A stretch of DNA of 45,969 nt from positions 25,466-71,434 of the forward strand of contig NZ_KV793803.1 in assembly GCF_001808555.1 (NCBI RefSeq). The letters run 5' to 3'. Each line of letters opens with the position of its first letter. Position 1 is the stretch's first letter. Origin of the DNA: Porphyromonas sp. HMSC065F10 (lineage in GTDB: Bacteria; Bacteroidota; Bacteroidia; Bacteroidales; Porphyromonadaceae). Of this stretch, positions 1 through 45,969 are shown piece by piece. The notes beneath the pieces were generated by a model. That model was given only the letters and a program-made list of their open reading frames with translations, did not search any database and was not told the origin of the DNA. A program made the translations under genes and the position numbers.

Positions 1-78
1 TATTAGAGAAATCTTTTATCGGTATTAGAGATTTCTTTTACCGGTAAAAGATTTTGCCCATCGGGAGAGGTGTAAATC
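1..78 (+). repeat. Palindrome array, locus 1 (cut by window edge)
   Basis: Units of 16 bp repeat every 22 bp with 6-nt spacers. A truncated unit ends at 6, CTTTTATCGGTATTAG lies at 13-28 and the perfect palindrome CTTTTACCGGTAAAAG at 35-50; the spacers are AGAAAT and AGATTT. The next 22 bp (57-78) resemble the flank found after the arrays at 27861, 16156 (minus) and 45954 (minus). The array lies downstream of the DUF4293 gene. It is not a known element to me. Confidence 0.8.
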
Positions 79-121
79 AGCAGTCACCGCTCCCCTTGTC
101 TGGATGCCTGCGAAAAAGACA

Positions 122-155
122 AGAGAGAGACGGGCTTATCGACCCATCTCTCTCT
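122..155 (-). terminator. Terminator hairpin after the DUF4293 gene
   Basis: A 13-bp stem (122-134 with 143-155) and an 8-nt loop. On the minus strand it is followed by TGTCTTTTT, as expected for an intrinsic terminator of the bamD-omega-DUF4293 unit that ends at 183. Confidence 0.75.
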
Positions 156-182
156 TCTGTACTTAGTATAAGGTATGGTGAG

Positions 183-662
183 TTACTTCCTATCCCTCAG
201 CCTATACATAGACCGGACGGTCATCTCATCGATCGCAATGGCGCGGTACGCCAATACGTCCAGCACAATAGCCAGCAGGGGGAGGATGGCTACCAGCCAC
301 TTAAGCCGCCAGCCCATATAGCCCTCGCCCAGTGATGAGATGAAGCTGTAGGTGGTGACACCCGCTAGGATCATCACTCCGACTGTCAGTAGGATATTGA
401 ACACCGTGAGTCGCATCTGGAGGGGCCTCTTCTTGTAGAGGAATATCGTCACGAGGCTGACGATGATGATGATGAAATTGAGTATCATCAGTGGCCACTC
501 AAAGGTGACAAGCTCATCCCCTGCACCCAGTTGCGTAAAGCCTGTGGTGTCTCCCTCAAAGAGGGTGTCTGCAGACGTGATCACCACGTAGGGGAAGAAG
601 AGTGGCACCAGTAAGAGTAGTGCTGCGAGGAGGAGCCAGAGTGATTGTTTCCGCTGTATCAT
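183..662 (-). CDS. DUF4293 family membrane protein
   Basis: A 159-residue integral membrane protein with four hydrophobic segments at about residues 8-30, 57-76, 84-108 and 121-142, and a basic C-terminal tail. The length and four-helix layout fit DUF4293, a Bacteroidota-restricted family of unknown function. It is the last gene of a minus-strand unit behind the omega-like gene (gap 9 nt) and bamD, a neighbourhood I know from other Bacteroidota. That context suggests a housekeeping envelope role, but no function can be read from the sequence. Confidence 0.85.
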   Translation of the reverse strand: MIQRKQSLWLLLAALLLLVPLFFPYVVITSADTLFEGDTTGFTQLGAGDELVTFEWPLMILNFIIIIVSLVTIFLYKKRPLQMRLTVFNILLTVGVMILAGVTTYSFISSLGEGYMGWRLKWLVAILPLLAIVLDVLAYRAIAIDEMTVRSMYRLRDRK

Positions 663-671
663 CCCGTGGTG

Positions 672-1034
672 TCAGTCGTCCATAATGTTGTCCATCAGGT
701 CATCGTCCATCTTGTCTAAGGGCAGATGCCAGGTAAGCTCTCCATCCTCAAACTCCTTGATCGCCATCAGGAGGGGCTTGGGCTGCTTCTCGAAGTACTT
801 CGAGAGCTCAGCCTGCTCGTTGTTGATCTCCTCGACATCCTCACCATCATCGGTGGTATAGGTCGAGAATTCCTTGACCTTGTCATCAAATTCCTGCTTC
901 ATGTCGGCGGCGATCTGATTGGCACGCTTTGCCATGATCAGGATGGAGTCATAGATATTCCCCGTAGGCTCGACAAACGCATTGATGTCGCGTGTCACGA
1001 GGGTCTGGGGTGCATTTTTGCTCTTATTGTCCAT
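672..1034 (-). CDS. rpoZ: DNA-directed RNA polymerase omega-like subunit (RpoZ/Rpb6 family)
   Basis: A 120-residue protein. The N-terminal half carries the omega/Rpb6-like pattern TRDINAFVEPTGNIYDSI followed by AKRANQIAADMKQEF, which in this family contacts the beta-prime subunit and helps polymerase assembly. The C-terminal half is acidic and ends in a run of Asp/Met residues. I use the ATG at 1034 because relatives begin MDxKxxNAP; an in-frame ATG at 1052 would add six residues. It lies between bamD and the DUF4293 gene in the usual Bacteroidota order. The family is much diverged from proteobacterial omega, so the call rests on the Bacteroidota-type sequence and its context. Confidence 0.75.
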   Translation of the reverse strand: MDNKSKNAPQTLVTRDINAFVEPTGNIYDSILIMAKRANQIAADMKQEFDDKVKEFSTYTTDDGEDVEEINNEQAELSKYFEKQPKPLLMAIKEFEDGELTWHLPLDKMDDDLMDNIMDD

Positions 1035-1078
1035 TTGTGCTTCTTGGATCAAGTGATCGTGATGTGAATTATGTGTGC

Positions 1079-1906
1079 TTACTCGTCATTGCCATCGATG
1101 AGACGATAGGCAAAGTCGTAGTATTTATCCGCTTCCTTGCGATGCTTCCCCTCAGGAAATTCGTTGACGAAAGCGAAGTACTCATCTCTGAGGGAGCGTA
1201 CCCGCTCCTGTTTCTTGGACTCAATGCTGTACCTCGCAATCTCGTAGAGCGAGGAGAGGACGTAGAAGTGTATGTCCTCCCTATACTTGCTGTACGGGTA
1301 GTCCTTCAGGGCATTGCGCCCTGTGATGATGGCCGACTCGTAGTTGTTGAAGATATAATTACCGAGGTTGTAGTACAGCTCGACATTCAGCAGCTCCTTG
1401 AGAGCAAGGTTCTCCTGGAGGTCGAAGAGAAGCTGGGTAGCCTCCTCTGCCTTCTCGCTCTGGGGGTAGAAGTCGAGGAAGAGCTGCAGCTCCTTGATTG
1501 CGCGGTAGGTAGGCTCCTGGTCAAGACGCGGGTCGGGCATCTGCTTAGCCAAGCCATAGCCGCTGTAGAAGCGAGCCAGCTCGGTGTACTCGCCATTGGG
1601 GTAGGTGGTGTAGTATTTCTCAAAGACGTCTGCTGCCTCCCGATAGTTTTTGCTCGCATAGTAGCTCTTAGCGAGGAGGTAGAGGGCATCCTCCCCCTCC
1701 CCGGTGCCGCGGAGATAGGGTACTACCGTCTCAAGCAGCTCAGCAGCTTGCTTGTACTTCTCGGTATTGTAGTACTTCTTGGCGTACGAGTAGCGCTCTG
1801 TGACGTCGGTGCTTTGCTGCACACGCACATACTCACCGCACGAGGAGGCGATCAGTAGGATGAGTGTGCTAAGGAGGACGCAGGCTGGATAATGTTTCCG
1901 GATCAT
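1079..1906 (-). CDS. bamD: Outer membrane assembly lipoprotein BamD
   Basis: A 275-residue lipoprotein with signal peptide LLSTLILLIASSC, the Cys being the lipidation site. It is followed by tetratricopeptide-like helical repeats (AKKYYNTEKYKQAAELLETVVPY, ALYLLAKSYYASKNYREAADVFEKY and later repeats). BamD is the essential periplasmic lipoprotein that works with BamA to insert beta-barrel proteins. The reading frame is open to 2065, but a promoter box lies at 1929-1936 and the signal peptide begins at the ATG at 1906, so the extra 53 residues are not expected to be made. It is the first gene of the bamD-omega-DUF4293 unit. Confidence 0.88.
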   Translation of the reverse strand: MIRKHYPACVLLSTLILLIASSCGEYVRVQQSTDVTERYSYAKKYYNTEKYKQAAELLETVVPYLRGTGEGEDALYLLAKSYYASKNYREAADVFEKYYTTYPNGEYTELARFYSGYGLAKQMPDPRLDQEPTYRAIKELQLFLDFYPQSEKAEEATQLLFDLQENLALKELLNVELYYNLGNYIFNNYESAIITGRNALKDYPYSKYREDIHFYVLSSLYEIARYSIESKKQERVRSLRDEYFAFVNEFPEGKHRKEADKYYDFAYRLIDGNDE

Positions 1907-1928
1907 TATTCTCTGAGTATATAACGTG

Positions 1929-1936
1929 CAAATATA
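1929..1936 (-). promoter_or_regulatory. Bacteroidota -7 box before bamD
   Basis: On the minus strand TATATTTG, followed by C, matches TAnnTTTG. It lies 23 bp before the bamD ATG. No clear -33 TTG is seen at the usual distance. Confidence 0.55.
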
Positions 1937-2103
1937 CCGCTTTTTTTGAGATGATGGCATCACCCACTCTTTTTTGCTGGGGACCTCCCCTCTTTTTCTA
2001 TCCTTTCTCTTCCGGAGGTGATCTTTCTTTGGGGATAAAATGGTAGATTTGTGTGTCTTGATCAAGTTAGCAAACCATTCAATAATAAATATCCTTATAT
2101 AGT

Positions 2104-2943
2104 ATGAGTCAAACTTCTATCAATGCAGCTGCTCGTGATGTCTTGAGAGACCTGGCGGCGATGTCTGTGGGAGCAGTGGGCGGCATAGTCCTGTACAATG
2201 CCCTGAAGAGCCGCTATCGTAGAGTGGAGACGCCCACGTCTCTGATTGACTCTATCACCTGCTATGAGGGACGGCATCCCTCGTCGGTGCTGACTTTTGG
2301 TTGGGATGAGGATGAGAAATTCTCTTGGGCGAGACGGATTTCTCTAGATAAGGAGGGCAACCGTCTCCATGAGTCACTTATAGAGTCTGAGGTGTACGAT
2401 CGGAAGCTACTCGTCGTGGAGACCGACTGCATGGAGGGGTGCAATACACCTGAGATCACCACGGTCGATCTTGACCCCTTTGGTATGGGAACCTCCCTCT
2501 CCTTCCGCCGGACGAGTGGTAGAGAGGAGCACTGGGATCTGAGGCTCTATGGCGGTCAGCTTGACAGCATCATCAGTCAGGATGGTGAGATGGATGTGAC
2601 TTGGGACACGGAGGGAAATATCACCTCTATCACCGGACACGAGGGAGAGTATCGTCAGGAGATGACCTACTATAGTAATGTTGGGAATCGGGTATTCCCT
2701 GACCTGAATTACCTCAGCGATGTGAGCTCGGTGAATTTCCTCTCCAGCTTCATACTCGGCTCCAGATCCTCCAACCTCATCTCCTCTATGGTGATCCGCC
2801 GACCGGACTACCACTACCACTTACTTGCCTCCTACCTGTGTGACCGCTTTGACCAGCCCCTACAGGTACGGCACGAGATCAAGGAGATCAAGGAGGGGGA
2901 AGTCAAGGAGTCAACCCTTCGGTACGATATAAAGTATCTGTAA
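2104..2943 (+). CDS. Hypothetical protein, DUF4595-like
   Basis: A 279-residue protein. It has one N-terminal hydrophobic stretch (about residues 18-32, AAMSVGAVGGIVLYNAL) with no clear cleavage site or lipobox. The body is beta-rich and YD-repeat-like (DSIISQDGEMDVTWDTEGNI). The later motif FPDLNYLSDVSSVNFLSSF followed by LGSRSSNLISS resembles the DUF4595 family of Bacteroidota, whose members are usually secreted or lipoproteins. A function cannot be given. It is divergent from bamD and sits 42 bp before the MscS-type gene. The start is the first ATG after the shared AT-rich gap. Confidence 0.6.
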   Translation: MSQTSINAAARDVLRDLAAMSVGAVGGIVLYNALKSRYRRVETPTSLIDSITCYEGRHPSSVLTFGWDEDEKFSWARRISLDKEGNRLHESLIESEVYDRKLLVVETDCMEGCNTPEITTVDLDPFGMGTSLSFRRTSGREEHWDLRLYGGQLDSIISQDGEMDVTWDTEGNITSITGHEGEYRQEMTYYSNVGNRVFPDLNYLSDVSSVNFLSSFILGSRSSNLISSMVIRRPDYHYHLLASYLCDRFDQPLQVRHEIKEIKEGEVKESTLRYDIKYL

Positions 2944-2985
2944 CTGATAACGCATTAGATATCCACCCAAAATAAATTTGTATCA

Positions 2986-4305
2986 ATGGATGATATTAGA
3001 GCCTTGCTCCTGAGGATTATCACTGGCTTTGACCTCGGGATTGAGCATGGATCCCTTGCCTACGAGATGCTTGTGCTTGGGATCGTTGTTGTATTCTTAG
3101 TGATCGTGGACTTCATACTCCGGCTGATCTTCATCAAAGGGCTGAGGGGGCTCCTGGGTAAGATTCCGTGGTTCAGTAGCTCAACGGCCGACGCTCGCAG
3201 TAATAAGGTCCTGAGTAAGCTTGTGAGCTTGATCGTTAGCTCAATATTTATTGGTCTGCTTACACTGCCCTTCCCCAATGGCGGTGCGTGGTATGTCGGT
3301 TTGTTGTTAGTGGCTCGACTTTGTCAGACCTTCTTCTTCTTTAGCTTACTTACCGCTGTCATTGACACCGGTCGGGCATGGATGCTTAAGCAGCCGCAGT
3401 ATAGGGATAATCCTATGGTCGCACTCTTGCAGGCCTTTAAGGTGCTGGCTATCTTCCTTGCGGTCTTGGTGGTGATATCGCTGCTCTTCCGCATTGATAT
3501 GAGCACAATATTCGGCAGTCTGGCAGCACTATCTGCAGTGCTGATGCTGATCTTTAAGGACACCATCCTCGGATTTGTAGCCAGTATACAGCTGACAGGT
3601 AGTGATATGGTCCATGTGGGTGACTGGATCACCGTGCCGGGTAAGAGCGTTGATGGAAACGTCGTAGAGATCTCGCTTACAACGGTCAAGGTGATGGGCT
3701 TTGATAACTCAATGTACACCATACCACCCTACGACTTAGTGAGCAACCCTGTGCAGAATTGGTCTAATATGCAGCGCTCCAATGCTCGTCTCTGTGCTCG
3801 CTCGATCTATATCGACATCTCCTCGATACGCTATGCTGATGATCAATTGATCAAGCGCCTGCGTCAGTCGGGCCTGCTGAGCCAGGTGATGGATCAGCTG
3901 ATTGCCGAGGTGGAGGATGAGAATAAGAAGCAGAGCCTGACGGATGACCTGACGCGGGTCAGGGTGACCAACCTGGGGCTCTTCCGAAATTATGTGCTTA
4001 AGTTCCTCGAGCAGTCCGATGCTGTGGACCACAACTACGATGCGATGTGCTTCCAGAAGCCGATGACTGAGATGGGACTGCCACTCCTCGTACGGTTCTT
4101 CACAAAGACCTCTAATTGGGGGATGCATGAGACCATCGCTGCCAATACCTTTGAGCATCTGATGGCAGTGATCTCGCTCTTTGATCTGAAGATATATCAG
4201 AAAGTCTCCTCCAGCAACTTAGCCTCGGCTACAGAGTCAGAGCTTAAGGAGATGCTTGCGACTAAGCAGGCTGCAGCGGACTCAGACAGCGAAGAGGCTA
4301 AGTGA
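2986..4305 (+). CDS. MscS-family mechanosensitive channel (YbdG-like)
   Basis: A 439-residue inner-membrane protein. Several hydrophobic segments occupy the N-terminal 200 residues, and the last contains the MscS pore-helix region (FGSLAALSAVLMLIFKDTILGF). It continues into the cytoplasmic beta-domain (GDWITVPGKSVDGNVVEISL and YTIPPYDLVSNPVQNWS). These channels open under membrane tension and release solutes on osmotic downshock. The length and the large C-terminal domain are closer to E. coli YbdG than to the 286-residue MscS. The C-terminus is acidic and low in complexity. It converges with the amidase gene across a shared terminator. Confidence 0.85.
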   Translation: MDDIRALLLRIITGFDLGIEHGSLAYEMLVLGIVVVFLVIVDFILRLIFIKGLRGLLGKIPWFSSSTADARSNKVLSKLVSLIVSSIFIGLLTLPFPNGGAWYVGLLLVARLCQTFFFFSLLTAVIDTGRAWMLKQPQYRDNPMVALLQAFKVLAIFLAVLVVISLLFRIDMSTIFGSLAALSAVLMLIFKDTILGFVASIQLTGSDMVHVGDWITVPGKSVDGNVVEISLTTVKVMGFDNSMYTIPPYDLVSNPVQNWSNMQRSNARLCARSIYIDISSIRYADDQLIKRLRQSGLLSQVMDQLIAEVEDENKKQSLTDDLTRVRVTNLGLFRNYVLKFLEQSDAVDHNYDAMCFQKPMTEMGLPLLVRFFTKTSNWGMHETIAANTFEHLMAVISLFDLKIYQKVSSSNLASATESELKEMLATKQAAADSDSEEAK

Positions 4306-4327
4306 TCTGAGGGTCACACTTGGTAAT

Positions 4328-4368
4328 GAAAAAGGGAGATGCACCCAAGCTGGTGCATCTCCCTTTTT
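4328..4368. terminator. Bidirectional terminator between MscS gene and amidase
   Basis: A perfect 15-bp stem (4331-4345 with 4352-4366) and a 6-nt loop, flanked by an A-run on the left and a T-run on the right. It can therefore stop transcription from both converging genes. Confidence 0.9.
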
Positions 4369-4393
4369 GGTAGTTGGTATGGTCGTGTGGGGA

Positions 4394-5221
4394 CTATTGC
4401 TTGCCGGATCGCCTCCGGATCTGCCGCTCGTACTCTATGACAGCCTTGGCGATCTCATTGGCGATCTTGGCCTGCCCACTCTGAGAGTTGATGTAGCGCT
4501 CTTCCTCTCTATTGGTGATGAAGCCGATCTCAATGAGGACGCTTGGCATGGCAGCCTCTCGCAGCACCAGAAAGCCCGCCTGGCGTACTCCTCGGTCGTA
4601 TCGACTGGCGGACTTGAAGCCGCTTTGGACCAGCTTGGCAAGCCTCAAGCTATTCTCCAAGTGCTTATTTGCCATGAACTGGAAGATGATGTACGACTCG
4701 CTTGAGGTGGGATCAAAGTCCTCATACTTCTTGGAGTAGTTGTCCTCCAGGAGGATGGCACTGTTCTCCTTCATCGCCACCCTTAGGTTGTCCTCTGTCC
4801 GGTGAAGACCGAGCACATAGGTCTCGGTGCCGCTGGGGGAGTGGCTATTGCTTGCGTTGGCATGGATGGAGACAAAGAGGTCAGCGTTTTTCTTGATCGC
4901 AAATCGGGCTCTGTCCTGCAGTCCGATGAAGTTATCGTCTGGTCTGCTGTAGTATACCTTGATCTGTGGTGCCAGTTCATTGATCTTGGCCCCCACTTTC
5001 TTGGACACCGCGAGGACGACATTTTTCTCGTAGGAGACTTTGCCCTTTGCTCCGCTGTCGTGTCCCCCATGCCCGGCATCAATAACCACGATAAACCGTC
5101 CCTCCTTGTCCCTCGCATATAGGGTGGGAGATCCTATAAGGGTTAAGAGCAAGATGACTAAGAGGGCGCAGGTGGTTGACACTCCGAGGTATGAGGTAGT
5201 ATGGGAATGGTATCTGGTCAT
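4394..5221 (-). CDS. N-acetylmuramoyl-L-alanine amidase (Amidase_3)
   Basis: A 275-residue exported zinc amidase that cleaves the bond between MurNAc and the peptide stem of peptidoglycan. An N-terminal signal segment (about residues 13-36) is followed by the Amidase_3 domain. Visible zinc/catalytic residues are H51 in DAGHGGHD, E65 in SYEKN, H120 in VSIHANAS and E231 in LIEIGFITN. The whole catalytic set is present, so the enzyme should be active in daughter-cell separation or wall turnover. There is no SH3 or LysM targeting domain. A TATCTTTC box at 5246-5253 on the minus strand could be its promoter. Confidence 0.9.
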   Translation of the reverse strand: MTRYHSHTTSYLGVSTTCALLVILLLTLIGSPTLYARDKEGRFIVVIDAGHGGHDSGAKGKVSYEKNVVLAVSKKVGAKINELAPQIKVYYSRPDDNFIGLQDRARFAIKKNADLFVSIHANASNSHSPSGTETYVLGLHRTEDNLRVAMKENSAILLEDNYSKKYEDFDPTSSESYIIFQFMANKHLENSLRLAKLVQSGFKSASRYDRGVRQAGFLVLREAAMPSVLIEIGFITNREEERYINSQSGQAKIANEIAKAVIEYERQIRRRSGKQ

Positions 5222-5277
5222 ATGGTATAAATGCTTGATGGATCGGAAAGATACCCAAATTGTCCGGAAGGATAAAG

Positions 5278-5316
5278 AAAGCCTGAAACTACTCAGGAAA
5301 AGTAGTCTCAGGCTTT
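5278..5316 (-). terminator. Terminator after tig
   Basis: Stem 5278-5293 with 5301-5316 (AAAGCCTGA pairing with TCAGGCTTT, one A-C mismatch, then ACTACT with AGTAGT). On the minus strand it is followed by TTTCTTTATC. It lies 42 bp after the trigger factor stop codon. Confidence 0.75.
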
Positions 5317-5358
5317 ACATAGCTGTGATAAGTGAGTCTCTACGGACGCACGAAGTCC

Positions 5359-6780
5359 TTACTCGGCAGGCTTCTCCTCAGACTCAGCCTCCTCACCGCT
5401 GTCCATAATGATCTTCTGGAGCTCATCGGCAGTCACCTCCTTAGTCTCCACAGTGATCACGTTGTCCTCGTGGATCTTCTGGGCAACCATCTGGCGAAGC
5501 ATATTTTGCTGGGTGTTGTAGCGGAAGTTGTCATTGCTGAGGGCGCGCTGTACCTGTCCCTCAATCATGTCCTCCGTAGGAGAGGAGAGACCGATCTGTG
5601 CCAGCTGGTTGATCACGTAGGAGCGGGTGAAGTTCTTCAGATCCTCCTCAGTGACCTCAAGGCTGTACTTATCCGTAAAGTGGTTGATGATTATGTCCAG
5701 CTTAAGACCCTTCATCAGCTCCTTGAAGTTACTGTCGATCTCCTCGTCTGACTGATCCTTGGCCATCTCGGAGCCCTTGTACCACTCCTTGATGGTATCC
5801 TCTGCGAGATCCACCTTGTCGGTCTTCTCCTTTGTGATAAGGCTTATGAGATCCTCGGTGAACTTATAGTCAGCGTTGGCCTTGATATTCTGCTCCATCT
5901 TGGACTTCAGCTCCTCGCGAGCCTCCTCCTCAGTGTGTACCTTGTCGGGACCAAAGATCCTATCGAAGAACTCCTGATTAAGCTCAGCACGCTGGGAGTA
6001 GCTGATCTCCTTGATCTCGTAGGAGAACTCGCTCTCCTTGTACTTCTCCACCTCCTCGTCGGTCATGTCGTCAAGGTGGAAGAGCGCCTTGAGCTCAGAC
6101 TTCTGACCGCCAAAGGCCTTATAGGGATTGAAGATTACGATGCTGTCCTTGGGGGCGTTCTCAAACTTCGCCTTCTCATCCTCATCGGTCATAAAGTCCA
6201 CGTAGATCGTGGTCCGATCGAGCTGAATGCCTCCCTCGCGTGGCGAGTCTCCGTCAAGCTCTGCCAATGCTCCGGATACGAACGCATTGGGGACAATGTG
6301 GTCTCCGTCGACAAACTTGGAATTGGCCCTCTGGAGCTGCTCCATCTGCTTGGTTACCTCCTCGTCGTCCACGGTGGGCTGATAGTAGGTAAGGGTGTCC
6401 TCGCTGCTGAGAATGTCGTTGCTCAGGGTGGGGATCAGTGCCAAGTGGAAGGTGATGGTCATCTCATCCTGCAGAAGCTTATCTCCCTGGTTGAGCTCCT
6501 TTGGCATAATAGGCTGACCGATAGTCTTCAGCTCCTTCTCCCGGATGAAGTCCATGAGCTTAGAAGTAACAGCTTCGCTAACTGCATCGACGTGGATGCT
6601 GTCACCGTACATCTTAAGGATGAGTCCCTTAGGCACGTGACCCTTGCGGAATCCGCGCATTGAGGCGTTGGCGCTGATGTTATTGAGACGCTTCTTGTAG
6701 TCCTCTGCGTAGTCCGACTTCTCGACAGTTACGTCAATACGGGCAAAGTTGTCTTTCTGCTCTGCGAGAGTGATATCCAT
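5359..6780 (-). CDS. tig: Trigger factor, ribosome-bound chaperone
   Basis: A 473-residue protein. The N-terminal domain carries the ribosome-docking signature GFRKG at residues 43-47, within MRGFRKGHVPKGLILKMYG, which binds ribosomal protein uL23 near the exit tunnel. The middle region (about 150-260) occupies the place of the FKBP-type PPIase domain but is much diverged. The C-terminal helical arms (about 270-450) form the chaperone cradle, followed by an acidic tail. It folds nascent chains as they leave the ribosome. It is monocistronic, with its own promoter at 6821-6851 and a terminator at 5278-5316. Confidence 0.92.
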   Translation of the reverse strand: MDITLAEQKDNFARIDVTVEKSDYAEDYKKRLNNISANASMRGFRKGHVPKGLILKMYGDSIHVDAVSEAVTSKLMDFIREKELKTIGQPIMPKELNQGDKLLQDEMTITFHLALIPTLSNDILSSEDTLTYYQPTVDDEEVTKQMEQLQRANSKFVDGDHIVPNAFVSGALAELDGDSPREGGIQLDRTTIYVDFMTDEDEKAKFENAPKDSIVIFNPYKAFGGQKSELKALFHLDDMTDEEVEKYKESEFSYEIKEISYSQRAELNQEFFDRIFGPDKVHTEEEAREELKSKMEQNIKANADYKFTEDLISLITKEKTDKVDLAEDTIKEWYKGSEMAKDQSDEEIDSNFKELMKGLKLDIIINHFTDKYSLEVTEEDLKNFTRSYVINQLAQIGLSSPTEDMIEGQVQRALSNDNFRYNTQQNMLRQMVAQKIHEDNVITVETKEVTADELQKIIMDSGEEAESEEKPAE

Positions 6781-6820
6781 TGTTATGTCTTTATGTGATT
6801 TGGTTTCAGTTGTTAGCGTG

Positions 6821-6851
6821 CAAAGTTAGCATTTTTGCCTCTATTGCCCAA
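6821..6851 (-). promoter_or_regulatory. tig promoter
   Basis: On the minus strand: TTG (6851-6849), a 20-bp spacer, then TAACTTTG (6828-6821). This is a full match to the Bacteroidota housekeeping -33/-7 pattern. It predicts a leader of about 35 nt before the tig ATG. Confidence 0.8.
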
Positions 6852-6955
6852 CCCTCAAGCTCTACTCGGCATAGTCGCGCACCTGTGGTAGGAGTACCCC
6901 TGGGGGAGTCAAGTAAAATGGAGGGACCTAGCCTTTCCATTAGCCCTATCCGGGC

Positions 6956-8032
6956 TTATGTACCCTTGAAGTGGAGGTCGATGATTACGATCTCAGACCT
7001 GCTCCCGATACGGAGGCGCGAGGTGGAAGCGCCATAGCCGGAGGAGATGATGATCATGCCGTCACCGGAGGGATGGCAGCCGTAGTTGTGGCAGAAGAGG
7101 AGTGGTTGGAAGACCTGCATCGGGAAGATCTGCCCGGCGTGGGTGTGTCCCGTGAGAGTGAGGTCTATCCCGCTGACCTCTGGGTCCCTCTCCCAGTGCT
7201 CACGAGGCCGGTGCTGTAGCAGTATGGAGGTCGCACCATCGGGCACCAGATCCGCTAAGCTACTGAGTGGCACCACGTCCTTATCCAGGGCTTTGTAGTA
7301 GTCTCTGCCTATGAGGTAAAGGCTTGGGCGGAGCTTCACGACGCTGTCGCGGAGCAGTGTCCCCAGCGAGGAGATCCACTGCACATTCTCATCCAAGTCA
7401 CCATAGTACTCATGGTTGCCAAGGACGAAGTAGAGACCTTGGGTGCTCTCTCTTATGCGGGCGAAGTGGTATGCAGCCGTGATGGTGTCCACATCGCTTA
7501 GACTTCTATCGATCAGGTCTCCCCCGATGAAGACATAGTCCGGCGAAGCTTTCTCTATCATTTGCTCCATCCTTGCAAGATGCTCCTCCCCGAAGAGTTC
7601 GCCCAAGTGGATGTCAGTCACGAGTGCTATGCGGACGCTGTCCGAGGGCTTCTCGTCTGGCAACATGATGCGGTAGCGGGTGGTGATCGGCTCCCTTACA
7701 TTTCTTCTCCCCGCGATCATCACCGGTAGGATCAGCGATAGACAGAGTAGGGCGGTCACGCGACCATAGTGGCACTTCGTGGCGCTGTCGAGGAGTGTGA
7801 AGAGTGTGGCAAAGTAGATCTCAGCGAAGAGTAGATCTGTCACCAGCTCGGGTGTACTGCCACCGGAGAGTGAGGTGGTCAGGATTAGCCCTATGGAGAG
7901 GACCGGGATAGCTATGACGCTCCACTTGAGCACTTTACGGAGCAGCTGATCCCTGGGGACTCGACGTCCGGCATAGTGACAGAGGGCATAGCCCAGTGCG
8001 ATCTGTACGAAGACAAAGAAAATGTATCGCAT
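6956..8032 (-). CDS. Membrane-anchored metallophosphoesterase
   Basis: A 358-residue protein. The N-terminal third has about four hydrophobic helices. The rest is a calcineurin-like phosphoesterase domain with its metal-binding blocks in order: TDIHLGELFG, FIGGDLIDRS, LGNHEYYGD, LLQHRP and LTGHTHAGQIFP. It resembles the YkoQ/YaeI group, some members of which act on lipid A precursors or UDP-sugars; the substrate here is unknown. The ATG at 8032 is chosen over an upstream TTG. It starts 2 nt after the MATE stop codon, so the two are co-translated. It is the last gene of the lysS operon. Confidence 0.85.
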   Translation of the reverse strand: MRYIFFVFVQIALGYALCHYAGRRVPRDQLLRKVLKWSVIAIPVLSIGLILTTSLSGGSTPELVTDLLFAEIYFATLFTLLDSATKCHYGRVTALLCLSLILPVMIAGRRNVREPITTRYRIMLPDEKPSDSVRIALVTDIHLGELFGEEHLARMEQMIEKASPDYVFIGGDLIDRSLSDVDTITAAYHFARIRESTQGLYFVLGNHEYYGDLDENVQWISSLGTLLRDSVVKLRPSLYLIGRDYYKALDKDVVPLSSLADLVPDGATSILLQHRPREHWERDPEVSGIDLTLTGHTHAGQIFPMQVFQPLLFCHNYGCHPSGDGMIIISSGYGASTSRLRIGSRSEIVIIDLHFKGT

Positions 8033-8034
8033 GC

Positions 8035-9423
8035 TTAAGCGCAACGCTTAGACCGACGATAGGGATGAGCCAGCTTGCGGAAGTAGGATGAAGTCATCGT
8101 CATGCATAAGATCATCGACAGTACATCCGCTACTGGTAGTGCGGTCCATACGCCTGTGAGACCCATGACACGTGGCAGGATCGCCAGTGCAGGCACGAGG
8201 AAGATCAGCTGTCGCGAGAAGCTCAGCAGGAGGGCACGGGCTGCCTTACCAAGACTCTGGAAAAACTGTACTCCGGTCAACTGGATGCCCACTGCCCACA
8301 TGGCTGCCAGCTCGATCTTCAGCCCTACCTTGCAGACTGCGATCAGCTGAGGGTCAGACGTGAATGCGCGAGCAACAATCTCAGGCCATATCAGGGTCAC
8401 GGAGGCTCCAAAGACACCGATCAGGAAATTCATCTTCCGAGCGATCCGGAAGGTATCTCTCACTCGCCCGAGGTTCCCCGCCCCATAGTTGTAGCCAAGG
8501 ATAGGCTGTGTCGCCTGAGAGATACCAAACATAAACATCAGCGTCAGCATGGCCACGCTCTGGATCACTCCATTGGCTGCCACCGCCAGATCCCCGCTGT
8601 AGAAGTCTATCGGAGAGATCATCCCATAGTCGTAGAGCAGTCGGTTTTTGTAGATATTGACGATGCTCGCCATCAGGTGGGTCACAAAGGGTGCCACACC
8701 GATAGAGACGATTGCAAGGGTGTAATCCCAGTTGAACTTGAAGTTTCTCACCCTTAGCTTGACGTTGGTATCCGGTCGTGTGAAGTGATGCAGTACCCAG
8801 ATCATGCCGATAAACATACTGATCACGGTGGCGAGGGCGACCCCTGCGATACCCATATGGAATACGAAGAGGAACACGGGGTCGAGTACAAAGTTGAGTG
8901 CTGCACCGATGAGCATCGTCTTCATCGCCTTCTTGGGATAACCGGTTGCCCTCATCACCGCATTGTAAGAGTAGGTGATGTTGGCAAAAATATTTCCCGG
9001 CAAGACGATATTTAGATAGTCGAGGGCATAGGGTAGGGACGCCTCCGAGGCACCAAATTGCATCAGAAGCGGCCGAGCAAACATCATCAGCAAGACGATC
9101 ACAAGACTGCTGATCGTGAGCGACAGGAGGAAGGCACTGCCCAGCATTTTCTCTCCCTCCTCTCTCCTCTGCTGCCCGAGCAATATGGAGATCCTTGAGG
9201 CGGCACCCATACCGACGAGGGTACCTACAGCCTGAGTTACGCCCATCACGGGCATAGTGACCGAGAGACCGGATAGGGCCAAGCTATTGACCCCTTGTGC
9301 AATATATATCCGGTCGACAACATTGTATAGGGTATTGACGACAGCCCCTATGACTGAGGGCCAAGCGTAAAATTGTAATAGTTTCCTGATCGGAGCAGTG
9401 CCGAGGATGTCGGCATTCTCCAT
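8035..9423 (-). CDS. MATE family efflux transporter
   Basis: A 462-residue inner-membrane protein with about twelve hydrophobic helices in two repeats, of the MepA-like branch (NTLYNVVDRIYIAQG, TQAVGTLVGMGAASRISILLGQ). Such proteins export drugs or metabolites in exchange for Na+ or H+. I choose the ATG at 9423, which follows a purine-rich stretch (GAGAAGAGAAAAGAA) at a normal distance. In-frame ATGs at 9450 and 9489 would add up to 22 residues and the latter would overlap the Crp-like gene. It lies between the Crp-like regulator and the phosphoesterase. Its substrate cannot be read from the sequence. Confidence 0.88.
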   Translation of the reverse strand: MENADILGTAPIRKLLQFYAWPSVIGAVVNTLYNVVDRIYIAQGVNSLALSGLSVTMPVMGVTQAVGTLVGMGAASRISILLGQQRREEGEKMLGSAFLLSLTISSLVIVLLMMFARPLLMQFGASEASLPYALDYLNIVLPGNIFANITYSYNAVMRATGYPKKAMKTMLIGAALNFVLDPVFLFVFHMGIAGVALATVISMFIGMIWVLHHFTRPDTNVKLRVRNFKFNWDYTLAIVSIGVAPFVTHLMASIVNIYKNRLLYDYGMISPIDFYSGDLAVAANGVIQSVAMLTLMFMFGISQATQPILGYNYGAGNLGRVRDTFRIARKMNFLIGVFGASVTLIWPEIVARAFTSDPQLIAVCKVGLKIELAAMWAVGIQLTGVQFFQSLGKAARALLLSFSRQLIFLVPALAILPRVMGLTGVWTALPVADVLSMILCMTMTSSYFRKLAHPYRRSKRCA

Positions 9424-9469
9424 GTTAATTCTTTTCTCTTCTCTCTTCATCCATCCACTGTTTTGTCGT

Positions 9470-10186
9470 TCATCCGTGACGACTGACATCTACGAGGGCG
9501 GTCTCCTTAAGTATCTGTATCTCCTTTCCCTGTAGTGCTATCATCCCATCCTCCTCTAAGGATCGCAGGACTCTGGTGGCATTGCTGGTGGTCATATTGC
9601 TCAGACCGCCCAGCACACCCCTCGTCAGTCTCACCCGTAGCGTCTGCCCGTCCTCCTCTCTGCCGAAGAGCTGATCCAGATAGAGCAGCGTCGAGGCCAT
9701 CCTCCCCGGCATGCGACGTGTATTGAGCACGATCAGGCGCATGTCCTTAGTGTGCAGAGTCCTGAGGGCTCGTGTCAAGAGTAGCTTGGAGGCCCGTGCA
9801 TTATTGTCTATCACCATCTCCACGATCTCCGCCGGGAGAGCGAGGACGAGGCACTTTGTGAGCGCCTTGCAGATGTACCACTCCTCCATACCGGTGAGCA
9901 GTCGAGCGAGACCCAGCATCTCCTTACCGGTAAAGTGTATCGGCACTTCGCCATTGTATAGATAGTAGGTCAGCGCCTGACCCTCAACCAAGGTGATGAC
10001 GCTCCTCTCCTCTCCCCGCTCCTTAGGTGTGATCGGGTAAATACGCTCCCCCTCCTCACAGGTGTACACCTTGCTCCGCAGGATGAATACCTCCCTCTCT
10101 CGGTCGGTGAGACAGTCCCACAGCTCCGGGATCAGCTTGGAGATGTGGGGAAAAGGGGTCCTCGACTCAGAGGTATGGTGCGACAT
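9470..10186 (-). CDS. Crp/Fnr family transcriptional regulator
   Basis: A 238-residue protein with an N-terminal cyclic-nucleotide-binding-like beta-roll (about 25-140), a long dimer helix and a C-terminal winged helix (about 165-230; LSNMTTSNATRVLRSLEEDGMI is the recognition region). There is no Cys cluster for an FeS centre, and the usual cAMP-contact residues are not evident, so the signal is unknown. It lies 27 bp after gpsA and immediately before the MATE gene in the same transcript, which makes control of the exporter a reasonable guess but not shown. Confidence 0.8.
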   Translation of the reverse strand: MSHHTSESRTPFPHISKLIPELWDCLTDREREVFILRSKVYTCEEGERIYPITPKERGEERSVITLVEGQALTYYLYNGEVPIHFTGKEMLGLARLLTGMEEWYICKALTKCLVLALPAEIVEMVIDNNARASKLLLTRALRTLHTKDMRLIVLNTRRMPGRMASTLLYLDQLFGREEDGQTLRVRLTRGVLGGLSNMTTSNATRVLRSLEEDGMIALQGKEIQILKETALVDVSRHG

Positions 10187-10213
10187 ATTTCTCCTATCTC
10201 GGTGGTCTTTGAC

Positions 10214-11263
10214 TCACTTCAGGAGCGGCTTAAGGTCCTTAAATGCCTGCTCCGGCTTGACGTGCTCATAGAGTATGTCGTAGACCGCATCCGCAATCGG
10301 TATCTCGACGCCATATCGCTTATTCACCTCGTGGATGCACTTTGCTCCATAAAAACCCTCTGCGATCATCTCCATCTCGAGCTGCGCCTCATAGACGCCA
10401 TAGCCCTTGCCTAAGAAATTTCCGAAGGTCCTATTGCGGCTGTATCGGGAGTAGGCAGTCACTAAGAGATCCCCTAAGTAGGCAGAGTCGTAGACCTGCG
10501 GTCGACTCTCGGTGGCGGTGCGGATAAAGCGCTTGATCTCCCCGGTGGCGTTGCAGATAAGCACCGCCATAAAGTTGTCTCCAAGCTTCATCCCCTGAGT
10601 GATGCCCGAGGCGATGGCGTAGACATTCTTCAGCACGCTGCTATACTCAATGCCCCTCACGTCGGTGCTGATCACCGTATGGACATAGGGAGCATGAAAT
10701 AGCGGGGCGAGCCGTAGGGCTGTCTCCTTGTCTTCGCATCCAATAGTTAGGTAGCTGGTCCGATCTATCGCCACCTCCTCAGCGTGTGTGGGTCCGGAGA
10801 TGACAGCGATCTGAGACATCGGTATGCCAAATTCGCTGGACAGGAAGTCTGATACCAGCTGATAGCTATCGGGGATAATTCCCTTGACGGCATTGAGGAA
10901 GACCTTTCCCTTATACTTCTCGGGATCAACCTTCTGCAGTACGCCCTTGAGGTAAGGAGAAGGGGTGCAGAGGAGCAGGGTGTCGCTCTCCTCTACCAGC
11001 TCTGTGAGATCGCTGTAGAAGTGGATCTTGGAGGTGTCAAAGCTGACAGAAGTGAGGTAATTGGGGTTATGCCCCTGCTTCTTGAATGCCCGGATCTGGC
11101 TGCGGAACCTGAAGTACCAATTGAACTCCTGGCCGGTCTCGTGCAGGATCTTGGCTAACGCCGTAGCCCAGCTCCCGCTACCAATGAGCCCGATCTTGGT
11201 CGCCGGTGTGGCGGAAGACTTAGGGTCTGTCGCACTCTTAGAGGCTGTCTCCTTCATACTCAC
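10214..11263 (-). CDS. gpsA: NAD(P)+-dependent glycerol-3-phosphate dehydrogenase
   Basis: A 349-residue cytoplasmic enzyme that reduces dihydroxyacetone phosphate to sn-glycerol 3-phosphate for phospholipid synthesis. Visible are the Rossmann nucleotide site [11 protein letters not shown] (about 27-37), the catalytic-lysine block NAVKGI (K127), GPTHAEEV (158-165) and the C-terminal substrate domain with [20 protein letters not shown]. The length is normal for the family. It overlaps the lysS stop by 4 nt (ATGA), indicating translational coupling. An N-terminal Ser/Thr/Lys-rich extension of about 22 residues precedes the Rossmann fold. Confidence 0.95.
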
Positions 11264-12816
11264 TCGCTATCAGAGTCCGCTTCCTCCTCCTCCACTTCGC
11301 CCTTGGGCTGAGATATAGGCTTCATCGTGGGGAAGAGCAGCACCTCCTGGATAGTATCCTGCTCAGTCAGGAGCATCGCCAAGCGATCCATCCCTATCCC
11401 GAGACCACTCGTCGGCGGCATACCATACTCCAAGGCCCGGACAAAGTCTTGGTCGATAAACATTGCCTCATCGTCACCCTTCTCCGACAGTCTCAGCTGA
11501 TCCTCAAAGCGCTCCAGCTGGTCAATTGGATCATTGAGCTCGGTGTAGGCATTGGCAAGCTCGCTGCCATTGATCATCAGCTCAAAGCGCTCCGTCAGTC
11601 CGGGCTTGGTACGGTGCATCTTCGTCAGCGGAGACATCTCCACAGGGTAGTCGGTAATGAATGTGGGCTGGATCAGGTGCTCCTCACAGATCTCGCCAAA
11701 GAGCTCATCAATCAGCTTGCCCTTACCGAAGGAGTCATCCACCTCGATCCCAAGCTCCTTGCACTTGGCTCTCAGCTCCTCCTCGGTCTTGCCGGTGATG
11801 TCGTAGTCCCCATACTCCTTGATGGCGTCGGTCATGGTGAGTCGCCGGTAGGGAGCCTTGAGGTCGATGGTCTTGCCATCCAGCTCCACGGTCGTCTTGC
11901 CATTGACCTGAAGTGCCGTGTACTCGAGCAGTTGCTCGGTCATCTCCATCATCCAATTGTAGTCCTTGTAGGCGACATACACCTCCATCCCGGTAAACTC
12001 GGGATTGTGTGTGCGATCCATCCCCTCGTTGCGGAAGTTTTTCCCAAACTCGTACACCGCATCGTACCCTCCGACGATCAGTCTCTTGAGGAAGAGCTCG
12101 TCCGCAATCCTTAGGTAGAGAGGGATATCCAGAGCATTGTGGTGAGTGATGAAAGGCCGAGCCGACGCCCCACCCGGGATCGTCTGCAGGATGGGCGTCT
12201 CCACCTCGAGGAAGCCTCGAGAGTTGAAGAAGTCCCTGAAGGCACTATACATCTTCGTCCGCTTGATGAATATGTTTCTATTCTGCGGATTGACGATCAG
12301 GTCCACATACCGCATGCGGTAGCGCTGCTCCGGGTCGGTGAAGGCATCATAGGTCTCCCCATCCTTTACCTTCACGACCGGGAGAGGTCGGAGGGACTTG
12401 GAGAGCAGGATAAGCTTCTGCACATGGACGCTGATCTCGCCCATCTTGGTGCGGAAGACAAAACCCTCCACCCCGATGATGTCGCCAATGTCAAGGAGCT
12501 TCTTGAAGACTACATTATAGAGCGTCTTATCCTCCTCAGGTGCAATATCGTCGCGAGTAATGTAGAGCTGTATCCTGCCCTCGCTGTCCTGGAGCTCAGC
12601 AAAGGATGCCTTGCCCATGATCCGGCGAGACATCAGTCGCCCGGCTATTCTTACCTGTCGAGGCTGCTGCTCATCATCCGAGAAATGGTCCTTGATGTCC
12701 TGCGAGGTGGCATCCACCACATACTCCTCAGCGGGGTAGGGGTTGATCCCCAGGTCACGCAACTTCTGTAAGCTATCACGACGCAGGAGCTCCTGCTCAC
12801 TATATTGTCTCTCCAT
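11260..12816 (-). CDS. lysS: Lysine--tRNA ligase, class II
   Basis: A 518-residue class II aminoacyl-tRNA synthetase that charges tRNA-Lys. The N-terminal OB-fold anticodon-binding domain (about 55-150, [21 protein letters not shown]) is followed by the catalytic core. Motif 1 lies near the [11 protein letters not shown] segment, motif 2 is [15 protein letters not shown], and motif 3 is [13 protein letters not shown] near the C-terminus. A Bacteroidota-type insert lies around residues 315-375. It is the first gene of the lysS-gpsA-Crp-MATE-phosphoesterase operon, with a promoter box at 12893-12900. Confidence 0.96.
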
Positions 12817-12892
12817 GTCTTTTCTGATGATGAGTTCTTAACTAATTAGAGTACAAGTGCATCATGGCTATCTGCCTGGTACACTTTATCTG

Positions 12893-12900
12893 CAAAGATA
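12893..12900 (-). promoter_or_regulatory. -7 box of the lysS operon
   Basis: TATCTTTG on the minus strand matches TAnnTTTG. A TTTT lies about 20 bp upstream in place of TTTG. It predicts a leader of about 70 nt before lysS. Confidence 0.6.
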
Positions 12901-12941
12901 ACGCTTTTGTAGAGCACTATAAAAGTACACCCCCCTCTTCC

Positions 12942-15683
12942 TCACATCCTGTGGTAGTACCGAGACTGGTATCTCAACCGTGAGGAGCGATCGGCAGAGG
13001 GGTCTGCTGTCGGCAGGGTATTGAACTTATAAGTGAAGGTCAGCATAACGTACGATGTGACTCCCTCGTAGAGCATATCGGTGATGGATTGAGCGGTTGA
13101 GGTGCGACGAAAGGTACTCCTCTGTCCCAGCAGATCCAGTGCCTCCAGCTCCAGTGTCCCCCTCCGATCCTTGAGGAAGGAGTACCCTATGCTGATGTCC
13201 CATATCCAGAGGTTTCGCTTCACATCATCATGGTACCCCTTGGCATCGCTGTAGGAGAGACGATGGGAGAGGCTGAGACCGAAGGGTGGCGTCCAGGTAG
13301 CTACGCAGAAGAGCCTGTAGTCAAGTGTCTTTCGGTCACTCTGCCGGGATACCGTATTTGTCAGATGGTTATAGTTCCCTGAGAAGCCCAGCGACGACTG
13401 CAGATACTCGCCCGACCAGGTGACTCTCTCCGAGAGATTGACGGTGCTGCTGAGAGAGGTATTCAGCTCTCCATTGACATACCCCTTGCCTCTATTGCCA
13501 CCGACCCGGCCGTTGGTGAAGGAGGTCAGGCTCTTGGATAGGGGTAGGCTCAGTGACCCGCCGGCACTGTAGGAGTAGACACCATTCACGTTCTCGTAAG
13601 TGGTTTGGCTGACACCGGTCTCTCGGTCTAGTTCGCGACGGTTGATGATCGCATTATTCACCGTCCCCATATAGCCAAATATCTGCAGGCTCTGGAGCTT
13701 CTCCCGATTCTCCATAGATCCACGCATAAATATCATATGCCTAAACGAGGGAAGCAGGTCAGGGTTGCCGGTTGTCTGAGAGAGTGGCGAGGTCTGTATG
13801 GTGACGGGACTCAGTTGCTCCATAGAGGGCTGGCCGGTGCGCCCTCTGTAGTGCAGCATATACTGTAGTCCTCTGTCGTCCCTCAGGTCTACGATGAGCG
13901 AGGGCGCATAGTTGACGATGCTTCGCTCGTGATCGTAGGTGACCTCCTCACCATCCGTGGTGATCGTGTGGGTGTGGGTGGGCAGCGCATCGACTCCGAG
14001 GGAGATACTGCTCTTGGGTCTCGGTCGATACCTCGCCATGGCACCGATCCGGTGGTTTAGGTACTGGTTGCTGGAGCCTCTGGAGTACCGTTTGTCCAGT
14101 ATGGTATACTCTCCCTCAGTGTCGGCCTGATAGGCAAGGCGATTGCTCGTCCTGTACTCGCCATCGAGGCTGTAGTTGCCCTGGAGTGCCCAGTACTTGC
14201 TGAGAGGCTCCATGTATGAGAAGGAGATACCACCTTGATTACTCTCGCTGCGGGAACTGGTCAGTTGATCCAGGGTCTCGCTTCGGTTGCCCTTGGCAAA
14301 GGTGGTGACGCTCTTGAGTGTCCCGTCGCTATTGCCCGACTGGTGTCGCCCAAAGACTCTGACGTAGATATTTCGTCCCTCGTCATTAAATGTGTGGCGG
14401 AAGTGGAGGTAGCCGCTCGCTCCATCGTTGCGGCTCTTCTCCTCCCTCTCCGAGGAGCCGGAGTTGATCGTCTCGCCCTCTCTTGCCTCTGTGCTGTACT
14501 GAGAGAGTGAGTGGGATCGGCTCCGGCCGATACTGATGTCGGGCATAAAGAAAAGTGCAGTCCTCTCGGAAGGGGTCCACTCGAGACGACCACCCATGGA
14601 GCCACGGCGTGAGAGGTCATCCTGAGAGGAAGTGGTGCGGTCGGTGGTGCTATGTGTGGCTTCTCCGAGGAGGTTTTCCCGAGTCATTCGGCTGAATAGG
14701 GTGTTATCGTCCTCTTGATATGAGAGCTCGGCGGTGACGTTGAGCTTATCACTTACTTTGTTGTCGTAGTTGGCTCCCACTGAGCGTTGCGTCCGGTCTC
14801 CTCTCCCTCGCCTTACCCCGTCGGTGTTATTGAGATTAGCGAGGAGGGTGATCCGCTCGTCTCCTCTAAATGCCGATCCCATTAGGTCTACTCTGTATCG
14901 GTCCTTTGTCCCGTATCCGGCCTTTAGGCTGCCGAGGAAGCCTTTCTTTAGCTCTTCCTTCACGTTGAGGTTGAGTATTTTCGTCTTCTCTCCGTCGTCC
15001 ATACCGGTGAGCATGGATTGCTCAGACTTCTTGTCGACTACCTGTACGTTCTTGATCAGGTCAGCAGGGAGATTCTTAGTCGCCATGGTCGGGTCGGAAG
15101 AGAAGAAGTCTCTGCCGTCCAGCTCCACCCGCTCGATGGCCTCCCCATTATAGGTGATGTTACCCTCTGCGTCTACCTCGATCCCGGGAATACGGCGCAG
15201 CAGCTCCTCCACCGAGGCTCCGGGGCGAACCTTGAAGGCGCTGGCGTTAAATTGCACCGTGTCCTTCTTGATCGTCACCGGACTCGCCTGTCCCACGACC
15301 TTCAGCTCGCTCAGTGCCGTCGCAGAGGGGGAGAGCTTGATCCGCCCGAGGTCGATCTTAGAGCTCTCCCCAATGGATACCGTCTTGCGGTAGGGTGTGT
15401 AGCCAATGAAAGAGATGTCCACGAGGTAGCTTCCGGGCGTGGAGACCAGGAGCCTGAAGTGTCCCTGCTTGTCAGTCATCACCCCTTGTATCAGAGTGGA
15501 GTCGGTGGCACTCAGGAGTCGCACACTTGCTGCGGTCATCCACTCCTCCTCATCGGTGTCGTAGACACGCCCCTTGATCTCACTGGACCTGGTCTGGGCA
15601 TGGGCTCTCAGCAGGAAGATCATACAGAGAGCTACGCCTATAAGCAGTAGAGTGGGGCGCTTAGGGGTGGATGTGCGCTGCAT
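12942..15683 (-). CDS. Outer-membrane beta-barrel protein with CarboxypepD_reg-like and plug domains
   Basis: A 913-residue protein: signal peptide (about residues 10-29, LLLIGVALCMIFLLRAHA), then a carboxypeptidase-regulatory-like beta-sandwich (about 33-115), a plug-like domain (about 130-220, VSVEELLRRIPG-type segment and VELDGRDFFSSDP), and a long barrel rich in alternating aromatic strands. It fits the TonB-receptor-like outer-membrane beta-barrel group of Bacteroidota rather than SusC: no SusD partner is next to it and it is shorter than SusC. The ligand is unknown. The ATG at 15683 is chosen because it opens directly into the signal peptide; the frame is open further upstream. Confidence 0.85.
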   Translation of the reverse strand: MQRTSTPKRPTLLLIGVALCMIFLLRAHAQTRSSEIKGRVYDTDEEEWMTAASVRLLSATDSTLIQGVMTDKQGHFRLLVSTPGSYLVDISFIGYTPYRKTVSIGESSKIDLGRIKLSPSATALSELKVVGQASPVTIKKDTVQFNASAFKVRPGASVEELLRRIPGIEVDAEGNITYNGEAIERVELDGRDFFSSDPTMATKNLPADLIKNVQVVDKKSEQSMLTGMDDGEKTKILNLNVKEELKKGFLGSLKAGYGTKDRYRVDLMGSAFRGDERITLLANLNNTDGVRRGRGDRTQRSVGANYDNKVSDKLNVTAELSYQEDDNTLFSRMTRENLLGEATHSTTDRTTSSQDDLSRRGSMGGRLEWTPSERTALFFMPDISIGRSRSHSLSQYSTEAREGETINSGSSEREEKSRNDGASGYLHFRHTFNDEGRNIYVRVFGRHQSGNSDGTLKSVTTFAKGNRSETLDQLTSSRSESNQGGISFSYMEPLSKYWALQGNYSLDGEYRTSNRLAYQADTEGEYTILDKRYSRGSSNQYLNHRIGAMARYRPRPKSSISLGVDALPTHTHTITTDGEEVTYDHERSIVNYAPSLIVDLRDDRGLQYMLHYRGRTGQPSMEQLSPVTIQTSPLSQTTGNPDLLPSFRHMIFMRGSMENREKLQSLQIFGYMGTVNNAIINRRELDRETGVSQTTYENVNGVYSYSAGGSLSLPLSKSLTSFTNGRVGGNRGKGYVNGELNTSLSSTVNLSERVTWSGEYLQSSLGFSGNYNHLTNTVSRQSDRKTLDYRLFCVATWTPPFGLSLSHRLSYSDAKGYHDDVKRNLWIWDISIGYSFLKDRRGTLELEALDLLGQRSTFRRTSTAQSITDMLYEGVTSYVMLTFTYKFNTLPTADPSADRSSRLRYQSRYYHRM

Positions 15684-15752
15684 CGGATGATTAGGTAAGG
15701 AATGGTGAATGTGCAAAAACTGTCGAATGGAGTGCGGAGGTACTCCCAGGAG

Positions 15753-15760
15753 CAAACTTA
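15753..15760 (-). promoter_or_regulatory. Possible -7 box for the beta-barrel gene
   Basis: TAAGTTTG on the minus strand matches TAnnTTTG and lies 69 bp before the ATG. No good -33 element is seen at the usual distance. Confidence 0.45.
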
Positions 15761-15780
15761 CCCAATATGGCACAAGTAAG

Positions 15781-15823
15781 GAAGCGACTGTAAGTACGAT
15801 GACTCGTCACTTACAGTCGCTTC
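15781..15823 (-). terminator. Long hairpin after tRNA-Thr
   Basis: A perfect 15-bp stem (15781-15795 with 15809-15823), 8 nt after the tRNA 3' end on the minus strand. It lacks a strong U-run (CTTACTTG follows), so it could be a factor-assisted terminator or a processing signal for the SRP RNA-tRNA transcript. Confidence 0.6.
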
Positions 15824-15831
15824 TTGATGAG

Positions 15832-15904
15832 AGCCTTCTATAGGACTCGAACCTACGACCATCTGATTACAAATCAGAAGCTCTACCAACTGAGCTAAGA
15901 AGGC
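15832..15904 (-). tRNA. tRNA-Thr (anticodon TGT)
   Basis: A complete cloverleaf on the minus strand: acceptor GCCTTCT pairs with AGAAGGC, the D-arm is AGCTCAGTTGGTAGAGCT, the anticodon stem TCTGA/TCAGA encloses loop TTTGTAA with anticodon TGT, and the T-arm contains GGTTCGAGTCC. CCA is not encoded. Its 5' end lies only about 4 nt from the end of the SRP RNA. Confidence 0.97.
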
Positions 15905-15907
15905 GGG

Positions 15908-16008
15908 TGGGCAAGCTGTCTACATCGCGCCGCTACAACCCACTACCCTTGCTGCGATCAAGCCCTGGGGGGATTCGTGGGGAGCTGGCCGTGTAGGACT
16001 TGCCCGGA
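15908..16008 (-). ncRNA. ffs: Signal recognition particle RNA (small bacterial type)
   Basis: On the minus strand about 97 nt fold into one long rod. The ends GGGCAAG (16005-15999) and CTTGCCC (15915-15909) pair, then CTACA with TGTAG, then CCCAC with GTGGG. The apex holds the conserved helix-8 signature CCCAGG...GCAGCAAGGGTAG that binds Ffh. This RNA is the scaffold of the particle that targets nascent membrane proteins. A strong promoter lies just upstream (16028-16058) and tRNA-Thr follows within about 4 nt, so both should come from one transcript. Exact mature ends are inferred from pairing. Confidence 0.85.
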
Positions 16009-16027
16009 TATTGTCGGCTTGACTATG

Positions 16028-16058
16028 CAAAGGTACAGACTTTTTCCCGTCCCTCAAA
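16028..16058 (-). promoter_or_regulatory. Promoter of the SRP RNA-tRNA transcript
   Basis: On the minus strand: TTTG (16058-16055), a 19-bp spacer, then TACCTTTG (16035-16028). This is the full Bacteroidota consensus, with a predicted start about 15-20 nt before the SRP RNA 5' stem. Confidence 0.8.
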
Positions 16059-16127
16059 GGGGACCCTTCCTTCGGTCACTTCCGCTGCTCTCAATAAGTG
16101 ATTGAGGGGTCAGGTAAAATGGGCGAA

Positions 16128-16215
16128 AATCAACTCTGCCTCCTTTGGCATTTTTCTTTTACCGATATTAGGCGCAACTAATATCGGTAAAAGAAAAGTC
16201 TAATATCGGTATTAG
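16128..16215 (-). repeat. Palindrome array, locus 2
   Basis: Three 16-bp units at 22-bp period (16156-16171, 16178-16193, 16200-16215) with 6-nt spacers. Read on the minus strand they are CTAATACCGATATTAG, CTTTTACCGATATTAG and CTAATATCGGTAAAAG, followed by the degenerate 22-bp flank at 16149-16128. The array begins 8 bp after the rarA stop codon and points toward the SRP RNA promoter. The two leftmost units together also form a 19-bp inverted repeat (16152-16170 with 16179-16197). Confidence 0.85.
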
Positions 16216-16222
16216 ACTTCTC

Positions 16223-17515
16223 TCACTCCTGCTCTCCTTTCATTTGTCTCAGCCGCTGGAGTAGCTGAGCCTCTTGGGCATTGTCCGCCGGTCTCCAGAA
16301 GGAGGTGCCCACCACTTCGTCCGGGAGGTATTGCTGGGAGGCATAGTGTCCCTTGTAGTCGTGGGGGTAGATGTACCCCTTACCATACCCAAGCTCGTCC
16401 ATGAACTCCGTGGGAGCATTTCTCAGGTGCATCGGTACAGGGTGGGGTGGGCTCTCCCGGACGAATGCAAGAGCTTGGTTGATAGCAGTGTAGGCACTAT
16501 TGCTCTTGGGGGAGGAAGCGAGGTAGATGGTTGCCTCAGCCAGGGGGATACGCCCCTCAGGCCAGCCGATGCGCTCCACAGCGGTAAAGGCCGCTTCGGC
16601 GATCAGCATAGCATTGGGGTTGGCGAGACCGATGTCCTCTGACGCCGAGATGACCAGTCGGCGGGCGATAAACTTTGGGTCCTCTCCCCCATCGATCATC
16701 CTGGCGAGCCAGTATACGGCTGCATCGGGATCACTTCCACGGATGCTCTTGATGAAGGCCGATATGATGTCGTAGTGCATCTCGCCACCCTTGTCGTATA
16801 CGCCGGGGTTCCTCTGGATCTGCTGAGACACGATCTCATCGGAGATGGTGAAGCTCTTTCGCTCCAGAGCCTCCGGTGTTGTCGCGATGAGCTCCAGGAT
16901 ATTGAGGAACTTGCGGGCATCTCCTCCTGAGGCTGCAAAGAGAGCGTCTGTGGAGTCGATCTGCACCTCGTACTCCGTCAGCACCTCATCCCGAGAGAGG
17001 GTGTAGTGAAGGAGCTCATCCAGGTCACCCTGTGTGAGAGGCTTCAGGACGAGTACCCGGCATCGTGAGAGGAGTGGGCGGATCACCTCAAAAGACGGGT
17101 TCTCGGTCGTGGCGCCGATCAGCACCACGCTGCCCTGCTCCACGGCATGTAGCAGAGAGTCCTGCTGGGACTTACTGAAGCGGTGAATCTCGTCGATGAA
17201 GAGTATCGGTGCCCCCTGAGCAAAGAGACCATTTCTGTAGTCCTCGGCCTGCTTGATCACATCGCGAACCTCCTTGACCCCCGAACTTACTGCGCTGAGG
17301 GTGAAGAAGGGGAGGTCAAAGTGCTTGGCTACGATCCTCGCCAAGGTCGTCTTACCCACCCCGGGGGGACCCCACAGGATGAAGGAGCGAAGGAGCCCCG
17401 TCTGAAGCATATCGTGAATAGGTCCTCCGGGGCGGACTAAGTCGCTCTGACCGAAGTAGCCCTCAAGTGTGCCGGGTCTCATCCGTTCTGCGAGAGGGGG
17501 TAGGTTGGTATTCAT
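16223..17515 (-). CDS. rarA: Replication-associated recombination protein A (AAA+ ATPase)
   Basis: A 430-residue AAA+ ATPase of the RarA/MgsA/WRNIP1 family, which acts at stalled replication forks with single-strand-binding protein. Walker A is GPPGVGKTT (49-57) and Walker B is ILFIDEIHR (104-112); sensor 1 lies in GATTENPS. The C-terminal tetramerisation region follows. The ATG at 17515 fits the family N-terminus [17 protein letters not shown]; upstream ATGs at 17533 and 17572 lie too close to or upstream of a likely promoter box at 17546-17553. It is divergent from htpG. Confidence 0.93.
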
Positions 17516-17545
17516 CTTTAAGTCAGTGATCATAAGTGTTATGTA

Positions 17546-17553
17546 CAAAGGTA
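17546..17553 (-). promoter_or_regulatory. Likely -7 box for rarA
   Basis: TACCTTTG on the minus strand, about 31 bp before the rarA ATG, with a TTG 16 bp upstream, a spacer shorter than usual. Confidence 0.5.
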
Positions 17554-17603
17554 CCACTATTGTGTGTGACAATCATACCCCCACGTGGCGTCTCTTGATT
17601 CTT

Positions 17604-17618
17604 TGGCACTGACTTTGC
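17604..17618 (+). promoter_or_regulatory. Sigma-54-type -24/-12 motif before htpG
   Basis: TGGCAC, five bases, TTGC: the GG and GC doublets are 10 bp apart, the strict spacing of RpoN promoters. It lies 45 bp before the htpG ATG. The same bases contain TGACTTTG, a one-mismatch version of the housekeeping -7 box, so a vegetative promoter is the alternative. Confidence 0.5.
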
Positions 17619-17663
17619 CTACTGAGATATAAACGAAGAATTAAGTCATAAAATAGATAGATA

Positions 17664-19757
17664 ATGGACAAAAATCAGACGACAGGGAAGATTGGCGTGA
17701 CAAGCGACAATATGTTCCCCATTATTAAGAAGTTTCTCTACAGTGACAATGAGATCTTCCTCCGGGAGATCGTCAGCAATGGTGTGGATGCCGTACAGAA
17801 GCTGAAGACTCTGGTCTCTAAGGGTGAGTATTCCGGTGAGGTCGGGGATCTCCAAGTCGAGGTGAAGATCGATGGAGACAAGCTGATCATCTCGGATAAC
17901 GGCATCGGCATGACGGCCGATGAGATCCACAAATACATCAATGAGATCGCCATCAGTGGCGCTGAGGAGTTTGTCAAGAAGTATGAGGATCAGCACAGCA
18001 TCATAGGGCACTTTGGTCTCGGCTTTTACTCCGCCTTTATGGTGTCCGATAAGGTCGAGATCTACACTCAGAGCTATGACGAGACGGCCCCCAGCATCCG
18101 CTGGTCTTGCGAGGGCAATCCGGAGTATCAGATGGAGGAGGCTGAGAAGAGGCCTCGGGGGACGGATATCATCCTCCACATCTCTGAGGAGGATAAGGAG
18201 TTCCTCGATGAGAATCGCATACTGGCGCTCCTAAAGAAGTACTGCAGCTACCTCCCTGTGCCGATAGTCTTCGGTAAGGAGAAGGAGTGGAAGGATGGCA
18301 AGCAGGTCGATACGGATAAGCCACGGGTGATCAACGAGACGGACCCGATGTGGATTAAGCAGCCCTCTTCCCTCACGGATGAGGATTACAAGGAGTTTTA
18401 CCGGACGCTCTTCCCGGGTAATGATGCTCCGCTCTTCTGGATCCATCTCAATATCGACTATCCGTTTAACCTAACCGGGATCCTCTACTTCCCGCAGATC
18501 AAGTCCAATCTTGATATGCAGAAGAGCAATATCTCGCTCTACTGCAATCAGGTCTACGTGACCGACAACGTCGAGGGCATCGTCCCTGACTTCCTCAATC
18601 TCCTCCACGGCGTGATCGACTCACCGGATATCCCGCTCAATGTGAGCCGTAGTTATCTACAGTCCGATGCCAGGGTAAAGAAGATCTCGACCTACATCAC
18701 GCGCAAGGTGGCAGACAAGCTGGCAGAGCTCTTCAAGTCCGATCGTGCTGCCTACGAGGAGAAGTGGCCGGCGCTCGATCTCTTCGTGAAGTATGGTATG
18801 CTGACGGATGAGAAGTTTGCCGAGAAGGCTAAGGGGATCCTGCTCCTCAAGGACACCGATGAGAAGTACTACACCTTTGAGGAGTACAAGACGCTCATAG
18901 AGGGCAACCAGACCGATAAGGATAAGAAGGTTATCCACCTCTACGCTCAGGATCCTGATCGTCAGTACAGCTATATCCGTGCAGCGAAGGATAAGGGCTA
19001 CAGCGTACTCTTGCTCAATGGACCCTTGGATATGCACCTGATCGGGATGCTGGAGCAGAAGTCGGAGGATAGCCACTTTGTCAGTGTCGACAGTGACACA
19101 CTGGAGAATCTCGTACGTAAGGATGAGAAGCCGGTCGGTCAGGTCGATATGACTGAGGAGGATCAGTCTATCCTTAGACAGCTCTTCCAGAGCCGAGTGC
19201 CTGAGGGTGACGAGAAGCAGATGATCCATGTCGCCACGGCCAATCAGGGCGCAGAGGCTAAGCCGATCGTGGTGATCCAAAATGAGTATATGCGGCGTAT
19301 GAAGGATATGGCCCATATGCAGCAGGGTATGGATATGTACGGGTCTATGCCGGACAGCTACATGATGACCCTCAACATTGACCACCCGCTGATCGGTGCG
19401 GTGCTTAAGAGGTTCAGGGCATCTGACCAGATCGATACGTACACTCAGCTGATGGGTGACCGAAATGGCTTTGTTGCTCGGAGGGCTGAGATAGATAGTC
19501 AGCTCTATGATGATAAGAATAAGCCCGACGAGGCAAAGAAGAAGTCTCTCGAGGAGGATCTCAAGGAGACCAATGCCCACATTGATGAGCTGGATGCTAA
19601 GCTTAGCAAGATCTATGCTGACTTTGCAGCCGGTCAGCCGGTGATCGAGCACCTCATCGACCTTGCGCTCCTTGCGAGCGGTCTGCTGCGAGGAGAGGCG
19701 CTGGATCGCTTTGTCTCCGACTCCATGAGTGCTATCTCGGATAAGCTGGACGACTGA
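17664..19757 (+). CDS. htpG: Molecular chaperone HtpG (Hsp90)
   Basis: A 697-residue cytoplasmic Hsp90-family ATPase chaperone. The N-terminal GHKL ATP site shows LREIVSNGVDAV (catalytic Glu and Mg-binding Asn), DNGIGMT and GHFGLGFYSAFMV. The middle domain follows (about 230-500) and includes the conserved arginine region LPLNVSRSYLQSD-like (here IPLNVSRSYLQSD). The C-terminal dimerisation domain contains an extra Lys/Glu-rich coiled segment near 605-655 (DDKNKPDEAKKKSLEEDLKE), typical of the longer Bacteroidota form. It is monocistronic, ending at a perfect bidirectional terminator. Confidence 0.95.
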   Translation: MDKNQTTGKIGVTSDNMFPIIKKFLYSDNEIFLREIVSNGVDAVQKLKTLVSKGEYSGEVGDLQVEVKIDGDKLIISDNGIGMTADEIHKYINEIAISGAEEFVKKYEDQHSIIGHFGLGFYSAFMVSDKVEIYTQSYDETAPSIRWSCEGNPEYQMEEAEKRPRGTDIILHISEEDKEFLDENRILALLKKYCSYLPVPIVFGKEKEWKDGKQVDTDKPRVINETDPMWIKQPSSLTDEDYKEFYRTLFPGNDAPLFWIHLNIDYPFNLTGILYFPQIKSNLDMQKSNISLYCNQVYVTDNVEGIVPDFLNLLHGVIDSPDIPLNVSRSYLQSDARVKKISTYITRKVADKLAELFKSDRAAYEEKWPALDLFVKYGMLTDEKFAEKAKGILLLKDTDEKYYTFEEYKTLIEGNQTDKDKKVIHLYAQDPDRQYSYIRAAKDKGYSVLLLNGPLDMHLIGMLEQKSEDSHFVSVDSDTLENLVRKDEKPVGQVDMTEEDQSILRQLFQSRVPEGDEKQMIHVATANQGAEAKPIVVIQNEYMRRMKDMAHMQQGMDMYGSMPDSYMMTLNIDHPLIGAVLKRFRASDQIDTYTQLMGDRNGFVARRAEIDSQLYDDKNKPDEAKKKSLEEDLKETNAHIDELDAKLSKIYADFAAGQPVIEHLIDLALLASGLLRGEALDRFVSDSMSAISDKLDD

Positions 19758-19770
19758 CTCTGACGTCCGA

Positions 19771-19816
19771 AAAGCAAAAGGGGCTGCATCGCTAGCGATG
19801 CAGCCCCTTTTGCTTT
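19771..19816. terminator. Perfect palindrome terminator between htpG and sod
   Basis: A 46-bp perfect palindrome (23-bp arms meeting at 19793/19794) containing GGGGCTGCATCGCT, with AAAAG/CTTTT runs on both sides. It serves both converging genes. Confidence 0.9.
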
Positions 19817-19835
19817 ATATTATGGTTGTCAGAGC

Positions 19836-20468
19836 TTACTCAGCCTTGCTGGCCTTGCAGGCGCACTTCATTGCCTGCTCCGGCTCTGCGTACCACTCCT
19901 CGATGGTCTTCCAGTCGATGATCTCCCAGAGGGCCTTGAGGAAGTCAGGGCGTACGTTGCGGTAGTCTACATAGTAGGCATGCTCCCAGACATCGGCAGT
20001 CATCAGCGGGTAGAGACCCTTGGTGATGGGGTTATAGGCGTTTGAGCCCTTGTCAATGCTGAGCTTCCCGTCCTTGTCGGCTACGAGGAAAGCCCACCCG
20101 GAGCCGAAGAGACCGGCAGCCTCCTCTTGGAACTTCTGCTTGAAGTCCTCAAAGGAGCCCCACTCCTTCTCGATCGCCTCCAGCAGCTTGCCGGTAGGAG
20201 CCTTCTTGGCCTCGTCCTTCGGACGGAGCTGCAGGAAGAAGAGGTTGTGATTGAGGATCTGACCGGCCTGATTGTACATCTTGCCCTCAGCCTCCTTCAC
20301 GATTGACTTGAGGCACTTGTCCTCGAAGGCGGTACCCTCGATCAGCTTATTTAGAGTGTTGACGTATCCATTGAGATGCTTGCCGTGGTGAAGAGAGACT
20401 GTCTCCTCACTCATCACAGGCTCCAGAGCATCCTTGGCGTAGGGAAGGTCAATGAGCTTGAATTTCAT
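19836..20468 (-). CDS. sodB: Superoxide dismutase, Fe/Mn family
   Basis: A 210-residue cytoplasmic enzyme that converts superoxide to oxygen and hydrogen peroxide. All four metal ligands are present: H27 in LHHGKH, H74 in ILNHN, D159 and H163 in TADVWEHAYY. Metal choice cannot be fixed from sequence; Porphyromonas enzymes of this family can be cambialistic. The C-terminus carries an extension past the usual end, with a Cys-x-Cys (KCACKASKAE) not common in the family. A single-gene unit, divergent from nothing upstream; the next minus gene ends 125 bp before it. Confidence 0.93.
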   Translation of the reverse strand: MKFKLIDLPYAKDALEPVMSEETVSLHHGKHLNGYVNTLNKLIEGTAFEDKCLKSIVKEAEGKMYNQAGQILNHNLFFLQLRPKDEAKKAPTGKLLEAIEKEWGSFEDFKQKFQEEAAGLFGSGWAFLVADKDGKLSIDKGSNAYNPITKGLYPLMTADVWEHAYYVDYRNVRPDFLKALWEIIDWKTIEEWYAEPEQAMKCACKASKAE

Positions 20469-20536
20469 GGTAAGAATAATATTTGTGGATTAGAAAAAAC
20501 AAGAGCGTCATCACCTCCGATCACTCAGAGGAGTGG

Positions 20537-20553
20537 CTCCACTATCAGTGGAG
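20537..20553 (-). terminator. Possible terminator after the threonine dehydrogenase gene
   Basis: CTCCACT-ATC-AGTGGAG hairpin, 41 bp beyond the stop codon of the minus-strand gene ending at 20594. On the minus strand it has no strong U-run. Confidence 0.4.
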
Positions 20554-20593
20554 TGAAAACTGTCGTGAGGTCTCCGTGCTCCACTATATTACA

Positions 20594-21550
20594 TTACTTG
20601 CTGTATCTCTCCTTGAGTACACTAAGCATATCCGTGGTCATGGTGTCGAGGTCATACTCGGGCTTCCATCCCCACTCCTCTCTGGCGCAACTGTCATCAA
20701 GAGAGTTGGGCCAAGACTCAGCGATGCCCTGACGCAGCTCGTCGACATCGTAGGTCATGGTAAAGCTTGGCATCTGCCTCTTGATGGCCGCATAGATCAT
20801 CTCCGGGTCGAAGCTCATGCTGGCGATATTGAAGGAGTTACGGTGCTTCAGCTTGGCAGGATCAGCCTCAAAGATCTCGTACATGGCGCGGAGGGCATCC
20901 GGCATGTACATCATATCCATATAGGTGCCGGCCTTGATCGGGCAGACAAAGCTCCCGTCCTGAACCGCCTTGTAGTAGATATCCACAGCGTAGTCGGTCG
21001 TGCCACCACCGGGGAGGGTGACATTGGAGATCAGACCGGGGAAACGCACCGATCTGGTATCGACACCAAACCTCTTGAAGTAGTAGTCGCTCAGGAGCTC
21101 ACCGGATACCTTCGTCACACCATACATTGTGGTGGGGCGCTGGATGGTGTCCTGAGGGGTCTTATCCTTAGGCGTGGAGGGACCAAATGATCCGATGGAG
21201 CTGGGGGTGAAGACAGCGCACTTCTTCTCCCTCGCAACCTCGAGGACGTTGCAGAGTCCACCGATGCCGATGTGCCATGCGAGCTGGGGTTTCGCCTCTG
21301 CCACTGCCGATAGGAGGGCAGCGAGGTTGTAGATGGTATCGACATCATACTTCTCCACCACATCAGCGATCTGCTGTGCGTTGGTGATGTCTACGATCTC
21401 AGAGGGACCACTCTCCTTGAGCTCTCCCTTGACGGGAGCTGCGGGGATATACCCGGCGACGATTTGACCATTGGGGATGATGCTCCTCAGCTTCATCGTA
21501 AACTCTGACCCGATCTGTCCGGTCGAGCCAATGATAAGGACATTCTTCAT
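20594..21550 (-). CDS. L-threonine 3-dehydrogenase, SDR (epimerase-like) type
   Basis: A 318-residue extended short-chain dehydrogenase. The NAD site is IGSTGQIGSEF (7-17), and the catalytic triad region shows TPSSIGSFG and MYGVTK (Tyr-x-x-x-Lys). The whole sequence resembles the SDR-type threonine dehydrogenases known from Bacteroidota, which oxidise threonine to 2-amino-3-ketobutyrate; a ligase (Kbl) then yields glycine and acetyl-CoA. Kbl is not in this window. A role in threonine fermentation fits an amino-acid-using anaerobe. Without its partner next door, a sugar-nucleotide epimerase is the less likely alternative. Confidence 0.85.
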   Translation of the reverse strand: MKNVLIIGSTGQIGSEFTMKLRSIIPNGQIVAGYIPAAPVKGELKESGPSEIVDITNAQQIADVVEKYDVDTIYNLAALLSAVAEAKPQLAWHIGIGGLCNVLEVAREKKCAVFTPSSIGSFGPSTPKDKTPQDTIQRPTTMYGVTKVSGELLSDYYFKRFGVDTRSVRFPGLISNVTLPGGGTTDYAVDIYYKAVQDGSFVCPIKAGTYMDMMYMPDALRAMYEIFEADPAKLKHRNSFNIASMSFDPEMIYAAIKRQMPSFTMTYDVDELRQGIAESWPNSLDDSCAREEWGWKPEYDLDTMTTDMLSVLKERYSK

Positions 21551-21723
21551 AAGACAAACACTTGTCAGACGTTGCCGTCTTGCTCAGTTATTGTTTAAAG
21601 GTTGGTATGGATAAAACTATATGTGTAATTAACGGCGAGAGGGTATAATCCGCTCGACAATACAAAGGTGCACAAATTACTTGACACTACATACATACCC
21701 TCGTGACCATCTCCCTCATAGGA

Positions 21724-21761
21724 GACAGGTCCACGACCGACTTGTCAGTCATGGACCTGTC
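21724..21761 (-). terminator. Terminator-like hairpin after the NagB/PIG-L gene
   Basis: GACAGGTCCA (21724-21733) pairs perfectly with TGGACCTGTC (21752-21761), 25 bp beyond the stop codon at 21787. Confidence 0.6.
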
Positions 21762-21786
21762 TGGATGATGTCACTTCGGTGGACGA

Positions 21787-23772
21787 TCAGTCTACAGGGT
21801 GGTACTGTACAAAGGCCTCGATAGCCTCGTAGCGAGCAAATCCAAGGTCGTGATAGATCTTGGCCGTCCCTCTATTGCGATCCTCCGATCGCTGCCAGAA
21901 GAGACGCTCATCGTCACCGAGGAAGGGGGCAGCGTCCATCTGTGTCTGGTGCTTAAGGATAGAGTCACGCTTGAATCGGAGCTCCTCAGGACTCATCGGC
22001 ACAGCCATCTCAATGTCGTCGATATTCCACTCTGCCCAGGCTCCTCTGTACATCCAGATGCGGCAGTCCTTAAGCCACGATTCGCCCCTCAGCTCATCGA
22101 GAGCCGCGAGTACCGCATTTGTGGCAACGCGGTGTGTCCCATGGGGGTCACGGAGATCCCCGGCGACAAAGATCATATGGGGCTTAATGCTCTGGATGAA
22201 GTCCTTGACAATCAGCACATCCTCCTCAGAGAGTGGCTTCTTCTTGATCGCACCGGTCTCGTAGAAGGGGAGGTCGAGGAAGTGGACGTGGTCATCCTTG
22301 AGTCCCACATGGCGATCTGCCGTGCGAGCCTCCTGACGACGGATTGTCCCCTTGAGGTACCGCGTCTCATCTGTCTCATTGTCTCCCTCTTTCTTGACTT
22401 CGGTCAGGTAGCAACGTGTCTCAAGCAGCTTCTTGCAGAGCTCATCGTCCTCTCGTCCTGCGTTTTGGTAGAGGGCGTGTACAAAGTCAATGTACCGAAT
22501 CACCTCCTCGTCGTTGACAGCGATGTTTCCCGAGGTCTCGTAAGCGACGTGCACATCGTGACCATGCTTGACGAGTCTATGGAACGTCCCTCCCATGGAG
22601 ATGACGTCGTCATCGGGGTGAGGGGAGAAGATAATCACGCGCTTGGGGAAGGGGAGAGCTCGCTCAGGGCGCTTGCTGTCGTCTGCATTGGGCTTGCCTC
22701 CGGGCCATCCGGTAATCGTATTCTGGATGTCGTTGAAGACCTTGATGTTGCACTCGTAGGCTGAGCCATACTGGCGTAGCAGGTCACTCAGCTGGTGGGT
22801 GATGTAGTCCTGGTTCGTCAGGTTGAGAATCGTCTTTCCGGTCTGATTGCAGAGCCAGACCAGAGCGCGACGAACCAACTTATCCGTCCATCGGGGATCG
22901 GTCACTCTCCATGGAGTGTGGATCCGGGCCAGCTCGTCAGCCGCCTCCAGGTCGGTGTAGACGCATGCCCTCGGGTGGGTCTGAAAGATAGAGGCCGGGA
23001 TATTGTCATCCTGTGGCTCCTCAACGACCTGTCTTAGGATCTCCTTCTTCGCTTCGCCCCATGCCAGTAGGACGACACTCTTGGCCGCACGTATCTCATT
23101 CATCCCGATGGAGACAGCAGTCTCGGGGACGTTGTCGGAGAGATTGAAAGAGCTGATCGCCTCATTGCGTGAGGTGTCGTCAAGTACCACAAGGTGGTAC
23201 GAGGAGCTGAGTACGTCACCGGGGGCGTTGGTTGCGACAGTGCCGCGGAGCCCGATTCCCATAAGGCAGAGGTCAAAGCCTCCGAGGTCACTGAGCGCTC
23301 TCTCGTAGTCTGTCCAAGACGAGGGGATGTCATCCTTGTCTATGCGGATGTCAAAGGAGTGGACGCACGAGTCTGATATGCTGATCTTGTTGAGGAACTC
23401 CTCACGCAGGTGGGCTAAGACGCCTTCGTTGTCATTAAGAAGGGGGTAAAACTCATAGAGGGGGAAAATGTGTACGCCCTCAAAGGAGAGCTTCTCACTC
23501 TCGTGGAGCTTAATCAGCTCGCGGAGGACCGGCAGGGGGCTGGTGCCTCCCGAGATGCCGAGGACATAAGTCTCCCCCTTGTCTTGGTGAGACTTGATGT
23601 CCTTAGCGATGCGGAGAGCGAGCTCAGCGCCTGCCTGCTCATCGGAGGGGTAGATGTGCGTGAGGATCCGCTCGTAGCTGGTCAGCATAGTCTCCTCATA
23701 CTCGTTCTGAGGATTGTAGAGCCGCTCCTCTACCTGCTCTAGAGAAATCTGTGATGTGAGATTAAGTCGCAT
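21787..23772 (-). CDS. NagB-like / PIG-L deacetylase fusion protein
   Basis: A 661-residue two-domain protein usually annotated in Bacteroidota as glucosamine-6-phosphate deaminase. Residues 1-290 are NagB-like (phosphate loop SGGTSP, 74-79). Residues 375-661 form a PIG-L/LmbE zinc deacetylase with SPHPDDD (384-389 region) and DPHGTHR (543-548). In true NagB the active-site residues lie in LDEY and in NDGHIAFNEP; here the matching stretches are LYEF (105-108) and GLRGTVATNAP (174-184), so Asp72, Asp141, His143 and Glu148 equivalents are missing. The PIG-L half looks intact and may be the working enzyme, acting on an N-acetyl-hexosamine substrate. ATG at 23772 is chosen to match family N-termini (MRLNLTS). 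Confidence 0.85.
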   Translation of the reverse strand: MRLNLTSQISLEQVEERLYNPQNEYEETMLTSYERILTHIYPSDEQAGAELALRIAKDIKSHQDKGETYVLGISGGTSPLPVLRELIKLHESEKLSFEGVHIFPLYEFYPLLNDNEGVLAHLREEFLNKISISDSCVHSFDIRIDKDDIPSSWTDYERALSDLGGFDLCLMGIGLRGTVATNAPGDVLSSSYHLVVLDDTSRNEAISSFNLSDNVPETAVSIGMNEIRAAKSVVLLAWGEAKKEILRQVVEEPQDDNIPASIFQTHPRACVYTDLEAADELARIHTPWRVTDPRWTDKLVRRALVWLCNQTGKTILNLTNQDYITHQLSDLLRQYGSAYECNIKVFNDIQNTITGWPGGKPNADDSKRPERALPFPKRVIIFSPHPDDDVISMGGTFHRLVKHGHDVHVAYETSGNIAVNDEEVIRYIDFVHALYQNAGREDDELCKKLLETRCYLTEVKKEGDNETDETRYLKGTIRRQEARTADRHVGLKDDHVHFLDLPFYETGAIKKKPLSEEDVLIVKDFIQSIKPHMIFVAGDLRDPHGTHRVATNAVLAALDELRGESWLKDCRIWMYRGAWAEWNIDDIEMAVPMSPEELRFKRDSILKHQTQMDAAPFLGDDERLFWQRSEDRNRGTAKIYHDLGFARYEAIEAFVQYHPVD

Positions 23773-23963
23773 GGTCATATAGATATATATATTGTTTGAT
23801 ACTATGGTTAGGAAGATCGGCGTGCGACCTTCTAATTCGATGATAAAGATAAGAAAAAAATTTACCATCAAGTCGTGATGTCCTGATTTTTATACCTATT
23901 GCCCGCTTTCTATCCCACTATAGTGTTGATAGTTATAATTATGGAAATATGTCGGTAATCTTC

Positions 23964-23994
23964 TTGGGAAGATCGCAGAAATGGGCTAAATTTG
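23964..23994 (+). promoter_or_regulatory. sdhCAB promoter
   Basis: TTG (23964-23966), a 20-bp spacer and TAAATTTG (23987-23994). It predicts a leader of about 60 nt before the sdhC ATG at 24060, which also argues against the longer upstream reading frame start at 23949. Confidence 0.8.
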
Positions 23995-24059
23995 CAACAC
24001 CGACTGATTGTCGCACGACAAAGTTACTTCGAATACCAACAACAGTTTTATCAAATCCC

Positions 24060-24788
24060 ATGTGGTTGACTAATTCTTCTATCGGAAGGAAGGTGGTGAT
24101 GAGTGTCACCGGTGTCTGTTTCTTCCTCTTTCTGCTTTTCCACGGAGCAATGAACCTGGTGGCAGTCTTCTCGGCTGAGGGCTACAATGAGATAGCCCAC
24201 TTCCTGGGGACTAATCCCGTCGTCCAGTTTATGGTGCCGATCCTGGCAGCCATCATCCTGATCCATATCATCTTCTCGATCATGCTCTGGAGCCAAAATC
24301 GCAAGGCTCGCGGTAATGATCGCTACGAGGTGGCTGGTAAGGCCAAGATTGACTGGGCATCCAAGAACATGCTGATCCTCGGACTTATCATCCTTGGTGG
24401 ACTGGTGCTTCACCTGATCAATTTCTGGGCAAAGATGCAGCTCCAGGCCTGGATGGGCAATGCCTCTGTCTTAGCCTCTACTCAGATGGAGTACATCTTT
24501 AGTAAGGAGTGGATCGTGATCATCTATCTGGTCTGGTTCTGCGCCATCTGGTTTCACCTCTCTCACGGGATCTGGAGTGCGGCTCAGACAGTGGGGCTTA
24601 ATAATAAGAAGTGGATCAATATCTGGAAGACGATCGGCTATGTCTTTGCGACACTTATCTTCATCATGTTCGCTTTCGTCGCCATCGCCTTCTACCTCAA
24701 GTCTGTAGGTGTCTGGCCTCAGGTCGGTGATATCTGGCACCTTGGTGCAGCCGGGGAGATCCCTGCATCACAGTACTACGGCTTCTGA
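24060..24788 (+). CDS. sdhC: Succinate dehydrogenase/fumarate reductase cytochrome b subunit
   Basis: A 242-residue membrane anchor with five hydrophobic segments (about 15-35, 55-80, 105-125, 150-175, 200-225). His residues placed in the helices (LFHGAMN, ILIHIIF, LVLHLINF, IWFHLSHG) are candidates for two heme b ligands, as in the di-heme menaquinone-type complexes. It passes electrons between the quinone pool and the flavoprotein/FeS pair. It is the first gene of sdhCAB, in the order C-A-B usual for Bacteroidota, where the complex often runs as fumarate reductase. Confidence 0.93.
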   Translation: MWLTNSSIGRKVVMSVTGVCFFLFLLFHGAMNLVAVFSAEGYNEIAHFLGTNPVVQFMVPILAAIILIHIIFSIMLWSQNRKARGNDRYEVAGKAKIDWASKNMLILGLIILGGLVLHLINFWAKMQLQAWMGNASVLASTQMEYIFSKEWIVIIYLVWFCAIWFHLSHGIWSAAQTVGLNNKKWINIWKTIGYVFATLIFIMFAFVAIAFYLKSVGVWPQVGDIWHLGAAGEIPASQYYGF

Positions 24789-24819
24789 TCCGATTGTTTC
24801 ACGCTCTAAATAGATAAGA

Positions 24820-26793
24820 ATGACTATGTCTACACAAGATATAAATCTCGAGAAGAAGCTGGACGCCAAGATCCCTGAGGGTCCCCTTGCCGAGAAGTGG
24901 ACCAATTACAAGGGTCATCAGAAGCTGGTCAACCCCGCCAATAAGCGTAAGCTCGATATCATCGTCGTGGGAACCGGTCTTGCCGGTGCCTCTGCCGCCT
25001 CTTCGCTGGCTGAGCTGGGATTTCATGTCAAGTCCTTCTGCATCACCGATAGCCCCCGTCGCGCTCACTCCGTAGCTGCTCAGGGAGGTATCAATGCGGC
25101 GAAGAATTACCAGAATGATGGTGACTCTGTCTACCGCCTCTTCTATGATACCATCAAGGGTGGTGACTACCGCTCTCGTGAGGCTAATGTCCATCGTCTC
25201 GCTGAGGTCTCTGCTGATATTATTGATCAGTGTGTGGCTATGGGTGTCCCCTTTGCCCGTGAGTATGGTGGCACGCTCGCCAATCGCTCCTTCGGCGGTA
25301 CGCTCGTCTCCAGGACCTTCTACTCCAGAGGGCAGACCGGTCAGCAGCTCCTCCTCGGAGCCTACTCCGGACTGATGCGCCAGGTAGGGCTCGGTCACGT
25401 GGAGATGTACGCTCGCTATGAGATGGTCGACCTCGTCATCATTGATGGTCGTGCACGTGGTATCATCGCCCGCAATCTCGTCACCGGCAAGCTCGAGCGC
25501 TTCGGTGCTCACGCTGTGGTCGTCGCTACCGGTGGCTATGGCAATGCCTACTTCCTGACCACCAACGCTCTTGCCTGCAACGGCTCTGCAGCGTGGCTCT
25601 GCTACAAGAAGGGCGCATACTTCGCCAACCCCTGTATGGTACAGATCCACCCGACCTGTATCCCCAAGCAGGGCGATTACCAGTCCAAGCTGACCCTTAT
25701 GTCGGAGTCGCTCCGCAATGACGGGCGCATCTGGGTACCTAAGAAAAAGGAGGATGCAGAGGCGATCCGAAATCGCACGAAGACCGCCCTCGACATCCCT
25801 GAGGAGGATCGTGACTACTACCTCGAGCGTCGCTACCCGGCATTTGGTAACCTCGTACCTCGTGATGTGGCCTCTCGTGCTGCTAAGGAGCGCTGTGATG
25901 CCGGATATGGTGTCGGCACGGGAGAGGCTGTCTACCTTGACTTCTCTGAGCCGATCCAGCGACTGGGACGGGAGGCGATCACTGCCAAGTATGGCAACCT
26001 CTTCGATATGTACAAGCTGATCACGGATGTGGATGCGTACACCTACCCGATGGAGATCTTCCCTGCTGTCCACTTTACCATGGGCGGTCTCTGGGTAGAC
26101 TACGAGCTACAGACTACCATCCCCGGTCTCTTCGCCATCGGAGAGTGCAACTACTCTGACCACGGAGCCAACCGCCTCGGTGCATCTGCCCTCATGCAGG
26201 GCTTGGCGGACGGCTTCTTTGTGCTGCCCTACACGATGCAGAATTACCTCGCAGACCAGATCGAGCAGGGTCACGTAGACACCAATGCGCCTGAGTTTGT
26301 GGCTGCAGAGAAGGAGGTACATGAGCGTGAGAAGAAGCTGATGGATATCAAGGGCGACCTGACCGTCGACGACATCCATAAGAAGCTTGGTGCTATCCTC
26401 TGGGAGCACTGTGGCATGAGCCGAAATGAGGCGAGCCTCAAGGAGGGTCTCCGCAAGCTTGATGAGCTGACCAAGACCTTCTGGACCCGGGTCCGCATCC
26501 CCGGTGAGATCGAGGATCTCAATACCGAGCTGGAGAAGGCTTGGCGTCTCGCTGACTTCATCGAGATGGGTAAGCTGATCGCCCACGATGCGCTTGACCG
26601 TAAGGAGTCCTGTGGTGCCCACTTCAGAGAGGAGTACCAGACGGAGGAGAATGAGGCTCTCCGCAACGATAAGGACTTCAGCTATGTATCTTGCTGGGCT
26701 TACACCGGTGAGGATACACCCCCTGTGATGTATAAGGAGGAGCTTAACTACCAGTATGTAGTGCCTCAGACACGTAATTACAAGAAGGCATAA
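24820..26793 (+). CDS. sdhA: Succinate dehydrogenase/fumarate reductase flavoprotein subunit
   Basis: A 657-residue catalytic subunit that interconverts succinate and fumarate. The FAD site is [20 protein letters not shown] (about 47-66), the histidine for covalent FAD lies in [18 protein letters not shown], and substrate-site blocks include [32 protein letters not shown] and [18 protein letters not shown]. The length and sequence fit the long Bacteroidota type. An ATG two codons downstream (24826) is an equally good start. It lies 31 bp after sdhC and 25 bp before sdhB. Confidence 0.96.
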
Positions 26794-26818
26794 TAGAGAC
26801 GACGCACACTTAAGTATT

Positions 26819-27580
26819 ATGGATAAGTTTATTGACATTAAAGTTAAGGTTTGGCGTCAGCGGAACCGTCATGAGAAGGGTCACTTCGAGACCTACGAGG
26901 TGAAGCATGTCGATGAGAACGCTTCCTTCCTTGAGATGATCGATATGCTCAATGATCAGCTCATCCGCGAGGGCAAGGACCCGGTTGTCTATGATAATGA
27001 CTGCCGCGAGGGTATCTGTGGCGCCTGCTCCATGTATGTGGATGGTCACCCCCATGGTCTCCTCCCCGGAGCAACCACCTGCCAGCTCTATATGCGTAAC
27101 TGGAAGAGTGGTGACACCATCACCGTAGAGCCGTGGCGCTCTGCAGGCTTCCCGGTCATCCGTGACCTGATGGTGGATCGCTCCTCTTTTGATAAGATCC
27201 AGCAGGCCGGAGGCTTCATCTCGATGAACGCCGGCTCCGCCCCTGATGGCAACGCGATCCCTGTATCGAGGGTTAACTCTGAGCTGGCTATCGATGCCGC
27301 CTCCTGCATCGGCTGTGGCGCATGTGTCGCAGCATGCAAGAATGGCTCCGCGATGCTCTTCGTCAGCGCCAAGGTAAGCCAATTTGCTCTCCTCCCCCAA
27401 GGTAGGGTCGAGGCCAAGAAGCGCGCTCGCGCCATGGTAGCCAAGATGGACGAGCTGGGCTTCGGTAACTGCACCAACACCCGCGCTTGTGAGATGGAGT
27501 GCCCGAAGAGCATCTCGATCTCCAATATCGCCCGTCTCAATCGCGAATTTATCAAGGCTAAGTTCGGTCAGACCGACTGA
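26819..27580 (+). CDS. sdhB: Succinate dehydrogenase/fumarate reductase iron-sulfur subunit
   Basis: A 253-residue electron-transfer subunit. The [2Fe-2S] ligands are C62, C67 and C70 (DCREGICGACSM) and C88 (TTCQLY). The [4Fe-4S]/[3Fe-4S] ligands lie in CIGCGACVAAC (163-173) and CTNTRACEMECPKSIS (218, 224, 228). The complete set indicates a working subunit that wires the flavin to the hemes. It is the last gene of sdhCAB, followed by a strong terminator. Confidence 0.96.
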   Translation: MDKFIDIKVKVWRQRNRHEKGHFETYEVKHVDENASFLEMIDMLNDQLIREGKDPVVYDNDCREGICGACSMYVDGHPHGLLPGATTCQLYMRNWKSGDTITVEPWRSAGFPVIRDLMVDRSSFDKIQQAGGFISMNAGSAPDGNAIPVSRVNSELAIDAASCIGCGACVAACKNGSAMLFVSAKVSQFALLPQGRVEAKKRARAMVAKMDELGFGNCTNTRACEMECPKSISISNIARLNREFIKAKFGQTD

Positions 27581-27609
27581 TAGTAGCTATCCGGATCGTT
27601 AATATCCTA

Positions 27610-27648
27610 AGGAGAGACTCCCCCTGCGAGAGTCTCTCCTTTTTTTTG
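27610..27648 (+). terminator. sdhCAB terminator
   Basis: An 11-bp perfect stem, AGGAGAGACTC (27610-27620) with GAGTCTCTCCT (27630-27640), followed by eight T residues. A textbook intrinsic terminator. Confidence 0.92.
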
Positions 27649-27860
27649 CATCTCACTCTATGGCTTAGTGAGGGTAGGGGGCATTGAGATTTTGTAGAGG
27701 GCGGTCAGGCGGCCTGCATCAGGGTGGATCATGATGAGGAGGCACACACCGGGGCATCACACGCTCTTGTCCGCCCGATAGCGGAGGAGAGAGTATCCGT
27801 GTGGCTGCGGTCATACCCAGGTCTGTTGGTCCTCTAATACACCCTCCCACAGCCGTCACT
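27649..27860. other. Gene-free spacer between sdhB terminator and palindrome array
   Basis: No reading frame of size, no promoter box and no convincing hairpin were seen in these 212 bp. The stretch is GC-rich compared with the flanking promoter region. Confidence 0.5.
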
Positions 27861-27948
27861 CTAATACCGATATTAGTGAAATCTAATATCGGTATTAGAG
27901 AAACCTAATATCGGTAAAGGATTTGACCCTGAAGTATAGGCTGATTTA
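27861..27948 (+). repeat. Palindrome array, locus 3 (best-preserved copy)
   Basis: Three 16-bp units at exact 22-bp period: CTAATACCGATATTAG (27861-27876), CTAATATCGGTATTAG (27883-27898) and CTAATATCGGTAAAGG (27905-27920). The spacers are TGAAAT and AGAAAC. The next 22 bp (27927-27948, beginning CCCTGAAG) match the flank at the other loci. It lies in the 680-bp gap before glyA and points toward the glyA promoter. Confidence 0.9.
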
Positions 27949-28156
27949 TCCCGAGACTCTTGTAGCAGGTGTAGGTGTCACAGACTGTCTGCTAAGCGAG
28001 CTCTGGCGAGCGCTTTGGTACACTGATAGCTCCGAGACTTTAGCATATTAGTCCGAAATACCTGTGGAGCGGACGCTCTCGAGGGTGGATTACTCCCTTA
28101 CTCGAGTGATTTCTATACGATCCTCATGTGTTACCCCGTAATGGAGGAGAATTACA
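27949..28156. other. Gene-free spacer upstream of the glyA promoter
   Basis: About 208 bp with no reading frame of size. CTCGAGGG near 28078 and CTCGAGTG near 28102 are short repeats, but no stable terminator or riboswitch fold was recognised. The glyA promoter lies downstream, so a leader riboswitch here is not expected. Confidence 0.45.
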
Positions 28157-28187
28157 TTGTTAAGCTCGCTAATTATCTTTAGATTTG
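28157..28187 (+). promoter_or_regulatory. glyA promoter
   Basis: TTG (28157-28159), a 20-bp spacer and TAGATTTG (28180-28187). It predicts a leader of about 65 nt. Confidence 0.8.
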
Positions 28188-28259
28188 CATAGGGGAGTGG
28201 ACGTTTCCATATCTCGAAATAAACTACTGTAAACCAATAAACTTTCAACCTTTTTCATC

Positions 28260-29552
28260 ATGAAAAGAGATCAACAGATTTTTGACCTGATCGACCAGGA
28301 GCGTCTGCGCCAGAAGCGCGGAGTGGAGCTGATCGCATCAGAGAACTTCGTCAGCGAGGAGGTACTCCGCGCTATGGGTAGCATCATGACCAACAAGTAC
28401 GCTGAGGGCTATCCCGGCAAGCGTTACTATGGTGGCTGCCAGATCGTCGACCAGAGTGAGCAGCTGGCCATCGATCGCATCAAGAAGCTCTACGATGCCG
28501 AGTATGCCAACGTGCAGCCTCACTCTGGTGCTCAGGCCAATATGTCTGTCTTCCAGGCTTGCCTCAATGCCGGTGACACCTTTATGGGTCTAAACCTCGA
28601 CCACGGTGGTCACCTGACCCACGGCTCGCTCGTCAACGCCTCCGGTATCCTCTACCACCCCGTAGCTTACGGTGTGCGCAAGGAAGATGGTCGCGTAGAC
28701 TACGATGATATGGAGCGCAAGGCTAAGGAGACCCACCCGAAGCTGATCGTCGGTGGTGCCTCTGCCTACTCTCGCGAGTGGGACTACAAGCGTATGCGCG
28801 AGATCGCTGATAGCGTCGGTGCAATCCTCATGATCGATATGGCTCACCCTGCAGGTCTCATCGCTGCCGGCCTCCTCGCCAATCCGGTGAAGTACGCCCA
28901 TATCGTTACCTCTACGACCCACAAGACCCTCAGAGGTCCGCGTGGTGGTATCATCCTGATGGGTAAGGACTTCGAGAACCCCTGGGGCAAGGCTACCAAG
29001 AAGGGTCGCATCAAGATGATGTCAGAGCTGATCAACTCTGCTGTCTTCCCCGGAGTGCAGGGTGGCCCTCTGGAGCACGTGATTGCTGCCAAGGCAGTTG
29101 CCTTCTACGAGGCTCTGCAGCCTTCCTTTAAGACCTACCAGACTCAGGTGCATGCCAATGCGGTAACCATGGCAGATACCTTCCTTGAGCTGGGCTATGA
29201 CGTGGTCTCCGGCGGTACTGACAACCACCTGGTGCTGTTGGATCTCCGTAAGAAGTTCCCCGAGCTGACCGGTAAGGAGGCTGAGGATGCACTGGTGAAG
29301 GCTGACATCACGGCCAATAAGAATATGGTCCCCTTCGATGATCGTACCCCTGCCAAGACAAGCGGTATCCGCATCGGAAGCCCTGCAGCCACGACCCGTG
29401 GACTGAAGGAGGGAGACTTCAAGACCGTCGTACACTGGATCGATGAGATCCTCAGCAATCCTACCAGCGAGGAGGTGATCAAGAAGGTCCGCTCTCAGGT
29501 CAATGAGCTGATGGAGGATCGTCCTCTGAACGTCTGGGAGGATCGCGACTAA
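28260..29552 (+). CDS. glyA: Serine hydroxymethyltransferase
   Basis: A 430-residue PLP enzyme that interconverts serine and glycine with tetrahydrofolate, the main source of one-carbon units. The PLP lysine is K222 in [15 protein letters not shown]193 and H196 ([10 protein letters not shown]) and the N-terminal ELIASENF block complete the active site. The length is normal. A single gene with its own promoter; the GH20 gene starts 36 bp after it and may be read through. Codon use shows the strong C-ending preference of a highly expressed gene. Confidence 0.97.
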
Positions 29553-29588
29553 TCTATCTGTAACTTAAGCACATTTAATATCGACTTA

Positions 29589-31997
29589 ATGAGATTCATC
29601 AAGCATGTAGTCGTGGCTTTTGCCGGCATGCTTCTCTTTTCCGGTTGTGGTAATGGTGTGGAAAAGTCTCTCGACGAGGCTCCCTACAATCAGGGGATAC
29701 ACATCATACCTCAACCGGTAAAAGTGAATATGGGCCAAGAGCAGGGTCGCTGGACACTGACCTCTTCGACTAAGATTATCGCAGACGAGAGTCTTGCCAT
29801 TGTCACTGACTTCCTCAGGGACAAGATCGCAAGCTCCACCGGATACGATCTGTCCGTGGAGCCCACGAGCAGTAACCCCGCCAAGGAGATCCGCTTCGTC
29901 ATCGTGACTGACGAGGTGATCCCTCACGAGGAGGGATACACTCTCGACGTCACCTCTGACGGTGGTGTCCTGATCCAAGCATCCACCACCCGCGGTGCCT
30001 TTTGGGGTATGCAGTCTCTCCTCCAGCTCTTCCCGGCTGAGATCGAGAGTTCCTCCAAGGTCAATGCCAAGAGCTGGACCATCCCCTATGTCAACATTGT
30101 GGACTATCCGCAATTTAGCTACCGTGGTCAGCACGTGGATCCGTGTCGTCACTTCCAGACGATAGATGACGTGAAGAAGACCATCGATGTCCTCTCTATG
30201 CTCAAGATCAATAAGCTGCACTTCCACCTCACAGAGGATCAGGGATGGCGCATTGAGATCAAGAAGTATCCCCGTCTCACTGAGGTGGGTGCTGTGCGTA
30301 CCGAGGGTGATGGCTCGACCTATGGTCCCTACTTCTACACGCAGGAGGAGATCAAGGATCTCGTCGCCTATGCCGATGCTCGATTTGTGGAGATTATTCC
30401 CGAGATCGAGCTGCCCGGCCACGCTGTCTCTGCCCTTTCAGCATACCCCTGGCTTGGATGCAAGGGTGAGGACTTCCCTTATGAGGTGCGTAACATCTGG
30501 GGTATCTCCAATGAGGTGATCTGTGCCGGTAAGGACTCCTCGATCGAGTTTTACAAGGACGTGCTGACGGAGGTGATGCCCCTCTTCCATACCGACTTCA
30601 TCCACATCGGTGGTGATGAGGCTCCCAAGACGGAGTGGAAGCGCTGCCCCAATTGCCAGAAGCGGATCCGCGAGCAGGGACTTAAGGATGAGGATGAGCT
30701 GCAGAGCTGGTTTATCTCCCAGATCGGGACCTTCCTCAGCGAGCACGGCAAGCGGATGATCGGCTGGGATGAGATCCTCGAGGGAGGTATCCCGGAGAAT
30801 GCCACGATCATGTCGTGGCGTGGCGAAGAGGGTGGCATCAATGCCGCCAAGGCTGGTCACGATGTGATCATGACCCCTTCCTCTCACGGCTTTTACCTTG
30901 ATTACTACCAGGGTGATCCCAATGTAGAGCCGGTGGCTCTCTGCTGCCGCTCAACGCTGCCTCAGGTGTACGCCTACGTGCCCATCTCCGAGCATATCAC
31001 TGCTGAGATGGCACCCCATATCCTCGGTGTGCAGGGCAATAACTGGTCGGAGTATATCCCCGATGGTCGTCATGCTCAGTATATGGCTCAGCCCCGTATG
31101 GCTGCGATTGCTGAGGTGGCTTGGACCCCGGTCAAGCAGAAAGACTTTGACAGCTTTGTCGGTCGTCTCGAGAACTTTACCGCCCGTCTCGGACTCCACG
31201 ACTACAATTACTTTATCCCGCAGCCTGAGCAGCCCGACAATCGGAGCATCGACTGTGTGACCTTTGCCGGTGAGAGCATCACGATCCCCTTTGGCACTGT
31301 ATACCCGGTACACAAGATCATCTACACGACTGATGGCACCGATCCCGTGGAGGGTAGTGCTCAGGAGTACACTGAGCCGCTGACCTTCTCCTCCGATACG
31401 GAGCTGAGGATCCGCACCTTGACCCAGAGTGGAGCTCTGAGTCCCGTGCGTGTCATCACGATACGTCATCAGGACTATGCGCCCGCTGTCTCTGCCACTG
31501 CGGACGGATATGAGTCGGGTCTCGACCTGACGACAGTCCGCAGGCAGTTCAAGTCCTCTGATGACTTTGAGTCCTACTCCGGTGATGATGCCATCCACCT
31601 CCATGGTGTGAAGCTCAGCGAGAGTGGGGAGAGGGTCTACAAGGAGGATATGGAGGAGCACCTGATGAGTAACGTCAACTGGAATGCTCAGGATTACTCC
31701 GGCTACGTGATGATCCCTGAGGATGGGGTCTATCGTATCCGCTGCAATAGCGACCGTCTCTGGCTTGATGGTGACCTCATCATTGACAATGGCGGCCTCT
31801 GCAAGCGCAATACGCACTCTGATGTGACCCTTGCTCTCGGTAAGGGTCTGCATAAGATCCGCTTTACTCAGGTGCTGGACTTTATCGGAAATTGGCCTAG
31901 TGGATTCTACGACCAGAGACCCTATATGGGTCGCTTTGATAAGGGCGAGCCACTTAAGGCGCTTCCCGACGAGGCTTACTTCTGTGACCCGAAGTAA
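29589..31997 (+). CDS. Beta-N-acetylhexosaminidase, GH20 lipoprotein
   Basis: An 802-residue secreted enzyme that removes terminal GlcNAc/GalNAc from glycans. The lipobox is LLFSGC with C20. A GH20b N-terminal domain (about 35-165) is followed by the TIM barrel (about 175-510) with the catalytic pair D343-E344 in HIGGDEAPKTEW. Then comes a chitobiase/FN3-like segment (about 565-625, YTTDGTDPVEG) and a C-terminal PA14-like domain (about 660-790, YRIRCNSDRLWLDGDLIIDNGG-type motif). Cell-surface location would allow mucin or host glycoprotein trimming, in keeping with the GH29 fucosidase and NagB/PIG-L protein in the window. Confidence 0.93.
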   Translation: MRFIKHVVVAFAGMLLFSGCGNGVEKSLDEAPYNQGIHIIPQPVKVNMGQEQGRWTLTSSTKIIADESLAIVTDFLRDKIASSTGYDLSVEPTSSNPAKEIRFVIVTDEVIPHEEGYTLDVTSDGGVLIQASTTRGAFWGMQSLLQLFPAEIESSSKVNAKSWTIPYVNIVDYPQFSYRGQHVDPCRHFQTIDDVKKTIDVLSMLKINKLHFHLTEDQGWRIEIKKYPRLTEVGAVRTEGDGSTYGPYFYTQEEIKDLVAYADARFVEIIPEIELPGHAVSALSAYPWLGCKGEDFPYEVRNIWGISNEVICAGKDSSIEFYKDVLTEVMPLFHTDFIHIGGDEAPKTEWKRCPNCQKRIREQGLKDEDELQSWFISQIGTFLSEHGKRMIGWDEILEGGIPENATIMSWRGEEGGINAAKAGHDVIMTPSSHGFYLDYYQGDPNVEPVALCCRSTLPQVYAYVPISEHITAEMAPHILGVQGNNWSEYIPDGRHAQYMAQPRMAAIAEVAWTPVKQKDFDSFVGRLENFTARLGLHDYNYFIPQPEQPDNRSIDCVTFAGESITIPFGTVYPVHKIIYTTDGTDPVEGSAQEYTEPLTFSSDTELRIRTLTQSGALSPVRVITIRHQDYAPAVSATADGYESGLDLTTVRRQFKSSDDFESYSGDDAIHLHGVKLSESGERVYKEDMEEHLMSNVNWNAQDYSGYVMIPEDGVYRIRCNSDRLWLDGDLIIDNGGLCKRNTHSDVTLALGKGLHKIRFTQVLDFIGNWPSGFYDQRPYMGRFDKGEPLKALPDEAYFCDPK

Positions 31998-32023
31998 ACA
32001 AGAAATCAATTAATTACCCATCT

Positions 32024-32058
32024 GAGGGGGTGCATCCGGAGATCGGGTGCACCCCCTC
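32024..32058 (+). terminator. Hairpin after the GH20 gene
   Basis: GAGGGGGTGCA (32024-32034) pairs perfectly with TGCACCCCCTC (32048-32058), 27 bp after the stop codon. The T-run is weak. Confidence 0.7.
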
Positions 32059-32193
32059 CTGCTTGTCGCTCACTCCCGCCTGGTGCCCAAAAAGGGTTAA
32101 GATATGGGACGGAAGTCTGAATTTATAGTGATAGCTAACAAGTTACGACATAGATGGGGGACGAAATAGTTAGGGGGAAAGGGTAAAAAGGTG

Positions 32194-32201
32194 TATCTTT
32201 G
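32194..32201 (+). promoter_or_regulatory. -7 box for the HU gene
   Basis: TATCTTTG, followed by CA, is a perfect -7 box, 78 bp before the HU ATG. The -33 region shows TTAG rather than TTTG. Confidence 0.65.
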
Positions 32202-32278
32202 CATACTCTTTGCGTAGAGGCTTGGAGAAGCGGGGTGGGATTAGCGTAGTAGTAATCCAAAATTTATTGCAGCATATT

Positions 32279-32560
32279 ATGATAAAAGCAGACCTTGTCA
32301 ATGAGGTTTCCAAGAAGACCGGTATCGAGCGCAAGCTTGTCATGACTACGATCGAGTCGGCTATGGATGTGATCAAGGAGACTATGATCAATCAGGAGAA
32401 CGTCTACTTGCGTGGCTTTGGCAGTTTCGTCGTCAAGGAGAGAGCAGCCAAGACCGCTCGTAACATCAGTAAGAATACGACCATCCAGCTCCCTGCTCGT
32501 AGGGTCCCCACCTTTAAGCCTTCTAAGACTTTCGCTGAGAAGGTCGACAAGAATAAGTAA
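32279..32560 (+). CDS. HU-family DNA-binding protein
   Basis: A 93-residue nucleoid protein: N-terminal dimer helices (MIKADLVNEVSKKTGIERK), then GFGSFVVKERAAKTARN and the DNA-embracing arm with PARRVPTFKPSKTF. The arm lacks the strict RNP(Q/K)TG signature of E. coli HU (it reads ISKNTTIQLPARRVP), as is common in Bacteroidota HU/IHF paralogs. The ATG at 32279 matches family starts; the frame is open to 32210 but that lies just after the promoter. It leads the HU, mS38-like and RNase G cluster. Confidence 0.9.
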   Translation: MIKADLVNEVSKKTGIERKLVMTTIESAMDVIKETMINQENVYLRGFGSFVVKERAAKTARNISKNTTIQLPARRVPTFKPSKTFAEKVDKNK

Positions 32561-32627
32561 TGATATCGATCAGCGGTCGTGGTTTACGGCTGCCGACTAA
32601 GTACTTTCAATTTTAAACGTAAATATT

Positions 32628-32720
32628 ATGCCAAACGGGAGAAAGAAGAAGAGACATAAAATGTCTACTCACAAGCGTAAGAAGAGACTGAGAAAGAACC
32701 GTCACAAGAAGAATAAGTGA
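32628..32720 (+). CDS. AURKAIP1/COX24 (mS38-like) domain small basic protein
   Basis: A 30-residue, extremely basic peptide (MPNGRKKKRHKMSTHKRKKR then LRKNRHKKNK). It matches the short Bacteroidota proteins annotated with the AURKAIP1/COX24 domain, the C-terminal signature of mitochondrial ribosomal protein mS38, with the typical KMxTHKRKKRLRKNRHK core. A ribosome-associated role is inferred from that kinship. It lies 67 bp after HU and 189 bp before RNase G, a usual arrangement. Confidence 0.85.
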   Translation: MPNGRKKKRHKMSTHKRKKRLRKNRHKKNK

Positions 32721-32882
32721 TCGCTCTACCCTGTATCTCTGACTTCGATCTCGCATCGAGATCCGACAGCTGAGAGTACAGTGTGCTCATTTTACGCCTT
32801 GAATGGTTTTGAGAGTGAGTCTCTACGGGAAGCGGTTTTTAGTCGCATGCTCATGTAGGCTCGCTCTTGTTTTTTACTAATA

Positions 32883-32907
32883 GGCTACCGGCTTCATCGC
32901 CGTAGCC
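32883..32907 (+). promoter_or_regulatory. Hairpin abutting the RNase G start codon
   Basis: GGCTA-C-CGGC (32883-32892) pairs with GCCG-TAGCC (32899-32907) with one bulge; the ATG starts at 32910, three bases later. An alternative CCGGC/GCCGG pairing uses the same bases. Such a stem would cover the ribosome landing site, and RNase E/G genes are known to be autoregulated through their leaders, so control is plausible. Confidence 0.5.
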
Positions 32908-32909
32908 GG

Positions 32910-34634
32910 ATGATTAAATTTACTCGTGTGAAAAGTCAACTTGTCATCGATGTGCGACCTAAGGAGGTCCTCATCGCGGTCCTTGAGGATCGTAGACTGG
33001 TGGAGCTCCGGAGAGAGAAGCAAAACATCTCTTTCTCGGTGGGAGATATCTATCTCGGCACGGTGAAGAAGGTGATGCCCGGGCTCAATGCGGCATTTGT
33101 CGACATTGGGCATCAGAGGCAGGCCTTCCTCCACTATCGTGACCTGGGTAGCAGCTTCCTGACAGCTCAGAGCTTCCTCAGCGCACAGCGTAAGTATGGT
33201 AAGAGCTTTTCTCCCGAGCGAGTAAAACTAGAGAAACCGATCCCCAAGACCGGGGACATTGCCGATCAGCTCAAGGCCGGTGATGAGGTGATGGTGCAGA
33301 TCACCAAGGAGGCGATCTCTACCAAGGGTCCGCGGCTTTCGGCAGAGCTCTCCTTTGCCGGTCGCTACCTGGTCCTCATCCCCTTTGCCGACAAGGTCTC
33401 TGTCTCCCAGAAGATCGGGAGCAAGGCCGAGCGAAATAGGCTCAAGCAACTGGTCCTCAGTATCAAGCCCAAGAATGTGACCGTCATCGTCAGAACCTCT
33501 GCCGAGGGCGTCAAGGTGGCTGAGCTGGATCATGAGCTCCGTAGCCTGATCAAGAAGTGGGACTCCACTGTCGCAAGTCTCAATACTGCAGTGCCGCCCT
33601 CCAACTCTCGGAAGAAAGGGCAGGGCAATGGCAGGAATAACCCCTCCCCCTCCTCAGACGGCAAGCCTTGGCAGATGCTCCACGAGGAGACCAATCGTGT
33701 GATCAGTCTCCTCAGGGACACGTACGACTCCTCTCTGAAGGAAGTCTATGTCAATGATCAGAGCATGGTGCGGGAGGTGACGGACTACGTTGACCTCATC
33801 GATCCCGGCAAGGGTGATATAGTGCGGTTTTACGATGGGCGCAACCCCATCTTTGATCACTTTGACATCACTCGTCAGGTCAAGCATCTCTTCGGTAAGA
33901 TCGTTACTTACCGTCAGGGTGCATACCTGTACATAGAGCAGACCGAGGCGATGCATGTCATTGATGTCAATAGTGGCAATCGCGCACGAGGATCCTCTCA
34001 ACAAGAGGATACCGCAGTAGACGTCAATCTATCTGCCGCCGAGGAGATCGCCCGTCAGATGAGACTGAGGGACTTGGGAGGCATCATCGTCATTGACTTC
34101 ATCGATATGGCTGAGGCTGCCAATAGGCAGAAGCTCTATGAGCATATGATCCAGTGCATGACCAATGACCGAGCCAAGCATACAGTCCTGCCGCTCACGA
34201 AGTTTGGCCTCATGCAGATCACTCGCCAGAGGGTCCGCCAGGCTATGATCGTGGAGACGCAAGAGACCTGTCCCACCTGCTTAGGCACCAGCAAGGTGCA
34301 GCCTACGCTCTTCTTCACAGACAAGCTTGAGCAGATGATCAAGCAGCTGACTCAGGAGGAGGGCATCAGGACACTGACGCTTCACGTTCATCCTTATGTA
34401 GCTGCCTACATTCGCAATCGACAGGGCAAGGGATTCTTGGGGCTGATGGGTACCAAGTCTCTCCTCTCCACCTGGAGGACCTCCTATGGGAAGGGCATCG
34501 ATGTGCTCCCCGACCAGTCCATTGGGATGATCGACTACGAGCTGACAGATGCGGAGGGCAACGACTTGTCGCATTTCCTCGATGAGGATGTGAAGGGGCT
34601 GGACCCCGAGGACGAAGAGGCCACCGAGGACTGA
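32910..34634 (+). CDS. rng: Ribonuclease G/E family endoribonuclease
   Basis: A 574-residue single-strand-specific endoribonuclease for rRNA maturation and mRNA decay. An S1-type RNA-binding domain (about 38-130, VGDIYLGTVKKVMPGLNAAF) is followed by the DNase I-like catalytic core with the Mg-binding aspartates in VIDVNSGNRARG and VIDFIDM, and the zinc-link CPTCLG that joins subunits. No RNase E-type C-terminal scaffold is present; the protein ends in an acidic tail. A low-complexity insert (about 229-252, Ser/Gly/Asn-rich) interrupts the S1/core region. The ATG at 32910 directly follows a hairpin. Confidence 0.92.
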   Translation: MIKFTRVKSQLVIDVRPKEVLIAVLEDRRLVELRREKQNISFSVGDIYLGTVKKVMPGLNAAFVDIGHQRQAFLHYRDLGSSFLTAQSFLSAQRKYGKSFSPERVKLEKPIPKTGDIADQLKAGDEVMVQITKEAISTKGPRLSAELSFAGRYLVLIPFADKVSVSQKIGSKAERNRLKQLVLSIKPKNVTVIVRTSAEGVKVAELDHELRSLIKKWDSTVASLNTAVPPSNSRKKGQGNGRNNPSPSSDGKPWQMLHEETNRVISLLRDTYDSSLKEVYVNDQSMVREVTDYVDLIDPGKGDIVRFYDGRNPIFDHFDITRQVKHLFGKIVTYRQGAYLYIEQTEAMHVIDVNSGNRARGSSQQEDTAVDVNLSAAEEIARQMRLRDLGGIIVIDFIDMAEAANRQKLYEHMIQCMTNDRAKHTVLPLTKFGLMQITRQRVRQAMIVETQETCPTCLGTSKVQPTLFFTDKLEQMIKQLTQEEGIRTLTLHVHPYVAAYIRNRQGKGFLGLMGTKSLLSTWRTSYGKGIDVLPDQSIGMIDYELTDAEGNDLSHFLDEDVKGLDPEDEEATED

Positions 34635-34697
34635 TGGTACGTATGTGACCAAAGCTGATTTTACTCGCTCTCGATAAGAGAAGCAACCTAAAGAAAC

Positions 34698-34745
34698 AAA
34701 GAGCCGGAGTACTCCCTGACAGCAGGGTAGTGCTCCGGCTCTTTT
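34698..34745 (+). terminator. RNase G terminator
   Basis: AGAGCCGGAG and further pairs (34700-34718) match CTCCGGCTCT (34732-34741) with small internal bulges, followed by TTTTT. A strong intrinsic terminator that marks the edge of the prophage remnant. Confidence 0.88.
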
Positions 34746-34758
34746 TGCTTCACAGTGA

Positions 34759-35407
34759 TCTCTCTATCCCAGTCTCGAGTACCTCGAGAGCGACTCGGTG
34801 GAGAAGAGGGAGGAGCACCTCGCCCTCGTCGGCACCATCCGCCCCATCGAGGACCCGTGGTGGGACACCCACATGCCGCCCAGTGCGTGGAATTGCAAGT
34901 GCTCTGTCCGCAAGACGCGCCGGGCAGTGACCCCGGTGCTGGCTCTACGACCGGCTCCGCCGAGACCCTGACTACACTGATGTCGCCTTTGACCCCAAGA
35001 CCGGAGGACTGAGGGCCACCCACGTCAGACACAAATTCTCCAAGAGTGTAGGTAGTCGCAGAGAGCTGGCTGTGCAAGAGGTGGGCTTCCGAGAAGGACA
35101 CGCAGTGATACTGGGGGATGAGTCCTCGGACTTTAATGTCAAAGTAACAGATGGCACCTGGGACGGCAAGCCTATGGAGATTGCGACACTCACTACCGGA
35201 GGGGCAAGCAATGTGAGAAATGCACTTAAGCACTGCGCCGAAAAGAAAAGTGCACAAATAGCAGTACTCTACTGCAATCAAGAGACGTGTGAATTTGTGC
35301 AAGGGCTAGGTAGGTACTATGGACTAAAGGGGACATCCCAGTGGAGACAATTTGAGGAAGTGGTGCTCATCTATGGTAAAAGAGTAGTGACGTACCACCG
35401 GAGGTAG
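34759..35407 (+). pseudogene. Mu gpF-like phage head protein with C-terminal CdiA-type nuclease domain, frameshifted
   Basis: Reading from 34765, the frame shows EEHLALVGTIRPIEDPWWD then HMPPSAWNCKCSVR, the C-terminal signature of the Mu gpF/SPP1 gp7 minor head family. Near 34930-34940 the frame shifts by +1 and continues WLYDRLRRDPDYTDVAFDPK into an intact stretch to 35407. The latter part (TWDGKPMEIATLTTGGASN, NALKHCAEKKSAQIAVLY, YGLKGTSQWRQF) resembles the CdiA C-terminal tRNA-nuclease-like fold found fused to such phage proteins in Bacteroidota. The head-protein N-terminus is missing upstream, so the gene is 5'-truncated and frameshifted. An ATG at 35072 would allow the toxin-like part (111 aa) to be made alone. 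Domain names are from memory and need a profile search. Confidence 0.7.
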
Positions 35408-35470
35408 TACGTCACTATCGGAGCGATGGACGGCGGGTACCGAGGTGCCGATCTCTTACCGAACCTTCGC
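35377..35470 (-). ncRNA. Predicted small RNA, copy 1
   Basis: Minus-strand promoter TTTG (35506-35503), 20-bp spacer, TACATTTG (35482-35475), then about 93 nt that end in an 11-bp perfect hairpin (35385-35395 with 35407-35417) followed by CTCTTTT. The body can form a basal stem GCGA/TCGC and CGG/CCG as in copies 2 and 3. The terminator half lies antisense over the last codons and stop of the toxin-like gene (stop at 35405-35407). No known RNA family was recognised. Confidence 0.6.
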
Positions 35471-35515
35471 AGGGCAAATGTAGGGAGAATAATCAGTACG
35501 ACCAAATAGTAACCG

Positions 35516-35585
35516 ATGGACATAGAGGAGCTTAGCGAGAAGTTTGACGACAAGATGGCGGAGATGAGGACCTATCCGGAGGGGG
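35516..35585 (+). pseudogene. 5' fragment of gpG-like gene (first duplicate)
   Basis: MDIEELSEKFDDKMAEMRTY followed by PEG, then the duplication junction. It is the truncated first copy of the gene at 35738. Confidence 0.75.
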
Positions 35586-35599
35586 GTGCTCATCTATGG

Positions 35600-35692
35600 T
35601 AAAAAGAGTAGTGACGTACCACCGGAGGTAGCACGCCACTAAACGGAGCAGCACACGGCGGGTACATGTACCGATCTCTTACCGTATCCTGC
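35600..35692 (-). ncRNA. Predicted small RNA, copy 2
   Basis: Minus-strand promoter TTTG (35728-35725), 20-bp spacer, TACATTTG (35704-35697). The body has a basal stem GCAG/CTGC, CGG/CCG, and an apical GGTAC/GTACC hairpin. It ends in the hairpin 35609-35619 with 35631-35641 followed by CTCTTTTT. The two changes in one hairpin arm against copy 1 give G-U pairs when read on the minus strand, so pairing survives there and not on the plus strand. Confidence 0.62.
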
Positions 35693-35737
35693 ACGACAAA
35701 TGTAGGGAGAAGAACTGATACAACCAAATAGTAACCG

Positions 35738-35963
35738 ATGGACATAGAGGAGCTTAGCGAGAAGTTTGGCGACAAGATGGCTGAAATGAAGGCCTATCTG
35801 GAGGGGGGTGACGTGCGGGAGCTGATGGCGGGTCTCGCCATCGAGCACTTCCGCGACAGCTTCCACCGAGAGGGCTTCGTCGACAAGGCGGTCAACCCCT
35901 GGAGGGAGGTGAAGCGCCGCGACCCCTCCTCGCCCTGATACGGTCACTCCGGACAGACGGGGC
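35738..35963 (+). pseudogene. Mu gpG-like virion morphogenesis protein, truncated
   Basis: A 66-residue reading frame with IEHFRDSFHREGFVDKAVNPW then REVKRRDPSSP, the N-terminal pattern of phage virion morphogenesis (Mu gpG-like) proteins. The stop at 35936-35938 (TGA) stands where relatives have Trp (TGG); reading through gives YGHSGQTG, the next conserved motif, after which the match ends. So a nonsense mutation plus loss of the 3' part has killed the gene. The order gpF then gpG is that of Mu-like phages. Confidence 0.7.
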
Positions 35964-36107
35964 GACCCTAATATCACGTCCGAGTATTTCGAACCGGGAG
36001 CAGGGCTGTCAAAGTATATCGGACGAAGGGTGACTTCGAAGTGGGCACTGTTCGGAGGGATCGCAATTATCCACAAAAAGAAAATCGTAGCGCATTATTA
36101 TCTGTAA
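35964..36107 (+). pseudogene. C-terminal fragment of a second toxin-like gene
   Basis: The frame DPNITSEYFEPGAGLSKYIG, RRVTSKWALFGGIAIIHKKK, IVAHYYL ends at 36107. Its last strands (IAIIHKKKIVAHYYL) parallel the end of the toxin-like gene at 35407 (VVLIYGKRVVTYHRR), and it is followed by the same small-RNA module. It joins the gpG remnant without a start of its own. I read it as the tail of another nuclease or toxin cassette, but the family is not recognised. Confidence 0.45.
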
Positions 36108-36169
36108 TGCACTACGATATGGAGCAGCGAACGGCGGAAGTTTTGCTTCAATCTTTAACCGCATCCTGC
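36075..36169 (-). ncRNA. Predicted small RNA, copy 3 (most diverged)
   Basis: Minus-strand TTG (36205-36203), 21-bp spacer, TATATTTG (36181-36174). The body keeps the basal stem GCAG/CTGC and GCGG/CCGC, and has GAAG/CTTC in place of GGTAC/GTACC. The end hairpin 36086-36097 with 36105-36116 (one G-U pair in 12) is followed by ATTTTCTTTTT. The terminator overlaps the stop codon of the fragment ending at 36107. Sequence has diverged but promoter, stems and terminator are kept. Confidence 0.62.
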
Positions 36170-36195
36170 ACCGCAAATATAGAAACTATTAGCAT

Positions 36196-36315
36196 ATGGT
36201 ACCAATTCTAGGATATATCCTCCACGGCGAGACGCGCGAGCTCTCCCGAGCGATGAGCCGTAGGAAGAAGAATAAGGTCAGGGAGATGCTTAGGCAATTT
36301 GTAGTTAGTAATTGA
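36196..36315 (+). CDS. Possible 39-residue basic protein
   Basis: MVPILGYILHGETRELSRAM followed by SRRKKNKVREMLRQFVVSN. A short hydrophobic start and a Lys/Arg-rich second half. No family is recognised and no clear ribosome site or promoter was seen on the plus strand; it overlaps the -33 region of the small RNA copy 3. It may be a remnant of the prophage or not a gene at all. Confidence 0.25.
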   Translation: MVPILGYILHGETRELSRAMSRRKKNKVREMLRQFVVSN

Positions 36316-36330
36316 GGGCAGAGCCTTGGA

Positions 36331-36506
36331 CGAAAAGCGGACGACAGCCGGACGAGGACCGGCCGAATGGCACTCGAGGACCGGACGGGAGGCACTCGAG
36401 GACCGGATGGCTAACGGGGTCTATACCCCGCATTCACCAAGTATAGACCCTGTGATCACGGGGTATAGACCCCGTTTTCGCCTAGTATAGACCCCGTCTC
36501 ATCATC
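36331..36506 (+). repeat. 22-bp tandem array, two subfamilies
   Basis: Eight units with exact 22-bp period. Units at 36353, 36375 and 36397 begin CGAGGACCGG, and 36331 is a weaker version. Units at 36419, 36441, 36463 and 36485 begin GTCTATACCCCG or GTATAGACCC(C/T)G. In a register 4 bp to the left, the second group are 16-mers with 6-bp arms and a 4-bp core, such as CGGGGTATAGACCCCG (36459-36474) and its reverse complement at 36415-36430, separated by 6-nt spacers: the same geometry as the arrays at 27861 and elsewhere. Confidence 0.85.
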
Positions 36507-36704
36507 TATAGGATCTCTCAAAAGTGCGTATCAGCGTGCAAACTTCAGACACTGTTGCCCGAACTATTTTTTCAGCCCCTTTCTTTGCCCTTTGATTAGC
36601 GGACAAGAGCCTTTAAGGCAAACTTTGGTATCTTAGTACAGTCGTAGGATCACTTGGAGTGGTCCGGATACTCACAATTTGAATACCATACAAGAAATAG
36701 ATCT

Positions 36705-37886
36705 ATGTCACTGTCTCACGAAGAGCTGAGCTGTAGGCTCGCAAAGATCAGACAAGCTATGACTGCAGAGGGCTGCGAGAGCCTCCTCTTGCGGAGCATC
36801 CCATCCCAGCTGTACCTCACGGGGAGCGTAGTCTCCGGCTGGATCTACGTACCAGGCGAGGGTGACCCCATCTTCTTCCCTGACCGGACAGGCAACCGGC
36901 TCTCAGAATATGATCCTGCAAGGGTAATCCCGGTACGAAAGCCGGAGCAGATCCCTGCTGAGCTAGAGTCCCTTGGGTATCGCATTGATAAGGGGACTGC
37001 TCTCGAGAAGAGCTACCTCACAGAGGTGGACTACGAGCGGCTGAGTAAGCTCTCCCCCTCAGGTGTGAGCTCCGTCGACGCCGGTGCTCTGCTGCGGCAG
37101 GTGCGTATGACTAAGACGCCGGGTGAGATACGCTTGATCAGGGAGACCGCCGCTCGTCACTCTGAGATCTATGAGATTGCCCCACAGCTCTACGAGCCGG
37201 GTATGACTGACCTGGAGTGGCAGTTTGCTCTCGAGTATGAGATGCGTAAGCGTGGCTGGGTTGGTCTCTTCCGCACCTTTGGGACGCAGATGGAGAGCTT
37301 CTCAGGCAGTGTCATCGCCGGGGACAACGCCTCCTGCGCCTCCCCCTACGACTTTACGATGGGCGGTAGGGGAGTGGCTTCCTTCCCTCTCGGAGCTGCA
37401 GGTCACGTCGTTCGTCCCGGAGAGTCTGTGATGGTGGACTTGGCTGGGGACTACACCCAGTATCAGTCGGACTGCACGCGGACCTACTACGTGGGCACTC
37501 TTCCAGATGAGGCCTTCCGCTGCCACGAGATCTCGCTACGTCTGCACGAGTGGCTCGAGGAGGTGGGAGAGCCCGACTTCCCCGTCGGTGAGATCTACAA
37601 TCATTGCCTTCACTTGGCGGAGCAATTTGGCGTGGCGGATCACTTCATGGGAGATGAACTGAGGGCTCGCTACGTGGGGCATGGCGTCGGGCTGGAGATC
37701 AATGAGCTCCCGATCCTCACCGGTCGCTGGCCGGGTGTGCTGGAGGAGGGTATGGTGATCGCATTTGAGCCCAAGATCATCCTCCCAGGTGTCGGTGCGC
37801 TTGGGATTGAGGACACTTACCTTGTGCTGCCCGATGGGCTGGAGTGCCTCACCACACCGGAGCGGACACTCGTCAAGCTTTGCTAA
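36705..37886 (+). CDS. M24 family metallopeptidase (Xaa-Pro aminopeptidase-like)
   Basis: A 393-residue cytoplasmic peptidase of the creatinase/aminopeptidase P fold: an N-terminal domain (1-155) and a pita-bread catalytic domain with the metal ligands in VDLAGDYTQYQSDCTRTYY (two Asp), GHGVGLEINELP (His), AFEPK (Glu) and GIEDTYLV (Glu). It removes N-terminal residues before proline, or cleaves Xaa-Pro dipeptides. The ATG at 36705 is used because it matches the start of the N-terminal domain; the frame is open to 36654. It heads a run of six plus-strand genes. Confidence 0.88.
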   Translation: MSLSHEELSCRLAKIRQAMTAEGCESLLLRSIPSQLYLTGSVVSGWIYVPGEGDPIFFPDRTGNRLSEYDPARVIPVRKPEQIPAELESLGYRIDKGTALEKSYLTEVDYERLSKLSPSGVSSVDAGALLRQVRMTKTPGEIRLIRETAARHSEIYEIAPQLYEPGMTDLEWQFALEYEMRKRGWVGLFRTFGTQMESFSGSVIAGDNASCASPYDFTMGGRGVASFPLGAAGHVVRPGESVMVDLAGDYTQYQSDCTRTYYVGTLPDEAFRCHEISLRLHEWLEEVGEPDFPVGEIYNHCLHLAEQFGVADHFMGDELRARYVGHGVGLEINELPILTGRWPGVLEEGMVIAFEPKIILPGVGALGIEDTYLVLPDGLECLTTPERTLVKLC

Positions 37887-37922
37887 GTCTGTACCCTCGC
37901 TCGGGGTCTTAACCATCTGCGC

Positions 37923-38786
37923 ATGACTATCCATCCCACATACGACCTGCAGAGCAGGGCCCGCTTCAGTCAGTTGGTCTTCCTCTTCGCTGTGATGCTG
38001 ATTATGGCGGGAGTGTTCTCCTTCTTGATTACTCCGATCCTGAGTATGATTCCCCTCTCTGAGACGGAGTCTTTGTTTGTCTCGCAGATCTGCTCTTCTC
38101 TATTGATCATCTGGGTTCCGCCCGTTTTACTCAATACCTACTATAAGGCTCGGTACCTAAGTCCATTCTTCCACCCTCTCGCGATGGTGAGGCTACCTCA
38201 AGTGGCATTGGGGCTTGCAGTGGCTCTCTTGGCTCTCGTCCCCTCGTCCTTGCTGGAGGACCTGATGCGGATGATCCCGGAGCCGGAGGCACTTGCTCCT
38301 TTGTCGGCACAGGTGGAGCGCACTACCGAGATGATGATCTCTGACCACAGCGTGGGAGGGATCACCCTTGCGTTGATCGCCCTCGTGGTGGTTGCTCCGC
38401 TGACCGAGGAGTATCTCTTCCGCGGCGTGCTGCAGCAGTGGGTCCTCTCGGTCACCCGGAGCGGGCATACTGCAGTGTGGGTGGTGGCTCTGCTATTCTC
38501 GCTGATACACATGGAGTGGGGCGGACTCCTGTCTCGCACCTTTATGGGAGTGCTGCTGGGCTATGCCGCTCTCTATGGGGGGCTAAGGGTCTCTGTCCCT
38601 ATGCATGCCCTGAATAATCTACTGGTCTATCTCCTCCTGCTCTGTGGCGACCCCGAGCCGTGGAGCCCTCTCCCCCTTGGGATCGTCTCCGTGCTGATCT
38701 CCGTAGTCTGCCTCATCGCCATTGGCGTCCTTCTCCGATATATGTCTCAAAGAACAAAATCCGAATATCATGAAACGATCAACTAA
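37923..38786 (+). CDS. CPBP family intramembrane metalloprotease
   Basis: A 287-residue membrane protein with about eight hydrophobic segments. The CPBP/Abi signature is complete: EEYLFRGVLQQW (Glu-Glu-x-x-x-Arg), the second motif SLIHMEWGG (His) and HALNNLLVY (His and Asn). This is the CAAX-protease-type fold; bacterial members process membrane proteins or bacteriocin-type peptides and the substrate here is unknown. Its 3' end overlaps the GH29 start by 17 nt, so translation is coupled. Confidence 0.88.
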   Translation: MTIHPTYDLQSRARFSQLVFLFAVMLIMAGVFSFLITPILSMIPLSETESLFVSQICSSLLIIWVPPVLLNTYYKARYLSPFFHPLAMVRLPQVALGLAVALLALVPSSLLEDLMRMIPEPEALAPLSAQVERTTEMMISDHSVGGITLALIALVVVAPLTEEYLFRGVLQQWVLSVTRSGHTAVWVVALLFSLIHMEWGGLLSRTFMGVLLGYAALYGGLRVSVPMHALNNLLVYLLLLCGDPEPWSPLPLGIVSVLISVVCLIAIGVLLRYMSQRTKSEYHETIN

Positions 38787-40602
38787 ATTACTTGCTCTCT
38801 TAGCACTATCTCTTCCTCTGCTCGGTCTCTTGACCTCTTGCGAGGGAGCAAAGCAGAGTACCTACTATACCCAGCGTGTGGACTTCCCTGAGGGAGCAAC
38901 GCTTGACACAAAGGTGGAGATGGCCTCGCAGCTGATCCCCTCCGAGAAGCAACAGGCGTGGCAGGAGCTGGAGCTGACCGCTTTTATCCACTTTGGGGTC
39001 AATACCTTCACCAATCAGGAGTGGGGCGATGGGACGGAGGATCCCGCCATTTTCGTCCCCGAGCATCTGGATACCGATCAGTGGGTGAGGACGCTCAAGG
39101 ATGCCGGCTTTCGGCTCGTGATACTTACCTGTAAGCACCACGATGGCTTCTGCCTCTGGCAGACAGAGACCACGGACCACTCGGTGAAGTCCTCCCCGTG
39201 GCGCAATGGCGAAGGCGACGTGCTGAGGGATCTGTCGGCATCGTGCAAGAAGTATGATATGAAGCTGGGAGTCTACCTCTCCCCCTGGGATCGCAATGCA
39301 GCCTCTTATGGTACCGGCAAGGACTACAACGACCTATACATCGCTCAGCTCACGGAGTTGCTCTCGGACTATGGCGATATTGATGAGGTGTGGTTTGATG
39401 GCGCTTGCGGTGAGGGTCCCAATGGTAAAGTACAGGAGTACGACTGGGAGCGGGTCTTTGAGACGATCCATAAGCTGCAGCCCAATGCCGTCAGCGCGAT
39501 CATGGGTGAGGATATCCGCTGGGTGGGTAACGAGAGTGGCCTCGGTCGTGAGACGGAGTGGAGTGCCACCGTCCTCGCACCAGACTCCTATCCTGAGAGT
39601 GACAGCCTCTACAAGGCACTTGATATAAATGCTATGTCAGAGGACCTCGGCAGTCGGGAGATGCTCGCCAAAGCAGGGTCCCTCTACTGGTATCCGAGCG
39701 AGGTGGATGTATCCATCCGCCCGGGATGGTTTTGGCACCCGGAGGAAGAGCCAAAGTCTCTCAAGCAGCTGTCGGACATCTACCTCCAGTCTGTGGGGCG
39801 CAACTCGGTCCTGCTGCTCAATATCCCTCCCACTCGGGATGGACTGCTGGATGAGCGGGATGTGAAGCGCGTGGGGGAGCTGGGGCAGTGGATCCGTCAG
39901 CTCAATGAGCAGCGTGCCGCTACCGAGGATCTTGCTCACGAAATCAGAGTGGGAGGAAGTGTTGTGACGGAGCTCGATCCCGATATGCAGGTGGGGGTGA
40001 TCCTTCTGCAGGAGGATATCTCCCGTGGGCAGAGAGTTGAGAAGTTTCACGTAGACGGTCTGATGGACGATGGTACTTGGTCGCAGATTGCCAAGGGAAC
40101 CACCATCGGCTACAAGAGACTTCTCCCGCTGGAGGTACAGGCGAAGTATAGCAAGATCCGTCTCGTCATCGATGAGGGTCGTGGAAGCTCGGTCTTCATC
40201 CGTCACATCAATGCCCTCGTACTGCCGCCACTGTCAAGCTCAGAGCTGGCCGACGATATGCCCGGGATTACCCCTATCTCCAAGCAGGGCTGGACCGTCT
40301 CGAGTGTTAGTCCACTGGAGATCCTCTTTGGCAGAGAGCTGAGTGTGCAGGGACTTATCTACACGCCTGCTAAGGGTCGAGATGCCACCACGCTCCCCTT
40401 CACCTACCTGCTGGAGGGGTCGGAGGATGGCAAGAGCTGGAAACCGCTGGCGAGGGGCGAATTCTCCAACATCGTCAATAATCCGATCCCGCAGAAGATC
40501 AAACTTGACCGCGTCTATTCGCTTCGTGGGATGCGCCTTACCGGCACTACAGTGGAGGGTCATGGAGTGCCGCTTGAGGAGTCTGAAGTAGTACTCTATT
40601 AA
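38770..40602 (+). CDS. Alpha-L-fucosidase, GH29 lipoprotein
   Basis: A 610-residue secreted enzyme. The lipobox is LLTSC with C24. The GH29 TIM barrel (about 65-400) has [21 protein letters not shown] and the nucleophile D210 in [11 protein letters not shown]. The C-terminal region holds beta-sandwich domains, the last of the F5/8 (discoidin-like) type. The domain layout fits fucosidases that cut alpha-1,3/1,4-linked fucose from host glycans, but linkage cannot be read from the sequence. The ATG at 38770 lies inside the end of the CPBP gene. Confidence 0.92.
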
Positions 40603-40613
40603 TCCCTTTGACA

Positions 40614-41462
40614 ATGACGAAATATATCGGTGCGCACGTCTCCAGTGCGGGTGGAGTGCAGAATGCTCCGCTGAATGCCAAGGGGATCGGCGCCAATGCG
40701 TTTGCTCTCTTTACACGAAACCAGCGTCAGTGGTTCCCCAAGGCGCTGAAGGAAGAGGACATCGAAGCCTTTAAGGTCAATATGGCGGAGTGCGGCTTTG
40801 AGTCACAGTATGTCCTGCCTCATGCCAGTTACCTGATCAACCTTGGTTCGCCTCGGGAGGAGGTGATGAAGAAGAGCCGGCACGCCCTCACGGATGAGAT
40901 GCAGCGGTGTGAGCAGCTGGGCTTGGGGATGGTCAATTTCCACCCGGGAGCCAATCTCGGAGAGACCTCCGTCTCTGCCTGTCTGGCTCAGATTGCTGAG
41001 GGTATCAACATCTCGCTCGAGCGAACTGAGGGTGTGAAGGCGGTGATCGAGAATACCGCCGGTCAGGGATCCAATCTTGGTTTCACCTTTGAGCAGATCG
41101 CTGAGATCATCGATGCTGTAGAGGATAAGAGTCGTGTCGGTGTCTGTATCGACACCTGCCACGCGACTGCAGCAGGGTATGATATCCTGACTGAGCAGGG
41201 GTACCATGCGATGATGAAGTCCTACGAGGAGCTGATCGGGCTGGAGTACCTCTGTGGCATGCACCTCAATGACTCCAAGAAAGGGGTGGGCTCTCGTGTC
41301 GACCGCCATGAGTCGCTTGGGGATGGCGAGATTGGCATAGCCCCCTTTGAGTGGATCATCCGTGATCCCCGTACCGATCATATCCCGCTGATCCTTGAGA
41401 CCCCCAATCCTGATCGCTGGGCTGAGGAGATCGCCTTGCTGAGGACCTTTGAGACCAAGTAA
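40614..41462 (+). CDS. nfo: Deoxyribonuclease IV (endonuclease IV, AP endonuclease)
   Basis: A 282-residue DNA-repair enzyme that nicks 5' of abasic sites. Zn-ligand blocks in order: [67 protein letters not shown] and ILETPNP. All are complete. The ATG at 40614 is preferred to the TTG at 40608. It lies 11 bp after the fucosidase and 3 bp before ispE, so it is translated from the operon. Confidence 0.96.
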
Positions 41463-41465
41463 GGG

Positions 41466-42260
41466 ATGATCGCTTTTCCTCAGGCTAAGATCAATATCGG
41501 TCTCCGCATTACCGGCGTGAGACCGGACGGCTACCACGAGCTGGAGACACTCTTCTACAGGATACCGCTCTGCGATGCCTTAGAGGTGGTGCCGGCAGAG
41601 AGGGATACCCTCGATGATGGAGGCTTTGGTGACCCGCAGCATAACCTGGTCGTGCGGGCTGTGGAGATCATGCGTGAGGGGGGGGTGGCTATTCCCCCAC
41701 TGGAGGTGATTCTCCGTAAGCGGATCCCCACCGGTGCCGGGCTTGGGGGAGGCTCCTCCGATGCCTCCTCGATGCTTCTCATGCTAAGGCAGCTCTATGC
41801 CTCTGACCTCTCGGATAAGCGTCTGGCTGAGATGGCACTTAGTCTGGGGGCGGACTGCCCCTTCTTCCTCACCTCAGGTGCCCAGATCGGTCGGGGGGTG
41901 GGGGAGCTGCTTCATCCTTTCCCTCTTGACTTATCTGGGTGGGTGCTGACCTTAGTCCTTCCGGGGATCCATGTCTCCACGGCTGAGGCTTATCGTGAGA
42001 TAGGGATTTCGGAGCCTGCTGAGCCTCTCAAGGAGATACTGGAGCGACCGGTGGCTGAGTGGCGTGACCTTGTGGTCAATGACTTTGAGGTTCCCATCTT
42101 CGCCCATCATCCCGAGCTGGCTGAGGTAAAGGATCAACTCTATGCCTCCGGCGCTACCTATGCATCTATGACCGGGTCCGGCTCCTCCCTCTATGCCTTG
42201 AGCCCGGCTCCACTAAGTCGACTTACTACCCAATACACTACATATACCTATCTATTATGA
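41466..42260 (+). CDS. ispE: 4-diphosphocytidyl-2-C-methyl-D-erythritol kinase
   Basis: A 264-residue GHMP kinase of the MEP pathway for isoprenoid synthesis; it phosphorylates the 2-OH of CDP-ME. The N-terminal AKINIGLRITGVRPDGYHEL block is typical, the phosphate loop is PTGAGLGGGSSDASS (glycine-rich), and the later Asp-bearing ADCPFFL is present. The C-terminus with MTGSGSSLYAL completes the family. It overlaps the S9 peptidase start by 4 nt (ATGA). It is an essential gene in most MEP-pathway bacteria. Confidence 0.95.
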   Translation: MIAFPQAKINIGLRITGVRPDGYHELETLFYRIPLCDALEVVPAERDTLDDGGFGDPQHNLVVRAVEIMREGGVAIPPLEVILRKRIPTGAGLGGGSSDASSMLLMLRQLYASDLSDKRLAEMALSLGADCPFFLTSGAQIGRGVGELLHPFPLDLSGWVLTLVLPGIHVSTAEAYREIGISEPAEPLKEILERPVAEWRDLVVNDFEVPIFAHHPELAEVKDQLYASGATYASMTGSGSSLYALSPAPLSRLTTQYTTYTYLL

Positions 42261-44770
42261 AGAAAGTACTCTTTCCGATAGTTCTTTCTCTACTGGTGGG
42301 CGGACAGGCATTTGCTGCACATCCGACCGATACCTTAACCATCCTGCACTACCGGGCACTCCCTGTGACAAAGCTCACTGCTCCGATGGAGACCGATAGT
42401 GTCAATCTCTATGGCAAGTCTCGCGACTCCTTTACGTCCTTGACTGATCTGCCGATGGTAGCGCCCGAAAGCCCCTTACTGGCGGACGTCACTGCACCTG
42501 CGGATACGGTTATCCGACTCGAGGGGGGGAGGCTGTATAGGCTCTCAACCGCCATACTCTCCACATCGTACGAGAAGGCCTCCCTGGTTGTCTCCTGTAC
42601 GATGCCCTACAAGCTCTACTTCGATGGCAAGGTCCTTGGAGAGAAAAATAGAGTGCTGACTAACCCGCAGGAGGATCACTATGACTTGACCATCTATCCC
42701 TCAGCGCGTCGCACTCTGTCCATTGCCATAGAGGCAAGAGACTCGGCCAAGTTGGTTATGTCGGTCGTCCCCAAGAGATCCGGTCATACCCTCTCCCTCA
42801 GGACTGATCCTGTAGAGTATATGAGTATGGACTTTGGACTCACCGAGGAGACTCTGACAGGTGTACGTATGTCCCCCAGTGGTCGCTTTACTGTTCTCTC
42901 CTCCGTCCGTATTGTTGACCTTAAGCGTCTCTACTCCACCGTGCTCTATGAGTGGACCCGTCGCATAGGGACCCTTCCCGATGGGGTCGCTAATGGTAGC
43001 TGGATGCCCCGCTCGGATCGGCTCTACTATACGGTGCAGACCGATCTCGGCAGGAGTCTGATGACCTACGACCCGGCTACGGGTGCTGAGGAACTCCTCT
43101 GTGAGGCCATCCCCGAGGGATCCTTCACGATGGCTCCAAGTGAGGATCGCTTGATCTTCTATCGAGAGACAACAGGTGACAAGCACTCTACCTATGTGGA
43201 TCGAGCGCTAGGGCGCGATGACCATAGGGGGCTGACGGGACCCAGGACGCGATATGATCTTTACCTCTTTGACTTCGCCACGCGAGACTATCGCCCTCTG
43301 ACCTATGGCTATCGCTCCGTGGGGCTGGAGGACATTAGTCCGGACAGCAGGCGGATCATTTATTCAGTGACAGATGAGGATGTCACGGAGTCTCCCTTCT
43401 ACGCCACTGCCTACTACGAGATGGATCTGGAGACGATGGCGGTTGATACCCTCTTTGCTCCCACTTCTGATCTCTCCTACGTTGGCTATACCCATGCCCC
43501 GGGTCAGTTGCTTGTCCTGGGCAATCCTGATGCCTTTGACGGTCTGGGGCGCAACCTCCCCGATGGTATGACGACAAATACCTACGAGACGGATATCTAC
43601 CTCTATGACCGGAGGAGCAGGACGGCTAAGGTCTTTACGAAGGACTTTGCCCCCTCCGTGCAGTCAGTTCGCCTCGCTCAGGACCGGATGCAGGCGCTCT
43701 TCCGTGCTGCGGACAGGGACTACCAGAGGCTCTACACGCTTGACCTGATAAGTGGAAAGATCAGCCCTCTGCCGGTGAGTGTTGATTATGTGGGATCCTA
43801 CGCTGTGGATGCTCAGTGCAAGACCTTTGCTTACGTCGGTGAGTGTGCCAATAGGGTGGCGAATGCTTACCTGGGAGATGTCACACGTCGCACCTCCTCG
43901 GTCCTCAGAGATCTGGCCTCTGAGCGGATGAAGGATATGAAAGTGGGAAGTGTGCAGGACTGGAGCTTCACCATGCCGGATGGCAGTCAGGTGCCGGGAC
44001 GCTTTTACTTGCCACCGACCTTTGATCCCCAGAAGAAGTACCCGCTCTTGGTGTACTACTACGGCGGTACCTCACCCGTGGGGCGGATGTTTGACTGGTA
44101 CTACTCTCAGCCGATGTATGCCGCACAGGACTATGTCGTGCTGGTGCTCAATCCGAGCGGTACCATTGGCTGGGGTCAGGAGTACGCATCCAGGCATGTC
44201 AATGCCTGGGGTGACCGGACCGCTGATGAGATCATCGCTGCCACTAAGGGCTTCGTCGATAGTCATCCCTATGTCAATGGCAAGCGGATCGGCTGCTTCG
44301 GTGCCAGCTACGGAGGCTTTATGACCCAGTATCTCCTCACTAAGACGGACCTCTTTGCCTGCGCCATCAGCCACGCCGGCATCAGTGCACTCTCCTCCTA
44401 CTGGGGGCAGGGTACCTGGGGCATCGGATACAGCACGGTCGCTAGTACAGACAGTTATCCGTGGAATAATCCCGACCTCTATGCCAAGCACAGTCCGCTC
44501 TTCCGTGCCGACAAGATCCACACTCCTCTGCTCCTCACCCATGGCACATCGGACACCAATGTCCCCTTCGGAGAGAGCGTCCAGCTCTACAATGCGCTCA
44601 AGATCCTCGGACGACCGGTGGAGCTGATCCGCGTCTATGGTGAGGATCACCATGTGATGGAGCTCCACCGCCGGCAGATCTGGATGCGCTCGATGATGGC
44701 ATGGTTCCAGAAGTGGCTCAAGGATGACCCCACCTGGTGGGACGATATGTATCCTGAGCGACACTACTGA
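42257..44770 (+). CDS. S9 family prolyl oligopeptidase-type peptidase
   Basis: An 837-residue exported protein with signal peptide (about 1-21, LFPIVLSLLVGGQAFA). A long N-terminal beta-propeller-like region (about 190-560) is followed by an alpha/beta-hydrolase C-terminal domain with the nucleophile Ser in GASYGGF, the Asp in THGTSDTNVPF and the His in GEDHHVM. It belongs near the dipeptidyl-peptidase/acylaminoacyl-peptidase group known in Porphyromonas for peptide feeding. Specificity cannot be fixed by eye. The last gene of the run, ended by a bidirectional terminator. Confidence 0.9.
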   Translation: MKKVLFPIVLSLLVGGQAFAAHPTDTLTILHYRALPVTKLTAPMETDSVNLYGKSRDSFTSLTDLPMVAPESPLLADVTAPADTVIRLEGGRLYRLSTAILSTSYEKASLVVSCTMPYKLYFDGKVLGEKNRVLTNPQEDHYDLTIYPSARRTLSIAIEARDSAKLVMSVVPKRSGHTLSLRTDPVEYMSMDFGLTEETLTGVRMSPSGRFTVLSSVRIVDLKRLYSTVLYEWTRRIGTLPDGVANGSWMPRSDRLYYTVQTDLGRSLMTYDPATGAEELLCEAIPEGSFTMAPSEDRLIFYRETTGDKHSTYVDRALGRDDHRGLTGPRTRYDLYLFDFATRDYRPLTYGYRSVGLEDISPDSRRIIYSVTDEDVTESPFYATAYYEMDLETMAVDTLFAPTSDLSYVGYTHAPGQLLVLGNPDAFDGLGRNLPDGMTTNTYETDIYLYDRRSRTAKVFTKDFAPSVQSVRLAQDRMQALFRAADRDYQRLYTLDLISGKISPLPVSVDYVGSYAVDAQCKTFAYVGECANRVANAYLGDVTRRTSSVLRDLASERMKDMKVGSVQDWSFTMPDGSQVPGRFYLPPTFDPQKKYPLLVYYYGGTSPVGRMFDWYYSQPMYAAQDYVVLVLNPSGTIGWGQEYASRHVNAWGDRTADEIIAATKGFVDSHPYVNGKRIGCFGASYGGFMTQYLLTKTDLFACAISHAGISALSSYWGQGTWGIGYSTVASTDSYPWNNPDLYAKHSPLFRADKIHTPLLLTHGTSDTNVPFGESVQLYNALKILGRPVELIRVYGEDHHVMELHRRQIWMRSMMAWFQKWLKDDPTWWDDMYPERHY

Positions 44771-44804
44771 TCCGACAGACCTTATCCCTTAGGTGGGTAA
44801 AAGG

Positions 44805-44848
44805 AAAAAGAGGCCTCCTTGTTATTCGGCAGGGAGACCTCTTTTTTT
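44805..44848. terminator. Bidirectional terminator between S9 peptidase and phosphoesterase
   Basis: AAAAAGAGG-c-CTCC pairs with GGAG-a-CCTCTTTTT (44805-44820 with 44831-44848), with A- and T-runs on both sides. Confidence 0.85.
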
Positions 44849-44865
44849 CTCTACCTTTTACTCCA

Positions 44866-45777
44866 CTACTCGTCCCAGCCGTCGTCGATATACTCCCAGC
44901 TGTACTGATCCTTCTCCGGGTCAAGCGTCAGCAGGAGGTAGCCCTCCTCTGTGCCATCTAAGGGTCCCTGCCACCAGGCACCACTCACAGCACCTCCCAT
45001 CAGGAGCCAGGTGCCGTGACTGAATAGCTCCTCATGGACGTGATTGTGTCCCTGCAGCACCGCCACCGTATGATACTCTGCGAGGAGATCCCAGAGGGGC
45101 TTGAAGTTGCTTATCAGATCCTTGTCACACACCTTCCCCTCCGTGGCAGCATAGTACAGCGACTGGATCGGCACGTGGGTAACCACGATCAGAGGGCACC
45201 CCTCCGGCATTTCCTTTAGGTCCTCCTTGATCCACTCCATCTGCTCCCGAGAGATCGAGTAGCTGCCCTTCTTGCTCGGGACGACCGAGTTGATCACCAC
45301 ATAGTGGACCCCCTTGTGGTCAATGGAGTAGGTCGAGCGACCAAGGTGCTTCTCAAAGAGCTCCACCCCTGTCGGCTCCTTGCTGCCATCCTCGCGGTAG
45401 TAGTAGCGGTCATGATTCCCGATGGTATAATAGGTCGGGATGCCGGTCTCCTCGGCCATACTGCGTATCCTGTCCAGAGCAAGCCCGGCCCTCTCGTAGT
45501 CCTCCGGCAGACGTCGATCTAGATCGGCCAGGTCACCCCCCAGGATCATAAGGTCCACGTCGTGATCCTTTACGCTATCAAGAGCACGCCTGTAGCCGGC
45601 GCACTTACGGGGCGTCCCCTGTACGTCGAGGTGAATGTCTGTAAGGAACGCTACTCTGAATGGTCCCGACTCTTCGGCCTCTATTGTTAGCGGGGTGATC
45701 AGTAGAGCTAAGAGCAAGGGGAGGAGTAGTCTTGAGATAAGACCTGTACTTGAGGGACTCATAGTGTGTTGTGTCAT
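44866..45777 (-). CDS. Secreted metallophosphoesterase
   Basis: A 303-residue exported calcineurin-like phosphoesterase. A signal peptide (about 14-36, LISRLLLPLLLALLITPL) is followed by the metal-site blocks FLTDIHLDVQ, LGGDLADL, TIGNHDRYYY, VVTHVP and LQGHNHVHEE. The reading frame runs to 45831, but that start lies within the promoter box, so 45777 (or the next ATG at 45762) is the likely start. The fold acts on phosphoesters or nucleotides; the substrate is unknown. It stands alone between a terminator and the repeat array at the window end. Confidence 0.88.
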   Translation of the reverse strand: MTQHTMSPSSTGLISRLLLPLLLALLITPLTIEAEESGPFRVAFLTDIHLDVQGTPRKCAGYRRALDSVKDHDVDLMILGGDLADLDRRLPEDYERAGLALDRIRSMAEETGIPTYYTIGNHDRYYYREDGSKEPTGVELFEKHLGRSTYSIDHKGVHYVVINSVVPSKKGSYSISREQMEWIKEDLKEMPEGCPLIVVTHVPIQSLYYAATEGKVCDKDLISNFKPLWDLLAEYHTVAVLQGHNHVHEELFSHGTWLLMGGAVSGAWWQGPLDGTEEGYLLLTLDPEKDQYSWEYIDDGWDE

Positions 45778-45821
45778 GAGATAGATGATTGATTGTTGCT
45801 TTTTGCTTTTTGCTTTATGCA

Positions 45822-45829
45822 AATCTACC
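45822..45829 (-). promoter_or_regulatory. -7 box for the secreted phosphoesterase
   Basis: TAGATTTG on the minus strand, followed by CA. It overlaps the first codons of the longest reading frame, which sets an upper bound on the start codon. Confidence 0.65.
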
Positions 45830-45925
45830 ACGCTCCTGTCTCATGTGCGTGTCGATATTGATACAGATTTGTTTCAGTCACCATAGGTGAAATTGCCTAT
45901 CGGCGAAACGCCTGAAGATCACAGC

Positions 45926-45969
45926 GAAAGATCCTCTACCTACAGGGTCATTTCTTTTACCGGTAAAAG
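45926..45969 (-). repeat. Palindrome array, locus 4 (cut by window edge)
   Basis: The perfect palindrome CTTTTACCGGTAAAAG (45954-45969) reaches the last base of the window. On the minus strand it is followed by AAATGA and then the flank beginning CCCTGTAGG (45947-45926), closely matching the flank at 27927. Further units probably lie beyond the window. It lies upstream of the phosphoesterase promoter. Confidence 0.8.

Follow-up and report, generated by a model that had tools for sequence, protein, structure and literature searches.

Dispersed intergenic arrays of 16-bp palindromes at a 22-bp step in Porphyromonas and other Bacteroidales, possible cooperative nodes of chromosome organization

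The window, a 45,969-nt stretch of the genome of Porphyromonas sp. HMSC065F10 (hereafter G000, a 2.12-Mb draft in 103 contigs; the window corresponds to G000:C92:25466-71434), carries four arrays of a 16-bp palindrome repeated at a 22-bp step, none of which has an assigned strand. The first complete array (16156-16215) is composed of three palindromes, at 16156-16171, 16178-16193 and 16200-16215, and lies between an SRP RNA gene (15905-16012, minus strand) and a gene encoding a RarA-like AAA ATPase (16223-17572, minus strand). A tRNA and this Bacteroidales small SRP RNA, as identified with Rfam, are arranged in tandem on the minus strand at 15832-16012, adjoining the array. The second complete array (27861-27920) also exhibits three palindromes (27861-27876, 27883-27898 and 27905-27920, the third with one mismatch), and is flanked by plus-strand genes for a succinate dehydrogenase/fumarate reductase iron-sulfur subunit (26819-27580) and a serine hydroxymethyltransferase (28260-29552). 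Among named loci, related succinate dehydrogenase subunit genes were found in Porphyromonas uenonis (74% amino acid identity) and P. gulae (73%), behind a Bacteroidaceae MAG (75%), in a search from which records of this or very near genomes may be missing. At the same junction, the genome of a sister species (hereafter G001) has an array of four units. An array was observed upstream of glyA, the serine hydroxymethyltransferase gene, in G000, G001 and a further relative, G002, with a different palindrome in G002.

The two remaining arrays are cut. One occupies positions 1-50, with a partial unit at 1-6 and units at 13-28 and 35-50, at the 22-bp step; the other begins with a unit at 45954-45969 and enters an assembly gap, past which further units were found at G000:C92:71549-71586. 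Both are interrupted by runs of N, which are assembly gaps and not biology, and since these gaps fall inside arrays, the window starts and stops in arrays. All units of the four loci listed in the original prediction were found again at the same coordinates. Its unit model held for the 22-bp step and the 6-nt spacer, whereas its letters had to be corrected: the unit has the consensus CTWWTAYCGRTAWWAG, and the 6-nt spacer after it is nearly free.

The original prediction had proposed a scan of the whole genome, in which the element might have proved limited to a few chance loci. Exact copies of CTWWTAYCGRTAWWAG numbered 318 in G000 and 332 in G001, with none for the reversed control, so the element is present in hundreds of copies. 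In the stretches sampled from the two genomes (762 kb and 626 kb, respectively, with genes predicted by our own simple gene caller), 46 arrays were observed in G000 and 60 in G001, and none on the reversed sequence of these stretches; extrapolation from the sampled density gave estimated totals of about 130 and 190 arrays, respectively. Among the 38 G000 arrays that were gap-free and regular in step, 20 had three units, 13 had four, 4 had two and 1 had a single unit. Those of G001 (n = 60) contained four units (42 arrays), three (17 arrays) or one (1 array). One G000 array exhibited a 21-bp step between two units. The earlier statement that complete arrays have three units therefore applies to the two complete arrays of the window and not genome-wide, where three or four units are common and one or two also occur.

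The information content per position was 1.65 bits in G000 and 1.54 bits in G001 for the core, versus 0.39 and 0.44 bits, respectively, for the spacer. The two arms of the palindrome varied independently, with pairing arms in 80 out of 112 cases in G000 (79.6 expected) and 64 out of 153 in G001 (72.1 expected), which indicates that base pairing, or a hairpin, is not the conserved property. The centre TCGA was avoided in both genomes (1 observed versus 18.8 expected in G000, and 0 versus 4.7 in G001). In G000, the centre letter was mostly C in the outermost half-sites (65 C and 10 T) and mixed in the inner ones (77 C and 88 T), so that whole arrays tend to mirror symmetry; little mirror symmetry was seen in G001 (97 C and 23 T in outer half-sites, 239 C and 75 T in inner ones). 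Exact consensus units accounted for 111 of the 121 in G000 (10 with any mismatch) and 149 of the 220 in G001 (71 with one to three mismatches). Moreover, an odd variant, CTATAGT, was common to 19 half-sites.

As originally predicted, the arrays are intergenic (105 of the 106 sampled), the remaining one overlapping the end of a predicted gene. The intergenic arrays were found between tandem genes (58), divergent genes (29) or convergent genes (5), or at contig edges (13), and when contig-edge and gene-overlapping arrays were left out, 87 out of 92, in tandem or divergent regions, had at least one gene downstream of them. Among intergenic regions of at least 100 bp, the divergent ones were the richest, with 29 of 65 occupied, versus 58 of 280 tandem and 5 of 24 convergent regions.

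The arrays were evenly spaced and separated by a minimum distance. Intervals averaged 10.5 kb in G001 (n = 50; minimum 4.7 kb; CV 0.44), which has no N runs, and 17.8 kb in G000 (n = 34; minimum 8.7 kb; CV 0.40), where 8 of the 40 N runs in the sample lay at known arrays and arrays hidden in assembly gaps could split long intervals or, in principle, create shorter ones. When arrays were placed at random in the intergenic regions of all sampled contigs (20,000 draws), the mean CV was about 0.80 for G000 and 0.82 for G001, the largest minimum was 5.0 kb and 2.9 kb, respectively, and the observed CV and the observed minimum were each matched in none of the 20,000 draws, in both genomes. With a smaller G000 set (three contigs, comprising the first 19 of the 34 intervals), a CV as low was obtained in 4 of 20,000 draws. 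Placement in non-convergent regions of at least 180 bp only, with or without length weighting, gave 2-3 of 10,000 draws for G000 (19 intervals) and 0 of 10,000 for G001.

The sequence CTWWTAYCGRTAWWAG itself has a narrow distribution. It was abundant in 2 of the 12 genomes of the genus (G000 and G001, the other ten having 0 or 1 copy) and in 2 of the 38 genomes of the family. Among 393 sampled genomes of the order, of which G001 was not one, only G000 had more than three copies, and counts in the others were close to those of the reversed control. Other genomes were then examined by a sequence-blind scan, in which three palindromes had to follow one another at a constant step of 17-33 bp and to resemble one another in their half-sites, with a threshold on mean half-site identity. 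In 100-kb samples of four relatives, at an identity of at least 0.62, the 22-bp step gave 12 hits, versus 4 for the other sixteen steps together and 0 for shuffled sequence. These hits came from G003 (6, of which 3 fall in a region of plain tandem repeats, 17.6-18.2 kb into the sample), G002 (5) and G006 (1), with 0 in G011. The palindromes were of the types CAAGTCGTTTGACTTG and ACAGAATACATTCTGT in G002, GTTTCCTATAGGAAAC in G006 and GTAAACACGTTTAC in G003. In 80 named Bacteroidales loci (1.34 Mb), the excess at step 22 depended on the threshold, with 7 hits versus at most 2 for any other step at 0.68, 8 hits versus 3 each at steps 18 and 21 at 0.65, and 10 hits versus 8 at step 21 at 0.60. Two of the ten step-22 hits (L070 and L089), being weak or simple tandem repeats, were left out; the eight counted were clear arrays, each with its own palindrome, from P. 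gulae, another Porphyromonas sp., three Parabacteroides, a Tannerellaceae MAG, UBA7332 and Bacteroides luti.

Dispersal was seen in all three of the genomes searched genome-wide, each with a reversed control of 0: B. luti (81 strand matches at 76 sites, mostly in four-unit arrays in the stretches read), G002 (73 sites at 55 loci) and Parabacteroides chinchillae (29 strand matches, 23 sites and 8 loci on 7 contigs). The minimum distance was 7.5 kb among the 55 loci of G002 and 13.0 kb among 31 intervals of B. luti, values reached in 5e-5 and 1e-4 of uniform draws, respectively, under nulls that ignore intergenic placement and, for B. luti, assume some contig sizes. A blind scan of 280 kb of G002 at 0.58 revealed 19 arrays belonging to two interleaved families, with three pairs of unlike family about 5 kb apart. 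The sole breach of the exclusion distance seen within one palindrome family was a pair of near-identical G002 arrays 1.6 kb apart (G002:C1:1464270 and 1465851), apparently a local duplicate. Chance or an assembly artefact was ruled out by the reversed controls and by recurrence in other genomes, one of which is a single 2.4-Mb contig. What is conserved is the geometry, in which three to four dyads of 16 bp succeed one another every two helical turns or so, and not the sequence.

Some individual arrays differed from this general picture. At G002:C1:812816-813007 (locus L238, G002:C1:803001-823000), eight exact AAAGTCGTTAGACTTG units and an imperfect ninth follow one another at the 22-bp step, whereas most other arrays have three; this may be a special site or a recent expansion. 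Further step-22 arrays were observed in B. luti (L215-L216, G427:C21), one of the AACTCCGGCCGGAGTT type at 129862 and an AT-rich one at about 108421, and this genome may, like G002, hold two array families.

The comparison of G000 with G001 gave a measure of turnover. Their serine hydroxymethyltransferases are 99% identical in amino acids (69-75% for the others), and nucleotide identity is 86% over a 263-kb alignable sample. Eight G001 arrays had both flanks syntenic in the G000 sample, of which four were shared and four were absent from G000; the others had flanks mapping to different places (13), a single mapped flank (22) or none (17). In three orthologous arrays with an alignable flank, a set biased to intact arrays because decayed ones would not be called shared, fixed core letters were kept at 99 of 100 positions, degenerate core letters at 42 of 60 and spacers at 18 of 41, so that substitutions stay within the consensus.

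The flanks of G001 arrays resembled one another (22.7 bits, versus about 6.2 in control intergenic regions), and a CTGN4-5CAG box without clear ends was present in the flanks of 21 of 59 G001 arrays versus 3 of 112 controls. This shared flanking sequence indicates that at least some copies spread by copying from common sources. In two comparisons of filled and empty sites between G000 and G001, the intergenic sequence was too diverged for a clean empty site. Moreover, synteny blocks frequently ended at arrays: in these draft genomes, of which G000 is scaffolded with gaps, an array lay no more than 700 bp beyond 31 of 47 block ends in G001, 15 of 47 in G000 and 36 of 47 in either, versus 99 of 318 (G001) and 70 of 420 (G000) control gene edges. 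This is what either recombination at arrays or the origin of arrays at breaks would produce.

Among candidate binders, a dedicated Noc/ParB paralogue was rejected, as no such gene was found in six of the seven array-bearing genomes. These six have one ParB_N gene each, with no spare ParB/Noc-type gene, and P. chinchillae has two; near-canonical parS was found only in G003 among the samples. Together, these results suggest that the ParB/Noc family is not the obvious partner. A comparison of 275 neighbour proteins, which could have revealed an autoregulated partner gene beside the arrays, yielded no family recurrent in all genomes. A Pfam scan covered 53 of the 59 small neighbours selected (3 were without locus reference and 3 were omitted from the alignments), and their families were unrelated and mostly housekeeping, with no common pathway for the small genes immediately downstream of arrays, among the matches listed (25 of 37 and 25 of 31). 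An Lrp/AsnC gene lies beside the G000 array at C92:98077, and no array occurs within 700 bp of the corresponding block end in G001. In addition, a cluster resembling a type I restriction-modification system (HsdM, HsdS and HsdR, recognized by eye) at L239 3414-10496 adjoins the palindrome array at 3414-3473.

A fixed geometry, half-sites that vary independently and free spacers are together, we infer, the signature of cooperating DNA-binding dimers. Each array would cooperatively bind three or four dimers of a single putative sequence-specific DNA-binding protein, and the 22-bp step, about two helical turns, would set these dimers on nearly one face of the DNA, where they could touch. The arrays would form nucleoprotein nodes across the chromosome, between transcription units, and these nodes would most likely act in chromosome organization (anchoring of loops or domains, nucleoid occlusion or segregation), like the sites of Noc, SlmA and MatP. 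New arrays would come from copying, arrays too near one another would not be kept, and the palindrome, presumably together with the specificity of the protein, would shift between lineages while the geometry stays. The original prediction had suggested a protein that binds cooperatively at scattered sites; the 22-bp geometry, the independent half-sites, the constrained core and the free spacer argue for such binding, and among the roles then listed the exclusion zone favors chromosome organization. Indeed, mixed neighbour families combined with an exclusion distance point to a chromosome-scale role rather than to a regulon.

We consider chromosome-organizing cooperative nodes for a putative dimeric protein, seeded by copying, to be the best explanation of the arrays, a tentative choice whose chance of being right comes close to even. 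Several observations count against it. Four of the eight comparable positions are unshared at 86% nucleotide identity, which is fast for an essential site; G001 units show decay (71 of 220 with one to three mismatches); one G002 pair breaches the exclusion distance; and, for the palindrome to differ among congeneric species, a large number of sites must have changed in concert.

A non-autonomous mobile repeat is what we regard as the strongest alternative, although rather unlikely. Its palindromes would be transposase sites, any host function would be secondary or absent, and an immunity like that of Mu and Tn7 would bar copies within 5-13 kb and so produce the even spacing; transposition immunity near Mu ends is described in part of one report (PMC7350765). 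The shared flanks of G001 arrays, their CTGN4-5CAG box and the CTATAGT variant in 19 half-sites are all consistent with a mobile repeat, as are the turnover of positions between sister species, the existence of lineage-specific families (two in G002), the 71 of 220 G001 units off consensus and the synteny block ends at arrays (31 of 47 in G001 versus 99 of 318 control gene edges). However, no terminal repeats or target duplication were found, in intergenic sequence too diverged for a clean empty site to be seen, and 111 of the 121 G000 units were exact. Dead copies should, moreover, decay in core and spacer alike, whereas 99 of 100 fixed core letters versus 18 of 41 spacer letters were kept in the three orthologous arrays.

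Y1 transposases also argue against it, since they were absent from five of the seven array-bearing genomes. PF01797 was missing in G002, G003, G006, P. chinchillae and B. luti, and present in two copies each in G000 and G001, so REP/RAYT was rejected as the general cause. Three of the four Y1 genes of G000 and G001 were read with their flanks and lay, by eye, among unrelated GC-rich repeats; a REP family with a known transposase, which the original prediction had named as a possible identity of the element, was thus not what we found. The Y1 genes are located at L239 (G000:C67) 1-1000, at L240 (G001:C72) 2500-3700 and near L181 10062-10406 (G000:C86:30062-30406), and the fourth (L241) was seen as an ORF only. 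The GC-rich dispersed repeats around them carry inverted motifs such as GACCCCTTGCGGGTCG and appear by eye to be REP/RAYT-like and separate from the arrays. The mobile repeat offered in the original prediction is partly right, in that at least some copies spread by copying, according to the G001 flanks. It may also be true together with the cooperative nodes, should copying supply sites that are then put to use by the cell.

Arrays upstream of at least one gene in 87 of 92 cases, with divergent regions the richest (29 of 65), would be expected of the operators of a large conventional regulon, in which a transcription factor acts on tandem operators upstream of promoters. We nevertheless find this unlikely: even spacing is unexpected for operators, the neighbour families are unrelated and mostly housekeeping (53 small proteins, among the matches listed), and the sister species share only half of the positions that could be compared. 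It is very improbable that the arrays are DNA uptake or transfer tags maintained through biased import, like the uptake sequences of Haemophilus and Neisseria. A lineage-specific motif, intergenic and roughly evenly spaced, would suit such tags, and P. gingivalis is competent; uptake sequences, however, are 9-12 nt long and occur about once per kb, point mutation is an unlikely source of arrays 60-82 bp long, and we know of no competence in B. luti or Parabacteroides. RNA or DNA hairpins, whether terminators or REP-type palindromes, are hardly credible, since the arms do not covary in G000 or G001, no T-run occurs in the window arrays and Rfam gave no match at any of the four, even though the units are palindromic and what look by eye like terminators precede some of the arrays.

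Other identities were rejected. A CRISPR array would have unique spacers of at least 25 nt between direct repeats, whereas the spacers here are 6 nt and the arrays mostly have 3-4 units. No match to two consecutive units was found in viral contigs, and no similar DNA was found in plasmid or phage records, although entries from this or very near genomes may be missing from all three sets; a phage or plasmid origin was therefore set aside.

The chromosome-organizing reading can be extended to a bolder proposal, which is possible but more doubtful than credible at present. Bacteroidales may have an undescribed spacing system, in which a fast-changing family of binders would act on 22-bp-step arrays of three or four palindromes, which in the best-sampled genomes occur about once every 10-20 kb, with an exclusion zone; the arrays would be domain boundaries or anchors and preferred points of rearrangement, a bacterial analogue of CTCF sites, disseminated by repeats. 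If the binder organizes the chromosome, the arrays offer an entry to nucleoid organization in a major order of gut and oral bacteria; if the binder proves to be a transposase, they record in nature how transposition immunity acts at long range. In both cases, they are a ready bait for the protein, and they mark synteny breaks in two sister genomes.

To our knowledge, a constant geometry of several palindromes, an exclusion distance of 5-13 kb and lineage-dependent sequence have not been described together in any family of bacterial sites, and no description of such arrays was found among the titles and abstracts listed for open-licence papers. The Noc-binding sites of Bacillus subtilis are palindromic and 16 bp long, as here, according to part of one report (PMC8429893), and about 70 of them are dispersed over most of the chromosome, as are the present arrays, according to part of another (PMC4331003). 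The excerpts of these reports (PMC8429893, PMC4331003) do not mention 22-bp-step arrays, whereas the sites described here form stepped arrays with a lineage-dependent motif and occur in genomes of which six out of seven have no Noc/ParB paralogue. Noc sites are the nearest known system in type of function, and membership in the ParB/Noc family is not supported.

REP and BIME elements are intergenic, palindromic and lineage-specific and occur in hundreds of copies, and the arrays are alike in these respects; they differ from REP/BIME-RAYT in having multi-unit arrays, a fixed step, spacing exclusion and no covariation. The Lrp-type protein Ss-LrpB binds three conserved targets cooperatively, with the DNA wrapped round three dimers, as described in part of its report (PMC2995911). 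There, it binds single control regions, and even genome-wide spacing is not described in that part of the text (PMC2995911), whereas the present arrays are genome-wide. The BrickBuilt MITE of Porphyromonas gingivalis, according to an excerpt of its description (PMC4596501), also consists of intergenic tandem short repeats; its repeat is 23 nt without spacers, in 19 copies, with a leader and a tail bearing IS5-type inverted ends, whereas the arrays here have a 22-bp step and a free 6-nt spacer, and no IS5-type ends were seen. The same excerpt mentions that 22-nt tandem repeats in P. gingivalis W83 were described in an earlier report (PMC4596501). These W83 repeats may be relatives of the present arrays, or the same kind of array. 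The earlier report is presumably the W83 genome paper. Finally, the lambda operators OL and OR each comprise three tandem palindromic operators (about 23-24 bp), which are bound cooperatively and able to loop; they occupy two places in one phage, whereas here a hundred or more arrays are set along the chromosome.
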